From: a virus
IMG/VR virus record: IMGVR_UViG_3300042890_004365
Span: 1 to 64,000 of that record
Direction: 5' to 3' (one strand)
DNA: 64,000 bases
The translations under genes were made by a program, and so were the position numbers. The notes beneath the pieces are model-generated. The model made no database searches. It was given only the letters and a program-made list of their open reading frames with translations, and was not told where the DNA came from. Shown here in pieces: positions 1-64,000 of this stretch; positions within the stretch are counted from its first letter, which is position 1, and every line of letters begins with the position of its first letter.

Positions 1-7
1 TAAGTTG

Positions 8-748
8 TTACTCAATAATAAATAATTTTATATTTCCTTCTAAGTCTTCATATAAAAAAGAACAAGACTCACAAAAATCACCAGTATTATAATAATTCTT
101 ATCATCTATTTTCTCTATTGCAGGTGTGTGTATATGACCAATCATTATAGACTCACAATCAGTTTCTTGTAATTTTTTTATTGATAAGTATTTAAAGTCA
201 TTTACAAAAGCAATTGCATCTTTTACTTTTGATTTTAAATATTTTGATAAAGACCAATAGTCTAATCCAAAAACTCTTCTTAACTTATTATAGATTTTAT
301 TTATCTTAAAACTTAATTCATATGCAAAATCACCTAAAATATATAAAAATGGATGTAATCTTATAAATCCATCAAACTGATCACCATGACAAATAAAAAT
401 CTTCTCACCTTTAATAGTTTCATAGTGATATTCATCACATATTAAAATATTTCCTAAATTAATATCTAATTCTTCTTTTATTAAACCTCTCAAAAAATGA
501 TCATGATTTCCCAATAAATAAATGACATTTACTCCTTTTCTTGACAATCTTAATACTTTTTGTATAACTGTTGAGTGGTCCTCATTCCAGTAAAACTTAC
601 TTTTTAATGCAGTTAAATCTATGAAGTCACCAATTATTATTAAATTTTCAAATTCATAATCTTTTAAGACATCTAATAATTTATTAGCTTGTGACTTTTT
701 AGTTCCTAAGTGAACATCTGATATAAATAATGTCCTAACTTTTTGCAT
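8..748 (-). CDS. Metallophosphoesterase, LpxH-like (UDP-2,3-diacylglucosamine diphosphatase family)
   Basis: The protein carries the calcineurin-type metallophosphoesterase signature: DVHLG near the N terminus, GDFID, GNHDH and CHGDQ in order, the usual di-metal ligands. The overall pattern resembles LpxH-like enzymes that cleave UDP-diacylglucosamine, but the substrate cannot be read from sequence. I start at MQKVRTLFISDVH (ATG at 748) because the fold begins there; a longer in-frame extension to 844 only reads back through the neighbouring gene. It overlaps the 3' end of the upstream glycosyltransferase by 14 bases, so the two are probably cotranscribed and translationally coupled. A role in altering host lipid A or envelope glycans is an inference from this pairing. 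Confidence 0.75.
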   Translation of the reverse strand: MQKVRTLFISDVHLGTKKSQANKLLDVLKDYEFENLIIIGDFIDLTALKSKFYWNEDHSTVIQKVLRLSRKGVNVIYLLGNHDHFLRGLIKEELDINLGNILICDEYHYETIKGEKIFICHGDQFDGFIRLHPFLYILGDFAYELSFKINKIYNKLRRVFGLDYWSLSKYLKSKVKDAIAFVNDFKYLSIKKLQETDCESIMIGHIHTPAIEKIDDKNYYNTGDFCESCSFLYEDLEGNIKLFIIE

Positions 749-1712
749 AATCACTGATCTTTTTAACAATATCTTCAATTGGATTAGTCCAATCATATTT
801 AATAGTCTTGTAGTTATAAATCCATTCAAATATATTATCATCATTCAAATCATCAGTAAATACACCCATTTTATTAAGTGCCTTTGCATTACAAAGTTGT
901 TCATATTGTCCTTTGATAGGAATAGACCATAATTTTTTACCTAATACTAAAGCTTCTGATGTAGTAGAAAATCCTGATGCAGTTATTACACCAGAACAAT
1001 TTAATAAGTCTTTACTAAATTTTTCTTTATCTAGTTTTTTTAATTTTACTATACCATCAGTTGAGTCTTTTAATACATCAGGTGAATAAACCTTCCAAAT
1101 TCCTACACAATAAGTATTTATCTGTTCTGATATAAATTTTGAAGACATCGAAGGTAAATAAACTAAGTAGAATCTCTTATCAGTTACTTTTTTATTTATG
1201 AAGTCATCACTTATAATAGGTAAAGTAATAAATTCATCATACTTTTTATAGTTTATACCGATATGTTCTTTACACGGTGCAAAGAATTTTATAAATATTT
1301 CTGAGAATATATCTTTAAAGAAAGGTCTAGGTGTTTTCTTTGATCTAAATGAGTATTGATTACCTATACCTAATGATTTTTTGTTAGATTTTCTTGCAGA
1401 CCAAGCAGATACTGGTTCAAAATCAGATATTATAAGGTCATATGAACTTACATCATATTTTAAATCTGATAGAAATTGTTTTAGTTTAAGTGATAATAAA
1501 GTTTTTATCCAATCTATACCACCTTTCTTATTATAAAAGAATGATAAGCCTTGAAATTGTTTTTTAATTTTAAATGGTAAATTTAATTGTGAATTGGTAC
1601 CCGATGTTATAATATCTACATCAAAGCCCGCAGACTTTAATGCAGTAATTATTTTTATAGACCTTGTTATATGTCCATTTCCTGTTAGTTGAATACCATA
1701 CAGAATTTTCAT
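735..1712 (-). CDS. Glycosyltransferase, MJ1255/TIGR00661-like (GT-B fold)
   Basis: The N terminus (MKILYGIQLTGNGHITRS) has the glycine-rich, G-x-GH-x-TRS pattern of the GT28-like MJ1255/VC2487 family, and a second conserved region near residue 240 (ITASGFSTTSEALVLGKK) matches the nucleotide-sugar binding part of GT-B enzymes. At 325 residues it is near full length for the family. It lies 3 bases downstream of a DHH phosphoesterase gene and overlaps the LpxH-like gene. A phage could use it to modify host surface glycans (for example superinfection exclusion) or its own virion; the sequence does not say which. Confidence 0.7.
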   Translation of the reverse strand: MKILYGIQLTGNGHITRSIKIITALKSAGFDVDIITSGTNSQLNLPFKIKKQFQGLSFFYNKKGGIDWIKTLLSLKLKQFLSDLKYDVSSYDLIISDFEPVSAWSARKSNKKSLGIGNQYSFRSKKTPRPFFKDIFSEIFIKFFAPCKEHIGINYKKYDEFITLPIISDDFINKKVTDKRFYLVYLPSMSSKFISEQINTYCVGIWKVYSPDVLKDSTDGIVKLKKLDKEKFSKDLLNCSGVITASGFSTTSEALVLGKKLWSIPIKGQYEQLCNAKALNKMGVFTDDLNDDNIFEWIYNYKTIKYDWTNPIEDIVKKISDYAKS

Positions 1713-1715
1713 AAG

Positions 1716-3197
1716 TTATTTTGATTTAAAATTTTCAAAGTTTCTTATTAAATTACCTTGCTTATCTAACTTAGTAACGTCCTTAGCAGCAATTACTTTG
1801 TTATCCATTGCTGGTTCTTTTGGATGAAAAGGTTCTGCCGGTTCACTCCATTTTAAACCTAAATTGAAAGCAACACCTGATAAGTCAGAAATGATTTTAT
1901 TCTTAAACATATCAACATATTTTAAATCCAAATAAGCAGGTAATTCACATTTACCATAAACATTTGAGATTGAACCTATACCACCGTGACCACCAGAAAC
2001 TGTAATTTCGTCTTGTCCTAGTGAAGTATCTGGGTTATGATAACCTAAATGTTTTTGGAAATTTTGTAATAATTCTGTCATATATTTTCCTAAGTCACTT
2101 ACTACTTCACCATTTCTTAATACTGGTAGATTTTCAATCTTATCCATATTTTTATATGAACAAACTTGTAACGTTCCACCATATTGTAATAATATAAAGT
2201 TAGGTTCTGAATCTAAAACACCATTATTAAAATCTTTCTCAACAATAGTTCTTGCTCTTAAAGCATTTGCCCAAGTTCCAGTTGGAACATAAACTAAATC
2301 ACCAATTTTTTGATAACCGTCTAGTTGAAGATATTGACCATTTCTAAATTGAGTAGTAAACTCAGCTTGTGAATTATAAGTTTTTTTAGAAGTCATTGAA
2401 CCTCTAGTTTTCTTTTGCATTTCTCCTAATCTCCATTCAGAATCTTCGATAAAATCTTTTTTCTGACCTCTTTTAGGACCACCTAATGTAACATTATGCT
2501 CTGGGTAAACTTTCTTCATTGTATTAAAAATTGCATAGATAGAAGCATCTGGACAGTTCTCAATAACAGATATAATAGTTTTTGAATCTGATCTTTTTAT
2601 GAACTGATTAAATGCTGCACCAAACTCTAATCTTTTGTTTTTAGATTTTTTAATTTCTGATAAATCAAAATCTAAAAGTCTTTGCCACGAAACTTCATAC
2701 TGATCATATTTAGCAGCGTCAATCATATCAATAACATCTAATGTTAATGAATCTTGTGGAACACCAAGTGCTTGACAAATTGCCTCATAAGCAGAAGCAG
2801 TTTTTTTCTTTTGTACTGGTGAAGATTTGTATTTTTCTAATTCTTCCGCACTAAATAAACCATGATGATCTAAATAGTAATCTACTAAATCATCTCTTTC
2901 ATCTCCTGGCATAGAAGCAAAGTCTAAAACTACATTTATAAGTTTTGGATCTAAAGTTGTGTATTTCCAACCTTCTGTATAGTTAAGAATTCCATATTTT
3001 TCAATAGTAAAACCTGCATTTAATAAGTATTTTTTCATTTCAATTCCGCTGAACATGCCATCCATATCATCGTGAATGTAAAGTGCAACCTTTTTACCTA
3101 TCTTACCTTTTTTCAACCAATAATCTTCTGACTTTGGAAGTCTTGGTGCACCCTCTAAAATTAAATTAAATTTATTAAAATTTTCTATATTTCTCAT
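1716..3197 (-). CDS. DHH-family phosphoesterase with capsid-targeting-like N terminus
   Basis: Residues 42-47 (HDDMDG) and 110-112 (DHH) are the metal-binding motifs of DHH phosphoesterases such as RecJ and NrnA, and a GGHGGIG stretch near residue 404 looks like the glycine-rich DHHA1 substrate-binding motif. The likely activity is hydrolysis of phosphodiester bonds in short nucleic acids or dinucleotides (inference). The protein starts MRNIENFNKFNLILEGAP, one of the shared N-terminal elements in this genome that look like capsid-targeting sequences, with ILE as a possible cleavage site. A near-match to the TTTAATATATA motif ends four bases upstream of the start. Confidence 0.7.
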   Translation of the reverse strand: MRNIENFNKFNLILEGAPRLPKSEDYWLKKGKIGKKVALYIHDDMDGMFSGIEMKKYLLNAGFTIEKYGILNYTEGWKYTTLDPKLINVVLDFASMPGDERDDLVDYYLDHHGLFSAEELEKYKSSPVQKKKTASAYEAICQALGVPQDSLTLDVIDMIDAAKYDQYEVSWQRLLDFDLSEIKKSKNKRLEFGAAFNQFIKRSDSKTIISVIENCPDASIYAIFNTMKKVYPEHNVTLGGPKRGQKKDFIEDSEWRLGEMQKKTRGSMTSKKTYNSQAEFTTQFRNGQYLQLDGYQKIGDLVYVPTGTWANALRARTIVEKDFNNGVLDSEPNFILLQYGGTLQVCSYKNMDKIENLPVLRNGEVVSDLGKYMTELLQNFQKHLGYHNPDTSLGQDEITVSGGHGGIGSISNVYGKCELPAYLDLKYVDMFKNKIISDLSGVAFNLGLKWSEPAEPFHPKEPAMDNKVIAAKDVTKLDKQGNLIRNFENFKSK

Positions 3198-3262
3198 AAA
3201 CTATATATTTAATTTAATTTATGTATTTTTTATGTCAAAATACTATCAGGGACGTTATGTGT

Positions 3263-3273
3263 TTTAATATATA
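3263..3273 (+). promoter_or_regulatory. TTTAATATATA promoter-like motif
   Basis: Exact copy of the recurrent motif, ending 4 bases before the ATG at 3278. With T4-late-promoter geometry the transcript would start at or beside the start codon. Confidence 0.5.
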
Positions 3274-3277
3274 ATAT

Positions 3278-4174
3278 ATGATAATAGGAGTTTATAAACC
3301 AGTAAAAGAGAATAAAAGGGTTACTAGTTATAGTATATTAAATATAGGTGACTTATATAACAAAGGTTCACAGAGATATAAGGTATCTTATATCTGTGAT
3401 GGTATTCATTGTAAAACACCAGATAAAATATATTCAATAACCAGAGAACATCTTAATGAGAAAAGATCCAAGACAGTAAATGATAAAATACAAATTTGTC
3501 GTTCTTGTCAAACTACTGGTGAGAATAATCCTAGATTTGGAGACAATAGAACTTGGAATGAAATTTTTAATAAAGAAACCTCTGATAGACTTAGAAAAAA
3601 TTTAAGTGATAGATCAATAGGTGATAAAAATCCATCTAAAAATAATGGTGTTAAAGAAAAGAAAAATCAAATTATTATTAATTATGAAAATGTTAATAAA
3701 TACTTAAATCAATATAATTTTAAACTTAATTCTATTGAAGGTGATAATAAGTTTTCAAAATTAAACATAACATGTAATGAAAATCATACTTTTAATATAC
3801 AATGGGCAAGTTTTCGAGTAAGTAAAAAATGTAGATATTGTTATTATGATTCAGTGAGAATACCATTTGAGGAAATTGAAAGATTTGAAACATATTCAAA
3901 AACAGTTAGGTCATTGACAAGATTCACATTCAATAAAAATAAGAATCTTATTGATCCAAATGGGTTGAAAGATTTGGATTCTAAAAATCATCATATAGAT
4001 CATATTTATTCAATATCAGATGGATTTTTAAATGATATTGAGCCTAAAATAATTGCATCATATCATAATTTAAGAATTATTACAAAAATAGAAAATTTAC
4101 AAAAAGGTAGAAAGTCTGGTATGGAATTATCAGAATTATTAGAAATTAATAATCAGGATTGTCATAAGAATTAA
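3278..4174 (+). CDS. HNH homing endonuclease with NUMOD3-like motif
   Basis: The C-terminal third contains HHIDHIYSISDGF followed by a conserved Asn (YHNLRI) and the Lys/Arg-rich tail expected of an HNH nuclease. The middle has GENNPRFGDNRTW, typical of NUMOD3 DNA-binding repeats of phage homing enzymes, and two CxxC pairs (around residues 75 and 186) may bind zinc. It is free-standing on the plus strand between minus-strand genes and its 3' end overlaps the convergent gene at 4146 by 29 bases, which fits a mobile insertion. Confidence 0.75.
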   Translation: MIIGVYKPVKENKRVTSYSILNIGDLYNKGSQRYKVSYICDGIHCKTPDKIYSITREHLNEKRSKTVNDKIQICRSCQTTGENNPRFGDNRTWNEIFNKETSDRLRKNLSDRSIGDKNPSKNNGVKEKKNQIIINYENVNKYLNQYNFKLNSIEGDNKFSKLNITCNENHTFNIQWASFRVSKKCRYCYYDSVRIPFEEIERFETYSKTVRSLTRFTFNKNKNLIDPNGLKDLDSKNHHIDHIYSISDGFLNDIEPKIIASYHNLRIITKIENLQKGRKSGMELSELLEINNQDCHKN

Positions 4175-4412
4175 AACTATCTCTTATATCTTGTTCCAGT
4201 AAATCAATTGCCTTACTAAGTTTAATAACTGAGTATATACTTTCATTTTGTTTAGTATAATTACTATACTCCTTATTTTTATTATCACATTCTATTTGTG
4301 CACTTTTTATATCTAAAAATATTTCATCAATATATCCATTGTTTGGATATATTGTCCAAACATTATCAGTTGTTAGTTTATTATTCTCATTTATTTTTTT
4401 TAAATACTTCAT
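4146..4412 (-). CDS. Small protein with capsid-targeting-like N terminus
   Basis: No fold recognised. The 88-residue product begins MKYLKKINENNK, matching the shared N-terminal element of this genome with INE as the putative protease site; the remaining ~79 residues are acidic and probably helical. Its 3' end overlaps the convergent HNH gene. It lies 33 bases downstream of another tagged gene (4446-5258). If the tag is real, the protein would be a small internal capsid protein; that is inference. Confidence 0.55.
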   Translation of the reverse strand: MKYLKKINENNKLTTDNVWTIYPNNGYIDEIFLDIKSAQIECDNKNKEYSNYTKQNESIYSVIKLSKAIDLLEQDIRDSFNSYDNPDY

Positions 4413-4445
4413 ATTCTATATATTTTGTTTCAATAATGTAAATTA

Positions 4446-5258
4446 TTATCTATTATTATAATCATTTTCAATATAATACCAAGCATCATTAAAATCACCG
4501 AAGTTAAGTCCATTTTGTCGTAATAATACATCTAATTTATTAAAGTCGGGTGAATTTGGATCATAAGGATTAGTTTGAACAGTTCTACAAATATTATCGT
4601 GTATTACAAAATTTGAAGATGATTGTGTGTTATAAGAAAGTTTAAGTACTTTAGCCGGATTGTTTCTATCAGTTACAAACTTATTTTTATAGAAAATATA
4701 ATAATGTCTCCACTTTCCGGGATTTCTTGTTACTTTCCAAACAGATCTGTCTTCATCATTATCTAATTCACTAAGATAAGTATTATCTTTTTTATATACT
4801 CTTGATAAAAGATCACACAAAATTTCATTGTAAATTTGAATTCGTATACCATATATCGGTTTATTTTCAGTTAAGTTAGTAATACTCGATAGATCTTTTT
4901 CGTCCCAAATATTATTCTGTTTGTCTAAAAAATAAAATGACTTGATAACATATTCTTTTTTTAAAAAATGAAAGAATGGTATAAATCTATCTGTTATTGT
5001 ATTCCAAGTAAAAGGATACGCTTGAATTCTAGTTCTGGTTTCGGTTCTAAAATAGGTGTCCCATATATTATCATTTGTTTGACCTTCTCTTTTATAAATA
5101 TAAATTTCTAATTTATTTGCAGTATTGCCACCATTTTCTTCAGAATCACCAACAATAACTTCATATCCCTCATCAAGTAAATAAGCTAGATGATTCCTAA
5201 CAAAATCCTCAACATCTCTAATTTGATATGCCTCATTTATACTTTTTAAATATCTCAT
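4446..5258 (-). CDS. Protein of unknown function, tagged; paralogue of the product of 34141-34566
   Basis: The protein begins MRYLKSINEAYQ, a capsid-targeting-like element. Residues ~20-100 align by eye with the product of 34141-34566: HLAYLLDEGYEV versus TYLAYLKDEGFNI, and FTWNTITDRFIPFF versus FSWNEVKDHIIPFL. So the genome carries two members of one family, this one with an additional ~130-residue C-terminal part. The start overlaps the stop of the upstream amidoligase-like gene (5258), indicating an operon. No catalytic motif seen. Confidence 0.6.
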   Translation of the reverse strand: MRYLKSINEAYQIRDVEDFVRNHLAYLLDEGYEVIVGDSEENGGNTANKLEIYIYKREGQTNDNIWDTYFRTETRTRIQAYPFTWNTITDRFIPFFHFLKKEYVIKSFYFLDKQNNIWDEKDLSSITNLTENKPIYGIRIQIYNEILCDLLSRVYKKDNTYLSELDNDEDRSVWKVTRNPGKWRHYYIFYKNKFVTDRNNPAKVLKLSYNTQSSSNFVIHDNICRTVQTNPYDPNSPDFNKLDVLLRQNGLNFGDFNDAWYYIENDYNNR

Positions 5259-6631
5259 TACTTTTTAAATCCTTTTATAGCACCTTCTTTATCACCTTTA
5301 TCATCTTCCTCAAATGGGGTATCAAAGAAATTAGAAGTATCAGTAACAACCTTAACTTCTGAGTCTAAACTAGCGTAAGGCCCAAGTTCACCAGAACGGA
5401 ATACACCACTATACATATTACCATTAAGATATCCACCCATAAAGTAACAATTAGTCAATTCACTTTGTTCTACTTTACAGTTGAATACTTTTGAATTATC
5501 TACATCAGAGTGTTGAATTTTAGATTTTGTAATTTGTGAATTTTTTATTTCAGATCCAACAAAGAAACAATCTTCAAAAATTCCTTCTACATTACAGTTT
5601 ATTAAGTCACATCCTTTAATTGTTAAAAGTGATTTAAAGTTTGCATCAACTATTTCAACTATTTGTGTGTTGATAACATAATTTATAATACATTCTTTTA
5701 AATCTTCTGTGGCTTCAACTAAAGCAAATAACTTAGGATAAATTTTATCATAGTAAGTATTTACCATATCATAACTATTATTCTGGTCTATTTGTATTTG
5801 TACACTAGGGAAATCAACAATAAAATTATCATATTTTGAAAGGTTTTTAAATTTTGATATATTTTCTTCTAAGAACTCTTCTAATTTAGAAACGTCTTCT
5901 GCATTAAATAAGGTATCAATAGAATCAAATACATTTATAATAAATCTATCCATAAAGTAAATTAGTTGACCTAAATTCTTTTCATAGTCTTTACCACCAA
6001 TATATCTCAACTCTAATCTTTGAGTTTCTTTGTCATTATTGATATGTAAGAAGTTTATACCAAAGTACTTATCATTTGGTAATCTTAAATTATTTTTAAC
6101 AACTGAAATAGGAATATTGAAAAAGTCATATTCTTTAAAAGGAATCATATTTTTAATACTTTTTGCATAAACATTTGCTTTTCTCGATGGATAACATCTG
6201 TATATCTCATCTTCGTCAGTATTTAATATAAGTTTTAGTATATTTAAGTCATTTAAGTTTTTATCCCCGTTAAAAGATAGGTTAAAGTGAATAGAACATT
6301 TCTCGTTGGTGTATCCATAAGTTTGTATAAATTTAATAATTTTAACAAGAAAATACTTAGCATCAAAATAATCTAATGGTCCAGTTACCAACTCAACCAT
6401 GTTTGAACCTCCTGATAAATCGGGTTCAATTTTAAAGTTTCTATCATCTGGTGTAAAGTTAGAGTGATACTCTCTAAAACCCCAAACCTTTACTGGGTCT
6501 AGCTCTTGGTTAAGTAGTTCTAATGTTTTATAGAAAGAAAGATCTTTCATATAGAACTCGAATTCCATTCCTACAATTGCATTTTTAAGCTTACTTGATT
6601 GGTTTAAAAATTTATCTGAATATTTTTCCAT
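5258..6631 (-). CDS. Putative amidoligase (Amidoligase_2, COOH-NH2 ligase) with C-terminal beta-helix
   Basis: The first ~290 residues show the amidoligase_2 pattern: VGMEFEF, then EPDLSGGSNMVELVTGPL, then CSIHFNLSF and a later R-x2-N-x-Y segment. These are the family's predicted Glu/Asp and His metal or ATP ligands in a glutamine-synthetase-like fold that ligates amino and carboxyl groups. Residues ~345-430 form a run of short repeats (NCNVEG, EDCFFVG, NSQITKSK, HSDVDNSK) that looks like a right-handed beta-helix of the pentapeptide type. That fusion is unusual. The substrate is unknown; peptide or protein modification is the family expectation. Confidence 0.6.
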   Translation of the reverse strand: MEKYSDKFLNQSSKLKNAIVGMEFEFYMKDLSFYKTLELLNQELDPVKVWGFREYHSNFTPDDRNFKIEPDLSGGSNMVELVTGPLDYFDAKYFLVKIIKFIQTYGYTNEKCSIHFNLSFNGDKNLNDLNILKLILNTDEDEIYRCYPSRKANVYAKSIKNMIPFKEYDFFNIPISVVKNNLRLPNDKYFGINFLHINNDKETQRLELRYIGGKDYEKNLGQLIYFMDRFIINVFDSIDTLFNAEDVSKLEEFLEENISKFKNLSKYDNFIVDFPSVQIQIDQNNSYDMVNTYYDKIYPKLFALVEATEDLKECIINYVINTQIVEIVDANFKSLLTIKGCDLINCNVEGIFEDCFFVGSEIKNSQITKSKIQHSDVDNSKVFNCKVEQSELTNCYFMGGYLNGNMYSGVFRSGELGPYASLDSEVKVVTDTSNFFDTPFEEDDKGDKEGAIKGFKK

Positions 6632-6636
6632 ATTGT

Positions 6637-6647
6637 TATATATTAAA
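6637..6647 (-). promoter_or_regulatory. TTTAATATATA promoter-like motif
   Basis: Exact copy on the minus strand, ending 5 bases before the ATG of the amidoligase-like gene (6631). Confidence 0.5.
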
Positions 6648-6703
6648 AATTATAGGGACTTTATTAGATATTATATATAAATTGTTAAAAATAAATAAAA
6701 TGA

Positions 6704-7093
6704 ATGGAGTTCTTCTGTGTCTATTGCAAAACTAGGAAAAAATTTGATAAATTTGTAAAGGTGAACGCCATCAAAAATAAGTATATCATAGATATAAATA
6801 AAATAATTAGTGAAGAAGAGGTTGACTTCACGGATGATAAAACGTACCTGAAAATTTTAATTTTTAACAAAATACAACAAGCAATAGATAAAAAGAAGGA
6901 CATATATTATATTCCAGACTTCGATAATGAGTTCTCAATCGAAAAACTACTTAACCTCAAAAAAATCCTCGGAGAAAACAATTTTAACGTTCTAATATTC
7001 TACAATGAATTTAGAAGAAATCCAGAAGTTATGGATGATGTTTTCTCAAATCTTTCAAAATTTTCCAACTCTCAGATCATAAGGGACTACTAG
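6704..7093 (+). CDS. Hypothetical protein
   Basis: Not recognised. The 129-residue product starts with a CVYC pair and contains a hydrophobic strand followed by acidic residues (KDIYYIPDFDNEF) and a second (FNVLIFYNEF), a pattern resembling the beta-strands of a P-loop-type fold but without a Walker A motif. The start ATG at 6704 is preceded by an overlapping out-of-frame ATG at 6700. It lies between a minus-strand gene and a homing endonuclease. Confidence 0.55.
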   Translation: MEFFCVYCKTRKKFDKFVKVNAIKNKYIIDINKIISEEEVDFTDDKTYLKILIFNKIQQAIDKKKDIYYIPDFDNEFSIEKLLNLKKILGENNFNVLIFYNEFRRNPEVMDDVFSNLSKFSNSQIIRDY

Positions 7094-7127
7094 TATAATT
7101 AGAGATTATTATTTTTATATATACATT

Positions 7128-7826
7128 ATGGAAAAGAAATGTAATATATGTGATTCTGTTAAAAATATTGAAGATTTTTACAAAAATCAAACTAGGTGTA
7201 AGTTTTGCACAAAACAATATAATTTAGAAAATAAGGAAAGGATTAGAAATTATAAAATATCCTATAAAGAAGAAGGTAAAAGATCTAAAAGTGATAAAAA
7301 GTATTATCTAAAGAACAAAGAATTTATAAATAATAAAAATAATAAGTATTATTTAGAAAATACTGATAAGGTTAAAAAGATTCAAAAAGATTATAGAGAT
7401 AATAATAAAGAAATTTTATCAATTAAAAGTTTAGAATATTCCAAAAAATATTATAGTAAGAAAAAGTCCGATCCTCTTTTTAAATTAAAAGGTAACTGTC
7501 GAAGTATGATAGGAAATGCACTTAGGTTTAATGGTTATGTAAAAAATTCTAAAACAGAGGAAATACTAGGTTGTTCCTTTGAATATTTTAAGTTATACTT
7601 AGAAAGTAAGTTTGAAGATTGGATGACTTGGGAAAATCATGGTAGGTTTAATAGTGAATTAAACTATGGTTGGGATATAGATCATATTATACCATTAGAT
7701 AGTGCTGAAATAGAAGAAGATATTATTAGACTTAATCACTATACTAATTTACAACCACTTTGTTCCTATACCAATAGACATTTAAAAATGTATAAGACTG
7801 ACTTTTATGTGATAAAGGATTACTAA
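7128..7826 (+). CDS. HNH homing endonuclease with N-terminal zinc finger
   Basis: The N terminus has two CxxC pairs (CNIC, CKFC) typical of a small zinc-binding domain, then a long Lys/Asn-rich helical linker, then WDIDHIIPLDSA and a later LNHYTNLQPLCSYTN, the HNH catalytic core with its ligand Asn and Cys. The same domain order and C-terminal sequence recur in the product of 53577-54191, so two copies of this element are present in the window. It sits between the gene at 6704 and the baseplate operon and is likely a free-standing homing gene. Confidence 0.8.
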   Translation: MEKKCNICDSVKNIEDFYKNQTRCKFCTKQYNLENKERIRNYKISYKEEGKRSKSDKKYYLKNKEFINNKNNKYYLENTDKVKKIQKDYRDNNKEILSIKSLEYSKKYYSKKKSDPLFKLKGNCRSMIGNALRFNGYVKNSKTEEILGCSFEYFKLYLESKFEDWMTWENHGRFNSELNYGWDIDHIIPLDSAEIEEDIIRLNHYTNLQPLCSYTNRHLKMYKTDFYVIKDY

Positions 7827-7863
7827 TTTTTTATATATAGTATATAAAAAATAATTATTATCA

Positions 7864-10062
7864 ATGGCTATATTAGGCGGTTCTCCACTTGGTCTTATCA
7901 ATACTAGAAGTTTGCCAAAATCTGATGGTATGACAACGTTTAATGGTGGTACCAGTAGAAAAATATCAGTAAACGCATATAATAATGCAACTAATGGTCA
8001 AATGGGTCAAACAGGAAATTTTACTGGTGCTGTAGGTACTAGATCGTTATTTAGTGGATCTGCGTCTGCATCGGTTGCACCTTATGGTAATGTTGGTAAG
8101 TTAGGAACAACAAATGGTGGTGGTATGGATATGTCAGGACCTTATAAAGGTATTAAAAGAAGTAGTTTACATAATAATACTGTATATGATATGAGTTTAT
8201 TAAATATTATTGAACAACTATCTGGTACACAAGCAGAATTGAGACCTTCTGACTTTGCTTATCTTAAAGATGTTGGAGTTTTTCCTAATAATAGACTAAT
8301 GATCGCAAGAAGATTTGCATCACCACATAATGATAATATTTTTCTTAAAGGATTAGCAACTGGACAACCACTTGCTATTATGATTTCTTGGAAACCACAA
8401 GGAGAAGATTTCGTAAAAATATCATTTGGTGAAAAGTGGGAGAATGCAGAAGCGGACTTTAAAAGTGTACTGGATTCTTTAGGACAAGATTTCCTAGGTA
8501 AAGAACTTGGTCAAAAAATTGGTGGTGCCGTAGCAGTTGTACCTTTACCTGGCTTTACAGAAACAATACAAAGAGTTGTATTACAAAAATTAGGTATAAT
8601 TGATGATAGTCTAGAAACTCCGTTACCATCTGGGAATCCGAACCTTATTAAAATGGCAAAAAGAAGACAAACTATTAAGAGTGAGGCTGAAGGATCGGGT
8701 TTAAATTGTACAGTTTCTATAACGATGAATTGTGAATGGGAACAAAAGTTTATATCTGGTATTGATCCAACTATTGTATGGCAAGATATTATAGGTAAAA
8801 TACTAACATTTTCAACATCTAGAAGTAATAACTATGGATTAAAAAAATCTTTTGAGGATAGAGTTAAAATATGGATGGATCATCCAGAACGAATTGTTAA
8901 AGACATGGTTGAGTTTATCAAAGCAGGACTGGAACAAGCAAAGAAAGAGATTGGTGAAATGATTGCGAAGCTTCCTACAACTTCTGATTCTGGTACTTCT
9001 GGTACTTCTGGTTCTTCTGGTACATCAGAAGATGCGAATTCTTTGTTGAAAAAAGCGGCAGAGTCAACTCTAAATTTTATTGATAAAATTCTACCTAACT
9101 TAGCAAGACAACTTAATAAATATAAAGTTGCAATTGAGGGTATAGCAAGAGCACTTAGTGGTGCACCTTCTACACCTTGGCATATTACAATTGGTAATCC
9201 TTTGAGACCTATTTTTTGTTCGGGGGATATGTATATGGATCAAGATTTGGCATTAGATTTAGGACCTACATTGGCATTCAATGATTTACCATCAAATATA
9301 AAAGCATCATTTACTTTAACTAACGCAAGACCTTGGGGTCTACAAGAAATTGCTGCAAAGTTTAATGCAGGTTCTATTAGAGTTGTTACTATCGTTAAAG
9401 ATGCCAATGATCTAAATCAGGGAGAAACACTTCAAGATCAGATTTATGTCACACCGACAACTGGATCCAAGACAAATCCTACAAATACTACAGCGACTAC
9501 TAATGCGGTAGCTGGTGCGGCAGCTCCTGGTGCAGTAGCAGGCGTAGCCGGTGCAACTGTTCCTACAACTGTACCTCAAGTTCCACCTGCGATAGCGACA
9601 GTTGCTGCAGGTCCTCAATTACCACCCCCTGTTCCTACATTCGCAAATAATTTCAATACCGATATTAGTACGGCAGCTCCTAATTTAACTGCAGGAGCTG
9701 CAGCTAATGCAGCTAGTGCACAAAATAGTTTAGATGGTGTTACTACCGCAGTAAATAGTGGACAATCTCAAGCAGAAGCTTTGGCTGCCAGGGCAACGGC
9801 AGCGGCTAATGAGGCAGCAGTTGCTGCAGGTACTGCACTACCTGCATTACCCGAGCTTCCCGCAGTAGGTACGGTAGCTAATAATGCGGTTGCTGCCGCA
9901 CAGAATGAAGTTGCAACAGTTGGTGCAAATGTAAGTTCAACAGCGGCTACTGCGACAGGTACAGTAAAAGAATCGGTTAATAGTGAAACGATAGTACCAG
10001 ATGCAAACTCATCAGTAGGAACAACATTACAAAACATAAATTGGAGTGGTTTTGCACTTTAA
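7864..10062 (+). CDS. Virion structural protein, baseplate/tail-tube junction candidate
   Basis: The 732-residue product is Gly/Ser/Asn-rich at the N terminus, has a globular middle, a short GTSGTSGSSGTS linker near residue 380, and then a segment PWHITIGNPLRPIF followed by LALDLGPTLAFNDLPS that resembles the conserved part of T4-type tail-tube junction proteins (gp48/gp54 class). The last ~200 residues are a low-complexity Ala/Thr/Pro/Val run. It heads a plus-strand operon with the LysM-like baseplate protein and the VanY-like protein. The structural assignment is from context and that one segment. Confidence 0.5.
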   Translation: MAILGGSPLGLINTRSLPKSDGMTTFNGGTSRKISVNAYNNATNGQMGQTGNFTGAVGTRSLFSGSASASVAPYGNVGKLGTTNGGGMDMSGPYKGIKRSSLHNNTVYDMSLLNIIEQLSGTQAELRPSDFAYLKDVGVFPNNRLMIARRFASPHNDNIFLKGLATGQPLAIMISWKPQGEDFVKISFGEKWENAEADFKSVLDSLGQDFLGKELGQKIGGAVAVVPLPGFTETIQRVVLQKLGIIDDSLETPLPSGNPNLIKMAKRRQTIKSEAEGSGLNCTVSITMNCEWEQKFISGIDPTIVWQDIIGKILTFSTSRSNNYGLKKSFEDRVKIWMDHPERIVKDMVEFIKAGLEQAKKEIGEMIAKLPTTSDSGTSGTSGSSGTSEDANSLLKKAAESTLNFIDKILPNLARQLNKYKVAIEGIARALSGAPSTPWHITIGNPLRPIFCSGDMYMDQDLALDLGPTLAFNDLPSNIKASFTLTNARPWGLQEIAAKFNAGSIRVVTIVKDANDLNQGETLQDQIYVTPTTGSKTNPTNTTATTNAVAGAAAPGAVAGVAGATVPTTVPQVPPAIATVAAGPQLPPPVPTFANNFNTDISTAAPNLTAGAAANAASAQNSLDGVTTAVNSGQSQAEALAARATAAANEAAVAAGTALPALPELPAVGTVANNAVAAAQNEVATVGANVSSTAATATGTVKESVNSETIVPDANSSVGTTLQNINWSGFAL

Positions 10063-10077
10063 AAAATAAAATAAAAA

Positions 10078-10581
10078 ATGGATATATTTTCTTTATATAA
10101 AACAGTTAAATTTAACAACACTGATGGTGTTTATAATCTTTTTGAGCCAATTATTATTTTTAAAAATGATGCCACACAAGAATATACAGTAACCAATTCA
10201 GATGAGATGCGTATAGATTTAATTTTTCAAAATATGTATAATATAACCCCAAATTCAATATATGAAATGTTAGAGGACATTGATATTATTTTAAGATTAA
10301 ATAATATAGATAATCCACTGAATATTAAAGAAGGAATGGTTTTAAAATTTCCAACAATGGGTCAATTTGAAACTTATAGATACTCAGAGATTTTAGAAGA
10401 AACTAATAATGAAGTTATTAAGCAATTAGGCGTTAAGAATAATCCTAATAAAACTACAAGAGTTGATCCTAATAGACAAAATTATATAGAGAATGACTAT
10501 TCACTATCTCCAGTTGTTTTAGATACACCAAGAGAACCGGTTAGAATAGTAGATGGTAGATTTTCAATAGGAGGATTATAA
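10078..10581 (+). CDS. Baseplate wedge protein, gp53-like with LysM-type segment
   Basis: The protein is 167 residues. Residues ~37-105 (IDLIFQNMYNITPNSIYEML, then ILRLNNIDNPLNIKEGMVLKFP) follow the helix-strand pattern of a LysM-like domain, as in T4 gp53 and related small baseplate proteins. Such proteins connect wedge and hub rather than act as enzymes. The gene is 15 bases downstream of the previous structural gene and 1 base before the next, so it belongs to one transcription unit. Confidence 0.55.
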   Translation: MDIFSLYKTVKFNNTDGVYNLFEPIIIFKNDATQEYTVTNSDEMRIDLIFQNMYNITPNSIYEMLEDIDIILRLNNIDNPLNIKEGMVLKFPTMGQFETYRYSEILEETNNEVIKQLGVKNNPNKTTRVDPNRQNYIENDYSLSPVVLDTPREPVRIVDGRFSIGGL

Positions 10582-10582
10582 T

Positions 10583-12178
10583 ATGAAAGAGATTAAATCA
10601 GTAAGAGTAAGAAGAAGAGATGTTAAATATGGTACTTTAGACATTAAGGTAACTATATTTGAAGAGAAAAACACATTTAAGGCAGATCAACGAGTAGTCA
10701 TGGGAACTAATAATGATAGACCTATTTGGATGGGAGTATATTATCCAAAAAAAGGTTTATATAAAGATTATACAGATGATCAATTTATAAAAGACTTCAT
10801 AGATATGAATTCTAAAAGTGATGGTGGTGGAAAAACTTATGATATAATACAAGATCCTTGGGAGATTAAAACACCTAAATGGAGGAGTTATGGTTACGAT
10901 CCTTATTACTTAAATAATGGTGCACAAATATTTATAAGTTGGACTGAAGGAAATTTTACTGCAGGTGGTTTAACTTATAGTGATGACTCTGGAAAAGAAA
11001 TAAATGCAAGTGTTTCAATTAGCAAGACAGTTTCTAATATTATTGGTATAGATGAACCATCTATGTTACAATATGGTAAAAATCAAGAAATCGAATATAA
11101 ATCATTTGATAAACCAACACAAGTATATGGTGGTTTATTTGATGATCTTTCTATAATACGAGAGATTATTGACGCTTGGAAAAGAAAAGTTCCTAACTAT
11201 GATGAATTAGCACTTTGTTCACCTGATAACCAAAGTTGTTCTATAATACCTTATAAAAGCCCTTTAAAACCACCTGAACCAGAAGTACCACCTATAGAAA
11301 AAGTTGCAGTCAATGAGCCACCTAAAGAAAAAATGACAGTAGTTTTACCTCCAGATGTAGTAAAGGTTAAAAGTGATATAACATCATTTGTAGTTTATGT
11401 TGGTAAAGTAAAAGAGAAAGCTTTATTAGAAAACCCAAGTGTCGAACAAGATGAGTTTATTTTTGATGATTCCGCAGGACTAGATGAATATACGGAGTCT
11501 GAATTTGAGGGTAATCCAGAAGCATCTGTATTAGAAGAACAAGAATATCCAAGTGAGGAAATTAGACAAGAAACTGAAAAACAGTCAGAAATAATAAATA
11601 GTGCTCCTTATGTACCAGGTAAATATAAATTGGATTTGATTCCAGGTACTCTTCTTGGTAATAACAAAATGCCTGTAAAATGTTGTCAGATAGATGGAAA
11701 ACCAGTAAATGTTAATATAGCTGATGCAGTATTAGATCTTAAAGCAGCTGCCAAAAAAGATGGTATCAATTTGCGTATAAATTCGGGATTTAGACCAGAT
11801 TATGGTCCACGATTAAACACTAAATCAGAGGCAGGAGTAAGTGTTAGTGCAGACTCACAAGAGTATTTATATTCATTGTTTCTAAAAAAAGGTACACCTG
11901 ATACTGCAAAACCAGGAAGATCTAAACATGGAAATGGTATAGCAGTTGACTTTAATACAGGATCTAGAACTGGTGCTATCAATCAACCGTTGGATCCAAA
12001 GACATATAGTTGGATGGTCAAGAATAGTTGGAGATTTGGATTTGTTAGAACTGTTAAATCAGAAGAATGGCATTTTGAATATTGGGGGAAAGTATCAGGT
12101 CCTTATGCAAAATTACCAAAATCTAATAACTTATTCTATGCAGATTTAGGATTAAATAATCTATCTGTAGTTGCATAA
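10583..12178 (+). CDS. Tail-associated peptidase with VanY/M15 D-Ala-D-Ala carboxypeptidase domain
   Basis: The C-terminal ~160 residues carry the M15B zinc peptidase motif set: SGFRPDYG, then SKHGNGIAVDF (His and Asp ligands) and EWHFEYW (third ligand and catalytic Glu). The enzyme should cut peptidoglycan stem peptides. The N-terminal ~220 residues are a unique globular part, followed by a Pro/Glu-rich linker and an acidic stretch. Placement in the baseplate operon suggests a virion-borne cell-wall hydrolase acting at DNA injection rather than a free endolysin, but lysis is not excluded. Confidence 0.75.
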   Translation: MKEIKSVRVRRRDVKYGTLDIKVTIFEEKNTFKADQRVVMGTNNDRPIWMGVYYPKKGLYKDYTDDQFIKDFIDMNSKSDGGGKTYDIIQDPWEIKTPKWRSYGYDPYYLNNGAQIFISWTEGNFTAGGLTYSDDSGKEINASVSISKTVSNIIGIDEPSMLQYGKNQEIEYKSFDKPTQVYGGLFDDLSIIREIIDAWKRKVPNYDELALCSPDNQSCSIIPYKSPLKPPEPEVPPIEKVAVNEPPKEKMTVVLPPDVVKVKSDITSFVVYVGKVKEKALLENPSVEQDEFIFDDSAGLDEYTESEFEGNPEASVLEEQEYPSEEIRQETEKQSEIINSAPYVPGKYKLDLIPGTLLGNNKMPVKCCQIDGKPVNVNIADAVLDLKAAAKKDGINLRINSGFRPDYGPRLNTKSEAGVSVSADSQEYLYSLFLKKGTPDTAKPGRSKHGNGIAVDFNTGSRTGAINQPLDPKTYSWMVKNSWRFGFVRTVKSEEWHFEYWGKVSGPYAKLPKSNNLFYADLGLNNLSVVA

Positions 12179-12181
12179 TAA

Positions 12182-12206
12182 AAAAACCTCTTTAAAGAGG
12201 TTTTTA
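12182..12206. terminator. Bidirectional intrinsic terminator
   Basis: Perfect AAAAACCTCT/AGAGGTTTTT-type hairpin flanked by A and T tracts, between two convergent genes. Confidence 0.85.
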
Positions 12207-12209
12207 TTT

Positions 12210-12476
12210 TTATTGTCCAATAGGTGGCATACCATTATCAGGTGTTGTTGATGCTGTTGCAATAATCATTAGATTATTTAATGCACTCGCATAAGAAGAT
12301 CCAGTTGCATAAATCTTAACTTCTGGCATACTAGCCGCAAAAAATCCGCCAGAATAAGCTTCTCTTTGACTAACTAATAAACTACTACCATCCGATTGTG
12401 TTACATATGTTCCAACTGAACCATTTCTATACATTGGTACGTAAGAAATAGTAACTAAGTATTTTGGATTTATCAT
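12210..12476 (-). CDS. Small hypothetical protein of the tail region
   Basis: The 88-residue product is not recognised. It is rich in Ser, Tyr and small residues (SYVPMYRNGSVG, YATGSSYASALNN) and predicted to be beta-strand then helix, without signal peptide or membrane segment. Its gene ends beside the convergent VanY-like gene and has its own TTTAATATATA motif 20 bases upstream, separate from the hub operon at 12518-22163. Context suggests a small virion or assembly protein. Confidence 0.5.
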   Translation of the reverse strand: MINPKYLVTISYVPMYRNGSVGTYVTQSDGSSLLVSQREAYSGGFFAASMPEVKIYATGSSYASALNNLMIIATASTTPDNGMPPIGQ

Positions 12477-12496
12477 GATAAAAAATTATTTTCTTT

Positions 12497-12507
12497 TATA
12501 TATTAAA
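12497..12507 (-). promoter_or_regulatory. TTTAATATATA promoter-like motif
   Basis: Exact minus-strand copy, 20 bases upstream of the ATG at 12476. Confidence 0.5.
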
Positions 12508-12517
12508 TAATAATATA

Positions 12518-14782
12518 CTAAAAATCTGTTTTTATTGTAATATTTTTTACTCCCTCACCAACTTTTAAAGTAGGTAAGTTAAAATTAAATGAATTAGTTT
12601 TACTTAGAGTGGCAGATTTAAGCCCATTCAATTGGTTTTTAAATAGTTGTTGATGTGCCGTAGTTAAACCACTTATTGGAAGTTTATTATACCAACGTTG
12701 TTTTATGTTCATTGTTTTTAATCCTAATAATTCATATAATCTAGAAAATGCACCAGAAGTATCATCAGTAAATCCTTTGAAATCCTTAAATAATGGTTTT
12801 CCATTTGCAGTAAAATTATTATCACCTAACCTGTAGATATTCTCAATTATTTTAACAATTCGTTGATAATCATCAAATGACTTTTGTTCTGCGGTTATAG
12901 CTGGTTTAGTTGGTGGCTTTGGTGGAGTGGCTGCAGTATTTGTAGCAGTTGCATTACCAGTTGTAGCAGTTGTATTACCAGTTGTAGCAGTTGCAGTTGT
13001 ATTACCAGTTGTATTACCAGTTGCAGTTGTATTACCAGTTGTATTAGCAGTTGCAGTATTTGTACCAGTTGTATTAGCAGTTGTATTAGCAGTTGCAGCA
13101 GTTGTTGCATTTGTGGCATTTGTTGCAGCAACTTTTGGAGTTGTTGGTGTATCAGGTGTAGTAGGAACGAAATTATCAAACTCACTTTGTTTACAAAGAG
13201 TATAAGTAAATGTTTCTTTTTTAGCAATAGTAACTTGACTTTCACATAATGTTATAAATTGATCCCACTGTGATACTGTTTTAAATACTTGAGCACCTGT
13301 TGAATAATTAAATACATTTTCAGCAGATCCCATATCACTTGATTTGTGTAATAAAACAACTGATTGTTTTAAATTCACTTGTTCTGACTTGTAATTATAA
13401 ATTTTTGTAGAGTCATTCATATGTAATATAACCTCTGAAATTTTTAAACATTTTTCATTTTTGGGAGGAGTTGCACTAGGATCTGATATATAAGTATCTA
13501 GTTTACATTGATCATTATATTGTCCGAATGCTAATAAACCTGTGCCCTCTGGCAACAACTCAGTTTTTGGAAAATAACCCGGTACTGTTGTTATTTGATA
13601 TTCTAATAACTCCCAATTACCATTTTGATTTTTATAAAATACATTTAATGTATCATCAAATTTATTTGAAATACTACCATCATCCTTTTTAGATGATTGG
13701 AATGCGACAATATTTAATACACCTATTTGATCAAATGTTCGGTAACTTTTAGACTTTAGGAAACTAATCAACCTATCTATTTTTGGATTAGATGTAGTTG
13801 ATGATAGTGGATCGGCAGGTGGGTTAGTATTTATAGGACCTGTTACACCATTTGCCACACTCGCACCAGTTGTCGAAGTAACACCATTAGTACTTGCACT
13901 AGCACCTGGTGCAGTTGTAGGTGCAGTTGCAGGAGTATTTATTGGTGGTTCTACGTGTTTATCATTATACTCTGGTTTAGGACCATCTACTGGTTTGAAA
14001 TTCTCATTAGTCTTTTTAGTTAGATCATTTTCTTTCTTTGTAGAGTTCCAAGCATCTCCAACTTGTGGAGTATCTTCTCTTTTAGTATTTTTAACCGTTG
14101 AAACTTTATTATTATCTACAATATTTACGTGATGTGATAAGAAAACAGGATCTCTTAATTGTTTATATTTCATTAAAACTTGTATCATAGCAGGATTAGT
14201 AACAACTGGTGCTCCTAAATTACCTAAATAAGGACCTCCTTTATTTCCCATTAAATTATCAACAAACTCATCAAACCAATCCATCCAGTGATTTCCTAAA
14301 ATTGCTTGTTGTCCTGCAGTTGCATCTCCAATATTTACGTGTCTATTATTGTCCTTTAGATTAAGGTCAATTGTATTGTCTGTAATATTGATATTATTGA
14401 ACTTATGATCTATTTTTAAACCTTCTTTATCATTTACATATATTTGAGTTTTATGATCAAATATAAGTGACTTCATAGAAACATAATCAGTTGCAGATAA
14501 TGATGTTAGTTTTTTTTCTAAATTTACATTATAGTGATCTGCCGAGATAAACTCTGGTTTGTGTTCATCACCTGAATCAAATACAACTAAAAGTACTTTA
14601 CCTTTCTCAGGTACATTAAATTGATTACCATTAAGATCCTTCCACGGACTTGCCCAGGGTATTGCACTTACTTCAATATCATCAAAAACATCTAGGACTC
14701 TAACCCTAGCACGACCAATTTTTAAAGGATCGTTATTATCTTCAACAACCCCAATATATGTTTTATTTGCTTCTACTTTCAT
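12518..14782 (-). CDS. Baseplate central spike protein with gp5-type OB domain
   Basis: Residues 1-80 (KTYIGVVEDNNDPLKIGRAR, then PWASPWKD and FNVPEKGKVLLVVFDSGDE) match the OB-fold of T4 gp5 and related spike proteins, which sits under the gp27 hub. Next follows a segment with strand repeats (NINITDNTIDLNLKDNN) resembling the start of a spike beta-helix. The middle holds a long Asn/Thr/Ala low-complexity tract, and the last ~120 residues form a separate helical domain. Unlike T4 gp5, no lysozyme domain is inside; a lysozyme is on the separate gene at 17091. Confidence 0.7.
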   Translation of the reverse strand: MKVEANKTYIGVVEDNNDPLKIGRARVRVLDVFDDIEVSAIPWASPWKDLNGNQFNVPEKGKVLLVVFDSGDEHKPEFISADHYNVNLEKKLTSLSATDYVSMKSLIFDHKTQIYVNDKEGLKIDHKFNNINITDNTIDLNLKDNNRHVNIGDATAGQQAILGNHWMDWFDEFVDNLMGNKGGPYLGNLGAPVVTNPAMIQVLMKYKQLRDPVFLSHHVNIVDNNKVSTVKNTKREDTPQVGDAWNSTKKENDLTKKTNENFKPVDGPKPEYNDKHVEPPINTPATAPTTAPGASASTNGVTSTTGASVANGVTGPINTNPPADPLSSTTSNPKIDRLISFLKSKSYRTFDQIGVLNIVAFQSSKKDDGSISNKFDDTLNVFYKNQNGNWELLEYQITTVPGYFPKTELLPEGTGLLAFGQYNDQCKLDTYISDPSATPPKNEKCLKISEVILHMNDSTKIYNYKSEQVNLKQSVVLLHKSSDMGSAENVFNYSTGAQVFKTVSQWDQFITLCESQVTIAKKETFTYTLCKQSEFDNFVPTTPDTPTTPKVAATNATNATTAATANTTANTTGTNTATANTTGNTTATGNTTGNTTATATTGNTTATTGNATATNTAATPPKPPTKPAITAEQKSFDDYQRIVKIIENIYRLGDNNFTANGKPLFKDFKGFTDDTSGAFSRLYELLGLKTMNIKQRWYNKLPISGLTTAHQQLFKNQLNGLKSATLSKTNSFNFNLPTLKVGEGVKNITIKTDF
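12927..13110 (-). repeat. Asn/Thr/Ala low-complexity coding repeat
   Basis: Within the spike gene, units such as GNTTAT and TTANTT repeat for about 60 residues. The DNA repeats short words (GTTGTATTACCA variants), which creates long spurious ORFs in other frames. Confidence 0.8.
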
Positions 14783-14792
14783 AACTTATAAA

Positions 14793-17036
14793 TTATCTTC
14801 TAGTTAAACTACTAATACCACCATTTAGTACATTACTAACTGCACCACCTGCAAAGTCTGCCAATTCATTTCTAATATCATAGAAGAATCTATCAGTTAC
14901 ATTTGTCAATGCAATACCCATTGGATCTTGTGGACCTGTATAAATATTCTGTGGTGGGCTAATTCCTTTTCTACCAACAAAATCAATTAAAAGTTTATTT
15001 ATTGTTCTTGATAATAAACTAACTCTACCATTTACTAATGTTGCTAGTTCTTGTTTAGCACTCTTAATAGTTTTATCTTTTAATCTTTCAATAAAATTAC
15101 CAATATTTGTATCTGCTTTTTTGTTGGTTAGTTCTTTAAGAGATGTTGGTATTCCGATTGTTTTACTTTTCTCAGTAAAGTTCTTTACTGCAGATTCTGC
15201 AGTAGTTTTTAATAATGTTTTAGGACTATTTAATAACTCTAATTGTTTACTTTGTTCTTTAACTAATTTACTTAGATCTGCACCAATCGCAGTTTGATCT
15301 TTAGCATACCTTTTAAATTTATCTAAGTCAAATTTATCTTCTTCGTCCTTAGCTTGTAAATCATCTATCTTTTCATCAGTTGTAAATCCTAAAGGATTTT
15401 CCGGTAAATTAACACCAAATCTATTTAATATTGCAGGTGATTTAACTCCATTACTATTAATTGCATTAGTACCGGATGTGAAGAATCTAGGTAAAGAAGT
15501 ATCAGTTGTACTTGACTGTGTCCCACCTCTTTGTAATCTTGCACCCGGGTTACCAATTTTCCAAATAGCACCACCATCATATCCAATATATTTACCAAAA
15601 TTTGCAGATGGCATAAATTTTTCAAACTTGACTGTAGAATATTTATAATCAAACTGAATACCATAAGTCTCATATGTTGCAATAGAAGACATATCAATAT
15701 CAGGATTGTGAGGCATCGTATTAAAAAAGAACTGACATTCTTTTAAAGAGTAAACATATCTAGATAAGTTATCTTTAATAACTTCTAAATCACCATTATC
15801 CATAGCTTTTCTAACTCTATTAAAGTTTCTACACTCAGAAACTATAATATCACAGTTAAATCTTAGTAGGTTTTCGGGAACTAGATTCTTACCATTTGGT
15901 TTAGACCAATATAACAATTTATATAAATGTGCTAAAGTACCCATCGTCAATGAAACATCCTCTGTAAAATCAAGTGTAATAGTATCTGTTCTATACTCAA
16001 CTAGGTATTTTTTCTTATCTGTTGTATTTGATTCTATTAGATCTCCCAATCCACCAATTTTTTTAAGATAGTAACTCATATATGCGGTTTTTCCACCTCT
16101 AAAAAGATCTTTAGAACTATCAGTATTTGCATAACCAGGTTTAGTTTTACTAATTGATACTTGTTCATCATTTATATTTACAGTAGTTTTAGTTCTAAAT
16201 AATTTTACAAATTGTTGTTTAAAATCCTCATAAACGGGAATTTTAGATTTTATCTCATCAACACCACTATATATCTTTAAAAAATCAAGTACCGATCCAT
16301 TTAATAATGGAGAAGATAAATCATCTATTATAATCTCAAATCCAAACATAACAGGATCATTGTTTTCAAAAGGTGTTTGTTGAAATTGTGATAAACGTAA
16401 TTCTGATTTACCATTCTCTGGATTTTCAATCGGATTTAAATTATCAATTATTTGTAAACCATGTTTAAAATAGTCAGTTCTTGTATCATTAAATAATAAG
16501 TAATAATCACGTGTACTATAAGGAGATGACTGCAAATCTTTTGGGTTTTTAGGTAAATCTTTGCTCTCACTAAATCTCTCATCAGTATCTAAAATAGTGG
16601 AATTTGCACCTGGTTTTATCAGTTGTCCCATCCAATCAACATACTCATACTCTCCAACTTTAATTTGATTCACCATATTAGGAGATGAGTATAAATTACT
16701 TTCAGGACTAGAAGGTTGATTATCAACATTTCCACTTGTAGTATATTGATCAGTTGATTTTGGTGTAGTACCATATCTAAAATCTTTACTAGGTCCTATA
16801 AAATATGGTGACAAAAATCCTTTATCTATACTTGCTTGTGGCCAAGGGGTTCCTCTTTTAATAATATTATCAATATTTGATCTTAAATCACCTCCAATTT
16901 TATTAATATCAACTGTTTCAATTTGTCCAGTTTCTCTATTAAAAATAGTATAAGTTCCTGCTTTATACGAGTATTTAGGAGGAGTACCAACAATTGATTC
17001 TGCAGTTGTAGAAGTAGAAAGTTTACTTAGATCCAT
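14793..17036 (-). CDS. Baseplate structural protein, possible tail-tube-like domain
   Basis: The 747-residue product lies between the spike and lysozyme genes in a minus-strand baseplate operon. A central part (LRFNCDIIVSECRNFNRVRK ... ECQFFFNTMPHN ... YGIQFDYKYSTVKFEKFMP) has the alternating strand pattern of tail-tube and tube-initiator proteins, which suggests gp54/gp48-like function, but the similarity is weak. The C-terminal ~200 residues are Lys/Leu-rich and helical. No catalytic motif seen. A TTTATATATAC variant of the promoter motif lies upstream of the start. Confidence 0.5.
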   Translation of the reverse strand: MDLSKLSTSTTAESIVGTPPKYSYKAGTYTIFNRETGQIETVDINKIGGDLRSNIDNIIKRGTPWPQASIDKGFLSPYFIGPSKDFRYGTTPKSTDQYTTSGNVDNQPSSPESNLYSSPNMVNQIKVGEYEYVDWMGQLIKPGANSTILDTDERFSESKDLPKNPKDLQSSPYSTRDYYLLFNDTRTDYFKHGLQIIDNLNPIENPENGKSELRLSQFQQTPFENNDPVMFGFEIIIDDLSSPLLNGSVLDFLKIYSGVDEIKSKIPVYEDFKQQFVKLFRTKTTVNINDEQVSISKTKPGYANTDSSKDLFRGGKTAYMSYYLKKIGGLGDLIESNTTDKKKYLVEYRTDTITLDFTEDVSLTMGTLAHLYKLLYWSKPNGKNLVPENLLRFNCDIIVSECRNFNRVRKAMDNGDLEVIKDNLSRYVYSLKECQFFFNTMPHNPDIDMSSIATYETYGIQFDYKYSTVKFEKFMPSANFGKYIGYDGGAIWKIGNPGARLQRGGTQSSTTDTSLPRFFTSGTNAINSNGVKSPAILNRFGVNLPENPLGFTTDEKIDDLQAKDEEDKFDLDKFKRYAKDQTAIGADLSKLVKEQSKQLELLNSPKTLLKTTAESAVKNFTEKSKTIGIPTSLKELTNKKADTNIGNFIERLKDKTIKSAKQELATLVNGRVSLLSRTINKLLIDFVGRKGISPPQNIYTGPQDPMGIALTNVTDRFFYDIRNELADFAGGAVSNVLNGGISSLTRR

Positions 17037-17090
17037 TAAGTTAAATTATATTTGTAGTATATATAAATATTTTACTTTTCTATGTATAAT

Positions 17091-19115
17091 TTATGCAAGT
17101 GCTAGTCCAGATTCCTTTGCTCTTCTTCTTACCAAAGCAGCATATACTTTACCACCACCAGTTGTCGGACCACTTGCAATACCCTTCGATATTAGAGAAG
17201 CATTATTATCTAAAACACCTTGTTTAACGGTTTTTGCATAAGATCTAGTTTTTACTGCTTTTGCAGTATAAATATAAGCACCACAATTATATGCCAAACT
17301 TAATACTGCCGCCTTTTGATTTTTATTTAACTTAGACCAAGGACCTGCACCGAATGCACTTATCATAATTTTCTCATATTGATTTTTTATCTGATAAGCT
17401 AAGGTATCAGTAGCTTCTTGTTTTGTAAATGTTGTAGAGGCAGTAACTTCTACAAGATTAGATCCCACTAATTTCTGTGAAGTACCAAAACCTCCTCTAT
17501 AATGATCTATATCCCACTTAGCTTTACTAAGGAATCCTTCCTCGGCTGCGATAAAATTTGCTGCAATCGCATACCAACTATCACCAGGTATATTTACTTT
17601 AATAGGGGTTACTGGATTAGAAGGTTCTTTTGTATCATCTTTACTATCTGGTGGGAGATCAGTTGATCTAGGTAATGCCTGAAGTTCTTCTTGTGTGAAT
17701 CCCTCTACTGCAAATTCATCTTGACCTGCAAATTCATCTTCAACATACTCGCTACCGTAAGTGTCTGTTCCATCATCATATAGTAAAGTCTCATCTTCTT
17801 GACCAATAATAAATAAATTACCAAAGTCAGCATTTGAAAATATATCTAATTGTTCTACATTAAAAGTAAACTCTTGTGTACCTATTGTACTTACTGTTGC
17901 ACCAGGTATTGAACTTTCAGAGGCACCTGTTATAGTACTCGCGGAAGAGCCTTCTATATTACTCGCGGAAGAACCTGTCGTGATATCACCTGGTGGTACT
18001 ACTGGAGGTCCATCTGGTTCTGTATATTTAAGATAAATTGTCAAACCATAAGTACCTTCTATTATATTTTGTAAAGCAATAATTGCATCAGTTGCAAGAT
18101 TATTTTTAGATGAAGTACTTTTACCACCATTAAATGTAATAGTCCCAGTATTATTTGGTACTACTACGTTAGTCTTAGGATTTGTCCATGGATTCGGTAA
18201 TCCATTTAATGTACTATTAGGAATTATATAATTACCTGCTTCAATAAAAACTATTTTACCTTGAATCTTCTTTTCAATATCACTTAATGGATTTATTACA
18301 CTCAGTGTATAATCAGTGTTTACACCAGATTGTGTTCCAGACTGTGTTCCAGAAGTTTGAGATGGGAAAAAACCGTCACCTGCTTCCAAAACTGCTTGAA
18401 AATATTTAGATTGTTCACCAGTACCTAGAGGAAAACCAAAACCACTATTATAATAATTTGGTAAAAATTCTTTAAAAGATTCGTCAAAATTTTCTGAATT
18501 GATTATACTGGAATAATCTTTATATTTTAGGTTTGATACAGATATTTTAGTATTAAATATAGTATAATATAGTGAACGCATGAGTACGTCAAACCAAGCT
18601 TTACCTCCTAAGTTTTTTAGTTTTTTGTATGATTCTAAATTGAGAAAGCCAGAACTTTTAATTTTTAATATATTGTATAAATCCTGGCGTGTTCCAAGAC
18701 CAGTCTCATATTGTTCTGCTAAGTATGACATAGTTGCATAAGTATATCCTTCGGTATATAAAGAAGTTGGAGTTATTAGATTATCATTTACATCAAGTTT
18801 TCTATCGACATATTCTTCTACAATCTCAGGATTTTCCTTATAATTAATATATTTAACACTATAGTTTTTAGGTCCACTTGCAGGATAAGACCAGTCAAAT
18901 AATTGACCCAATGTTGTTACATCAAATCCATCTATTGTGAAGTCCTCGGAAATGCCAAAAACTTTCATTTTAGGCATTTTCAATATAAAAGGATCTGTAA
19001 GTGCAATAGCAGTTTGTCTAGCAGCTAAGTAAGCATCTACATCACTTTGTGCTGTGGCTATCTTTACATCGACTTCAGTATTCCATGCATCAATAAATTC
19101 TTGTATCTTTGACAT
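17091..19115 (-). CDS. Baseplate protein with C-terminal GH24 (T4-type) lysozyme domain
   Basis: From about residue 512 the protein reads as a GH24 muramidase: catalytic Glu526 in AAEEGF, Asp535 in KWDIDHYRGGFGTS, then the helical part NQKAAVLSLAYNCG. The Thr of T4 lysozyme is replaced by the HYR-G-GFGTS form seen in some tail lysozymes. The first ~320 residues are paralogous to the start of the next gene's product (both begin MSKIQ and share GGKAWFD/GAQKWFD and a PNPWTNP/PHPFTNP segment). Thus a lysozyme has been joined to a copy of the hub protein's N-terminal module. It likely helps penetrate peptidoglycan during injection. Confidence 0.75.
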   Translation of the reverse strand: MSKIQEFIDAWNTEVDVKIATAQSDVDAYLAARQTAIALTDPFILKMPKMKVFGISEDFTIDGFDVTTLGQLFDWSYPASGPKNYSVKYINYKENPEIVEEYVDRKLDVNDNLITPTSLYTEGYTYATMSYLAEQYETGLGTRQDLYNILKIKSSGFLNLESYKKLKNLGGKAWFDVLMRSLYYTIFNTKISVSNLKYKDYSSIINSENFDESFKEFLPNYYNSGFGFPLGTGEQSKYFQAVLEAGDGFFPSQTSGTQSGTQSGVNTDYTLSVINPLSDIEKKIQGKIVFIEAGNYIIPNSTLNGLPNPWTNPKTNVVVPNNTGTITFNGGKSTSSKNNLATDAIIALQNIIEGTYGLTIYLKYTEPDGPPVVPPGDITTGSSASNIEGSSASTITGASESSIPGATVSTIGTQEFTFNVEQLDIFSNADFGNLFIIGQEDETLLYDDGTDTYGSEYVEDEFAGQDEFAVEGFTQEELQALPRSTDLPPDSKDDTKEPSNPVTPIKVNIPGDSWYAIAANFIAAEEGFLSKAKWDIDHYRGGFGTSQKLVGSNLVEVTASTTFTKQEATDTLAYQIKNQYEKIMISAFGAGPWSKLNKNQKAAVLSLAYNCGAYIYTAKAVKTRSYAKTVKQGVLDNNASLISKGIASGPTTGGGKVYAALVRRRAKESGLALA

Positions 19116-19121
19116 TATTCA

Positions 19122-22100
19122 TTAAATATTTTTTATAGTTGCTTTTACTTCTTTACCGTTTTCAGAAACTTCAGTAATTGTCAATTTAAACACTTTACCA
19201 GAATTATTCTGAACAAGGAATATTTGACCAACTTTATAAACACTATTTGGTGGTACTGCAGTTGATAATATAGGTTGTGTTTGACCCGGTACTACTGGGT
19301 TTTCATTATTCTGTGTATTTGTTTCTGCTTTAGCAGGTGTAGAGTTTGCATCCTTTTTCAATTCTTCATCTGTCTTACTAAGTTCTTTTCTAACCGCAGT
19401 AACTTTTTGAGTTAGATTACCTTGTGTCCAAGTATATGATATATCAATAATAACCCACTCACCTGTTAAACGTTTCTGAGAAATTTCATCATTATTAACA
19501 GAAGTTTTTATATTTATAAAGTTTAACTGTATCTTCATAAATTTATATAAATTGAAATTTGCATTAGGAAGTTCTAAATCAACAGAAATTCTAGCCATAT
19601 TATCAAAATTTACTTTATTTTGTGTTTCTGAATAGTAGTATTGTTTGTGTACATTATCGGTATCCATTTTACCAGAGTATCTTGTACGATAGTTATCTTT
19701 TTGATCATCAGATGGAGCACCTTTTAATATAATACTTTTTGATCCATCTGATGTCTGTGAGTCAACATCAAATACTAAAAATTGTTTTTTTATACTATCA
19801 TAAACTTTCGATACGGTAAATTGACCACTATTAAGAGAAGTTTGTGTTGAATTATTATTTACTCTATACTTATTGAAAAAGAATACACTACTATTTTGAC
19901 TTAAATCGTTACTTAGTTGTAATTGAGAAACCTTTTCACTTTCTTCTTTTTTATTTAAGTGATTTAAACCTCTTGAATCTATACCAACATCTTTAGATAT
20001 ATCTCTAATCCATTCTTTTTCAATATCTACATAATTAAAACAATAATAGAAGTCAATGTAGCCAATTAAAAATGTTTTATCCGAAATATATGAGTGTGAA
20101 ATAATATCGTTAATAAATGTTCTAAATAATTTACCATTATTTACCCAGGTCATACTATCAGAAGTATTTGTAATATTAGAATTAAATCCTATTCCCAACT
20201 CCTTACACATTTTTTGTAATGTCTCAAATGAAGTTCCTTTATAACTCTGAAATCTTATTTTATAAAAATCTTGAAGGTCTAGTGTACCAACTATTGTATA
20301 AGTTTTACTTTTATTTTCTTGGAAATTCTTTAATTTAAACTTTAGATGTATTGATTTTATATTCTTTGAACCAGAATTTAAAAATATTTCAAATTTACTA
20401 TCATCAAGTGGAAATCCATCTTTTTTCATAACTCCCATTGAGTCAATAAAAACAATAGATACCATAGGTACTAGATCTTCATAATATAAATTCAGTGAGT
20501 TTATATATCGTTGATCTATCTGAACACCAGAATACCAGAAAAATGGAGTAAATCCAAGAGCACCTGCTACTTCTACATTATCTCTATTATTTTGCAAAGC
20601 ATCAAATTCAATCGGTTTTAGTTTAATTGTTGGTTTATCTATTTGTGCAATTATTGGTCGGGTTCCTTGTACATCTTTTGATTCTTGTTCACCACCTCTT
20701 GACTTATCTTGAGCAATAACATCATCTTCTGGTAAAACTTTTATTGTTACCTCAGATGTTTCTATAAGATTTGAATCTGGTATTACCAAAATAACGTAAT
20801 CTCCAGGTGCATCAAATTGAATACCTGCAAAATTTACAATACCATCTTTAACTGTTTGTTCTACCTCACCTATTAGTTCACCAGGACCACTTTTCTTTTG
20901 TAGCTTAATCTTTATACCAGTAGCATCAAAAGTACTTTGAGTGAAACCTGATTGAGTTGAACTTAGAGGTGACGAGGATTGAGTACCAGATTGAGTACCA
21001 GATTGAGTACCAGATTCAGGTCCTGAAACAGGAGTAGGAGCATCAGGATTTTTTGTATATTGTAACTTTATTTCTACTCCGTAGTAATAATCTATCATAC
21101 TTTGTAGACTTGCAATTGACTGGTCTGCCAATACTGTTTCATAAGTATCTGGATAAGATGATATACTTAAATTTGCAGTTGTATAGGTCAACCCGGAAGC
21201 ATTGACCCCAACTTCGGCACCTTCTGGTGAAAAAAAAGAAGTTACTTCTGTGCCAGTTCTTGGGTTAGTAAATGGGTGTGGTAAGCCAATCAATCTAGAC
21301 TTGGCACTAACTTGTGGACCTAAAGTTTTGAATGAAATTGAACCTTCGATTTTTCTATCATTATCACTTTTAGGATCTTTTACGGTGATTTTATAGTCAC
21401 CTATCTCAAGAGCTGATTGTGTCGCAGCTTGTGGTGCAACAGGTGTCACAGATTGCGTTCCTGATTGTGTTCCTGATTGTGTTCCTGATTGTGTTCCTGA
21501 TTGTGTAGCCGATACTGGTGGAGGTAGCTTATAGTTATCACCAGCTTCTATAAAAGCCTCATAAAGAATTGGAAGTGTAGTAATCCAACTTGTTGAAACA
21601 TCTGCAATATCACCATAATTATATTTGAATTCTGAAATAAGTTGACTATAATCATCAGAAAATTCATCAGAATTTTTATAATCTAATGTTGATGTTTTTT
21701 CATCTTTTAAAAATTTAAGTGCAGATGACATGAATGCATCAAACCATTTTTGAGCACCATATTTTCTAAGATTATTAATAAATTTTACTTGATTTGAAGC
21801 ACCATATGTTTTTTTAAGAATTTCTTCCAGTGGTTTTGCACCAGTATCTTGATCCCTAAGCTCTGCAATAACATCACCGAGGCTAGTAGGATTATTTCCA
21901 TCAGGAAACCATCTTTCACCACCTTCTGGATTATGATAGATATACTTAAATAGATCTCCAACTGTACTTATAGCGGGATCTCTACGATAAACACCATCAC
22001 TATCTGGTTCTTTCTTATAAGGCCAATCACAAATTTTACCATAGGTTATTGCAATAGCAGACGCTCTTGCAGTTTTATATTCAGCTACTTTACCAGTATA

Positions 22101-22163
22101 AAAGTTAAGTTTTGCTAAAGTGAGAGTCTCAAAATTATCAATAAAAATTTGTATTTTTGACAT
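19122..22163 (-). CDS. Baseplate hub protein, gp27-like
   Basis: The C-terminal half (from about residue 530) has the features of hub proteins of the gp27/VgrG/gene D type: VPMVSIVFIDSMG, then SFETLQKMCKELGIGF with MTWVN after it, and a final WVIIDISYTWTQGNLTQKVTAV strand block (shown here in parts). The N-terminal ~330 residues are shared with the lysozyme protein at 17091. Between them lie SGTQ repeats and an acidic linker. At 1013 residues it is much larger than T4 gp27. The gene is first in the operon and has a TTTATATATAA motif upstream. Confidence 0.65.
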   Translation of the reverse strand: MSKIQIFIDNFETLTLAKLNFYTGKVAEYKTARASAIAITYGKICDWPYKKEPDSDGVYRRDPAISTVGDLFKYIYHNPEGGERWFPDGNNPTSLGDVIAELRDQDTGAKPLEEILKKTYGASNQVKFINNLRKYGAQKWFDAFMSSALKFLKDEKTSTLDYKNSDEFSDDYSQLISEFKYNYGDIADVSTSWITTLPILYEAFIEAGDNYKLPPPVSATQSGTQSGTQSGTQSGTQSVTPVAPQAATQSALEIGDYKITVKDPKSDNDRKIEGSISFKTLGPQVSAKSRLIGLPHPFTNPRTGTEVTSFFSPEGAEVGVNASGLTYTTANLSISSYPDTYETVLADQSIASLQSMIDYYYGVEIKLQYTKNPDAPTPVSGPESGTQSGTQSGTQSSSPLSSTQSGFTQSTFDATGIKIKLQKKSGPGELIGEVEQTVKDGIVNFAGIQFDAPGDYVILVIPDSNLIETSEVTIKVLPEDDVIAQDKSRGGEQESKDVQGTRPIIAQIDKPTIKLKPIEFDALQNNRDNVEVAGALGFTPFFWYSGVQIDQRYINSLNLYYEDLVPMVSIVFIDSMGVMKKDGFPLDDSKFEIFLNSGSKNIKSIHLKFKLKNFQENKSKTYTIVGTLDLQDFYKIRFQSYKGTSFETLQKMCKELGIGFNSNITNTSDSMTWVNNGKLFRTFINDIISHSYISDKTFLIGYIDFYYCFNYVDIEKEWIRDISKDVGIDSRGLNHLNKKEESEKVSQLQLSNDLSQNSSVFFFNKYRVNNNSTQTSLNSGQFTVSKVYDSIKKQFLVFDVDSQTSDGSKSIILKGAPSDDQKDNYRTRYSGKMDTDNVHKQYYYSETQNKVNFDNMARISVDLELPNANFNLYKFMKIQLNFINIKTSVNNDEISQKRLTGEWVIIDISYTWTQGNLTQKVTAVRKELSKTDEELKKDANSTPAKAETNTQNNENPVVPGQTQPILSTAVPPNSVYKVGQIFLVQNNSGKVFKLTITEVSENGKEVKATIKNI
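21451..21506 (-). repeat. 12-base tandem repeat encoding SGTQ
   Basis: About four and a half copies of a TCAGGAACACAA-type unit (plus-strand GATTGTGTTCCT) encode SGTQ repeats in the hub protein. Shorter runs of the same peptide occur near 20977-21018 and 18325-18350. Confidence 0.85.
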
Positions 22164-22206
22164 TAAATATAATAAATTTTATCTATTATATATAAAGATA
22201 GTGTCG

Positions 22207-23820
22207 TTACAAATTAATTTTTATTATCTTATATGGGTATTTTCTTTTATTATAAAACCCCTCTCTTTCTTTAAAATGTCTATAAAGTATATTAGACATA
22301 TCAGTAGGATTAAATATATCAACTAAATCAAAGATATTTACTTTATCCTTATCAGTGTGCAAACGAAGTCCACGGCCAATACTTTGGATAATAATCTGCT
22401 CTGATTTGAATGAGTCTGTAAATATAACATTGAAAATAGCATTTATACTTACACCAGTAGAAAGTGTTCCAAAAGAAGCTACAAGTACTTTAACCTTATC
22501 AGAAGTTACTTCCATCAATTTTTTAATCTCTTCTCTTTTCTTACCACTTATCTCACCATCAATATAATAGAATTCTTTATCGGGTAACTCATCTTTTAAT
22601 TTCTGAAATATTCTTTGGCCATTTTCAATAGTATGAAATAATAATAAAGTATTATTAGTACACTTTTCAACAATCTTTCTAATAAAAACTAATCTTTTTT
22701 CAGATTGATGAGCATAAGCTTTCTCTAAATCGAATGCTGCTTTACCATCACCACTCTTTCTTATCAATTTCAATCTTTCATGAAATTCTAAATCATTATG
22801 GTTCATTATAACTGCTTTTATTTCCATTGGAGTAATAATACCCTTCTTCTTTAATTCATCTGCGGAAACCTCTGTTATTTTAGGTCCTAGCACTGCCTGT
22901 ATATTAAGTATTTCACAAGTATCATCTGTCGGAAAAGTACCGGATACTCCAAATCGACAATAAGCATGTGTAAATGTACTTTCTAAAATAGATGAAATTG
23001 TTTTTGCTTTGGCACCGTGAGCTTCATCGGTCGCAATTGTATGAAATTGTTGAAAGAATTTTTTAGGCCACTTCTCTAAAGATTGATAAGTGCCAATATA
23101 AACATTAGGATTTTCTGTACCAGAAAACTTTCTTGGTCTATCAGACATTACTTCTTCTACTCTAACAGTACAAGGTATGTGTCCGTTATTTAGATCTTCA
23201 AATTTTTCAATTTTACTTTCTCTCATTTCAAGAAGGTTATTCAAGCCATAGTTATACTCTATAATATTATCATAAAACTGAGTAACTAAAGTAATTGAGG
23301 GAACGATTATTAGAAATTTTGCATCAGGATCAGTATGTTTTAAAGTGTAAAACATAACTATTGATATAATTAAGGATTTACCACCTGAAGTTGCAACCTC
23401 AGCCATACAAAATCTATTCTTTAAAATTTTATAAGCAGCTTCAATTTGATGGTCGTATGGCATAAAAGGAACTATTTCACCATCTTTCTTCATTTTATGA
23501 GTTTTGAAGAAGTCTTTACAGAAGTCTTGAACTTTTTCTAAAGTAACATCTCTGTTGATTGGAAAATCTTCTTTATTTTCAACTATAAAAGGAGCATCAA
23601 TTTCTTTACAACCTCGCATAGCTTCTTTCCACAAACCTAAGTTTATTTTACCATCTCTAAAGTAAGATTTTTTACCATCCCATACTCCCATTTTCACCGC
23701 GGGTTGGTATCTCCAACCTTTGACATGACGAGTTAACCACAGTGATAACTGATGATATTCAACTCTACTTGCTTCTGTGACTACTAACTCTTCTTTATCT
23801 TTATCATATCTAAGTTTCAT
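22207..23820 (-). CDS. uvsW: UvsW-type DNA helicase
   Basis: The protein is a superfamily 2 helicase: Walker A ATSGGKS at residues 143-149, DEAH at 265-268, SGTFPTDD (motif III) and QSIGRGLRLH (motif VI) near residue 482. The N-terminal ~110 residues and overall length (537 versus about 500) fit T4 UvsW, which remodels replication and recombination intermediates and controls the switch from origin- to recombination-dependent replication. It sits downstream of an exact TTTAATATATA motif and upstream of the hub operon. Confidence 0.85.
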   Translation of the reverse strand: MKLRYDKDKEELVVTEASRVEYHQLSLWLTRHVKGWRYQPAVKMGVWDGKKSYFRDGKINLGLWKEAMRGCKEIDAPFIVENKEDFPINRDVTLEKVQDFCKDFFKTHKMKKDGEIVPFMPYDHQIEAAYKILKNRFCMAEVATSGGKSLIISIVMFYTLKHTDPDAKFLIIVPSITLVTQFYDNIIEYNYGLNNLLEMRESKIEKFEDLNNGHIPCTVRVEEVMSDRPRKFSGTENPNVYIGTYQSLEKWPKKFFQQFHTIATDEAHGAKAKTISSILESTFTHAYCRFGVSGTFPTDDTCEILNIQAVLGPKITEVSADELKKKGIITPMEIKAVIMNHNDLEFHERLKLIRKSGDGKAAFDLEKAYAHQSEKRLVFIRKIVEKCTNNTLLLFHTIENGQRIFQKLKDELPDKEFYYIDGEISGKKREEIKKLMEVTSDKVKVLVASFGTLSTGVSINAIFNVIFTDSFKSEQIIIQSIGRGLRLHTDKDKVNIFDLVDIFNPTDMSNILYRHFKEREGFYNKRKYPYKIIKINL

Positions 23821-23828
23821 CTCATTAT

Positions 23829-23839
23829 TATATATTAAA
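23829..23839 (-). promoter_or_regulatory. TTTAATATATA promoter-like motif
   Basis: Exact minus-strand copy, 8 bases upstream of the uvsW start. Confidence 0.5.
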
Positions 23840-23943
23840 ACCTTGTATTTGTTTAGTTTATGAAGTATTTGTCGTTTTTTTGGGGTTTTTTACAAAGGGG
23901 GAAGAGTAAATTGAATATATAATAAAAAAATAAATTAAATATT

Positions 23944-24267
23944 ATGGGATTATTCAAATTCTTAAAAGGAATTTTTGGAGCAAAAGAGACAGAAACTTGT
24001 CCAACTCCAGAAGTAAAAGTACCAGTTGTAAAAGCTGAGGAAATTAAAAAAGAAGTGGTAAAAGAAGTTAAACAAGAAGTACCAGTTGTAAAAGCTGAGG
24101 AAACTAAAGTAACTGCTAAAGAGATTAAAGCAAAAAGAACACCTGCTATTAAGAAAACTGAAGTTAAAGCAGAAGAGGTTTCAACAGAGGTTGTTGCTGA
24201 GAAGAAAGCTAAACCACGTAGAAGAAGAAAGCCAAAAGCTAAACCAGAAAACGGGGATCAAGCATAA
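23944..24267 (+). CDS. Small Lys/Glu-rich basic protein with repeats
   Basis: The 107-residue product has a short hydrophobic start (MGLFKFLKGIFG), then two copies of VPVVKAEE in a charged Lys/Glu region, ending in a strongly basic tail (KAKPRRRRKPKAK). The two repeats are encoded by nearly identical DNA about 60 bases apart. It resembles histone-like or DNA-condensing tails, but no family is recognised. It is monocistronic, with a GAATATATAAT-type motif before it and a strong terminator after it. Confidence 0.6.
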   Translation: MGLFKFLKGIFGAKETETCPTPEVKVPVVKAEEIKKEVVKEVKQEVPVVKAEETKVTAKEIKAKRTPAIKKTEVKAEEVSTEVVAEKKAKPRRRRKPKAKPENGDQA

Positions 24268-24270
24268 TAA

Positions 24271-24298
24271 AAAAACCACTCAAATGAGTGGTTTTTTT
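24271..24298. terminator. Bidirectional intrinsic terminator
   Basis: ACCACTCA/TGAGTGGT hairpin with flanking A and T runs between convergent genes. Confidence 0.85.
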
Positions 24299-24300
24299 AT

Positions 24301-24759
24301 TTAGAAAACTGGTTTATCATTTAATAAATCATCTATTTTCTTTTCACGTTTAATTGCTTTTAAACGTAAATCATCTTCATACTTATATAACCTTATATTA
24401 TATCGAAAACTATTAGGATCATACGTTAAATTATAAAATCCAATAACTTCAGAGTCCTTTAAATAACCAATAACAATTTGTGCCAAGTCATCTAGTGTAG
24501 AGCTTTGTGATGTTGATACATTATATGTAAGTAATTCTAATTGATTATTTATATTTTTATTAAATGTACCAGTAGGTGCATTTAAAATCATAGTTGTTTT
24601 ATCTACAATTTTTTCAAAAAAATTTATCAAATCAGAATCACTAATTTCATTTTTTGGAAATAAAGTATTACTCACACTAAATAAATTAAACTTATGTTTA
24701 ACATCAACCACTAACTTCTGAACTTTTTCATCATCCGATAAAAATGTTATATCTTCCAT
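24301..24759 (-). CDS. Hypothetical protein
   Basis: The 152-residue product is not recognised. It is acidic and helical at the N terminus with a beta-rich middle, and ends KREKKIDDLLNDKPVF. A very similar C-terminal motif (KRDKRIDDLFNDI) ends the unrelated product of 30609-30815, suggesting a short shared interaction peptide. The gene lies 5 bases downstream of clpP on the same strand, so they are probably cotranscribed; a link to ClpP function is only positional. Confidence 0.55.
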   Translation of the reverse strand: MEDITFLSDDEKVQKLVVDVKHKFNLFSVSNTLFPKNEISDSDLINFFEKIVDKTTMILNAPTGTFNKNINNQLELLTYNVSTSQSSTLDDLAQIVIGYLKDSEVIGFYNLTYDPNSFRYNIRLYKYEDDLRLKAIKREKKIDDLLNDKPVF

Positions 24760-24764
24760 TCATA

Positions 24765-25424
24765 TTATTTTCTTTTTAATATTATCTCATCGATAATTCC
24801 ATACTTTTTTGCATCAGGTGCAGTCATCCAATAATCTCTATCACCATCTTTCGCAACTTTATCAAAAGCTTGTCCAGATTTATCAGAAATTATTTCATAA
24901 AGTTCTTTTTTCAAAGAGTTTACCTCTTTTACTTCAATCTCTAAATCTGATGCTTGTTGATATCCAGCATAGGATAATGGTTGGTGTATCATTGTTCTAC
25001 TTCTTTTAAGAGCCATTCTCTTACCTTTTGTACCAGAACATAGAATTACTGCAGCCATTGATGCAGCAAGCCCCGTATTGATTGTAACAATGTCTGGTTT
25101 AACAAAGTCCATTACATCAAGTAAACCTAATCCGGTATAAACTGAACCACCTGGTGAATCAATATAAATTGATATGTCATCATCACTTTCGGATTCTAAA
25201 TAAAGAAGTTGTGCTTTGATTATGTTTGTAACATACTCATCAACTTCAGTAGATAAAAAGATAATCCTATCATCTAATAACTTTGAGAAAACATCAACAG
25301 ACATACCATTATCCTCTAATAACATAGGAGTGCTGTTTTTTCTTTGTAAATGTTTAAAGTAATTGTCTTGAAAGGTACTTGAAATAGATTGACTTCGTAG
25401 AAATTTTTGTAAGTCGTTTTTCAT
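24765..25424 (-). CDS. clpP: ATP-dependent Clp protease proteolytic subunit (ClpP)
   Basis: This is a full-length ClpP (219 residues) with the catalytic triad in place: Ser122 in GLAASMAA, His147 in MIHQP and Asp193 in KDGDRDYW. SPGGSVYTGLG and the ending DAKKYGIIDEII are also conserved. The N terminus is longer than in E. coli and the sequence (DRIIFL, ELYEIIS, DRDYWMTAPDAKKYG) reads like Bacteroidota ClpP, so it was probably taken from a host. It forms barrel-shaped peptidases that need ClpX or ClpA partners, presumably the host's. With the tmRNA at 53158 it could act on tagged proteins; other known phage roles include head maturation proteases, but a dedicated prohead protease is already present here. 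Confidence 0.93.
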   Translation of the reverse strand: MKNDLQKFLRSQSISSTFQDNYFKHLQRKNSTPMLLEDNGMSVDVFSKLLDDRIIFLSTEVDEYVTNIIKAQLLYLESESDDDISIYIDSPGGSVYTGLGLLDVMDFVKPDIVTINTGLAASMAAVILCSGTKGKRMALKRSRTMIHQPLSYAGYQQASDLEIEVKEVNSLKKELYEIISDKSGQAFDKVAKDGDRDYWMTAPDAKKYGIIDEIILKRK

Positions 25425-25468
25425 TTATGGGTATTATTTTTTGTTTTTATTATAAAATAAAGTAAAAG

Positions 25469-25479
25469 TTTAATATATA
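25469..25479 (+). promoter_or_regulatory. TTTAATATATA promoter-like motif
   Basis: Exact copy ending 5 bases before the ATG at 25485. Confidence 0.55.
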
Positions 25480-25484
25480 CTGAT

Positions 25485-26135
25485 ATGAAGTATTTAAAGA
25501 TTTTTGAGACATTTAAGAATAATGACACATTATATGTGTTCGATTTTGACGATACTCTTGTGAATACACCAGAGTTTGAAGAATTTGTTATTGAATACTT
25601 AACAGAAGATGTTTCTATAAAAGAAATAGTAGATAAATCAACTGCAAGTATTGGAGTAAATAAGTCAGACTTAAAATGGCAAGATGGTAGAATTTATGTA
25701 GAAGATCCAAATGAGAACATTGAAGTAAAAGGAAACTGGGTTAGAAAAGGTAAAAGGATTTATCTTATGGCACCAGATATATTTGGTATGACTGATTTAA
25801 GTTTACCAACTGAAGTATTAGAATTGGCAGAATTTTATAATTCAATTGAGAATAAATGTATAGTAACTGCTCGTTCAGAAAAGATTAGAGATAAAATTGA
25901 AAAAGTTATGAAAGAGTTAGGATTAGAATATCCTAAATATGGACTTCATATGTATCCTTATGAAAATCACTATAATGCAGGTGGTTGGAAAGGTGAAAAG
26001 ATTGTTGAACTAGTTAAGCAAACTGGATTTGATAAGGTTATATTTTACGATGATAATATAAAGTATTTAAAAGGTGCTACTAAGGTAATTAAAGAGAAGT
26101 TACCTAACTTAGACTATAAGTATGTAAAAGTGTAA
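25485..26135 (+). CDS. HAD-superfamily phosphatase, tagged
   Basis: The N terminus is MKYLKIFETFKNN, a capsid-targeting-like element with IFE as possible cleavage site. It is followed at once by LYVFDFDDTLVNTP, the HAD motif I with nucleophile Asp, and later CIVTARS (motif II) and VIFYDDN (motif IV). The size (216 residues) fits a small HAD phosphatase such as phage polynucleotide phosphatases or 5'-nucleotidases; the substrate is unknown. Single-gene unit with its own promoter-like motif. Confidence 0.7.
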   Translation: MKYLKIFETFKNNDTLYVFDFDDTLVNTPEFEEFVIEYLTEDVSIKEIVDKSTASIGVNKSDLKWQDGRIYVEDPNENIEVKGNWVRKGKRIYLMAPDIFGMTDLSLPTEVLELAEFYNSIENKCIVTARSEKIRDKIEKVMKELGLEYPKYGLHMYPYENHYNAGGWKGEKIVELVKQTGFDKVIFYDDNIKYLKGATKVIKEKLPNLDYKYVKV

Positions 26136-26151
26136 AAAAGACGTTTAATAA

Positions 26152-26162
26152 TTTAATATATA
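26152..26162 (+). promoter_or_regulatory. TTTAATATATA promoter-like motif
   Basis: Exact copy 21 bases upstream of the ATG at 26184. Confidence 0.55.
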
Positions 26163-26183
26163 ATAAAAAAATAATAAACATAT

Positions 26184-26492
26184 ATGAAAACTAAAGTTGA
26201 AGTACTTGGATATGAAATCGAAATTGAAGAAGTTGATGGTGTTGTAACTGTTAAAGCTGAATTAGATGGTGAAACAGTTGAAGAATTCACTCTTGAAGCA
26301 CCTGAAGAAGGGCAAGGTCAAGATGAAGAATCAGATGACGACGTTAAAGGATTTAAAGATTTTGATGGTCAAGAAGAAGAAGATTTCGGAGACGAAGAAT
26401 CAGAAGGTCAAGATGACGATGATGACGATGACGATGATGACGATGATGAAAAGGCACTAGAATCTTTTCAGTCTTTTTTCAATAAGAGATAA
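26184..26492 (+). CDS. Highly acidic small protein, prohead-core candidate
   Basis: The 102-residue product has a short beta-rich start and then a very acidic tail including a run of twelve Asp, ending ALESFQSFFNKR. Its charge and size recall T4 gp67, an acidic component of the prohead core, but acidic tails also occur in DNA-mimic and other proteins. No catalytic motif. It has its own promoter-like motif and terminator. Confidence 0.6.
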   Translation: MKTKVEVLGYEIEIEEVDGVVTVKAELDGETVEEFTLEAPEEGQGQDEESDDDVKGFKDFDGQEEEDFGDEESEGQDDDDDDDDDDDDEKALESFQSFFNKR

Positions 26493-26496
26493 TAAG

Positions 26497-26522
26497 AAAG
26501 AGGATTTAGTCCTCTTTTTTTA
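26497..26522 (+). terminator. Intrinsic terminator
   Basis: AAAGAGGA/TCCTCTTT hairpin followed by a T run, just after the acidic protein gene. Confidence 0.8.
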
Positions 26523-26531
26523 TAAATGAAA

Positions 26532-26542
26532 TTTAATATATA
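26532..26542 (+). promoter_or_regulatory. TTTAATATATA promoter-like motif
   Basis: Exact copy 20 bases upstream of the ATG at 26563. Confidence 0.55.
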
Positions 26543-26562
26543 ATAAAAAATATTATAATACT

Positions 26563-27720
26563 ATGTTATTAAAATTTAATAATTTTATCAAAGAAAGTGT
26601 TGATGGTAAAGGAACTTTACTTTTTTATGCATTTGATTGGGATGACAATATACTAAACATGCCAACTGAAATTATGGTACAAACCGAAGATGGTGAAGAA
26701 GTTGGTATGAGTACAGCAGACTTTGCGGTTTATCGTTCTAAAATAGGAAAAGAAGAATTTGAATATGATGGAAAAACTATTGTTGGTTTAGATTATAATA
26801 CTGCATTTAGAAATTTTAGAGATATAGAAGATCCAGAAATATTCAAAAAGGATGTTGCTAAGGCATTACAAATGGAAGCATTTGCACCTGCTTGGGAAGA
26901 TTTTATTGAGTGTTTAACTAATGGTTCTTTATTTGCAATTATAACTGCACGTGGTCACGAATCAGAAGGAATGAGAAAAGGTGTTGAATATATTATCGAC
27001 GGTTTAGATCAACAAGATAAAGAGAAAATGCATGATAGTTTACTTATGTACCTTCAACTTTTTGGTAAATCAAGAAATGAAGAAAGTTATGAAAGTATTA
27101 CAAATTTCTCTCAAAGTGAATTAGTTAAAAACTACTTAGATTTATGTCACTTTGTTGGTGTTTCTGCGCCTTCAAGAGGTGGTTCACCTGCTAATCCAGA
27201 AGCAGCAAAAGAAGATGCTTTAAGAGAATTTATTACTGATGTAAATGGATATGCAGAAAAAATTGGATTTGTTGCAAAAGTTGGTTTCTCTGATGATGAC
27301 CCAGGAAATGTTAAACATATGACACATGCACTTTCAAGTGAAGATTTAGATCACGAAGAATTGTGGCCTTTTATTAAAGAGTTCATCATTAAAGATACTA
27401 ATAAACCAGAAAACGTAGTTAGAACTAATATACCTACAAGAAGAGTTAAAACATTTAGTGATTTTAATGAGAGCCAAACTCAAATTCCCGGACTACAAAG
27501 TTCAACTATTTCTATGCAACCAGAAACTAATCTTATGATTATGGCAGATAAAACTAATGACTTTAGTGCAAATGGTGATGAAACTCGTCAAGATCCTTAT
27601 GGTAATAGATTAAAAGCTCAAGCTAGAAGATTAGGAAGTCAAGAATATTGTGCTTGTTGTGATAATACAAAATCAGAATGTGATTGTGATGACGGTTGTG
27701 AATGTAAATGTAAAGAATAA
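26563..27720 (+). CDS. HAD-like protein with Cys-rich tail, tagged
   Basis: The product begins MLLKFNNFIKESVDG, a capsid-targeting-like element, then LLFYAFDWDDNIL, a HAD motif I in which the second Asp is retained. FAIITARGHES is motif II and VGFSDDDPGN a likely motif IV. After about residue 290 there is a second tag-like word (FSDFNESQTQ), then a Gln/Asn-rich segment and a Cys-rich end (CACC, CDCDDGCECKC) that may bind metal. It is the larger of two tagged HAD proteins in this block. Confidence 0.65.
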   Translation: MLLKFNNFIKESVDGKGTLLFYAFDWDDNILNMPTEIMVQTEDGEEVGMSTADFAVYRSKIGKEEFEYDGKTIVGLDYNTAFRNFRDIEDPEIFKKDVAKALQMEAFAPAWEDFIECLTNGSLFAIITARGHESEGMRKGVEYIIDGLDQQDKEKMHDSLLMYLQLFGKSRNEESYESITNFSQSELVKNYLDLCHFVGVSAPSRGGSPANPEAAKEDALREFITDVNGYAEKIGFVAKVGFSDDDPGNVKHMTHALSSEDLDHEELWPFIKEFIIKDTNKPENVVRTNIPTRRVKTFSDFNESQTQIPGLQSSTISMQPETNLMIMADKTNDFSANGDETRQDPYGNRLKAQARRLGSQEYCACCDNTKSECDCDDGCECKCKE

Positions 27721-27723
27721 ATT

Positions 27724-27749
27724 AAATCCTCTTTTTTAAGAGGATTTTT
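27724..27749 (+). terminator. Intrinsic terminator
   Basis: AAATCCTCTT/AAGAGGATTT hairpin with T run. Confidence 0.8.
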
Positions 27750-27786
27750 TATTTAAACTTAGTAAGCTTTTTACAATATATTCTGT

Positions 27787-28983
27787 ATGGATAAAGTCTA
27801 TATTAAAAATATTCTTCAAAAAATTCTCGATAAAGAGTTTGCAAATGTTCAAAAACGTAGAGTAAACGATTACTCTGACCGTTTGAACTTTGCTTGTCCA
27901 TTTTGTGGAGATAGTCATCGAAATAACCATGCAAAACGTGGTAATCTTTATTTTAATCGTTTAGTTTTTATTTGTTTCAACTGTGATAAGAAAACTACAT
28001 TCGATAGAATGTGTAAAGAGTTCAATGAACAAATTGATCCTGATAAGAAATTAGAGATGATTGAACACTTAGATTCAATTATGACTTATAATGATTATCA
28101 AAGTGAGTTTGTTGATGCAAAATTTGATAACTTAATAGATTTAAGTGATTTAGAGAAATCTATTGAACTTAATCTAACACCTTTCTCAGACTTTAAACCT
28201 ATTCAAGTAAATGGTGGTATCTACAAGTATCTAATTGGTCGTGGTATAGAGCCAGATAAACATAAAAATATTTACCAAGCAAAGTATTGGAAGAATGAAG
28301 ATGAATCGGAATGGATTATAGTAATGCTTAATCGTAGAGATACTAAGTTATTAGGGATGCAAGTTCGTAATCTTAAAGAAGGTAGAAAAAGAATGTTTAA
28401 AATCTATAACTATGAAAATATATTAGAATGGGTAAATCTAGCAAAAGAAGAACCTAAACAAGTTGATATAAATGAGTTAGTTATTTATAACAAATTATCT
28501 TATTACTTTAATATACTTAATGTTGATTTTGATAGAATGATTACTGTTTTTGAAGGTTACTTAGACTCTCTTTTTTATCCTAACTCAATTGGTTTAGTTG
28601 GTGTAAATACAGATTTTAGATTTTTAGAAAATAGTGGATTTGATTTACAATACTTTTTCGATAATGATGAGGCAGGATTTAAGAAATCCGAAGAGAAGTT
28701 AAAAGAAGGATATTCAATTTTTCTATGGAATAAGTTATTTGAGAGTATTGTTGATCAAAAGAATTCTAATGATCCGTTTAGTTTATTGCATAGAATTAGT
28801 AAAGTAAAAGATATAAATAAATTATGTCAACTAACACCAGATGCGTTTAAAAAGTTAAAACTTCCATTATTTTTTAGTAAGGATATTTTAGATGTCAAAT
28901 GGATTCCAAAGTTCAAACATAGAAGAAATAATAAAGAAGAAGTTGACTATAATAGAAAATTTGAAGAATTTAAAAAACTATAA
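27787..28983 (+). CDS. DNA primase, DnaG/T4 gp61-like
   Basis: The N-terminal zinc-binding domain shows CPFCGDSH (Cys37, Cys40) and CFNC (Cys63, Cys66). The centre has the TOPRIM motifs: FEGYLDSLF (conserved Glu) and YFFDNDEAG (DxD). At 398 residues it is close to T4 gp61 (342) and lacks the helicase-binding C-terminal domain of bacterial DnaG. It makes RNA primers for lagging-strand synthesis, working with a replicative helicase not seen here. Confidence 0.85.
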   Translation: MDKVYIKNILQKILDKEFANVQKRRVNDYSDRLNFACPFCGDSHRNNHAKRGNLYFNRLVFICFNCDKKTTFDRMCKEFNEQIDPDKKLEMIEHLDSIMTYNDYQSEFVDAKFDNLIDLSDLEKSIELNLTPFSDFKPIQVNGGIYKYLIGRGIEPDKHKNIYQAKYWKNEDESEWIIVMLNRRDTKLLGMQVRNLKEGRKRMFKIYNYENILEWVNLAKEEPKQVDINELVIYNKLSYYFNILNVDFDRMITVFEGYLDSLFYPNSIGLVGVNTDFRFLENSGFDLQYFFDNDEAGFKKSEEKLKEGYSIFLWNKLFESIVDQKNSNDPFSLLHRISKVKDINKLCQLTPDAFKKLKLPLFFSKDILDVKWIPKFKHRRNNKEEVDYNRKFEEFKKL

Positions 28984-29015
28984 AACTTTCTAAAATATAA
29001 AAATATAAATCTTAT

Positions 29016-29042
29016 CACGCCCTGAGAAAGCAGTGGGACCAA
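29016..29042. other. Locally GC-rich imperfect hairpin of unknown function
   Basis: The patch CACGCCCTGAGAAAGCAGTG is far richer in G+C than its surroundings. CCCTG can pair with CAG(T)GGG around an AGAAAG loop, directly before the terminator. No known riboswitch or RNA family was recognised. Confidence 0.3.
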
Positions 29043-29045
29043 TTG

Positions 29046-29080
29046 AAAAGAGCCTTTCACTTCTGAAAGGCTCTTTTTTT
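29046..29080 (+). terminator. Intrinsic terminator
   Basis: Long AAAAGAGCCTTTCA/TGAAAGGCTCTTTT hairpin followed by T residues, downstream of the primase gene. Confidence 0.85.
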
Positions 29081-29091
29081 ATGTTTTTTGT

Positions 29092-29102
29092 TTTAATATA
29101 TA
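29092..29102 (+). promoter_or_regulatory. TTTAATATATA promoter-like motif
   Basis: Exact copy 17 bases upstream of the ATG at 29120. Confidence 0.55.
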
Positions 29103-29119
29103 AAAGAAAAAGACTTATT

Positions 29120-29440
29120 ATGGCAGAAGAAGTTAAAAAGAAATTAGGATTCTTTGGAAGTATCAAATGGTTCTTCACAGAGATTATGAAAATCTATTCT
29201 ACACAAGATTCATACTTTTCTAAAAAGAGAGTTGAGTCAGGAATTGGATTTGTAATTGCAGAATGGGGAATGATATTTTTCCTATTAAGTAAATTTGAAA
29301 CAATGACTATGATTGAGTTTGGTGGATGGGCTTCTATTCAGTTTGTTGTAGCAGGTTACATGGTTAGCCAAATACAAAGTGAAAAGAAATCAGACGTTAG
29401 TAATTCAGTAGATGAAACGGTTGAAGAAAATCAACCATAA
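29120..29440 (+). CDS. Small membrane protein with two hydrophobic segments
   Basis: I start at MAEEVKKKLGFFGS (29120), the first ATG after the promoter-like motif; upstream in-frame codons cover the terminator and promoter. An amphipathic N-terminal helix is followed by two hydrophobic stretches (GFVIAEWGMIFFLLS and ASIQFVVAGYMVSQI) and a charged C-terminal tail. Two membrane spans with a short loop are compatible with a class II holin, but nothing proves it. It stands alone between two terminators, with no endolysin adjacent. Confidence 0.6.
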   Translation: MAEEVKKKLGFFGSIKWFFTEIMKIYSTQDSYFSKKRVESGIGFVIAEWGMIFFLLSKFETMTMIEFGGWASIQFVVAGYMVSQIQSEKKSDVSNSVDETVEENQP

Positions 29441-29443
29441 AAA

Positions 29444-29468
29444 AAACCACTCATATGAGTGGTTTTTT
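29444..29468. terminator. Bidirectional intrinsic terminator
   Basis: ACCACTCATATGAGTGGT hairpin with A and T flanks between convergent genes. Confidence 0.85.
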
Positions 29469-29484
29469 ATTTATTATAAAGATA

Positions 29485-30072
29485 TTATTTTAATCTTCTT
29501 TCTCTTCTTGAGAATCTATAACTTTTTGCCTCAAACTCAGGATCAATACGATCTTCATCTTCTAATTTTGGTGCATTTGGTGTAGTACCACCATTTAAGT
29601 AATCTACAACTTGTTCAACTGTATCAAATTTCTTTCTATCAACGTGGAACTTTCCAGTTTCAGAAGGGAAAGTAATCTCTTTTCCTTTATCTTCTGGATT
29701 TTTTTTCAAGATAATTCTATTATTTTGAACTACATCTTCACCTAATTTTAAAGCTACTGCCAATTCTTTTAGTTTAGCTATATAAGGATCTTCTTCTTCT
29801 ACTTCACCATCAAACTCTTGACTTCCACCATCAGAGAATCCACCATCACCACCATCAAATGGATTATTTTTAGCCAATGGATTATCTTGTTCACTTGGAA
29901 CATCATCTGGAATAACACCTGGTCTAGTTGGTCTAGGAGCAGTAGGTCTATCTGTATCTGGTCTAGTTGGAGTTTCAGTTTCTCTTCTTGTTGGTGCAGG
30001 AGCTTGTTCAGGTCCAGCAGTAAACTCTTCATTTATTTTGTCATCTACGAATTGATTATATCTTTTAATCAT
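29485..30072 (-). CDS. Tagged Pro/Thr/Arg-rich protein
   Basis: The 195-residue product begins MIKRYNQFVDDKINEEF, a capsid-targeting-like element with INE as likely cleavage site. It continues as a disordered Pro/Thr/Arg segment (PTRRETETPTRPDTDRPTAP), then a Gly/Asp-rich part and an acidic-basic C-terminal domain. No enzyme motif seen. Loss of the tag would leave a flexible protein suited to binding DNA or other head contents, which is inference. Confidence 0.6.
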   Translation of the reverse strand: MIKRYNQFVDDKINEEFTAGPEQAPAPTRRETETPTRPDTDRPTAPRPTRPGVIPDDVPSEQDNPLAKNNPFDGGDGGFSDGGSQEFDGEVEEEDPYIAKLKELAVALKLGEDVVQNNRIILKKNPEDKGKEITFPSETGKFHVDRKKFDTVEQVVDYLNGGTTPNAPKLEDEDRIDPEFEAKSYRFSRRERRLK

Positions 30073-30092
30073 ATCAAATAATTATTTTTTAT

Positions 30093-30103
30093 TATATATT
30101 AAA
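30093..30103 (-). promoter_or_regulatory. TTTAATATATA promoter-like motif
   Basis: Exact minus-strand copy, 20 bases upstream of the ATG at 30072. Confidence 0.55.
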
Positions 30104-30119
30104 TTTAAAATACCTGTTT

Positions 30120-30593
30120 TTAACCTAATTCTTGAACCACATAGTCTATAAAGCTATCCAATTCATATTCTAGTCCACTACAGAACTCAAAAACATCATA
30201 TTCTACCACTTTACCCTTCTCATTTACAACTTTTAAAAAATCAAGTGAATAAGCACCGGTATTATAAAGTATTATTTTACCTTTTAAGTTTCCTTCTATT
30301 GTTTTATGTGATTTTTCTAAATCTGGCACATATAAAGTACCAATATATTCAATACCATCTTCTTCATACTTTATATCATCTAATTCAAACTTAAAGTAAT
30401 CATCTTCAAAAATAGTATCAGTACTTAGAATTCTCATTTTAGTTTTAACTATTTCTTCATCACCTAAAGAAACTGCGTCCAGAAATTCTTTTTCATGTAT
30501 AGTCAAAGATATTATACCATACTTAGATATTTTATCCAGTAATTCATCAGTCTTTTCTTGACCGGAAAATTCTTCTGTTACTATACTTTTCAT
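30120..30593 (-). CDS. Hypothetical protein with DUF6576-like motif
   Basis: Near the N terminus the segment DELLDKISKYGIISLTIHEK, continuing EFLDAVS, resembles the short helical motif (LDKISxxGxxSLTxxExxFL) common at the ends of Bacteroidota rhomboid-type and other proteins (DUF6576). The rest of the 157 residues is an acidic beta-rich domain without recognised motif. The gene is 15 bases upstream of the end of 30609-30815 on the same strand, so probably cotranscribed. The motif supports a Bacteroidota host; its function is unknown. Confidence 0.55.
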   Translation of the reverse strand: MKSIVTEEFSGQEKTDELLDKISKYGIISLTIHEKEFLDAVSLGDEEIVKTKMRILSTDTIFEDDYFKFELDDIKYEEDGIEYIGTLYVPDLEKSHKTIEGNLKGKIILYNTGAYSLDFLKVVNEKGKVVEYDVFEFCSGLEYELDSFIDYVVQELG

Positions 30594-30608
30594 ACAACTA
30601 TATATTGT

Positions 30609-30815
30609 TTATATATCATTAAAAAGATCATCAATCCTCTTATCTCGCTTAAATTGAAGGGAGAAGTCTTTATCATTTTCAAATCTATATTTGAAATCAT
30701 TAAAAGCACTTTCACTAATTCTTAGCAGAGAAAAAGAACCTCTACTTAGTTTACCTTCCGTAAGTCTGTTATCTAAATGTTTTAGATAATATGGATATAT
30801 TTCATCTTCTTTCAT
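30609..30815 (-). CDS. Small hypothetical protein
   Basis: The 68-residue product is mixed-charge and helical, ending KRDKRIDDLFNDI, a motif shared with the C terminus of the product of 24301-24759. No family recognised. The start is preceded by an AATATATAAAATATG context, a weak version of the phage promoter motif. Confidence 0.5.
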   Translation of the reverse strand: MKEDEIYPYYLKHLDNRLTEGKLSRGSFSLLRISESAFNDFKYRFENDKDFSLQFKRDKRIDDLFNDI

Positions 30816-30846
30816 ATTTTATATATTATTTTTTTATATATACATT

Positions 30847-31575
30847 ATGAAATGGATCAAATTAAATGAAAGTTCCTTAAAATTAGGGAACGTAATGACT
30901 AAGAAATATGGTGAATTTAACTCAATAGATTGGTTAAATGGGAAAATTAAAAAATATATCGAAAGTATATATGAACCATTTGGTTTTAGATATGGTGTGA
31001 ATCAAGATTTAAACATAGAAGGTCAGATTATAAGTAGTGAATATATCAGTAAAATGGTAAATAACTATACCGTATTTAAAGTAATTATTAAGGAAAATTC
31101 TATTAGAACAGAAGCGGCATTTTATCACTTTATGACTAATAATATGAAAGAAATATATCACTGGGAAGGTAAATACTTTAAACGTATTACTTTACCTGTT
31201 TTAATCAATACTTCCAGAAGAGGAAATGTAGGAGAACAAGATTCTCTAAGATTCTTTAAACAATCATTACAAGAAAAGAAAGGAATTTCTGTAAACTTTA
31301 TTCCACCAACCGTTGAAGAAGATATTTCTGGAATTGATGGTAAATTTATTTGGTTAGGTAAAGAAGTAACTATTCAAGTTAAACCTTATGATAGAGCCGT
31401 TATTAGCGAATCAACAAGAAAAGTGAAAGTTCACTCACCAGGATCATTATCGTTGAATACAGACTACCTAGTCGTTTATAAAGGACAATCATTTATTATT
31501 GTAAGAGGTAAAGATGTTACAATAGAAGGAAATAACTTTACATTTCAAGAAGATAAAGTAGTAGCAAAAACATAA
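30847..31575 (+). CDS. Putative PD-(D/E)XK nuclease (Mrr-like core), tagged
   Basis: The protein begins MKWIKLNESSLK, a capsid-targeting-like element with LNE before Ser. From residue ~125 it has the layout of a restriction-endonuclease fold: Glu130 in NVGEQDSLRFF, Asp164 in DISGIDGKF and QVK (177-179) in VTIQVKPY, a D-x(n)-QxK pattern as in Mrr-type catalytic domains. This would be a metal-dependent DNA nuclease. It forms an operon with 31583-31894. If packaged, it could act on host or competitor DNA straight after injection; that is inference. Confidence 0.6.
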   Translation: MKWIKLNESSLKLGNVMTKKYGEFNSIDWLNGKIKKYIESIYEPFGFRYGVNQDLNIEGQIISSEYISKMVNNYTVFKVIIKENSIRTEAAFYHFMTNNMKEIYHWEGKYFKRITLPVLINTSRRGNVGEQDSLRFFKQSLQEKKGISVNFIPPTVEEDISGIDGKFIWLGKEVTIQVKPYDRAVISESTRKVKVHSPGSLSLNTDYLVVYKGQSFIIVRGKDVTIEGNNFTFQEDKVVAKT

Positions 31576-31582
31576 AGTATAT

Positions 31583-31894
31583 ATGAAAAGAATTGATACA
31601 TTTAATAAGTTTAATGAAAGTGAAGACAATAAAAGGTTTGTAGGTCCTAATGGAGAGTTTCAACCTACGGAACAACCAAAAGAAGGAACTACTACTATAC
31701 AATTTATGGAGGAATTACTTGAATGGATATATTATCATGATAGTATGCCTTTTGAAGAAAAAATGAAATTCATAACTGGTATTGAAGAACAGATACAATT
31801 ACTTCTAAATGGTGATGGAGGTGGTGCTCCATTTGGTATGCCAATCAACTATATACCAACTTGGTCAACAAAACTAAAGAAAGATTTAGAATAA
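31583..31894 (+). CDS. Small tagged protein
   Basis: The 103-residue product starts MKRIDTFNKFNESEDNK, the shared tag with FNE before Ser. The remainder has an acidic helical part (QFMEELLEWIYYHD) and a Gly-rich loop; no family recognised. It begins 7 bases after the nuclease gene and is followed by a strong terminator, so it might be a partner or immunity protein for the nuclease, but only proximity suggests that. Confidence 0.55.
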   Translation: MKRIDTFNKFNESEDNKRFVGPNGEFQPTEQPKEGTTTIQFMEELLEWIYYHDSMPFEEKMKFITGIEEQIQLLLNGDGGGAPFGMPINYIPTWSTKLKKDLE

Positions 31895-31923
31895 AAAATC
31901 CTCTCAATTTGAGAGGATTTTTT
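31895..31923. terminator. Bidirectional intrinsic terminator
   Basis: AAATCCTCTC/GAGAGGATTT hairpin with A and T flanks between the convergent genes. Confidence 0.85.
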
Positions 31924-31924
31924 A

Positions 31925-33355
31925 TTAGAAGCCACCGAAGATGTCCATCACGACCGACAACCTTTTAGTTATTTCAGGTAAACCTAATGGTTCAATAATC
32001 GAATTAATTGGAGAAAGTATAGCTTTCGCGAACTGTTCGTCATAATCTATCTGCGGAGCGAACTCATGAGGAAAAGAGCCTCTCATATAAGCAAATTGAT
32101 CATTTACAGTTTTATCCTTACAAACATAATACTTAATCTTTGTACCCGATTTAATAAACTCATACTTCTGTTGTGCTGCTCTATCTAAATTTAATAGGTA
32201 ATTGTGATAAGCTGCGGCCTTGACTGCAAAGTGAGCACCATTTACATATCGTAAAGGTAAAATCTTATCATCAATAATTTTAGCATCATAGTTAGAACAA
32301 GAAGACTGCATCGCTATATCATCAATATCCGCCAACTCAAACTCTTTTCTAAGATTTTTAACTAACTTCAATAATTCTTTAATGTTGAATGTATCTGGAT
32401 TAGAAAATAAGTATCTTACAATATCTACAATCTTATCTCTTGCAAATAAAGGTGTAGATGATCTTACAAGTTCAACTCCTTTAGGGAATATATAACTCAT
32501 CGGATCAAAGTTGATACCATCTTCGTGTACAATATGTTGAATGTATTTCTTTTTAGCAATGTTTATAATTGATTCAGAAATCTTTTCTAACTCAAAATCT
32601 TCTTTATTCTCTACTCCAAATGAAGCAGCATAATTCTCTAAACATTGTTTGAAATATCCACCATATCTGAAATGGTCTAAACCTTGAATTAAGTCTAATT
32701 CACTAGTCCAATTCCATTTTATTTCCGATGTAAATACACCATCATTTATCATAGTATTAAGATTTCTATCTTTAATGAAATGACCATCAAATACTAATAG
32801 GTCATACGCATTACAAATTGTATCTTTTAGTTCACTAACTGAATGAACTACGGCAACACAATTTGGATTATTATGTCTTACTTTTTCTTTTGAAAGAACA
32901 ATAAACTTTTTATCAATCTTATCAACTTCACTTAAAACTAAATTCTCCCAATCACAATGATCAATTGCAGGTTTAAATGATACAAATAATGAGTCAGTAT
33001 CAGCATAAATACTAACATGTTCATTTTTATCAATTTGAGTAACATTTTTTATTCCTACTTTATCATGTACTTCAAAATCAAGATGCCATTGGTTATACCA
33101 ATAATCTTCATTTACTCTATCCATTGTTTTTGTAAGGTCACGACCTTGTGCCGTTATTGTACCTGCTACGTGATTATTATATAATATGAAGTAAGCCGTT
33201 GCAAAAGCTCCGTAAGATCCATTTAATACTAATTTTAATGCGGTTTGCATTGCATTATAGTACTCAACATCTTTTTTAAGTTGAACTGCTTGTATTTTAA
33301 GTTGTTCTATTTTTATTTTTTTCTCTTCTTTTGTCATAGAAATTATATCATTCAT
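31925..33355 (-). CDS. Family B DNA polymerase, C-terminal part only (T4 gp43-like, split)
   Basis: The 476-residue product starts just before polymerase motif B (KLVLNGSYGAF, near residue 42), carries motif C YADTDSLF near residue 118 and the KKKY ... GVELVRSSTP segment of T4-type polymerases. The exonuclease domain and motif A (DxxSLYP) are absent, and no reading frame for them exists between here and the right edge. The protein therefore covers fingers (part), palm and thumb. A separate N-terminal subunit must be encoded elsewhere if this is active, as in split gp43 of some T4-like phages. No promoter motif is evident; a hairpin lies between it and infC. Confidence 0.8.
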   Translation of the reverse strand: MNDIISMTKEEKKIKIEQLKIQAVQLKKDVEYYNAMQTALKLVLNGSYGAFATAYFILYNNHVAGTITAQGRDLTKTMDRVNEDYWYNQWHLDFEVHDKVGIKNVTQIDKNEHVSIYADTDSLFVSFKPAIDHCDWENLVLSEVDKIDKKFIVLSKEKVRHNNPNCVAVVHSVSELKDTICNAYDLLVFDGHFIKDRNLNTMINDGVFTSEIKWNWTSELDLIQGLDHFRYGGYFKQCLENYAASFGVENKEDFELEKISESIINIAKKKYIQHIVHEDGINFDPMSYIFPKGVELVRSSTPLFARDKIVDIVRYLFSNPDTFNIKELLKLVKNLRKEFELADIDDIAMQSSCSNYDAKIIDDKILPLRYVNGAHFAVKAAAYHNYLLNLDRAAQQKYEFIKSGTKIKYYVCKDKTVNDQFAYMRGSFPHEFAPQIDYDEQFAKAILSPINSIIEPLGLPEITKRLSVVMDIFGGF

Positions 33356-33374
33356 AATAGAAAAGTTTTTAAAT

Positions 33375-33404
33375 AAAAAAGAAGAACATTAGTTCTTCTT
33401 TTTT
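33375..33404 (-). terminator. Probable intrinsic terminator overlapping the infC 3' end
   Basis: AAAAAGAAGAAC/GTTCTTCTTTTT hairpin; the stem includes the last codons and stop of infC. Confidence 0.6.
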
Positions 33405-33922
33405 GGTTTTAATATCATAAGCCATTTACTAGATTCCAATTTAGGAACGTTTTCTGCAGATCCAAACTCTTCAAGTAAGGTAGCAAATTTTAACATTACT
33501 AATTGTCCTCTATCTGGATTACCTTTTTGTCTTCCTTTTAATTGAATAACACATTTTACCTTGTCATTATCTAATAAGAACTCTTTACCTTTTTTAGCTT
33601 TAATCTCTAAATCGTGATCTGAAATCTCACAAGAAAGTTTTATTTCTTTTAATTCTGATTTTATGGCATTTTTCTTTTGTTCTTTTAACATTTTCTCAAT
33701 GTTATAAAGGAACTTACCATAGTCTTCAATTTTGGCAATAGGTGGATCTTGGTTCTCATTGATTAAAATAAGATCTTTACCTTCTTCATCAGCAAGACGA
33801 AGTGCTTCTTTAGTTCTCATTACTTCCGGTGCTGCACCGGTAACGATTAGTCTAACCTCAAATGACTTAATTTCGTCATTTATTTTGTGTTTTCTTTTGT
33901 TGTTTGGTTGTTTTCTATTCAA
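33389..33922 (-). CDS. infC: Translation initiation factor IF-3
   Basis: The 177-residue protein matches bacterial IF-3 throughout: INDEIKSFEVRLI at the N domain, DPPIAKIEDYGKFLY, then KEIKLSCEISDHDLEIKAKK and KVKCVIQLKGRQ in the C domain, ending EEFGSAENVPKLESSKWLMI. IF-3 binds the 30S subunit and checks start codons. There is no ATG at the N terminus: the candidate start is TTG at 33922, and two ATT codons lie in frame at 33929-33934 before a stop. Host infC genes commonly start with AUU to allow autoregulation, so this may be retained. The TTG overlaps the TGA of the small upstream ORF. IF-3 in a phage is unusual. Confidence 0.88.
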   Translation of the reverse strand: MNRKQPNNKRKHKINDEIKSFEVRLIVTGAAPEVMRTKEALRLADEEGKDLILINENQDPPIAKIEDYGKFLYNIEKMLKEQKKNAIKSELKEIKLSCEISDHDLEIKAKKGKEFLLDNDKVKCVIQLKGRQKGNPDRGQLVMLKFATLLEEFGSAENVPKLESSKWLMILKPKKKN

Positions 33923-34104
33923 GGTTTGAATAATTTAATTATTTTTATTTGTCGGTTTATATATTTATTATTAAAATCATAAGAATTCTTTTTACAGATT
34001 TCCCACCATTTACTTTTTTTTCTAAATGATTCAAGTGGTATTTTGATAACAAATCTAAAATTATCATCAATTATACTCCAATTTATCTTATTGGCCATAT
34101 CCAT
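33919..34104 (-). CDS. Small hypothetical protein upstream of infC
   Basis: A 61-residue basic reading frame (MDMANKINWSIIDDNF ... IKLFKP) whose TGA stop overlaps the TTG start of infC by two bases, as in translational coupling. No family is recognised. It could be a leader peptide that delivers ribosomes to the IF-3 start, or a small protein in its own right. Confidence 0.4.
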   Translation of the reverse strand: MDMANKINWSIIDDNFRFVIKIPLESFRKKSKWWEICKKNSYDFNNKYINRQIKIIKLFKP

Positions 34105-34140
34105 TATATTTTTAATAGTTAGAAAGTTTATATATACTTT

Positions 34141-34566
34141 ATGAAATATATTAAACTTTTTGAGGACCTATTTGAAGATAATCTTCAAGACTTTTGTGAC
34201 ACTTATCTGGCTTATCTAAAAGACGAAGGATTTAATATTTATATTAATAGTGCGGGGTGGAAAGATGGTGAAATAACTATTTCACATCCTTGTGATAGTT
34301 ACAATCCGTTTCGCAGAATAGATTTTATGCTTGACGATTTTTCTTGGAATGAAGTTAAGGACCACATTATTCCTTTTTTACAAATGTTATATAAAGAGTA
34401 TAATTATGATAAATCAACCGATAAAATACTATTTTTTACATCAAATGCCAAATATATTACTAAATCATTTGATGATGTTGTAAGTGATAAGATCTTTCCT
34501 GTAACAAACATGCCAATCAATAAAAGTATAAAAAAGATAATTATCAAAAAACCTTCTGAAAATTAA
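34141..34566 (+). CDS. Tagged protein of unknown function; paralogue of the product of 4446-5258
   Basis: Starts MKYIKLFEDLFED, a capsid-targeting-like element. The following ~85 residues match the N-terminal domain of the product of 4446-5258 (TYLAYLKDEGF; FSWNEVKDHIIPFLQMLYKE). At 141 residues this is the shorter family member. A TTTATATATAC motif ends a few bases before the ATG. Its 3' end overlaps the convergent clamp-like gene by 4 bases. Confidence 0.6.
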   Translation: MKYIKLFEDLFEDNLQDFCDTYLAYLKDEGFNIYINSAGWKDGEITISHPCDSYNPFRRIDFMLDDFSWNEVKDHIIPFLQMLYKEYNYDKSTDKILFFTSNAKYITKSFDDVVSDKIFPVTNMPINKSIKKIIIKKPSEN

Positions 34567-35342
34567 TCATCAGAGAAGTCTTGTTCAAAGCTCAACATCA
34601 AATTTGAGTTTTCATCTTTTATCAACATAAAGTTATCAAAGATAATAAATTCTATATTCTCCATCTTATCATTTATACAACCTAAAAATCTTTTATTTAA
34701 AATTAAACTAGCAGTTCTATCATCGTTTAAATTATCGACTTCTAATTCCCAAGAAGATTTCTCTGATAAAGTAACAACTCCTTTAACAACGTCCATATTT
34801 ATGATTCTCTCGCCATTTATACCAGATAACTTTTTAATGTCTAAGAAATCACTATTAGGAATATTAAAAGTCCATTTTTTATTTCTAACATCTAATCGTT
34901 GAGCCAATGCTGCTTTACCAATATCTCTTATTGTTCCTCCTTCACCACCTAACCAGTTTACTTTAAACTTACCAGAAGATACTTGAAGACCTCTAGCTAA
35001 ATATAATGAATCATCATCTGGTGATTCCTTATAAGAAACATCAAAACCTATTTTATCCATATCTTTTATGAATGCTAAGTTTTTAACAAATCTTTTGGCA
35101 GAAGGAATTATTATGTCTAATGAAAAATCTTCCATATCATTATCAAAGTAGTCTTTTGTAGGTAAAAGAAAGTTTTTGAATGCCAAAATAACATTACCAC
35201 CACCTAACATTGCATACATTAAAATATTTTCATTATCTATCTTTAATTTAACGGTGTCATCAATGGATGCTACGGTATTTAACTTCTCAACGAAGTCACT
35301 AAACATATTTGGTACTACTTTTAACTTTACTTTTCCTGCCAT
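34563..35342 (-). CDS. Sliding clamp-like protein (T4 gp45-like candidate)
   Basis: The 259-residue product has the strand-rich pattern and length of T4 gp45 (228): an N-terminal helix (FSDFVEKLNTVASI) followed by strands ILMYAMLGGGNVILAF, a second repeat (WTFNIPNSDFLDIKKL, GVVTLSEKSSWELEV) and an end NLMLSFEQDFSDD that recalls the gp45 tail. Sequence identity is low, so this is a fold-level guess supported by the nearby polymerase and primase genes. As a clamp it would tether the polymerase and, in T4-like phages, activate late transcription. Confidence 0.5.
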   Translation of the reverse strand: MAGKVKLKVVPNMFSDFVEKLNTVASIDDTVKLKIDNENILMYAMLGGGNVILAFKNFLLPTKDYFDNDMEDFSLDIIIPSAKRFVKNLAFIKDMDKIGFDVSYKESPDDDSLYLARGLQVSSGKFKVNWLGGEGGTIRDIGKAALAQRLDVRNKKWTFNIPNSDFLDIKKLSGINGERIINMDVVKGVVTLSEKSSWELEVDNLNDDRTASLILNKRFLGCINDKMENIEFIIFDNFMLIKDENSNLMLSFEQDFSDD

Positions 35343-35397
35343 ATTTAATTTAATTATTAGAGATTATATGAAAAAGTTGATTTTTTGTTTAATAGTT

Positions 35398-35408
35398 TTT
35401 AATATATA
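35398..35408 (+). promoter_or_regulatory. TTTAATATATA promoter-like motif
   Basis: Exact copy ending 4 bases before the ATG at 35413. Confidence 0.55.
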
Positions 35409-35412
35409 ATTT

Positions 35413-36384
35413 ATGATTAAAAACTGGAACCAATTTATCAACGAGAATGTCACTAACCCAGATAGTTATTTAGACATGAGAATGCAAGAAATCAAAGATT
35501 TACTTGACAACACTGAAAATAGTGATACACTTATATATGAGTGGGAGAATAAAGATGACCATGAGTTGTTTATAAATTTTTCTGCAAATGGTATGAACGT
35601 TAGATATGAATTTGACATTGATGATATGAAAGTTACTAAAATTGCAAATGATGTACACGACTTTACTGAAGAAGTTGAATCAATGGAAGAAGGAGTTGAA
35701 ATGATTGAAAAAGATATTCACTCTATATTGGGTATATCTGAAAGTAAAGTAAATGAAGCAATCGTTGATTACAAAAATGATTCCATAGATGGTTTAATGG
35801 GAGAAATCAATACATATCCGAGACACCATAGATTTCAAATACCGGAACTGACTGCACTTGGAGCAGAGTATGATATAGAGATTGTAGATTATAATACTTT
35901 CTTAAATGATTTACCAGAAAGGGATAAAGCAACTGTACCACCAAGATCATCTCAGTTTTTTGCATTAGTAAATCCAGTTACAAAAAGACCTAGAGTTGTT
36001 TTAAATTTACCAATGCCTTTTATACCAAAAGACTTCTTTGACCAAGTTCCACTTGGTGATATACTTAAACATGAACAAATACACGTTGGACAACATTCTA
36101 GAAGACCTAATATAGATATGCCTTTACCAGAACCAAAAGATCAGAAAAAATATTTCTCTAATAAAGATGAAGTTATGGCATTTGCATTTTCAATTGCCAA
36201 AGAAGTAGTTACTATGTTTCCAACAATCACAACTCCTAAAGAAGGAATAGATAAACTTACACAAAATTCAAGTAGATTTAGATTATATGTTGATATTAAA
36301 AGAAATGTTGATCCATTTATCTTAAAAAGATACCACAAATATATCTACTTATATTTAGAAGACTTATTGAAAACCGAAGAATAA
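35413..36384 (+). CDS. Putative zinc metalloprotease (HExxH), tagged
   Basis: The protein begins MIKNWNQFINENVTN, a capsid-targeting-like element with INE as cleavage site. A zincin motif is at His220-Glu221-x2-His224 (LKHEQIHVGQH), and Glu253 in NKDEVMAFAFS is a fitting third ligand or support residue. A second INE/VNE-like word (KVNEAIVDY) at ~115 could separate an N-terminal prodomain from the catalytic part. This would be a capsid-borne protease if the tag is real. It overlaps the next gene by TAATG. Confidence 0.6.
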   Translation: MIKNWNQFINENVTNPDSYLDMRMQEIKDLLDNTENSDTLIYEWENKDDHELFINFSANGMNVRYEFDIDDMKVTKIANDVHDFTEEVESMEEGVEMIEKDIHSILGISESKVNEAIVDYKNDSIDGLMGEINTYPRHHRFQIPELTALGAEYDIEIVDYNTFLNDLPERDKATVPPRSSQFFALVNPVTKRPRVVLNLPMPFIPKDFFDQVPLGDILKHEQIHVGQHSRRPNIDMPLPEPKDQKKYFSNKDEVMAFAFSIAKEVVTMFPTITTPKEGIDKLTQNSSRFRLYVDIKRNVDPFILKRYHKYIYLYLEDLLKTEE

Positions 36385-36650
36385 TGAAACACTTAAACTT
36401 ATTTGAAGAATTCAATTTTGATATTGAACCATTTGATGTTCATGGTAATGACCTTGAAGCTATTATCGATGACCAAGATTTTTCATTTAAAGTAATAGAT
36501 GGTGAAGTTAGTTTCTCAAGTGATGATGACTATGAAAGAGCATTTGAAATGGGTATTGAACTGGATGATGAGTTAAAATCTTATATACTTGATGAGTATA
36601 ATAAGATGTTAAGTAAAACTAGAATGAAAAGATTTGGTTTCTTTAAATAG
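36384..36650 (+). CDS. Small acidic tagged protein
   Basis: The 88-residue product begins MKHLNLFEEFNFD, a capsid-targeting-like element, and is otherwise acidic with a basic C-terminal tail (KTRMKRFGFFK). Its start codon overlaps the stop of the metalloprotease gene, so the two are translationally coupled; an inhibitor or partner role would be a guess. No family recognised. Confidence 0.55.
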   Translation: MKHLNLFEEFNFDIEPFDVHGNDLEAIIDDQDFSFKVIDGEVSFSSDDDYERAFEMGIELDDELKSYILDEYNKMLSKTRMKRFGFFK

Positions 36651-36977
36651 TTAAAGCATTTCACTTACATTATCTCTTATAAACTTTTCAATTTCTTTTA
36701 ATTTCCTTCTGGACGTTTTTACATCAAGTTGTATTCTCCAATTACCTACTTTATTTTCATCATCTTCAGTAATTTCTCTTACATCTAATTTTAATTCAAG
36801 TAACTCTTCAAATAACTCAGGTTTTGAAAGTAAATCTTCTTTAGTAAATGCTTTATTTAACTTAGGAAATACATAATCACCATTTTCATTAGGTTCAGTA
36901 ATATCCCCTTTTTGTAGAATTATTTCTTCACCAAATCCGGTATTTAATATAAAGTCGTTTATTAGTCTAAATTTCAT
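36651..36977 (-). CDS. Hypothetical protein
   Basis: The 108-residue product has a short beta-rich N terminus (MKFRLINDFILNTGFGEEI) and an acidic, helical C-terminal half. No motif recognised. It is convergent with the tagged gene pair (no gap at 36650/36651) and divergent from the M42 peptidase gene. Confidence 0.5.
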   Translation of the reverse strand: MKFRLINDFILNTGFGEEIILQKGDITEPNENGDYVFPKLNKAFTKEDLLSKPELFEELLELKLDVREITEDDENKVGNWRIQLDVKTSRRKLKEIEKFIRDNVSEML

Positions 36978-37059
36978 AATGATTATATCAAAGTTGATAA
37001 CTTTGTTTAAACTAATTTACATTTTCATGTATAACATAAGAACATTAAAAATATCTAAA

Positions 37060-38130
37060 ATGAAATTAAACAAAAAGTTTTTAAAAGAGTACTTGAATAG
37101 TACTTCTCCAACAGGGTTTGAGTATGAATTAGGTGGACAAAAAGTTTGGATGGACAATATTGAAAAGTATGTCGATTCGGTAGAACTTGATAATTATGGT
37201 ACTGCTTATGGTGTTACCGGTAATTTAGAGTCTGACTTTAAAGTTGTTATCGAAGCACACTCTGATGAAATCAGTTGGTTTGTAAACTACATTGACTCAA
37301 AAGGATATATTAGAGTTATTAGAAATGGTGGCTCTGACGTACAAATTGCTCCTTCTATGAGAGTAAATCTATGGGGTGAAAAGGGTGCCGTTACAGGTGT
37401 CTTTGGACATCCAGCGATACATATCTCTGATAGAAAGAAAGAGGTTGATTTAAACTCAATTTTTATCGATATTGGTGCTTCTTCAAAAGAAGATGTTGCT
37501 AAAATGGGTATTAAAGTTGGTACAGTAGTTACTTTTAAAGATGAGTTGATGAAACTTGGTAACGATTACTACTCTGGTAGAGCTCTTGACAACAGAATTG
37601 GTGGTTTTATGATTGCCGAGGTTGCAAGAAAATTGAAAGAGAAAGGTAAAAAACTACCATTTAAACTTTACATTGTTAATTCTGTTCAAGAAGAAATTGG
37701 ATTACGTGGTGCTGAAATGATTGCACACACAATTAAACCAAATGTTGCTATTGTAACTGATGTTTGTCATGAAACATCATCACCTTGTTATACCGCAAGT
37801 AAACAAGGAGATCACATTGCTGGTGATGGAGGTGTTATTACAAGAGGTCCTGCAGTTCATAATAAATTGAGAAAATTGATTTTGGATACCGCAACGGCTA
37901 AAAAAATCCCTCACCAGTTAGCAGCATCTTCAAGATCAACTGGAACAGATACTGATGCGTTTGCTTATGCAAATGGTGGTACTCCTTCGGCACTTATTTC
38001 ACTGCCATTGAAATATATGCACACAACGACTGAGACTGTTCATAAGAATGATATTAAAAATGTTATAGAGTTGATTTATGAGACTCTTCTAAATATTGAA
38101 GAGAATCATAATTTTAAATACAACTCTTAA
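37060..38130 (+). CDS. M42-family metalloaminopeptidase
   Basis: I start at MKLNKKFLKEYLNS (37060) since M42 enzymes begin with this helix; a longer reading frame reaches back to 36979. Motifs: EAHSDEISW (metal His and Asp), SGRALDNRIGG (bridging Asp), SVQEEIGLRGA (catalytic Glu pair), VTDVCHE (Asp) and MHTTTETV (His). These are the M42 (glutamyl aminopeptidase/deblocking, TET-forming) ligands. It trims N-terminal residues from peptides. Together with ClpP and the two clan-MH proteins at 54431 and 56341 it may turn host protein into amino acids. Confidence 0.85.
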   Translation: MKLNKKFLKEYLNSTSPTGFEYELGGQKVWMDNIEKYVDSVELDNYGTAYGVTGNLESDFKVVIEAHSDEISWFVNYIDSKGYIRVIRNGGSDVQIAPSMRVNLWGEKGAVTGVFGHPAIHISDRKKEVDLNSIFIDIGASSKEDVAKMGIKVGTVVTFKDELMKLGNDYYSGRALDNRIGGFMIAEVARKLKEKGKKLPFKLYIVNSVQEEIGLRGAEMIAHTIKPNVAIVTDVCHETSSPCYTASKQGDHIAGDGGVITRGPAVHNKLRKLILDTATAKKIPHQLAASSRSTGTDTDAFAYANGGTPSALISLPLKYMHTTTETVHKNDIKNVIELIYETLLNIEENHNFKYNS

Positions 38131-38135
38131 AAAAC

Positions 38136-38162
38136 AACCCATCTTTTTAAAAAGATGGGTTT
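38136..38162 (+). terminator. Intrinsic terminator
   Basis: AACCCATCTTTTTAAAAAGA hairpin closing to GATGGGTT, followed by T residues. Confidence 0.85.
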
Positions 38163-38166
38163 TTTA

Positions 38167-38177
38167 TTTAATATATA
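38167..38177 (+). promoter_or_regulatory. TTTAATATATA promoter-like motif
   Basis: Exact copy ending 5 bases before the ATG at 38183. Confidence 0.55.
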
Positions 38178-38182
38178 GTAGT

Positions 38183-39247
38183 ATGATTAGTAAGTACAAC
38201 CAATTTTTAATAAACGAATCTAAACTTATACTAGAAGCATTTTTAAGTGCAGATACAAGTTTTTTATCTAAATTAGATAAAATTTCAAGACAGTCAAATT
38301 TTTCCTCTACAATTGCGGATATGCTTTTATCAAGAATTAATGATAAAGACTGGGTTTCTGAGGTGGATCTAAAACAAGATTTCTTTAAAACAACTGATGA
38401 TAAAGACAAAGTATCTTTTATTCAAACAAATAGAGTAAAAGATGATGTAGATCCATATACAATGGCTGGTAGAAGTGATCTTAAAGTTGGTAGAGCTATA
38501 AAATATATAGCAAAAGATTTATATGACATTAAAATCACTGATAAACAAATAGAAGATTTTGTAAATGTTTATAAATCAATTGCAGATGAAGGAGAAGATG
38601 ATTTTAGATTTTATGTTGGTGATGAAATAAAATCAGGTTATATCGAAAAAAACTACTCTGATGCAAATTATGGAACTCTTGGTAGTTCTTGTATGACCGG
38701 ACATCCATCATTTCTTAAAATATACACTAAAAATGAAAAGAAAGTTAGATTACTAGTTCTTCTCGAAGATGGTAAAATATGTGGTAGAGCTTTAGTTTGG
38801 AAATTAGATAAATCTCCTTGTGATGCAGAATATTTTATGGATAGGGTTTATACAAACCGTGATTACGAAGTAAATAAATTTACACAATATGCTGAGAAAA
38901 ATGGTTGGTTATACAAACAAAGTATGACTTGTGGTGATTCTTGGGCAGTAAAGTTTAAATATAATAGGAAAGAAGTATTAGGAGAAATATCTGTTAAGAT
39001 AGATGGTAAACATCCTAAATATCCTTATATGGATACCTTATTTTGTTTAAATAAAGATAAAGATGAACTTTCTAATGTTCCTTCTTGGAAATGTTATAGA
39101 TTATGGGACACCGATGGTGATCGTGAAAGATGTGATGATTGTGATGGTAAGTCAAAAAATAAAAATCTATGTTATGGTTGTTCTGAAGGTGTAATGGTTT
39201 TAAAACAAGCAGGTATTGAAATAGACGTTGAGAAAGGAAGAAGTTGA
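38183..39247 (+). CDS. Phage protein of the GTLGSSCM family, tagged
   Basis: The start at 38183 gives MISKYNQFLINESKLI, a capsid-targeting-like element with INE before Ser; in-frame codons upstream run through the terminator. The core YGTLGSSCMTGHPSFLKIY, then KICGRALVWKL and FMDRVY, recurs in the product of 51438-52580 (SLGGSCMTDKLSYLDLY, FVGRCLVWTT, IMDKPY). Function is unknown. The C terminus holds a zinc-knuckle-like cluster (CDDC then CYGC). Only this copy has the tag, so one paralogue may be packaged and the other cytoplasmic. Confidence 0.65.
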   Translation: MISKYNQFLINESKLILEAFLSADTSFLSKLDKISRQSNFSSTIADMLLSRINDKDWVSEVDLKQDFFKTTDDKDKVSFIQTNRVKDDVDPYTMAGRSDLKVGRAIKYIAKDLYDIKITDKQIEDFVNVYKSIADEGEDDFRFYVGDEIKSGYIEKNYSDANYGTLGSSCMTGHPSFLKIYTKNEKKVRLLVLLEDGKICGRALVWKLDKSPCDAEYFMDRVYTNRDYEVNKFTQYAEKNGWLYKQSMTCGDSWAVKFKYNRKEVLGEISVKIDGKHPKYPYMDTLFCLNKDKDELSNVPSWKCYRLWDTDGDRERCDDCDGKSKNKNLCYGCSEGVMVLKQAGIEIDVEKGRS

Positions 39248-39266
39248 AGCATAAATATTCTTGTCA

Positions 39267-39761
39267 TTACTTTCCTAAATAATTCATCAATTCAATCATA
39301 TTCTTAACTGCAAATCCTAATGATTCAAGATTTTTAACAGTATCTCTCATATAAGAAATATAAGCTTCTATAATTTCTAATGCTCTATCATTTTCCGCTA
39401 AGTGACCATCAATTAAAATACCCTTTTCTCCCATATTTGTTTTAACACCAAATCCTGTAGCATAAAAAATAAACTTATCTTGTTTAAGTTTTTTAATTTT
39501 AGTCATTTCTCTACTTCGTTTATTTAAAAAGAAGTTTATTTGTTCATTTAACATTTGTCTATATGAAAGTGCGATAGCTTGTGTATCTAATATCACCTTA
39601 GAATTTGTTGGGTTTGCTAAGTCTAATGATAAAGATTTAAAAAGTGGATCAACATTTTTACTCCACTCTGATCTTTTATCATTAAAGTATTCTTCTAACT
39701 TATCGTTAGTTTCTTTAGCTTTAGTAATTCTATCAATTTCTTCTTGACTAAATAAATTCAT
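39267..39761 (-). CDS. uvsY: UvsY-like recombination mediator
   Basis: The 164-residue product has the same helical layout as T4 UvsY (137): a segment of SYRQMLNEQINFFLNKRSRE with basic residues after it, then a loop, and the C-terminal KNLESLGFAVKNMIELMNYL that closely parallels the SRGFAIKHI end of UvsY. UvsY loads the UvsX recombinase onto SSB-coated DNA. The presence of UvsW at 22207 supports a T4-type recombination system. UvsX itself is not in the window. Confidence 0.6.
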   Translation of the reverse strand: MNLFSQEEIDRITKAKETNDKLEEYFNDKRSEWSKNVDPLFKSLSLDLANPTNSKVILDTQAIALSYRQMLNEQINFFLNKRSREMTKIKKLKQDKFIFYATGFGVKTNMGEKGILIDGHLAENDRALEIIEAYISYMRDTVKNLESLGFAVKNMIELMNYLGK

Positions 39762-39762
39762 A

Positions 39763-40164
39763 TTAAATATCCATTTTTTTTAATTTATAACCTCTTAACA
39801 AACCTTTTTGATTAGTATTTGTGAATGTATTATTTATTAAATCTCCAACTGTCTTTTCGAGATTATCTTGAATATATTCTTCAAAAATATTTGTCCATTT
39901 TTCCACTAACTCAGTATCTTCAACTACGATATTATCCATATTAGAAAAAATATCAATACATTTATTTCGATTATCTATTACAATTGTAAAGTCTGATATA
40001 TAAAGTCCATTTTTTGAGAAACTAATTTCTGTCTCTTCTTGCTGTTCAACTTTAATATTTAAGTAGTAATGTCTGTAGCCATACTTCATCTTTTTTGATA
40101 GTGTAATATCTTCACTCTCGATATTATTAAAAAGATGTGTTAAAAAGCTGTCTAATTCGTTCAT
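39763..40164 (-). CDS. Hypothetical protein
   Basis: A 133-residue product with a beta-rich centre (YYLNIKVEQQEETEISFSKN) and a helical acidic C-terminal half; no family recognised. It lies one base upstream of the uvsY-like gene on the same strand and so probably shares its transcript. Confidence 0.5.
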   Translation of the reverse strand: MNELDSFLTHLFNNIESEDITLSKKMKYGYRHYYLNIKVEQQEETEISFSKNGLYISDFTIVIDNRNKCIDIFSNMDNIVVEDTELVEKWTNIFEEYIQDNLEKTVGDLINNTFTNTNQKGLLRGYKLKKMDI

Positions 40165-40244
40165 TCATAGGCCATTATTTTTTAATTCCTAATTAAGGAG
40201 TTAAACTTCAACTTATATGAAATACTAACATGTTAGTTTAAAAG

Positions 40245-40272
40245 AAAAAACCTCACTAAGTGAGGTTTTTTA
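40245..40272. terminator. Intrinsic terminator
   Basis: AAAACCTCACTAAGTGAGGT hairpin with A and T flanks; it serves the minus-strand gene at 40274. Confidence 0.75.
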
Positions 40273-40273
40273 A

Positions 40274-40951
40274 TTATTTCTTTGTGAAAAAACTTTTTAA
40301 ATGTTGCATTGGATTAGTTTTACCTTTCCCATATTTCCCAGTATCCATATTAAGTATAGCATTTTTTGTAAGTGGATAATCATACTCTTCTTCTGTATAA
40401 TTCATATTTCTCATATGATTATCATGTTCTGTATGTGAACTTTCTGGTCCACCTAAAAGAGGTTTCTCTTCCTGATTACTATGTGCTGTAATAAAGTTAA
40501 ATACTTCTTCAACATCATCCTTAGAGGATGTAATATGATCTGATGCCCAGTCATGTTCTTTTAACATTGTATCGATTTCTGTTCTATCCATTTCTAATAA
40601 CTTATCAACTAATCTTTTGATAGTTTCTAAGTTAGAGAAAAACATATAGTTCTCTTCTTCATTGTTCTCTTTAATTGCTTTAAGTTTACTTAAAGTTTTA
40701 GCTAACTCCAATCTTCTTTTTTTAGTAGCATCTTTTTTATCTAATTGAGTACCTGGTTTTTTCTTATCTTTATCCTTAGCTTTTAATTTAGAAAGTTCTG
40801 AATCGATTTCTTTTTTAGAAATTTTCTCATCATCTTTTTTACCTAAAGATTTTTTTAATGCACCTGGATGTTTAATTGCATCTTTGATCCAATTTTTCTT
40901 CTCATTGAACTCTTCTGAATTATCATTAAAGTTTTCAAATTTCTTAATCAT
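40274..40951 (-). CDS. Basic protein with HPGAL/KKSLGKK motif, tagged
   Basis: The product begins MIKKFENFNDNSEEFNEKKN, a capsid-targeting-like element, then WIKDAIKHPGALKKSLGKK and later KKRRLELAKTLSKLK. This pair (AIxxPGALxxxLG, then a basic RxxLAxTL helix) recurs in many phage proteins, often internal or DNA-associated ones, as I recall. The first half is strongly basic, the second acidic and His-containing. A role in binding packaged DNA is plausible. It has an exact promoter-like motif 25 bases upstream. Confidence 0.6.
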   Translation of the reverse strand: MIKKFENFNDNSEEFNEKKNWIKDAIKHPGALKKSLGKKDDEKISKKEIDSELSKLKAKDKDKKKPGTQLDKKDATKKRRLELAKTLSKLKAIKENNEEENYMFFSNLETIKRLVDKLLEMDRTEIDTMLKEHDWASDHITSSKDDVEEVFNFITAHSNQEEKPLLGGPESSHTEHDNHMRNMNYTEEEYDYPLTKNAILNMDTGKYGKGKTNPMQHLKSFFTKK

Positions 40952-40976
40952 AACTTTTTAATTATTTTTATAATAC

Positions 40977-40987
40977 TATATATTAAA
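40977..40987 (-). promoter_or_regulatory. TTTAATATATA promoter-like motif
   Basis: Exact minus-strand copy, 25 bases upstream of the ATG at 40951; it overlaps the stop codon of the next gene. Confidence 0.55.
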
Positions 40988-41888
40988 GTTTTTTATCAAA
41001 TAAATACAAATCATATAAAGCATTACCCTTTACATTCTTAATACTTTTTAAAACATCGCCAGTGATAGAATCAAGTACTTTAAAAATTCCCAAATTTACT
41101 TGTTTATCAGTTAAAACTCTAACTGTGTTACCTGGTTGTCCTAATGCACCTAATACAGCAATATATTTATTACCATAAATACTTTTTAAGAATGATATTC
41201 TTAACCCAGCCATATCTTTATTGTTATTTACATAAACATTTTCAAATGGTTTCATTAAGTCTAATTTAGATTCTTCTGTTTCTTTAACTTGTATAGAAGC
41301 AAAAGTTTTATCTTTTTCACCAATAGTAACTTCTTCTCTGTTTTGAATTTTATTTTGATTTACAAGTGCTTGTTGATTTCTTCTAATTTCATTGAAATCT
41401 GCTCTAACAACAATACCACCTCTCATACCTTTATCATTCATATTATAACCTGCGGGAGGCAATCTATAGAACGATCCAGTAAAAGTCATAGAAAGTATCC
41501 TATCTGTTCTAAAAAGTCTCCAAATCTTGTTTATGTGTCTTCTTTGAGATACTGACCATCCATTTAAGTGCCAACCTCTCAATAACATCTTACCTTGAGA
41601 TGAACGTCCAAGTACCATAGGGTATATAACTCTCTCGTGACCAGCAAAGTGTTTATCTTTTTCTCCTTTGTAGTTTAGTAAAAACATCATACCATATTTA
41701 ATGGCTTTGGTCATTATTTGATCAGAATATTTAATCGGTTGATTGATAGGTATATTTGCAATATCCTTAACATTCTTTAATGAAAAACGTGGAATATACT
41801 CATTATCTTCTATTAAGTTATAATGTTCTTTAATAACAAACTCAACTGGTTTATTATTATAAAAGTCTCTAAGTTGTTTTAAATTCAT
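40983..41888 (-). CDS. Protein with WYL-like domain
   Basis: Residues ~85-135 (ERVIYPMVLGRSSQGKMLLR, GWHLNGWS, KIWRLFRTDRILSM) follow the pattern of WYL-type ligand-binding domains (R-x-PxxLGxxxxG, W-R-LFRxDRI). Such domains sense nucleic acids or nucleotides in regulators of DNA damage and defence. No helix-turn-helix is visible in the first 80 residues. The C-terminal half (GLRISFLKSIYGNKYIAVLG) is of unknown fold. The gene is alone behind a motif copy that ends 4 bases before its ATG. Confidence 0.5.
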   Translation of the reverse strand: MNLKQLRDFYNNKPVEFVIKEHYNLIEDNEYIPRFSLKNVKDIANIPINQPIKYSDQIMTKAIKYGMMFLLNYKGEKDKHFAGHERVIYPMVLGRSSQGKMLLRGWHLNGWSVSQRRHINKIWRLFRTDRILSMTFTGSFYRLPPAGYNMNDKGMRGGIVVRADFNEIRRNQQALVNQNKIQNREEVTIGEKDKTFASIQVKETEESKLDLMKPFENVYVNNNKDMAGLRISFLKSIYGNKYIAVLGALGQPGNTVRVLTDKQVNLGIFKVLDSITGDVLKSIKNVKGNALYDLYLFDKKL

Positions 41889-41892
41889 AAAC

Positions 41893-41903
41893 TATATATT
41901 AAA
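41893..41903 (-). promoter_or_regulatory. TTTAATATATA promoter-like motif
   Basis: Exact minus-strand copy ending 4 bases before the ATG at 41888. Confidence 0.55.
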
Positions 41904-41922
41904 TACATAATTCCTAAAAACA

Positions 41923-41952
41923 AAAAAGAGAAACATTTCTGTTTCTCTTTTT
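41923..41952. terminator. Intrinsic terminator
   Basis: AAAAAGAGAAAC/GTTTCTCTTTTT hairpin downstream of the minus-strand lipoprotein gene. Confidence 0.75.
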
Positions 41953-41989
41953 AAAATCCACTAAATGGAAAAAATAGTGTTCTGTTGGA

Positions 41990-42178
41990 TTACTTAGCTA
42001 CCTCAGTAGTTTTAGTAGTGTCAACAGTTGTTGAATCTACAGCAGTTGTATCAACTTTAGTAGTATCAACAGCAGTTGTATCAACAGTTGTTGTAGTTGC
42101 ATCTACAGTTTCAGTTTTTTTGCAAGATGTTAAAGAAATTGCAGCGATTGCCATTACAGCGAATAATACTTTTTTCAT
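41990..42178 (-). CDS. Small lipoprotein with VDTT repeats
   Basis: The start at 42178 gives MKKVLFAVMAIAAISLTSCK, a classical signal peptide ending in a lipobox (LTSC) with the SCKK form common in Bacteroidota. The mature part is about 43 residues of VDTT/AVDTTKVDTT repeats. The protein should be lipid-anchored in the host envelope. Small phage lipoproteins in other systems block receptors (superinfection exclusion), which is a possible role here; Lys after Cys+1 may influence surface export in Bacteroidota. It is flanked by a terminator and a divergent gene. Confidence 0.7.
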   Translation of the reverse strand: MKKVLFAVMAIAAISLTSCKKTETVDATTTTVDTTAVDTTKVDTTAVDSTTVDTTKTTEVAK

Positions 42179-42259
42179 AGTTTTTTGTTTTTTTAATTTT
42201 TTTACATGATTATATATCATGAAAATTATCCTTTGTTTAGTAAAAAGTGAAAATATTTT

Positions 42260-42270
42260 TTTAATATATA
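42260..42270 (+). promoter_or_regulatory. TTTAATATATA promoter-like motif
   Basis: Exact copy 26 bases upstream of the ATG at 42297. Confidence 0.55.
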
Positions 42271-42296
42271 GTTCTAATAAAAAACATAATTAAATA

Positions 42297-43019
42297 ATGT
42301 CAATAAACAGTAGAGAAGATGCAAATAAATATTATCAAGTAGTAAATAAGCTAGTTGATGAATATATTGATAAATGGAAAATTAAACCTACTAACTTAAA
42401 AAGATATTTAAAGAATGGTTCCGATAAATTTGAAAAGTTTATAGATAGAAATGGTTTAAAAGACATAAATGGTATTAAACAGGTTATAAATGATGTTATT
42501 GAAGATAGAGTTCATATGGAATCAGATGGAGTTTTAACATTTGAAAGTTTTAAAGTATTTGAATCAGACGAATTTAAAATTACTTCAATTATTCAATGTC
42601 TTTATAAAGGTATTGGCAAAACTGATATTAAAGCAGAGAAGTTTTTGGCAGATTATTTTGATGCAAATTTAAGTCAGATAGATATAGTTGATACAGATAA
42701 ACATATGTTTAAAATTAGTAATTGGGAAAATGAAGATCTTTTAGTAATTGTTTATAATAAAGATGAATTTGATATTATCAAAGAGAATATAAAAGAACAT
42801 TTATATGATGAACTTCTTAAACAACAAATTGATTTAATTGTTGGTGTGTCTTTAAAACTAAATACAATTATAGATAAAGATAAATTTAATACAGATATAG
42901 AATCTAAGTTGAGTGATAGTCTAATAACTGATTTAATAAATGATTCTCTTGAAATGAACTATACAAAGTTTGATTTTGAAAAAACAGATGATTATTATCT
43001 TTGGATTAAGAAACAATAA
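42297..43019 (+). CDS. Hypothetical protein with internal tag-like motif
   Basis: The 240-residue product is acidic and mostly helical. The first ~80 residues look like a small helical domain, followed by LTFESFKVFESDEFK, which resembles the N-terminal tag seen on other proteins but placed internally. No enzyme motif recognised. It is a single-gene unit with promoter-like motif and terminator. Confidence 0.55.
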   Translation: MSINSREDANKYYQVVNKLVDEYIDKWKIKPTNLKRYLKNGSDKFEKFIDRNGLKDINGIKQVINDVIEDRVHMESDGVLTFESFKVFESDEFKITSIIQCLYKGIGKTDIKAEKFLADYFDANLSQIDIVDTDKHMFKISNWENEDLLVIVYNKDEFDIIKENIKEHLYDELLKQQIDLIVGVSLKLNTIIDKDKFNTDIESKLSDSLITDLINDSLEMNYTKFDFEKTDDYYLWIKKQ

Positions 43020-43021
43020 AT

Positions 43022-43049
43022 AAAAAGAGAGTTATAACTCTCTTTTTTT
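43022..43049 (+). terminator. Intrinsic terminator
   Basis: AAAAGAGAGTTATAACTCTC hairpin followed by a T run. Confidence 0.85.
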
Positions 43050-43067
43050 ATTTTATGAGAATAATAT

Positions 43068-43078
43068 TTTAATATATA
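43068..43078 (+). promoter_or_regulatory. TTTAATATATA promoter-like motif
   Basis: Exact copy 21 bases upstream of the ATG at 43100, heading the tail-fibre operon. Confidence 0.55.
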
Positions 43079-43099
43079 CATAAAAATATTAAATTATAT

Positions 43100-44134
43100 A
43101 TGCCAGTTTTATATACATCATTTGCAAGTCCCATCGTCTCTAGAAGGTGGAGTGACGTACAGGAATTATTAAACCAGTTACAAGATAATAATGCAAATCT
43201 TATTTTTGCAGAAGATGTTAGAGATGCGGTATATACACTTTGGGAAAGAGTAGAAGAAGTGGCTATAGTTGCGGCTTCTGCGTCATTGGCATCACCATAT
43301 TTTCAAAATCCAAATCCTACAACTATTGAAGTAGGTGGTATTGCAGAAGGAACAACATTCTCTACTCCACAAACAGTTCAACAAATGTTTGATGCTCTTT
43401 TATATCCATATGTGGCACCAATATTAAGTTTATCTGGACTTTTCGGACAACCTTTAACTAATAAAGAATATGGTGCACCTCTAAATTCAACATTACTTTG
43501 GAGTGTTACTAAGAAATCTAATACAATCACATCAATTAATGTTAATAGTCAAATAATACTTCCAGTAAATGGTGGTGATCAAAGTGGAATAAGGGGAGTA
43601 ACGGGAACATGGAGTACTCCAGCAGTTTCTACTCTAAATACCTTTACAATGAGTGTTAGTGATGGAACAAATACAACCTCAACAAGTACATCATACGAGT
43701 GGATGAATAAAATATATTGGGGAAGATTAGATCTTACATCAATATTAAATCCAGACTTATCAGATCCTAATACACGTAATTCACGTATTAATACTATTGT
43801 TACAAATTTTTTCCCTAACTCTAGTAGTGGAAGTGCACGAATTCGAGGATTGACTGGAGCAGGTGTTTCTCCAGGTAATATTTTATCTAAAGTAAAGAAT
43901 AAAACTTATACTAATATAAATGGTGCTGGTGGATATTTAGTATTTGCTTGGCCAAGTAGTGTTCCAAATGCAACAACACCAGAATTTAAAGTAAATGGAT
44001 TTACAAGTACGGGGTTTAGTCCACTATTAACTAATTTTAGTTTTATAAACACATATGGTATTATAACAAACTATGAGGTTTGGATATCACATACCGCACA
44101 GAATTCACCATTGAATCCAGTAATAATAAGTTAA
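43100..44134 (+). CDS. Tail fibre or baseplate-associated structural protein
   Basis: The 344-residue product has a short helical start (SDVQELLNQLQDNNANLI), then a Ser/Thr/Asn-rich, beta-strand-rich body typical of phage fibre proteins and no enzyme motif. It sits 18 bases before the giant fibre gene at 44153 in the same operon, so it may be a fibre-attachment or proximal fibre subunit. Confidence 0.55.
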   Translation: MPVLYTSFASPIVSRRWSDVQELLNQLQDNNANLIFAEDVRDAVYTLWERVEEVAIVAASASLASPYFQNPNPTTIEVGGIAEGTTFSTPQTVQQMFDALLYPYVAPILSLSGLFGQPLTNKEYGAPLNSTLLWSVTKKSNTITSINVNSQIILPVNGGDQSGIRGVTGTWSTPAVSTLNTFTMSVSDGTNTTSTSTSYEWMNKIYWGRLDLTSILNPDLSDPNTRNSRINTIVTNFFPNSSSGSARIRGLTGAGVSPGNILSKVKNKTYTNINGAGGYLVFAWPSSVPNATTPEFKVNGFTSTGFSPLLTNFSFINTYGIITNYEVWISHTAQNSPLNPVIIS

Positions 44135-44152
44135 AAAAAATATAGAATATAA

Positions 44153-47100
44153 ATGCAAAATTCAGGAACTTTAATATCAGCACCAATTCGTCCAAATGAT
44201 TCATTAGATCAATATGCATCAGCATTTGCTAATGAAATAAAAGGTGGTTCACATGGATATGAAACATATGTTGAAATGTTTGACATAATAGAAGCAAGAA
44301 GAGAGTGGGGTATGTTAGTAAATGTTTACAATGATTCTGATCCTGATCTTAACGGTACATATCAACTTAAACATGGTTATTATAATAACGATATATTAGA
44401 TAACTCAAATTGGGAAAAACTCAATTTAGGCGAGAATACATCAACTGAATGGGTTGACTCAGTAATTTCAATTTTAACTATTGAGCCTACATTAGAACCT
44501 TTTCCAGGTCACAGATACTTACTTGGAACTATTCCTAGTTTATCTCCATTAGGCACAAACTGGGATAATTATTCATATGGAACAATAATTGTAGAGTATA
44601 GTAACGTAGGTTTATGGAAAGTTACTATTCCAACTAATGGTATGACTGTTAGAGTTGATAATGATAATAATTCAATTTATAAATATGAGGGGACTTATCC
44701 TAATGGAATATGGAAGCAAGAGAAGATAACACAAGTTTTTTATATTGAACCTTCAGGAAATGGTTTAACTTACTCAGTAAGTACTGATCCAATATTTAAC
44801 GAATATAGTAGAGACTTAATATTTTTAACTAAATTTAATACAGCCAATAATGGTACAGCATCAATCAATATAAATGGATTAGGATATAAAGATATTAAAA
44901 TTGCAACTAAAAATGGAGTAAGAGATCTTATAATAACTGATATTATAACAAATGGTATTTATAGTTTAACATATAATGGAACCTACTTTCAAATGACTAA
45001 ACCATTTCCATCAGATGCTTATAATATTCAATATTATATAGGACCTGGTGAGGTTGTTACTGTTGAAGAAAATGAACAGTATTGGGTCTATGGTGATTTA
45101 ACAATAGACGGGGGTGTAATGCAGAACTATGGACATGTAGTTATAGCAAATGGTGCAGTAAATCTTGTAAATGGTGGTGCTTTTAATAATAATATGGCAG
45201 GTGAGTTGATTTTAGTTGACTTAACAAATACTATTGCTTTTAATACGACTGATACTATTCAATTATCATCAGAGATGACTGTAAATGGTCCTTCTGTCTC
45301 TGCAATAGTTTTAGATAATAGTTTAAAAACAAATCATCTAAATTCAATAAACACAGCAACCGCAAGTTGGATTGTTTCTAATGATGGAAATGGTTCATTT
45401 CAATGGGAAGAATTTAATGCATTATCTTTAAGTTATGTACCATCCGGACTAACATTAACAGCAAATAATGTACAAGGTGCTATAGATCAATTAGATTCAT
45501 TAGTAACAGATGATAATGTAATAATGGTTAAAAAGGGTGCAACTGGTTCAGGTCAATATGAAACAATTAATGAGGCATTGGATTCAATACTAAGTCCATC
45601 TGTTACAAATAGATGGACAATTGCAGTAGGTGCAGGTGATTTCTATGAAGATACAATTACAATGAAACCCTGGGTTAATATTGTAGGACGTGATAGAACA
45701 ACAAGAATTATTGCAGCAACTTCAAGTCAACATGTCTTTATTGGTGCTGACTTCGCATCTGTTATATCTTGTTTAGTTACAGGAGCTGGACCTGGATATG
45801 CGGCATTTTATCATACATCTCCAACGGGTACTGCACAAAGTGCATTTGTTATAAAAGATGTTATATTTGGTGAAAATGATAGTCATGTTATTTGTTATGC
45901 AGATACAAATCAAACAACCGTACAAGTTATTGATTGTAGATATGGTGATGATTTTATATTTGATAAAGGGTTTTATGCTTATAATAATAGTTTTCCAACA
46001 CCTAGTTCAGTTGCAGCAAGAATATTACTTTTACATTGTTATTCACAAGGTATGTCTGCAGTTACAAAACCTACATATTTTGCCAAAGCAAGTGGTGAAA
46101 ATTGTGAAATTGTAATGAACTCTGTTCAAGCAAATGCAGCGGGCACTATTCAATTAGGAACAACATTTTTAATTATAGAGAATGGTGCAAAATGTAGATT
46201 AAATGCAGTAAACTTCACAAATTGGGATAAAGGAATTTGGGTTCCTTTTTTAAATATTGTTGGTGAACTTGGTTCTAAACTAATTGGAGTTGCTGTTTCT
46301 TGTCAAAGTACAAATGATCATATACTTATTGAAAATGAAGATACTTATGGACAATTAAGTGGAACTTTTGAGAAAGCAAAAGTTACAACTTTATCATCTG
46401 ATGTTAGTTTAACTTATGCAGATCCAGAAGTTGGTGACTTTACTATTGCAGGTGGATTAAATGTTACTTATACACCAACGGTAACTACTGATATTTCTAC
46501 ACTTATAGAAAGATCATCTACAATGGGTGTTATTGAAGGTGGTTACATAACAGAAGGTTTAGGATTAACTTTAAGTGTGGCTGCTGGTTTTGGTTATTAT
46601 CATATTAATAGTAGTAATATATTAAATAGATTTGATTGGCCAACAACAGAGATAAGTATTCCATCAAACTCAACATATTATATTTATTTTAACTCATCAA
46701 ATCAACTAATTTATGATGTTAGTATTCCTGATACATCAGAAAATATACTATTAGGTAGAGTAAGAACTAACACAATAGGATTTGAGTTTATTGAAAGGAC
46801 ACCTTTATTTGCTGAACATTGGGCAAATAAAGCAACTAAATTATTTAGAAAAGGTATTGGTCCAGTTTACTCAAATGGTTCTATTGTTAGTGAAAATGCA
46901 ACTCAATCATTACATTTAGATGTGTCACAAGGTACTTACTATTATGGTGCCAATGAGTTTAATCCAGCAGGTGGAACTGATATTACATTTGAAAGCTATA
47001 GACCTGATGGGTTAGGTGATTGGATAGTAGTTGCTACTAATTCAGTAGATAATACTTATTATTCAGGTACTAACTCACTAATTGCATTAAGTACTGGTTA

Positions 47101-48901
47101 TTTTGCAAAACACTCACTATATTTAGTAGGAGATAATGGTGAAGAAAGATATTTTATGGTTTATGATAACTCAGAACATATTGATTTATTATCTGCACAG
47201 GTTGCTTCTTTACCAATACCACCAAGTTATTTTAGTGATGCAGTAGCACTTATTGCAGGTATTGTAGTTCAACAAGGAACTTCAAGTATTGTAGAGATTA
47301 GAGATCAAAGACCAGTAGTTGGGTTTAGAGCCGCAGGAATTAATGCATCTGCAGACCACTCTTCATTAATAAACTTAGCTGCGGATGACCATCAACAATA
47401 CTTATTAACAAATGGTGCAAGAATATTAACTGGTGATTTACAAATGGGCAGTTACTCTATTCAAGGTGTTAATCTAATCAACTCAATTAATATAGAATCA
47501 CACGCATCAAGACATTTACCTGGTGCAATTGACGGATTATTAACTGGTACACCATCAACAATTGGAGTTACTAATCAAATTGGTAGTATAGCAGCATTTG
47601 CAAGACAAGACCATATTCATGCTCACGGTAATTTAGATGGTGGTTCATTACACGCTTTAGTAACTACTACACAATCAGGATTTATGTCTTTTGGAGATAA
47701 AGTTATATTGGATAATATTACAAGTTCAACACAATCTTTAACTAATAAAGGTATTACTGGTTCAACTAACTATGTTGATGCAAATGGATTGAAAACAACA
47801 ACAGATCCAGTTTATATTGTTTCTACTGCACCAAGTATTGGACAAGTTTTAATATCAACATCAGCAACTCAGGCAACTTGGCAAACTATTCCTACAGGTA
47901 CACCATCAACAATTGGTACTGTTAGTCAGATTGGTACAAGTTCAAACTATGCAAGACAAGACCATATACATTCACATGGTGACCAAGCAGGTGGTAGTTT
48001 ACACGCAACTGCATCTACAACAACTGCTGGGTTTATGTCTGCTAATGATAAAGTTATATTAGATAATATTACAAGTTCAACTCAATCTTTAACTAATAAG
48101 ACAATTATTGGAACAACTAACTATGTTGATACAAATGGATTGAAAACAACAACCAATCCAGTTTATATTGTGGCTACAGCACCAAGTGTTAATCAAGTCT
48201 TAATGGCTATATCTGCTACTCAAGCAACTTGGCAAACACCTGCTTTGGCAACTAGTACTCAATCAGGATTTATGTCTTTTGGAGATAAAGTTATATTGGA
48301 TAATATAACAAGTTCAACACAATCTTTAACTAATAAAGGTATAACAGGATCAACTAACTATGTAGAAACAAATGCATTAAAAACAAATACAAATCCAGTT
48401 TATATAGTGGCAACTGCACCAAGTATAGGACAAGTATTAACTGCGGTATCTGCAACTGCAGCAACTTGGCAAACACCAACTGCTGCCAGTACACAAAAAA
48501 ATCCAACAGATCCTACAGTAACATCTTCTACAGTTGGTGTAATGATGGGATTATCTGCATCTATAACACCTGTATTATCTGGTAAGATAATGATTATTAT
48601 ATCAGGAGATATGGACAATGATACAGGTGATGATGGTGCACAAGTACAAATGATAACTGGAACTGGAACACCACCAATAAATGGTGCTGCCTTAACTGGT
48701 ACTACACAAGGTGGTTTAGTTAAAATGAGTGTTGTTGTATCAGGTGGTGCAACAGCAGTAACAAGAGTACCATTCTCATTAAATGCAATTGTAACTGGAT
48801 TAACATTAAATACTGCAGTTTGGATTGATATAAGTTTGGCTGCAATTGGTGCTGGTAATGCAAGAGTTAGAGATGTAAGTATTTCAGTAGTTGAATTATA
48901 A
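44153..48901 (+). CDS. Large tail fibre protein (1582 residues)
   Basis: The N-terminal region includes a small virion-attachment-type domain (EARREWGMLVNVYNDSD ... TYQLK). A mid region (YETINEALDSI then IAVGAGDFYED and ISCLVTGAG) resembles the start of a pectin-lyase-type beta-helix. Later come DHQQYLLTNGAR and two ARQDHIHxHG segments; HxH motifs in T4-like fibres bind iron. Three ~75-residue repeats precede a C-terminal tip (about 130 residues, beta-rich) that probably binds the receptor. No chaperone gene directly follows. Confidence 0.75.
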   Translation: MQNSGTLISAPIRPNDSLDQYASAFANEIKGGSHGYETYVEMFDIIEARREWGMLVNVYNDSDPDLNGTYQLKHGYYNNDILDNSNWEKLNLGENTSTEWVDSVISILTIEPTLEPFPGHRYLLGTIPSLSPLGTNWDNYSYGTIIVEYSNVGLWKVTIPTNGMTVRVDNDNNSIYKYEGTYPNGIWKQEKITQVFYIEPSGNGLTYSVSTDPIFNEYSRDLIFLTKFNTANNGTASININGLGYKDIKIATKNGVRDLIITDIITNGIYSLTYNGTYFQMTKPFPSDAYNIQYYIGPGEVVTVEENEQYWVYGDLTIDGGVMQNYGHVVIANGAVNLVNGGAFNNNMAGELILVDLTNTIAFNTTDTIQLSSEMTVNGPSVSAIVLDNSLKTNHLNSINTATASWIVSNDGNGSFQWEEFNALSLSYVPSGLTLTANNVQGAIDQLDSLVTDDNVIMVKKGATGSGQYETINEALDSILSPSVTNRWTIAVGAGDFYEDTITMKPWVNIVGRDRTTRIIAATSSQHVFIGADFASVISCLVTGAGPGYAAFYHTSPTGTAQSAFVIKDVIFGENDSHVICYADTNQTTVQVIDCRYGDDFIFDKGFYAYNNSFPTPSSVAARILLLHCYSQGMSAVTKPTYFAKASGENCEIVMNSVQANAAGTIQLGTTFLIIENGAKCRLNAVNFTNWDKGIWVPFLNIVGELGSKLIGVAVSCQSTNDHILIENEDTYGQLSGTFEKAKVTTLSSDVSLTYADPEVGDFTIAGGLNVTYTPTVTTDISTLIERSSTMGVIEGGYITEGLGLTLSVAAGFGYYHINSSNILNRFDWPTTEISIPSNSTYYIYFNSSNQLIYDVSIPDTSENILLGRVRTNTIGFEFIERTPLFAEHWANKATKLFRKGIGPVYSNGSIVSENATQSLHLDVSQGTYYYGANEFNPAGGTDITFESYRPDGLGDWIVVATNSVDNTYYSGTNSLIALSTGYFAKHSLYLVGDNGEERYFMVYDNSEHIDLLSAQVASLPIPPSYFSDAVALIAGIVVQQGTSSIVEIRDQRPVVGFRAAGINASADHSSLINLAADDHQQYLLTNGARILTGDLQMGSYSIQGVNLINSINIESHASRHLPGAIDGLLTGTPSTIGVTNQIGSIAAFARQDHIHAHGNLDGGSLHALVTTTQSGFMSFGDKVILDNITSSTQSLTNKGITGSTNYVDANGLKTTTDPVYIVSTAPSIGQVLISTSATQATWQTIPTGTPSTIGTVSQIGTSSNYARQDHIHSHGDQAGGSLHATASTTTAGFMSANDKVILDNITSSTQSLTNKTIIGTTNYVDTNGLKTTTNPVYIVATAPSVNQVLMAISATQATWQTPALATSTQSGFMSFGDKVILDNITSSTQSLTNKGITGSTNYVETNALKTNTNPVYIVATAPSIGQVLTAVSATAATWQTPTAASTQKNPTDPTVTSSTVGVMMGLSASITPVLSGKIMIIISGDMDNDTGDDGAQVQMITGTGTPPINGAALTGTTQGGLVKMSVVVSGGATAVTRVPFSLNAIVTGLTLNTAVWIDISLAAIGAGNARVRDVSISVVEL
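47660..48477 (+). repeat. Three ~75-residue repeats in the tail fibre
   Basis: Each unit carries GFMS..DKVILDNITSSTQS, LTNK, YVxxNxLKT, NPVYIVATAPS and ATWQT. The first and third copies are almost identical at the DNA level. They could recombine and change fibre length or specificity. Confidence 0.8.
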
Positions 48902-48907
48902 TATATA
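48897..48907 (+). promoter_or_regulatory. Promoter-like motif variant TATAATATATA
   Basis: One-base-class variant of the recurrent motif, overlapping the fibre stop codon and ending 4 bases before the ATG at 48912. Confidence 0.4.
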
Positions 48908-48911
48908 GTAT

Positions 48912-49658
48912 ATGAAAGTAGATAAATATTTTGAATTTGTACAAGCTGATTTTGAACCAGTAAAATCATTTCACTTAAAAGATGAATTGAATCCTAAAAT
49001 ATGGACTGATTTTGAAATTGATGAAGAAGTAAGGGAAAATCTATTAAGAATCGCACAAGACTTTTACAACTCGACTACTTTAGAAGCTGATGTAAAAGAT
49101 GTTGTTCTAACAGGTTCATTATCAAACTATAACTGGTCTGAAAAATACTCAGATTATGACTTACATATATTAATAGATTTTACTGAAGTTAATGAAGATA
49201 TAGAATTAGTTAAAAAATATGTAGACTCCGCAAAAAATAACTTTAACAAAGAACATGATATTAATATCAAAGGTTATGAAGTAGAAGTTTATATACAAGA
49301 TGTTTCAGAAGATCACAAAGCAAGTGGTATGTTTTCACTACTTAACAATAAATGGTTAGTAAAACCCGAAAAAGTTGATTTTGAACCAGATGATGAACAA
49401 ATCAGAGAGAAAGGTAAATCAGTAATGATGTTGATTGATGATTTAGAAGATGAAGTAGATGAAGACAAATATGAACAATTTAGTGAAAAGATTAAAAAAG
49501 TTTGGGAAAAGATTAAAAACTATAGAAAAAGTGGATTAGAAAGTGAAGGTGGTGAGTTTTCACTAGGTAATTTAGTATTTAAGCTTCTAAGAAGAAATGG
49601 GTATATTGAAAAAGTTATGAAACTTAAAAGATATGCTTATGATAAACAATTTGAATAA
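48912..49658 (+). CDS. Nucleotidyltransferase-fold protein
   Basis: Residues 65-90 (VVLTGSLSNYNWSEKYSDYD then LHILIDF) form the GS-x(n)-DxD signature of the polymerase-beta-type nucleotidyltransferase superfamily, with Gly68-Ser69, Asp81 and Asp83; a third Asp lies in VEVYIQD near residue 130. Such enzymes transfer NMPs to RNA, protein or small molecules. The start MKVDKYFEFVQADFE is a weak version of the tag seen elsewhere. The gene is 2 bases upstream of 49661, same strand. Confidence 0.65.
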   Translation: MKVDKYFEFVQADFEPVKSFHLKDELNPKIWTDFEIDEEVRENLLRIAQDFYNSTTLEADVKDVVLTGSLSNYNWSEKYSDYDLHILIDFTEVNEDIELVKKYVDSAKNNFNKEHDINIKGYEVEVYIQDVSEDHKASGMFSLLNNKWLVKPEKVDFEPDDEQIREKGKSVMMLIDDLEDEVDEDKYEQFSEKIKKVWEKIKNYRKSGLESEGGEFSLGNLVFKLLRRNGYIEKVMKLKRYAYDKQFE

Positions 49659-49660
49659 TT

Positions 49661-50365
49661 ATGAACATTAGAATAGAGGAAATAGAAACAGCTTTTAAAG
49701 AGATTTTCAGCGAAGAAGATGGTGTAGTTACATCAATAGACACAGTTTATGAAAAATCTGATGATGAACAGTTTTTAAAACTTGTAATTTGTTTACACGG
49801 TTTATCAACTGAAGACATATCTATTATACACACCAAATTTATATTTAAAACTGATCTGAATAAAAGAAATATTATTGATAATTCATTTTTATATCTTTAT
49901 GATATAAACTGTGTTTATCATAAAATAGAATTTACTAGTATTATCGATATGAAAAAGAAAATTGATGATATTATTGAATCCAATAACTTTGGAGAAGATA
50001 TACAAATACTTTCCGACTTTATCGAAGCACCTGCAATGTTCTTAAATTACTATATGAAAAGAGCAAAGATTACAGAATATTCAGTATTTGAAGTAGAATA
50101 TGAACCTAAGTTTAAAATGGTTTCTTGTGATAAAACTACATTCGACTTTAAAGTAAATATAAATAATAGTTATGATATTGAATTATCAATACATAAAATT
50201 GATAAAGACATTACAGAAGATCCAGAAGATCAGGATAAATATAAATTCCAATTTAGATTTATGGATGAAATAGAAACAATTGAAGTTGATGGAATTAAAA
50301 ACATTCACTATTTAATTGGTTCTAATATTGCCAAACTATTAGATAGAAAGTTAAAAAATCAATAA
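49661..50365 (+). CDS. Hypothetical protein
   Basis: The 234-residue product, translated just after the nucleotidyltransferase gene, is acidic with alternating strands and helices (LKLVICLHGLSTEDI, YKFQFRFMDEIETIEV). No family recognised. Tight linkage suggests that it is a partner of the nucleotidyltransferase. Confidence 0.5.
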   Translation: MNIRIEEIETAFKEIFSEEDGVVTSIDTVYEKSDDEQFLKLVICLHGLSTEDISIIHTKFIFKTDLNKRNIIDNSFLYLYDINCVYHKIEFTSIIDMKKKIDDIIESNNFGEDIQILSDFIEAPAMFLNYYMKRAKITEYSVFEVEYEPKFKMVSCDKTTFDFKVNINNSYDIELSIHKIDKDITEDPEDQDKYKFQFRFMDEIETIEVDGIKNIHYLIGSNIAKLLDRKLKNQ

Positions 50366-50392
50366 AAAAAGAGGATTATAAATCCTCTTTTA
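50366..50392. terminator. Bidirectional intrinsic terminator
   Basis: AAAAGAGGATTATAAATCCTCTTTT hairpin (split: AAAAGAGGATT and AATCCTCTTTT) between convergent genes; it overlaps the 3' end of the methylase gene. Confidence 0.8.
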
Positions 50393-51341
50393 TTTCTTCT
50401 TTGATATTTAACATTTTTCCAGTTTCTGGATCATAGTTCATAATCAATAATTCAATACCCTTTTCCTTATCAACACCCTCTACTTTATTCTTAATTACGG
50501 CAGATGGTCTATGAAATTCTTTTGAAGTCCAAAGATATTCGTCTCTTGGTAATAATTCTTCTAATAAAGGAAAATAGTAATATGATAATGACCATCTACT
50601 TTTAGAACTCTTTAATAATTCTAATAAACGTCTATGTGAAGAAATTCCAAAGGTGTTCTCTGTGTCACATCCATACCAAAATAATCTTCTACCATCATCA
50701 TCATTTTTTAAGTCATTAAAACGAGCGTAAGGTGGGTCTAAATACATATAAGTATCTTCTGCATCATACATTGTAATAACATCTTCAAAATCTAAATTAT
50801 GAAAGTCTGTAATTTTTTGTAATCTTTCGGTATATTTATTCTTCTCTAATTTATTGATTAAAATTAAAAGATTTAATTTGTTTGTTTTTTTCTTAAATCC
50901 AGTAAATCCACCACCTCTAGGATAAACAGAACTAAAACTTGATGTAATTAAGAATGCATAAATTGCACCTACTTTAAAATCACCAATCTCAAAGTTCATA
51001 TCGTCTAAGAAATCATTGGTAACGTAAGTTCTGTAGATTGCTTTAAAGAAATCCCATTTTTTATCTACTTCTGTTTCAGTAGTATAAAGTAAACCACCTG
51101 GTGCCAATAAGGATTTAAGTTCCACTAAGAAATCTTGTGGTTGAGAACAACATTTCATTAGATTTGCTTGATGTCTATTTCTGTCATTAAATATAACATT
51201 AGTAAACTCTAAGTTAGAATCTAAATATATTGCGAATGAGCCAGAAAAGGGCTCGATGTATGTTTTACAATCTGTTGGGATGTTAGGTGTGATAAAGGAT
51301 TGAAAGTTGGCCTTGCCCCCGAAATATGATATTACCGACAT
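50376..51341 (-). CDS. DNA N6-adenine methyltransferase (Dam, D12 class)
   Basis: The order of motifs is that of D12-class Dam enzymes: ISYFGGKANF at the N terminus (SAM-binding region X), IEPFSGSFAIYLD (motif I) and MYLDPPYARFND (motif IV catalytic DPPY). The 321-residue length is slightly above T4 Dam (259). It transfers a methyl group to adenine in a short site, probably to protect phage DNA from host restriction; no restriction partner is adjacent. The gene is monocistronic. Confidence 0.88.
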   Translation of the reverse strand: MSVISYFGGKANFQSFITPNIPTDCKTYIEPFSGSFAIYLDSNLEFTNVIFNDRNRHQANLMKCCSQPQDFLVELKSLLAPGGLLYTTETEVDKKWDFFKAIYRTYVTNDFLDDMNFEIGDFKVGAIYAFLITSSFSSVYPRGGGFTGFKKKTNKLNLLILINKLEKNKYTERLQKITDFHNLDFEDVITMYDAEDTYMYLDPPYARFNDLKNDDDGRRLFWYGCDTENTFGISSHRRLLELLKSSKSRWSLSYYYFPLLEELLPRDEYLWTSKEFHRPSAVIKNKVEGVDKEKGIELLIMNYDPETGKMLNIKEEIKEDL

Positions 51342-51384
51342 TTTTATATAGTTTTTATTGTTTATATAATTTTATTGAAAAATG

Positions 51385-51415
51385 TTTGGTATATAATTTT
51401 TTTTTATTACTTTTG
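51385..51415 (+). promoter_or_regulatory. Bacteroidota-type vegetative promoter
   Basis: TTTG at 51385-51388, 19 bases, then TACTTTTG at 51408-51415. This matches the Bacteroidota consensus TTTG-N19/20-TAnnTTTG and lies 22 bases before the ATG at 51438. It implies transcription by host RNA polymerase early in infection. Confidence 0.6.
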
Positions 51416-51437
51416 TCAAGATAAAAAATAGAAAAAT

Positions 51438-52580
51438 ATGCTTATATATAAAGGTATTCAATACAAACCGGGTAGTAGAGTAATTGCAAATATAGATGGT
51501 ATGCAAATTGAAGGTAAAATTCAACATGAGGACCCATACTACTATATTTGTCATAATGAACCTGAAAAATCAGGAAATCAAGCTACCAATAGACTTGGTT
51601 ATAAATTTTCTTGGGCATTTAAACAAGATTATAATGGAACACTTACTGATGGTGTTGTTATATTAGGTTTAAATGGTGTTGAAAACTTAAAAGATACATT
51701 TGAAATATCCGAAAAATTAATTACTTTTTTTCAAAGTAAGTCTATTGATATTCTTTCAATAGAAGATAAAAGAATGTTCCCAGACTATAATAAATTTGAT
51801 ATATCTGAGACAAAAGGAATGATTACATTAGTAGATTCTACAAAAAATAGAAGTACTGATTTAAAATTTGGAAGATTTTTAAATTCATTCTCTAAACAAT
51901 ATAAAGATACATTTAAAATGGATTCTTTATTTGATAATAAAAAAATAGAGAAAACTCATAATGATTATGTATCATATCAAACTGGTGATCACATTAAAGT
52001 TGAGTATTTAACCGGCAAAGAAATCTTAGAAGGATATAAAAGAGATAATTATCAATCATCTAAATCATCATTAGGTGGTTCTTGTATGACAGATAAACTA
52101 AGTTATCTAGATCTTTATACAAAAAATACTGATAAAGTCAGTATGGTTGCAATTAAAGTTTTTGATAAATTTGTTGGTAGATGTTTAGTATGGACAACTA
52201 ATTGTGGACAAAAGATAATGGATAAACCTTACATTTGTGATGAATGGGTTTTATCTAAATTTGATGAGATTAGAGAAAAAGAAGGATATCTATCATTTAA
52301 TGATGTTATCACAAACTCATCAATGAAACTATTTATTGATTTGGATACTACTGATATTGATGAGTGGCCTTATTTAGATACATTTATGTATTTAACTTTT
52401 CATCAAAAGAAAGTTATTGTTGAACAACCAGTAGGTGTTCTTCAATTAAATATATTTAATCGTAAAACAGAAGTGTTACAAGATGATTATTCTAAAGGTA
52501 TATTACAATCTTATCCACCTAGAGGTTACTCTATGAGACTTAGAACAACCAATGGTAGATATGAAGATAATAGAAATTAA
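51438..52580 (+). CDS. Phage protein of the GSCM family, untagged
   Basis: The 380-residue product shares its core with the tagged product of 38183-39247: SLGGSCMTDKLSYLDLYTKN, FVGRCLVWTT and IMDKPYICDEWV. The N-terminal ~60 residues (GIQYKPGSRVIANIDG) form a small beta-rich domain not found in the other copy. Function unknown. It has a host-type promoter, unlike the tagged paralogue, which has the phage motif, so the two may act at different times. Confidence 0.6.
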   Translation: MLIYKGIQYKPGSRVIANIDGMQIEGKIQHEDPYYYICHNEPEKSGNQATNRLGYKFSWAFKQDYNGTLTDGVVILGLNGVENLKDTFEISEKLITFFQSKSIDILSIEDKRMFPDYNKFDISETKGMITLVDSTKNRSTDLKFGRFLNSFSKQYKDTFKMDSLFDNKKIEKTHNDYVSYQTGDHIKVEYLTGKEILEGYKRDNYQSSKSSLGGSCMTDKLSYLDLYTKNTDKVSMVAIKVFDKFVGRCLVWTTNCGQKIMDKPYICDEWVLSKFDEIREKEGYLSFNDVITNSSMKLFIDLDTTDIDEWPYLDTFMYLTFHQKKVIVEQPVGVLQLNIFNRKTEVLQDDYSKGILQSYPPRGYSMRLRTTNGRYEDNRN

Positions 52581-52608
52581 AAAAAGCTTAGAGAAATCTA
52601 AGCTTTTT
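52579..52608. terminator. Bidirectional intrinsic terminator
   Basis: AAAAAAGCTTAGA/TCTAAGCTTTTTT hairpin overlapping the ends of the two convergent genes. Confidence 0.85.
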
Positions 52609-53107
52609 TGTCTTTAAATAAAACATCAAAAAGATTTGGTTTTTTAGTACCATTTAATTCACTTCTTATATCCATTAGGAGTTTACCTAATTTATTTTTA
52701 CCTTTACCCGCACATTTTTCACAAGTACATTGACCATAGAAATTATCGTGCCAATAATTCCCTTCAATAATCTCTTTATTTTCAGTCATTAGTAACATTT
52801 CTTTTAATGTTTCATCTTTGAACTTTTCTTTAACTGCCCATTCCATAAATCCAAATTTCTTTGAATCCCACTCAGATCTTACTTTTATAACTTTTCCTAG
52901 TTGTTTTGCTTTACCAGGTGCCATATTAGAAACTAGTTCTCTAAAATCAGCAGCAGTATAGTATTTACCATCAATCATTTGATCATTATTACACTTCATT
53001 GCAACATAGTATGTTTCAACACTATTGTAAGTAATACCTTGGTATTCTATTTTACATGGATAGAAGTTCGATAAAAAACCATACCTACCATCAAATTTTG
53101 TTATCAT
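52598..53107 (-). CDS. NADAR-domain protein (YbiA/RibX-like)
   Basis: The sequence follows the NADAR family closely: YGFLSNFYPCKIEYQG, TYNSVETYYVAMKC, KAKQLGK and GNYWHDNFYGQC. NADAR proteins are N-glycosidases; family members hydrolyse riboflavin intermediates or remove ADP-ribose from guanine in DNA. Phage copies may counter NAD+- or ADP-ribosylation-based defence (inference). A CEKC pair near the C terminus is an addition. It is adjacent to the tmRNA but separately terminated. Confidence 0.75.
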   Translation of the reverse strand: MITKFDGRYGFLSNFYPCKIEYQGITYNSVETYYVAMKCNNDQMIDGKYYTAADFRELVSNMAPGKAKQLGKVIKVRSEWDSKKFGFMEWAVKEKFKDETLKEMLLMTENKEIIEGNYWHDNFYGQCTCEKCAGKGKNKLGKLLMDIRSELNGTKKPNLFDVLFKDKKA

Positions 53108-53123
53108 AATTTTATATATTTAT

Positions 53124-53148
53124 AAAAAAACCCACTCAATGAGTGGGA
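53124..53148 (-). terminator. Intrinsic terminator of the tmRNA transcript
   Basis: On the minus strand, CCCACTCATTGAGTGGG followed by seven T; it lies about 10 bases after the predicted 3' end of the tmRNA. Confidence 0.85.
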
Positions 53149-53157
53149 ATTTTGTTG

Positions 53158-53535
53158 TGGAGATGACGTTGTACTGCCCAACGTGTCTTTCTCAGTTAAA
53201 AATAACTATTCGTTTACAAGTTTAGTAAGTTTTTCTAAGTCTTACAAAATAATTAGTTTTTGAATCTCAAACTACTAATAAAAAGGTTTCACTTTTAAAC
53301 TGGTGAACACAGCTGTAGAATTTTTGGTGTATTAGTCTTATTTGATTAAGCTACTACTAAATCTCTGTTAGAGATCAAATTGTTTTGTAAGCAAGCTACT
53401 AAATCTTCACTTGTTCCTACTTGATTAACGTTGCCGTTTAAAAATGTACCATCTAATTTATTAATCGGTCATTGTAGGCCACCCGATACTTGCATAATCA
53501 TCCTTAGTCCGCAAATCAATTCTAAAAACACCCCC
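53158..53535 (-). ncRNA. ssrA: Probable transfer-messenger RNA (tmRNA) with atypical long tag
   Basis: The ~470 bases between two genes encode a 378-nt RNA with tmRNA architecture. Its ends GGGGGUG (53535-53529) and CAUCUCC (53165-53159) form a 7-bp acceptor stem with a G3-U70 pair and A73, the alanine identity elements. A long P2-like helix pairs 53488-53506 with 53197-53209 and 53216-53221 (19 bp, one internal loop). A stem AUCGG/CCGAU (53483-53487/53464-53468) sits where the first pseudoknot belongs. Then an open frame starts at GGC (53435), reads GNVNQVGTSE..., ends RDLVVA and stops at 53346: 29 codons, versus about ten normally. Odd points: the T-arm loop GGCAGUA is not canonical, and CCA is not encoded. 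It has its own promoter motif and terminator. Confidence 0.75.
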
Positions 53536-53553
53536 AGGATTAAATATATATAT

Positions 53554-53564
53554 TATATATTAAA
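53554..53564 (-). promoter_or_regulatory. TTTAATATATA promoter-like motif for tmRNA
   Basis: Exact minus-strand copy, 18 bases before the predicted mature 5' end at 53535. As this gene is non-coding, the motif here supports a promoter role rather than a translation signal. Confidence 0.6.
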
Positions 53565-53576
53565 AGTGTAAAAGGT

Positions 53577-54191
53577 TTAATTTCTATTTCTTTTTATATC
53601 TCTATTTATTTTACTACATAATGGTTGTAGATTACTATAATGATTAAGTTTAAATATTTCCTGTTCATTAACGGCATTTGATATTGGTATAATATGATCT
53701 ATATCCCAACCATAGTTTAATTCTCCATTATATAGACCATAGTTTTCCCAATTCATCCAATTCTCAAATTTATCTTCTAAATGTTTTTTAAAATCATTAA
53801 AATTACATCCTATTATATTTAATAATTCAATTGTCGTAGAAGTTACAAACTTACCTCTACTTAAAGATTTATTTAATCTTCTTTGAAACCCATGTTTTAA
53901 TCTGTATAAAATATCTGTTCTCATTTTCATTTTATGATATTCTCTACGTCTTATCCTGTTTTTCTCTCTACGTTCATCACTAATTATATAACTATCATTA
54001 AGTTTTTTCTTTATTATTTTTCTTCTATTCTTCTCATCATCACTTAATAGGTTTAATTTTTCTTTAATAAACTCTTTGTTTTTTAAGAAGTATAATCTTT
54101 TATATTCTTTTATACAATTTTTACATTGATTAGTACCTTTATTATATTCCTCTATAACTTTTAATTCTTCACACTTTATACATTTTTTCAT
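53577..54191 (-). CDS. HNH homing endonuclease with N-terminal zinc finger
   Basis: Paralogue of the product of 7128-7826: CIKC/CKNC at the N terminus, a Lys/Arg-rich linker, then GYNGELNYGWDIDHIIPISN-like catalytic core (WDIDHIIPISNA) and LNHYSNLQPLCSKIN. It lies directly upstream of the tmRNA on the same strand. Free-standing homing genes usually sit next to the site they cut, so the tmRNA flank or the neighbouring gene may have been its target; that is inference. Confidence 0.8.
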   Translation of the reverse strand: MKKCIKCEELKVIEEYNKGTNQCKNCIKEYKRLYFLKNKEFIKEKLNLLSDDEKNRRKIIKKKLNDSYIISDERREKNRIRRREYHKMKMRTDILYRLKHGFQRRLNKSLSRGKFVTSTTIELLNIIGCNFNDFKKHLEDKFENWMNWENYGLYNGELNYGWDIDHIIPISNAVNEQEIFKLNHYSNLQPLCSKINRDIKRNRN

Positions 54192-54217
54192 ATAAACATT
54201 TTATATTTTTGTTACTA

Positions 54218-54228
54218 TATATATTAAA
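54218..54228 (-). promoter_or_regulatory. TTTAATATATA promoter-like motif
   Basis: Exact minus-strand copy, 26 bases upstream of the HNH start at 54191; the same A/T block may serve the divergent gene at 54245. Confidence 0.5.
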
Positions 54229-54244
54229 ATAATAGTTTCTCCTT

Positions 54245-54409
54245 ATGGAAAATAAAAATAAAATTGCTAAAAAAAACTATAACTCAGATAAAACATTTGT
54301 ACAAATATCAAAGGAGTTACATATCAAAATAAAAGATTATTGTAAAAATAATAATATAAAAGTTAAGGACTTTTTAGAAAATACCATAAATGATAAAATA
54401 AAAAAGTGA
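54245..54409 (+). CDS. Small ribbon-helix-helix-like protein (54 residues)
   Basis: A short frame starting MENKNKIAKKN and ending NDKIKK. The segment KTFVQISKELHIKIKDYCKN followed by NNIKVKDFLENTIND has the strand-helix-helix layout of RHH (CopG/MetJ-type) DNA-binding proteins. It is divergent from the HNH gene and ends inside a hairpin terminator. A repressor role for the neighbouring divergent gene is possible but unproven. Confidence 0.55.
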   Translation: MENKNKIAKKNYNSDKTFVQISKELHIKIKDYCKNNNIKVKDFLENTINDKIKK

Positions 54410-54432
54410 GTTATAAAAACTCACTTTTTTTT
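54400..54432. terminator. Bidirectional intrinsic terminator
   Basis: AAAAAAGTGAGTT/AACTCACTTTTTT hairpin between convergent genes; it includes the stop of the small gene. Confidence 0.8.
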
Positions 54433-55708
54433 AGTCAAGAACATTATCAGTAAACCACTTAATAACTAACTCTTTTGGTATCACATCACCATAATACTCT
54501 GTATATTGTTCACCACCTTTTTTAATGACGTATGACGTATCATCTGTGTTGATACTATCAAAGTATTTAACATACTCTTCAAAGCTCTTAAAACGCATCC
54601 CTAATACACTCACAGAGTCGTCATTAAATATCATCATCTTATAATCATCTGGACTAATATCAATACCAAATAGATTTCCTAAATATGTATTTAATTTTTT
54701 AACATCTTTGAAATCAAATTTAACATCTTTTTGACCTTCGATTTGAACTAAAATATCATCTAAAATGGTTACTTTAATATCAACATCTTCAAACCAAGTA
54801 TTAAATACAAGAGTATCAGTGTTATATGTATCATACTCTAATGTATTTGTATGTAGTAAGTCATATTTATTTAAAATACTTTTAACTTCTTTTACAACAC
54901 TCTTATTAGAGAAACGATGTCTTGGTGCAATTTTATATTTTGGCTCAAAATAAGTTACTTTTCTTTCAGTTGGTAAGTTCTCCCAATCAATTTTACACGC
55001 GGCTTCTGCAACTTTTTTAGTGTAAGATAAATCTACATACTCTGTTTTATAGTGTTCATTCCATCCACCAGCACTAATGTTGGTACATTCTGGAATAATG
55101 TCTAAGAAAGTCGCAGTATCTGTATAATAAGCATTTGGATCTGGTTTAGATTCAACACCTAAGTTAGTTAGTTCATCTGATAAAGCATCTGCAAAATCAA
55201 TAGAACAACAAAATCTACCTTTCTGTCTTAGTACAACAGAACCTGTTTGTTTTCTATCAAATGCAACTGCTCTTTTAAATTTTTTGAAGAATTCTGGGTT
55301 TGCTTTTAAAGCATTTTGTGAACCCCATAAACCACCACTTAAAATTGGTTCTTCTCCTAAGAAGAAGTAGTAAGTTCCAGGTATTCCTTTAGAAATCATG
55401 TATAATAAAATAGACATTCCTAATTTATTATCACCACCTAATATGGTTTTTTCATCAGTTTTGATAATATCACCTTCAATAACATGATTTACTTTTTCAT
55501 ATTCGGTACAATAAGTATCTAAGTGAGTTGTGAATAATGTTTCTGAATTACCTACTTGAATATAATAGTTACCAATAGAATCTTTTTTATATCCTGTGGG
55601 TAGATATTTTTCCAATTTAGTCTCATCACCATAAGGAATTGTATATTCAGTTAGTTTCAAAAAAGTATCCTTTATATCTAAAGGATTTATACTTTCATTT
55701 TTTGCCAT
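54431..55708 (-). CDS. Clan MH metallopeptidase-like protein (M20/M28/M42 type)
   Basis: The first ~235 residues carry the co-catalytic metallopeptidase motifs: FTTHLDTY (His-x-Asp), ILGGDNKLG (bridging Asp), FLGEEP (Glu-Glu), VAFDRKQ and GGWNEHYKTE (last His). It is therefore an aminopeptidase-like enzyme. The C-terminal ~190 residues are a separate beta-rich domain. The product of 56341-57717 is a paralogue. A TATATTTG box at 55726-55733 (minus strand) resembles a Bacteroidota -7 element 18 bases before the start. Confidence 0.65.
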   Translation of the reverse strand: MAKNESINPLDIKDTFLKLTEYTIPYGDETKLEKYLPTGYKKDSIGNYYIQVGNSETLFTTHLDTYCTEYEKVNHVIEGDIIKTDEKTILGGDNKLGMSILLYMISKGIPGTYYFFLGEEPILSGGLWGSQNALKANPEFFKKFKRAVAFDRKQTGSVVLRQKGRFCCSIDFADALSDELTNLGVESKPDPNAYYTDTATFLDIIPECTNISAGGWNEHYKTEYVDLSYTKKVAEAACKIDWENLPTERKVTYFEPKYKIAPRHRFSNKSVVKEVKSILNKYDLLHTNTLEYDTYNTDTLVFNTWFEDVDIKVTILDDILVQIEGQKDVKFDFKDVKKLNTYLGNLFGIDISPDDYKMMIFNDDSVSVLGMRFKSFEEYVKYFDSINTDDTSYVIKKGGEQYTEYYGDVIPKELVIKWFTDNVLD

Positions 55709-55751
55709 AATTGTTTAATTTTTTACAAATATACAAAATTATTTTTAAATA

Positions 55752-56339
55752 TTAAAATGGTGCATCATCATCTTCACCATAATCTTCATCAGTATCATCA
55801 TTTAATCCTTCATCATAATAGAATCCAAATTCTAAAGTTTGACCTCTTTGACTTTCCCACATATCAAATTCTGAATCATATTGTGGTAGAATATCCATTT
55901 TTAATTTATTTAAAAGATCAAAAACATTTATTACATCACTTAATCTTTCTCTATGACCCATAGAACATCTAATAGATAAATCTAAATTATCATTAGTAAT
56001 AGATACATTTTCAATACCTTTATTTTTAAACATACCTCTTAATAGATATTTTAAGTGTTCCATATCATCATCTTCAATATCTTCATCACTTAAATCTGGA
56101 TCTCTATCACCATCTTTATTATCATAATGATCAAAGTTATGAGCTATCCCACCATAATACTCACTATCATAAAAATCTTCATCATCATCAGGTATCTCAC
56201 CTGACATATCAAAACGAGATGGTAAAGAGTTACTTTTTTTTCTAGAACCACCAGCCCAGTCATCATTCCAATCTTGATCTGTACCTTCCCAGGCATCATC
56301 ATCAACTCTTTCTGTAAATCTTTTATACTTTTGTATCAT
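55752..56339 (-). CDS. Acidic tagged protein
   Basis: The 195-residue product begins MIQKYKRFTERVDDD, a capsid-targeting-like element with FTE as possible cleavage site. The following ~80 residues are very acidic and Trp/Tyr-containing (DAWEGTDQDWNDDWAGG), and a globular part (~95-175) follows, ending in another acidic tail. No family recognised. The start abuts the stop of the peptidase gene at 56341 (one base between), so they are cotranscribed. Confidence 0.55.
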   Translation of the reverse strand: MIQKYKRFTERVDDDAWEGTDQDWNDDWAGGSRKKSNSLPSRFDMSGEIPDDDEDFYDSEYYGGIAHNFDHYDNKDGDRDPDLSDEDIEDDDMEHLKYLLRGMFKNKGIENVSITNDNLDLSIRCSMGHRERLSDVINVFDLLNKLKMDILPQYDSEFDMWESQRGQTLEFGFYYDEGLNDDTDEDYGEDDDAPF

Positions 56340-56340
56340 A

Positions 56341-57717
56341 TTATTTTAATTCTATTTTGATGGTTGTTTCGTCAAAAACAACGTAAGGGTCTGCGGTTCT
56401 GTGTTTATATAATAAACCTTGTACTTGTGATAATGTATCAAAGATAGTTTTAACATCTGCAAGATCTAAATCTATTTTAATGAATATTTTATCTTGAACA
56501 CCAACTACTTTAACATCTAAACCAAATATAGATTTTTTAACAGTATCAATTAAAGTTTTATGTTTTCTTAATAATTCTTCATTTATACCTACCTTTCTTA
56601 CAGCGGGCAATTGTGACCAATTTACTTTTAAAGAAGCTTTTGCTAATTTCTCTAAATAAGTCATATTTTGTATCTCTCTAAATGTATGTTCGTTATTATA
56701 TCCAACCGATACGTTAGTACATTCTGATATATCATCGATAAATGATGCAGAATCAGTAAATACTCCTGTTGGATCAGTAGATAAATTTAATCCACTTTTG
56801 TTATATTCTTTACAAAGTGCTGTAGCAAACTCATTTGAACAACAAACTCTACCATATTGAGAAGTAATAACCGAACCAGTTTTTCTTCTATCAAAAGAAA
56901 CACATTTTTTAACATTTTTTAAAAATTCAAATGAACTATATTCACTCGCCAAATCTCTTGAACCAATACCACCTCTTTCTTCTCCAATAAAGAAGTAATA
57001 AATACCTGGTATTTTATTTTCCATCATATATAACATTACTGCTACTCCTGCTTTATCATCTGCTCCTAATATAGATGTACCATCAGTATAAATATACTCA
57101 TCACCATCTTCTATTTTTGATAATAGTTTAGTAGGTAGTTGAGTTCTATCCGCAGTATCTAAGTGAGATGTAAACATTGTAGTATCATCTCCTGCAATTA
57201 CTTTATAATAATTTCCAAATTTATCTAATTCTAAGTCTGGTAAAAACTCTAAAACTTCAGTTTCGTGACCCATTGGGTAAGTTTTTGTTACCAATGATAA
57301 GAATGTTGAACGAACATCTTTTGGATTATAAACAAATGGTTTATGTTCAATTGGTGTACCAACTGGTTGTACTGTAACTTTTACTCCTTTTTTAAGATTT
57401 ACAATAGTAGTAGAGAATTTTCTAATACTTTCTTCATCATAAACACCAGGAAAATAGCTTCTCAAAAATGTTCCTATTTTGATATATTGTCTTCTTCCAC
57501 CTATTATAGCATCAAAGAAATAATCTGAATCAGAGATATCCAATCTTGATATATTCATATCATTGGCATATTTAGACCTAGGATCTGCCATCCAGTTAAG
57601 TTCATATGCAATATAATCATCATGATCATCTTCCATTGTAGTTAGAAGTTTTACTAACCTAGCAGAAAATGCAATCTTTATCTCATCTTCATATTTCATT
57701 TTATAATCATTTGCCAT
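56341..57717 (-). CDS. Clan MH metallopeptidase-like protein with N-terminal extension
   Basis: Residues ~130-360 match the product of 54431-55708: FTSHLDTAD, ILGADDKAGVAV, FIGEERGGIG, VSFDRRKTGS and YNNEHTFRE, keeping the metal ligands. The first ~125 residues are an extra domain (IAYELNWMADPRS ... GGRRQYIKIGTFLR) not found in the paralogue. A peptide- or protein-trimming function is inferred from the family. It has an exact promoter-like motif 21 bases upstream. Confidence 0.65.
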   Translation of the reverse strand: MANDYKMKYEDEIKIAFSARLVKLLTTMEDDHDDYIAYELNWMADPRSKYANDMNISRLDISDSDYFFDAIIGGRRQYIKIGTFLRSYFPGVYDEESIRKFSTTIVNLKKGVKVTVQPVGTPIEHKPFVYNPKDVRSTFLSLVTKTYPMGHETEVLEFLPDLELDKFGNYYKVIAGDDTTMFTSHLDTADRTQLPTKLLSKIEDGDEYIYTDGTSILGADDKAGVAVMLYMMENKIPGIYYFFIGEERGGIGSRDLASEYSSFEFLKNVKKCVSFDRRKTGSVITSQYGRVCCSNEFATALCKEYNKSGLNLSTDPTGVFTDSASFIDDISECTNVSVGYNNEHTFREIQNMTYLEKLAKASLKVNWSQLPAVRKVGINEELLRKHKTLIDTVKKSIFGLDVKVVGVQDKIFIKIDLDLADVKTIFDTLSQVQGLLYKHRTADPYVVFDETTIKIELK

Positions 57718-57738
57718 TTAAAATGTTTTTATTTTTAT

Positions 57739-57749
57739 TATATATTAAA
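57739..57749 (-). promoter_or_regulatory. TTTAATATATA promoter-like motif
   Basis: Exact minus-strand copy, 21 bases upstream of the ATG at 57717. Confidence 0.55.
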
Positions 57750-57750
57750 A

Positions 57751-58143
57751 TTATATAGTGACTTCATGTGCGTTTTTATAATCAACCATAACTTGACCAT
57801 CATTCATACCTGGTTTTTTACTAACAAATCTACGTTTACAGTAAACTACAACAGATTTATCAACACCTTTTGCCTTACTATTATCCTTTGCAATCTCTGC
57901 AACTTTCTTAATAACTTCAGGAGTTGGTATATTATCTTTAACAACAATAACTACATGACTTCCTGGAACACCTTTTACGTGCATCCATAAATCGTCATTA
58001 TCTGCAATATTAAATGTTAAGTGGTCGTTAGACCTAGCATCTTTACCTAAATGAATAATAAATCCATCAACTTCCATTTTTTTAATATTAGGAAATTTAT
58101 CTTTTTTGGATTCATTAAATTGTTTATATTTCTTTAATCTCAT
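57751..58143 (-). CDS. Stand-alone NFACT-R (DUF814) domain protein, tagged
   Basis: I start at MRLKKYKQFNESKK (58143), which gives the shared capsid-targeting-like element with FNE before Ser. From residue ~24 the protein is a complete NFACT-R domain: VDGFIIHLGKDARSNDHLTF, DDLWMHVKGVPGSHVVI, AKDNSKAKG and PGMNDGQVMV. In cells this domain belongs to RqcH/Rqc2-type proteins that act on stalled 50S ribosomes; alone it is thought to bind RNA or ribosomes. The 130-residue phage protein lacks the NFACT-N and coiled-coil parts. It lies between a peptidase operon and the capsid genes. Confidence 0.8.
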   Translation of the reverse strand: MRLKKYKQFNESKKDKFPNIKKMEVDGFIIHLGKDARSNDHLTFNIADNDDLWMHVKGVPGSHVVIVVKDNIPTPEVIKKVAEIAKDNSKAKGVDKSVVVYCKRRFVSKKPGMNDGQVMVDYKNAHEVTI

Positions 58144-58167
58144 AATGTATATATTATTTATATAAAA

Positions 58168-58198
58168 CAAAAAAAGACCCAATTGGGTCTTTTTTTTA
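58168..58198. terminator. Intrinsic terminator downstream of the capsid gene
   Basis: AAAAGACCCAATTGGGTCTT hairpin with A and T flanks. Confidence 0.85.
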
Positions 58199-58214
58199 AT
58201 ATAATAACTAATAA

Positions 58215-59957
58215 TTAGTTAAGTAATCCTTGAGCATCAGAAACTTTGATAGTCATGAACTGTTTTTGTGGGTACCAACCAACTTCAGTTACAGCATATC
58301 TAGATCTAAGTAACATTCTTGGTGCGAATGTAGCCTCAGAGATGATGCTAATTGACTGAGCCATTAAGTAAGGTACGAAAATAATACCTGGTTGATCAGG
58401 GTTATTTTTTCTTCCTAAAACGATTCTGTTATCGTTATATCTCATGTATGGATCAACATAGATAGAGATGTCTCCGATTGAACCTACTGGGTACAATTGA
58501 CCTTGAGAGTTCATTTTAGATTTCAATGGGTTGATAGTGTATCCTGCAATATCTTGTAATGCTGCAGCTAAACCTCCATTTGTGATTAAGTATTGAGCTG
58601 GCCCAACACGTCCTTCTGTTGCAATGTAGTTAGAAGCATGAGCAATTTTCGTGATCAATTTTCTTTGTACAGCGTGAGTAGTTTCACCACCAATAGCACT
58701 AGTTCCAGTAGCATAAGTAGTATCTAAGTCAAACAAAGTTTGATTAGTGATAGCACCAGAGAAAGTACTTCCCGATAAAGGAGCATTTACTCTGTTTAAA
58801 TCTCCCATTTCGAAGATTTTATTAACAATTTGTTTAGAGATTGTTTGAGACAATTCATTAACAAGGATTGATTCCATTTTTTGAACGATATCCATACCTG
58901 TGTTAGCTTTGATGTCTTCAATCTCAGTTCTTCTAAGTGCAGAAGATACTTCAATAGTACCAACAGCAACTGTTTTAGAAGAGATTTTTGGTCCGATAAC
59001 TCCTGCGTAAGAATCATCATCTGTTTGTCTGTCCATTGGTGAAGATCCTGAAGATCTATCATTAGTTGTACTACCGTACCAGTTTGCAGAGAAACCAGGA
59101 ATGTGATCTTCTAAAGCAGATACTAATGAAACAGCAACATTTGTTAAACTAGATCCAGTTGCTGCAATTTTAGTAATTGCCGCAGTCATTGCTTGAGTTG
59201 GACCAAATGTATTTCTTGTAGCATCATAAGCCCAAGTTGCAGCAACAGAACCACCAGCAGCATAACCATTAGCAGTATTAGCTTGTCTATAAGCTCTAAA
59301 TATTGGAAAACCATCGATACGAGAGAATCCTAAGAATTCAACCTGATTAAGTTTTGAACCATTTTCTACAGTAGCGATATTTTTAGTAGTTGTACCAGTA
59401 GAAATGTCAGCAAACAATCTACCACCTGATAAACCACCTTGTGTTTCAGTAATTACTGGAGTACCTGTAGCTAAAGCAGTTCTTAAATTTGCTTGTACAG
59501 TAGTTAATTCAGTAGCAGTAACTTTAAAAACTTGTGGTTTTTCGTCTGCAGCACCTGTACGAGTATCATCATATTGAAAGTCAATATAAAGTAAATCGAT
59601 TTTCGGACCTGGAGTTGGTTTAACAGCAACTAAGTCAAGACCAATTGTTTGAGCAGCAATTTTCATTGCAACTGGTAACAAGTTTTGACCAACATCACCT
59701 GAACCAATTGTTCCTACTGTTGTTGTTGTAGCTGGACTACCACCTACTGTTTGACCTGCATAAAAAGCTGGTTGAGCAGCTAAAACTGAACCCATACCTG
59801 CTACGTTTGAAGCGTTTACATACGCATTCTCGTTGATTGAGTGAAATTCAGCATATTCTGACATCCATTCTACTCTATCACCTGTAACTCCCATGTTTTC
59901 CAACACTGGAGACCATTTTTTCATGGCTTTTTGATTATCTATTCTAATGTGTGACAT
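58215..59957 (-). CDS. Major capsid protein, T4 gp23-like
   Basis: The start at 59957 gives MSHIRIDNQKAMKKWSPVLE, parallel to the KAELLNKWKPLLEG start of T4 gp23; a longer frame to 60026 covers an AT-rich leader. The predicted maturation site is SINE-NAYVNASNVAGMG after Glu43, matching the T4 site (FLTE followed by AEIGGD...). The C-terminal part (IGDISIYVDPYMRYNDNRIV, GIIFVPYLMAQSI, MLLRSRYAVTEVGW) fits the HK97-type gp23 fold. Length is 580 residues (T4: 521). It follows the protease-scaffold gene, as in the T4 order 21-22-23. Confidence 0.88.
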   Translation of the reverse strand: MSHIRIDNQKAMKKWSPVLENMGVTGDRVEWMSEYAEFHSINENAYVNASNVAGMGSVLAAQPAFYAGQTVGGSPATTTTVGTIGSGDVGQNLLPVAMKIAAQTIGLDLVAVKPTPGPKIDLLYIDFQYDDTRTGAADEKPQVFKVTATELTTVQANLRTALATGTPVITETQGGLSGGRLFADISTGTTTKNIATVENGSKLNQVEFLGFSRIDGFPIFRAYRQANTANGYAAGGSVAATWAYDATRNTFGPTQAMTAAITKIAATGSSLTNVAVSLVSALEDHIPGFSANWYGSTTNDRSSGSSPMDRQTDDDSYAGVIGPKISSKTVAVGTIEVSSALRRTEIEDIKANTGMDIVQKMESILVNELSQTISKQIVNKIFEMGDLNRVNAPLSGSTFSGAITNQTLFDLDTTYATGTSAIGGETTHAVQRKLITKIAHASNYIATEGRVGPAQYLITNGGLAAALQDIAGYTINPLKSKMNSQGQLYPVGSIGDISIYVDPYMRYNDNRIVLGRKNNPDQPGIIFVPYLMAQSISIISEATFAPRMLLRSRYAVTEVGWYPQKQFMTIKVSDAQGLLN

Positions 59958-60044
59958 AAAATTTTTATTTTTTTTTAGTTTTTTTATAATACTATATATA
60001 TCCTTGTTTTTACTCGTTTTTGACAAGTATGGATTTTTTATAGA

Positions 60045-62222
60045 TTATATACTTTTGAATCTTTCCATTATTGCAGTCATCTCATTATCAGACAATTTGT
60101 CTTCTTGGATTAAAGCTTCGTGTGCTACTAATTTCTTAGTTGTAGATTCATTTTTTTTGATATTTCTAGTTCCCCAGAAATGCTCAATTTGATTTTCAGT
60201 TTTTAATACGTCCTCTGGATATAATCTAGCTTGTGACAAGATAGATTTTTTAGCAGATTCGTTTAACTGACCCCAGATTGGCTTAATGTTTTCCGGCATC
60301 AATCTGATTACTCTTTCTTCAAGAGATTCATTCTTTGTTGATAATGACTCTGCAATCAATGTAAGAACTTCTTTCTGTGTAAAATAACTACTTTCGTTTA
60401 TATGTAGTTTAACATTTTCTTGTTCTTCGTCTGATAGTGCATAAAAGCTATCAACTTGTGATTTGTTTAAGAACTTTAAAAAGTTCAAATCACTGCTTTC
60501 AGAAACTTTACGTTTTTTAGCTTCTTCAATTAATTTATTTATTGATTCAGAAAGTTCTGAGTCTTCTTCACCACTAAATTCTGGTAATTCTTGACCTTCT
60601 TCTTCTAAACCTTCGTGTTCTTCACCTTCGTGTTCTTCACCTTCGTGTCCAGCAGCAAATTCAGCAGCATCTTCAGCAAATTCTTTAGCCTCTTCAGCAA
60701 ATTCTTTAGCTTCTTCCGCGAAATCTTCGTGTCCTTCGTGTCCTGTGAATTCTTCATCTTCTCCAGCAAATTCATCATCATTTTCTTCAAAACCAGCGTC
60801 TTGTAATGTAGGGAATTGAGCTTCATCACCTTCAGCAGATTCATTTAATTTAAAACCACCATTTAATCTTTCAACGATCATTCCTTGATAAGAGATAGAT
60901 TTATCTAAACTTTCTGCAACATATTCTGAGTAAGCGATATTATCATCTAAATGTTCAGCAATGTATTCTGAGTAAGCAATGTTACCTTCAACATGCTCAG
61001 CTAAGTATTCAGAGTAAGCAATTGAGTTATCAACATTCTCAGCAATATATTCTGAGTAAGCGATGTTTTTGTCTAAGTTTTCTGCGATATATTCTGAGTA
61101 AGCAATATTCTTATCTAAGTTTTCAGCCAAGTATTCAGAATATTCAATGTTTTTGTCTAAGTTTTCAGCTAAGTATTCTGAGTAAGAGATATTTTTATCT
61201 AAGTTCTCAGCGATATATTCTGAATAATTAATGTTTTTGTCTAAGTTTTCAGCTAAGTACTCAGAGTATTCAATGTTTTTGTCTAAGTTTTCAGCAACAT
61301 ATTCAGAGTAAGCAATAGCTTTTTCTAAATTTTCTGCTAAATAATCATTGTGTTTAGCTAATTTATCAGTTGTATCTTTTAATGATTTATTTTCATTAAC
61401 TACAACTTGGATTTTGTCCGCCAAATAATCTAAATATTTAGCAACTTGTGAATTAGTATTATTTAATTCTTCATAATACTCTAACAATTGTTCCAATTTC
61501 TGTGGGCTCATATTACCTTTTGAAATTGCGTTTTTTACTTCACTTTTTGTTGAAGCAATCTCTTTAACCAAATACTGTGAATAGTCACTTAACTGTTTCT
61601 TGGTTACAAATTCATCTTTGTTCATATTGAATAGTTCATTTATTTTTGACTCGTCAGATAATTCATATATCCTAAAGTTATTTTTTTCGATTTGTCCTTC
61701 TGGGCAAAAACCTAACGATTCATTTAATACTCTAACACTCATTTTTGCCGATGCAAATCCAGGATCTGCAACAATGTCATAAGTGAAAAGTTTTTTCAAT
61801 GATACTGAACCATCTGATTCTGTTATACCAGCAGCTCTTGATGATACAAAAACTGGACATCCGTCATCAACTAATGATTTAGCTTCTTTACCCCAGTAAG
61901 TACTTAGTAATTTTATTTCTCCAGCAACAATGTTCTTTTCAGTAACAAATTCTGCTTTTGTAATAATGTGTGATGCTCTTGATAACGAAGTATCAAAAAC
62001 ATCCGGGTGATCGAATTCACCATAAACAACACCTAGGCTGCTCATTCTTTCATTCATTTCTTGTAATGCTGGTAAAAATTTCTCAGCTTGATATATCCTC
62101 TCATTACGATTCTTTATACCAAACTCAGTAAAAGTACCACCCAATACATACTCCTTATTAGTAGAGGCTGACTCTCTAATAAGCGAACTTGTTGAATTTT
62201 CTACTATTAAAACCGGTTTCAT
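60045..62222 (-). CDS. Prohead core protease-scaffold fusion (gp21-gp22-like)
   Basis: Residues 1-170 form a T4 gp21-like (S77) serine protease: His72 in YGEFDHPDV, Ser127/128 in FVSSRAAG and Asp149 in YDIVADPGF. Then come coiled-coil segments, eleven exact 14-residue repeats (293-446), an acidic Glu-rich region and a C-terminal helical domain, together resembling the scaffold gp22. In T4 these are two genes. Candidate self-cleavage sites of (I/L)xE type fall at domain borders: SLIRE-S (17), RVLNE-S (168), FKLNE-S (461), LHINE-S (~610) and GQLNE-S (~655). It lies upstream of the capsid gene. Confidence 0.85.
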   Translation of the reverse strand: MKPVLIVENSTSSLIRESASTNKEYVLGGTFTEFGIKNRNERIYQAEKFLPALQEMNERMSSLGVVYGEFDHPDVFDTSLSRASHIITKAEFVTEKNIVAGEIKLLSTYWGKEAKSLVDDGCPVFVSSRAAGITESDGSVSLKKLFTYDIVADPGFASAKMSVRVLNESLGFCPEGQIEKNNFRIYELSDESKINELFNMNKDEFVTKKQLSDYSQYLVKEIASTKSEVKNAISKGNMSPQKLEQLLEYYEELNNTNSQVAKYLDYLADKIQVVVNENKSLKDTTDKLAKHNDYLAENLEKAIAYSEYVAENLDKNIEYSEYLAENLDKNINYSEYIAENLDKNISYSEYLAENLDKNIEYSEYLAENLDKNIAYSEYIAENLDKNIAYSEYIAENVDNSIAYSEYLAEHVEGNIAYSEYIAEHLDDNIAYSEYVAESLDKSISYQGMIVERLNGGFKLNESAEGDEAQFPTLQDAGFEENDDEFAGEDEEFTGHEGHEDFAEEAKEFAEEAKEFAEDAAEFAAGHEGEEHEGEEHEGLEEEGQELPEFSGEEDSELSESINKLIEEAKKRKVSESSDLNFLKFLNKSQVDSFYALSDEEQENVKLHINESSYFTQKEVLTLIAESLSTKNESLEERVIRLMPENIKPIWGQLNESAKKSILSQARLYPEDVLKTENQIEHFWGTRNIKKNESTTKKLVAHEALIQEDKLSDNEMTAIMERFKSI
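60885..61346 (-). repeat. Eleven tandem 42-base repeats encoding scaffold units
   Basis: Exactly 11 x 42 bases encode variants of EYLAENLDKNIEYS. Each unit holds a Y-(L/I/V)-A-E word, i.e. the cleavage signature of the prohead protease, and spans two heptads of a probable coiled coil. Confidence 0.9.
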
Positions 62223-62353
62223 TTAAAATAATTATTTTTTGTAGTTATTACGATGGTATATATTTAACCTGTAAAACAATAAAATTTTAAAGGTGGATTC
62301 TTTATGGTAAAAATCTTTTTTTAATTTTTATTAGGTATATCTACTGGATTTTT

Positions 62354-62361
62354 TATCTTTG
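62354..62361 (+). promoter_or_regulatory. Possible Bacteroidota -7 element TATCTTTG
   Basis: A perfect TAnnTTTG box upstream of 62409, but the -33 TTTG is weak (TTAG at 62331). The rest of the 187-base gap between 62222 and 62409 holds nothing recognised. Confidence 0.35.
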
Positions 62362-62408
62362 TAAAAGTTTTGGAGGAGAAATGCTAATTTTAATAAATAC
62401 TTAAAAAA

Positions 62409-62816
62409 ATGCGGTTTTTTATGATCCTATCAAGAGAGATAAATGTAAAAATCACTGAGTCAAATTACAACTATTATGATGATTTAGGATATGATGTATA
62501 TATAAGTGAAGAAATTGTAATTCCAGTTGAATTACTACCAAAAGGATCACATTACAAAATCAAGTGTAAATGTGACACTTGTGGAATTGAAAAAGAAGTA
62601 ATCTATAAGAACTACTTAAAATATGATAATGATTGGGGAGATTATTATTGTAGAAAGTGTTCTGAAGTTAAAAGAAAAGAAACATTAAGAAAAAATTTCG
62701 GAGTTGATTATCCGATACAGAATAAAAAAGTTTTAGAAAAGATGAAGAAAACATTAGTACAGAAGTATGGAGTAGATAACATTTCTAAAAACAAAAAAAA
62801 ATTAAATAATGAATAA
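62409..62816 (+). CDS. Probable remnant of a homing endonuclease
   Basis: The 135-residue product (an internal ATG at 62421 is also possible) has a zinc-knuckle-like set CKCDTC ... YYCRKC and then two copies of the repeat TLRKNFGVDYPIQN / TLVQKYGVDNISKN, typical DNA-recognition repeats of phage homing endonucleases. No nuclease core follows: the frame ends after the repeats, overlapping the RNase R start by 8 bases. It is either a truncated endonuclease or a small DNA-binding protein of that origin. Confidence 0.55.
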   Translation: MRFFMILSREINVKITESNYNYYDDLGYDVYISEEIVIPVELLPKGSHYKIKCKCDTCGIEKEVIYKNYLKYDNDWGDYYCRKCSEVKRKETLRKNFGVDYPIQNKKVLEKMKKTLVQKYGVDNISKNKKKLNNE

Positions 62817-64000
62817 AATTAAAGAAGATAGTGTTTTTGAGGGCACTATCGATTTCGCAAACAGCGGAAATGCCTCAATAAATATAGGAGATAAAAATCT
62901 CTTCATATTTAAGAAAAATACACTTAACTCACTTAATGGTGATAAAGTTAAAGTTAAAGTAATAACTAAGAACAATAAAATTGAAGCTGAAGTTATTGAA
63001 GTTCTCGAAAGATTCAGAACACAATTTGTTGGTAAAGTACAAATAAACAAAGAAAATAAAAGACTTATCTTTGTAGTACCTGACAGTCAGAAAATAGGTG
63101 TCGACTTTTATATAAAAGGGGAAAACGATGCAGTACATGATCAAAAAGTTCTTGTCGAACTAATCGACTGGGAACCAGGAACAAAATCACCAAAAGCAAA
63201 AATAGTAGAGATACTTGGTAGTTCAGGTGATAATAATACAGAAATGAACTCAATTATGTATGAGTACGGTTTACCTAACAACTTTCCTTTAATGGTAGAA
63301 GCCGAAGCGGAATTGATAGACTTCACAATTCCAGAATCAGAAATCAGTAACAGACGAGATTTAAGAAATATCACAACATTTACAATTGATCCAGTCGACG
63401 CCAAAGATTTTGACGACGCACTTTCGGTTAATATACTCGATGATAATACAGTAGAAGTAGGTATACATATTGCAGATGTTTCACATTATATTAAAGAAGG
63501 TGGAATAATTGATGAAGAAGCTATTAAAAGAGCAACATCAGTTTACTTAGTTGATAGATGTGTACCAATGCTACCAGAAAGATTAAGTAATGGAGTGTGC
63601 TCATTAAGACCTAATGAAGATAAACTTTGTTTCTCTGTTATTGTTAAACTAAATAATGACGGACAAATACTTGATAAATGGTTTGGAAAAACTATTATAC
63701 ATTCAGATAGAAGATACTCTTATGAAGAAGCTCAAGAAATAATTGAAGGTAAAGACGGTGATTTTAAAACTGAAATACTTTTATTAGATTCGATTGCTAA
63801 GAAAATGAGAAAACAAAGAATAAATGACGGTTCTATCGAAATGGGTGGAATTGAAGTAAGATTTCAATTAGATCCAACTACTAAGAAACCAACAGGTGTT
63901 TATTTTAAAACTCAAAAAGATGCAAATAAACTGATTGAGGAATATATGTTACTTGCAAATAAATTAGTTGCGAAACTTCTTTATGATGCTAAGTATCACA
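62809..64000 (+). CDS. rnr: RNase R / RNase II family exoribonuclease (3' end cut by window)
   Basis: From ATG at 62809 the frame stays open to the edge (397 residues visible). After a cold-shock-like N-terminal part the RNB domain begins: FTIDPVDAKDFDDALSV (the four catalytic Asp), VGIHIADVSHYIKEG, ATSVYLVDRCVPMLPERLSN and GVCSLRPNEDKLCFSV. This is a processive 3'-5' exoribonuclease. In bacteria RNase R degrades structured and non-stop mRNAs in partnership with tmRNA-SmpB, which is notable because a tmRNA is encoded 9 kb away. Phage copies are uncommon. Confidence 0.9.
   Translation, partial: MNKIKEDSVFEGTIDFANSGNASINIGDKNLFIFKKNTLNSLNGDKVKVKVITKNNKIEAEVIEVLERFRTQFVGKVQINKENKRLIFVVPDSQKIGVDFYIKGENDAVHDQKVLVELIDWEPGTKSPKAKIVEILGSSGDNNTEMNSIMYEYGLPNNFPLMVEAEAELIDFTIPESEISNRRDLRNITTFTIDPVDAKDFDDALSVNILDDNTVEVGIHIADVSHYIKEGGIIDEEAIKRATSVYLVDRCVPMLPERLSNGVCSLRPNEDKLCFSVIVKLNNDGQILDKWFGKTIIHSDRRYSYEEAQEIIEGKDGDFKTEILLLDSIAKKMRKQRINDGSIEMGGIEVRFQLDPTTKKPTGVYFKTQKDANKLIEEYMLLANKLVAKLLYDAKYH

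Follow-up and report, generated by a model that had tools for sequence, protein, structure and literature searches.

Does a 378-nt element that the standard programs pass over encode a working tmRNA, and what would become of the proteins that receive its long tag? The element lies in a 64,000-nt stretch of viral DNA (the window) that belongs to a 74.5-kb virus record, itself a fragment. An initial annotation, which stated no strand, had described it as a tmRNA encoded by the phage, its tag long and rewritten. The element is on the minus strand (Table 1), and the identification holds: homology to tmRNAs called by the tools, covariation, conservation of the tag frame and the presence of SmpB in the large relatives together confirm, by comparative sequence analysis, a divergent one-piece tmRNA.

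Structure and covariation of the element

The 7-bp acceptor with G3-U70 and A73 and the overall length, as first described, were all confirmed on the minus strand. CCA is absent from the gene; the genome there reads ACAAC. The P2-like helix is likewise real, but at about 24 bp with small interruptions it is longer than the 19 bp claimed for it.

Table 1 Features of the tmRNA locus and the ClpP gene in the window
Feature	Position	Strand	Detail
tmRNA gene, G1 (53535) to discriminator A73 (53158)	53158..53535	(-)	378 nt
Acceptor 5' strand GGGGGUG	53529..53535	(-)	pairs fully with CAUCUCC
Acceptor 3' strand CAUCUCC, then A73 at 53158	53159..53165	(-)	
P2 helix 5' strand	53488..53515	(-)	covariation
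P2 helix 3' strand (approximate ends)	53186..53221	(-)	covariation
PK1-like H-type pseudoknot, immediately 5' of the resume codon	53446..53487	(-)	stem 1 AUCGG/CCGAU and crossing stem 2
Tag frame, 29 codons, GNVNQVGTSEDLVACLQNNLISNRDLVVA	53349..53435	(-)	resume codon GGC 53435-53433, UAAAC before it
Tag stop codon UAA	53346..53348	(-)	
T-arm, 6-bp stem ACGUUG/CAACGU, loop GGCAGUA	53166..53184	(-)	covariation
Intrinsic terminator CCCACTC ATT GAGTGGG T7	53124..53147	(-)	3 found vs 0.2 expected
Promoter-like element, window copy degenerate (without TTTG)	53537..53572	(-)	element of the relatives
NADAR-domain gene, directly downstream of the tmRNA	52598..53107	(-)	PF08719
ClpP peptidase, 219 aa	24765..25424	(-)	PF00574 E 2.9e-67; PDB ClpP 183 bits

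Covariation was analyzed over 57 unique sequences of the family (effective number about 27 at 90%), with double compensatory changes inferred by parsimony on a tree and slid stems used as the control. The acceptor has 6 such changes against 0 in the slid control, the T-arm 27 against 2.7, and P2 27 over five segments against about 2. Stem 1 of PK1 has 4 double changes (control 0) with none broken, and the crossing stem 2 has 11 against 0.5; the window's own stem 2 forms three of the four aligned pairs. Across the family, acceptor pair 5 is A-U, G-U, G-C or C-G and pair 6 is U-A, A-U or C-G, while G3.U70 is constant in every complete member. An unguided stem scan gave top covariation to the T-arm, P2, PK1, hairpins within the tag and stems beyond the tag. 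These last covarying stems, 3' of the tag and with no topology assigned, are in the region where pseudoknots 2-4 sit in tmRNA.

The isolated core of acceptor, P2 and T-arm folds to exactly the proposed shape (z -2.19). The folding energy of the whole RNA is no better than that of shuffles (z -0.02) and is thus uninformative, so the structural support is comparative. Nearly all matches to the T-arm pattern in viral contigs have 6/6 stem pairing, although pairing is not part of the pattern. The same pattern in 84,980 bacterial and archaeal genomes gave 13 matches, 2 of them with 6/6 pairing; these are the only two real matches of a scan that demanded CTCCAC and missed genomes of their relatives, which belong to two groups of bacteria described below, a Melainabacteria-type order and a class of small-genome bacteria.

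A phage family below the thresholds of standard tools

ARAGORN made no tmRNA call in the window, and the Rfam tmRNA models had no match there even at E 10. A covariance score below threshold had been named beforehand as part of a possible refutation, as had relatives without supporting compensatory changes; the window does score below threshold, but the compensatory changes are there and the identification is not refuted. By blastn, copies with 73% identity were found in two of the largest phage genomes, LR756502 (642 kb) and LR745206 (634 kb), at whose homologous loci ARAGORN also reports nothing. More than 80 related phage loci were confirmed by nhmmer, and separate DNA patterns for P2/PK1, the T-arm and the tag retrieved overlapping sets of IMG/VR contigs. 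A search with RF00023 of the 642-, 634-, 476- and 385-kb records gave no canonical tmRNA, only sub-threshold matches that were mostly tRNA-like or a short T-arm.

Two diverged members of the family, L105 and L122, are both called tmRNA by ARAGORN and reach 52.0 and 49.4 bits with RF00023, whose cut-off is 47 bits; both retain the canonical T-arm GAGGG-UUCGAGU-CCCUC. Because these two pass ARAGORN and Rfam, the family can be placed among tmRNAs. Apart from them, the lineage is undetected by either tool.

Complete genomes of 634, 636, 642 and 735 kb have been described, with the largest genomes of that study all in the Mahaphage clade and Bacteroidetes predicted as hosts for phages above 634 kb (PMC7162821). 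The 634- and 642-kb relatives found here belong to this clade, with predicted infection of Bacteroidetes.

An exchange of D-loop and T-loop bases

The T-loop of the window, GGCAGUA, is without UUC, and its D-loop has AG in place of GG. Within the family, D-loop AG goes with T-loop GGCRGU, and GG or UG occurs in diverged members with other loops; L106 and L113 (loop AGCGAUA/AGCGAAA, D-loop UG) break any simple rule connecting the two loops. The combination of A18 with G55 is also present in the unrelated phage tmRNAs L061, L072, L048 and L073, and in the native tmRNAs of two bacterial groups.

The first of these groups is the Melainabacteria-type order (G012 and relatives), whose native tmRNAs (L138, L148-L154) share not only D-loop AG and G at T-loop position 55 with the phage family but also the 6-bp T-stem and the GGCRGU loop. 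This was found in 8/8 of the tmRNAs detected in the order, and a GGCRGU T-loop exclusive to phages was rejected. The second is a class of small-genome bacteria (that of G013), in which G55/A18 is the rule and native tmRNAs (L155-L184) have a UGCRAUU loop with D-loop AG. Both groups differ from the phage family in that they pass Rfam, have other tags, and have mRNA and pseudoknot parts that are not detectably similar.

RF00023 accepts native bacterial tmRNAs that carry this swap (55-147 bits), so the unusual T- and D-loops do not disqualify the element as a tmRNA. Binding by SmpB and EF-Tu would have to tolerate the swapped loops, and by analogy the native bacterial tmRNAs suggest that it can. 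Substitutions by G in the T-loop have been reported in Reclinomonas mitochondrial and Caulobacter tmRNA, together with a possible sixth T-stem pair in Dehalococcoides tmRNA (PMC1168896).

Unrelated phage tmRNAs with the GGCRGU T-loop were also noted (L061:756-1206, L041, L043, L065, L092, L073, L072, L048 and L090). They are Rfam-positive (51-85 bits) and ARAGORN-negative, and several have tags of at least 30 residues ending in AA; a blastn search for named cultured phages carrying them found none. Separately, L056 contains at a T-arm match (9508-9537, plus strand) an RNA that resembles tmRNA but measures only some 139 nt, with an acceptor, a GGCAGUU T-arm and a P2-like helix round a short insert that might encode MPIDNTAGIA. 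Neither ARAGORN nor Rfam matches this RNA.

A conserved tag of 27-29 codons

The frame of 29 codons from GGC, ending RDLVVA, was confirmed as originally read. A stop at the equivalent place closes the tag in every complete member, and UAAA(C/U) stands immediately 5' of a GGC, GGA or GAC resume codon in nearly all members. The alternative start at GGU 53450, which would give 34 codons, is disfavoured by this conserved context and was rejected, as a 1-nt length difference in a relative (L002) shifts its frame. The tag is 27-29 codons long in 57/57 unique sequences, with all length differences multiples of three, and the other two frames of the region contain stops in nearly all sequences. Changes within the tag are distributed 87/74/114 over the codon positions, an excess at the third, and their synonymous share is 0.35 against 0.23 expected. 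This points to coding constraint, kept modest by the RNA hairpins with which the tag overlaps.

The inner segment EV....ED.V..LQNN is nearly constant over 50 sequences. The C-termini vary: the window ends in LVVA and relatives end in LATV, LATA, LEVA or LVEA, with V as the last residue in many members. An end of -LAA or near to it, as in the SsrA degron recognized by ClpXP, is absent. Tag variants ending in LVA are degraded in E. coli, and long tmRNA tags are known from a few bacteria. In the best reading of these sequences the tag is probably a degron that a Clp protease recognizes. The near-duplicate DNA words encoding SEDLVA and RDLVVA are present as pointed out earlier, but they are not significant, with 24/300 and 35/300 shuffles as good, and the suggestion that the tag grew by duplication of a shorter one is not supported.

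Promoter, terminator and neighboring genes

The hairpin and T7 tract proposed as the terminator of the gene are real. The proposed promoter motif fares less well by itself: a sigma-70 promoter scan stands at chance level (8 found, 8.3 expected). The relatives, however, share an upstream element, TTG-N17-23-TAnnTTTG, in 35/63 unique upstream regions compared with 0.16 expected by shuffling; this element resembles the Bacteroidetes promoter consensus.

The NADAR gene is a conserved neighbor in about 75 related loci, and in most loci the tmRNA is situated between structural genes and this gene. Two paralogous peptidase-like genes (phrog_4191; 54431-55708 and 56341-57717, minus strand) are positioned between the major head protein gene and the tmRNA, each with 5 matches in the 735-kb phage. 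Elsewhere in the window, a homing-endonuclease-like ORF with PHROG matches (62409-62816, plus strand) adjoins the head maturation protease gene (60045-62222), and two adjacent, slightly overlapping ORFs of 383 aa each (36979-38130 and 38096-39247, plus strand) are a possible duplication.

Partner genes in the large relatives

SmpB is encoded in all five large relatives examined, namely the 642-, 634-, 476- and 385-kb records and the 735-kb record (LR756501), and its positively charged tail is conserved in these phage copies. A Clp ATPase of roughly 710 aa is encoded in the 642-, 634-, 476- and 385-kb records, and tblastn identified a relative with 41% identity in the 735-kb record. The Clp ATPase of the 642-kb phage is closest to ClpC (799 bits) and starts at ClpC residue 155, hence without the N-domain; its VGF aligns with the VGF loop by which ClpC docks ClpP. 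The 74.5-kb record of the window contains neither SmpB nor a Clp ATPase, and since it is a fragment we infer both for this phage from the relatives.

The window does encode ClpP, for which the NCBIfam ClpP models score best, far above the head-maturation-protease model. The triad positions are present, with Ser in GLAASMAA, His in MIHQPL and Asp in GDRDYWM. ClpP was found in 4/6 records examined (the window and the 642-, 634- and 476-kb records); it was not found in the 385-kb record nor, by tblastn, in the 735-kb record.

The 735-kb phage also carries a divergent tmRNA (L263:18388-18731, minus strand; nhmmer E 1.7e-9, Rfam 21 bits) whose T-arm region contains a group I intron (RF00028, 53.2 bits). 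Its frame, GDYKMNAEDMMSIPTSLTGKVATESFVEDLVLA, has a start that recalls Bacteroidia tags; no matching acceptor 5' strand was found for this RNA.

Discussion

Together, the sequences argue strongly for a working tmRNA, and a functional giant-phage tmRNA that adds alanine plus 29 residues, 30 in place of the usual 10, its tag most likely a Clp-protease degron, is in our judgment very probable. The steps from transcription through charging and tagging to the fate of the tagged products we infer as follows. The transcript would start at its own short promoter and end at its own terminator, both RNA ends would be trimmed, and CCA would be supplied by the CCA-adding enzyme. After charging with alanine via G3.U70, the tmRNA would bind SmpB made from a gene in another part of the phage genome and, in the infected cell, enter ribosomes that have stalled on broken mRNAs. 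Such a ribosome would then add alanine, resume at GGC after UAAAC, append 29 residues ending in -DLVVA and stop at UAA. The Clp protease for which the tag would be a degron could be that of the host or one with phage ClpP and Clp ATPase.

For the choice of protease, one quite possible answer is that the long tag is a drifted degron for host Clp proteases, with phage ClpP and Clp ATPase serving otherwise. The tag C-terminus stays small and hydrophobic (-LVVA, -LEVA, -LATA, -LATV), comparable to the LVA variants, and no ClpP was found in the 735- and 385-kb relatives, which do carry SmpB and the tmRNA family. However, the near-constancy of the inner tag segment exceeds what a simple degron needs, though the RNA hairpins of the tag constrain it too, and ClpP does occur in most of the records examined.

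The phage ClpP and Clp ATPase genes give circumstantial backing to the earlier suggestion that tagging could send products to a different protease. In its fullest form, which we regard as rather doubtful, this would be a private tag-and-degrade pathway, in which the tag added by phage tmRNA and SmpB is read by a phage ClpC-type unfoldase without N-terminal domain, together with ClpP, apart from the host LAA/ClpXP route. The idea builds on gene co-occurrence, which is incomplete because ClpP is missing in 2/5 large records.

A tag that shields its product or diverts it elsewhere, or that is a peptide with a function of its own, in place of a mark for degradation, is improbable. The 27-29 residues compared with 8-10 in the sampled Bacteroidia, the conserved inner segment and the many C-termini ending in V would suit such a role. 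Nevertheless, a degron-like C-terminus is kept in many members, and the at least 30-residue tags ending in AA in other phage tmRNAs indicate that a long tag by itself need not mean a new function.

We consider it very unlikely that the RNA is a decoy, inhibiting host trans-translation by titrating SmpB, EF-Tu or alanine of the host. The tag-less RNA of phage DS6A is a reported precedent (PMC11915505, PMC4131195), and the divergent tRNA-like domain would accord with it, but a decoy would have no need of the frame, resume site, stop and PK1, all of which are conserved, and these phages bring their own SmpB. That the element is not a tmRNA at all, but a structured RNA of some other kind or a short mRNA that looks like a tRNA by chance, is hardly credible, as the lack of a tool match in the window and the uninformative folding energy are outweighed by ARAGORN- and Rfam-positive homologs, covariation, the invariant G3.U70 with an alanine-type discriminator and SmpB in 5/5 large relatives.

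The predicted tmRNA, with its Clp-degron tag as the favored reading, resembles the one-piece tmRNA of Bacteroidia (ssrA, RF00023) in its 7-bp acceptor with G3.U70, T-arm, long P2, PK1, UAAAC-type context, Gly/Asp/Ala-type resume codon, stop in a hairpin region and own terminator. Tags in the Bacteroidia sample (GENNYALAA, GDYNYALAA) start with Gly, Asp or Ala, and the phage tags share the Gly/Asp start. In contrast to the 8-10 residues and A(L/M)AA ends of the Bacteroidia tags, the phage tags have 27-29 codons and end in LVVA, LATV or LEVA. The phage D-loop AG and GGCRGU T-loop on 6 bp differ from the GG/UUC combination on 5 bp in the Bacteroidia sample, and the phage family, except L105 and L122, falls below tool thresholds.

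Phage-borne tmRNAs are known from mycobacteriophages Bxz1 and Wildcat, Bacillus phage G and Melnitz (PMC4131195, PMC9004378); unlike the present lineage, they came to light through ARAGORN or another standard search. SmpB and ARAGORN-detected tmRNAs have been reported in huge phages in a data set that includes the 642- and 634-kb genomes (PMC7162821), but that study relied on ARAGORN, which finds nothing at their loci; its main text makes no mention of Clp proteins. Among open-licence papers we found nothing specific on phage tmRNA together with Clp. Phage tmRNAs, SmpB in huge phages and G-type T-loops (PMC1168896) were thus already known; relative to this literature, the overlooked tmRNA lineage, its conserved 27-29-residue tag and its co-occurrence with a Clp ATPase/ClpC and ClpP are new.

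Standard tools overlook this lineage, so giant phages are underrepresented in surveys of phage tmRNAs. The coordinated change from G18/U55 to A18/G55 in the D- and T-loops of phage and bacterial tmRNAs offers a natural experiment on the requirements of SmpB and EF-Tu, and it yields patterns for locating further hidden tmRNAs. The combination of tmRNA, SmpB and Clp ATPase, often with ClpP, makes the question of why phages carry tmRNA a concrete one, namely who degrades what in infection, and these viruses may tag and destroy proteins by a pathway of their own.
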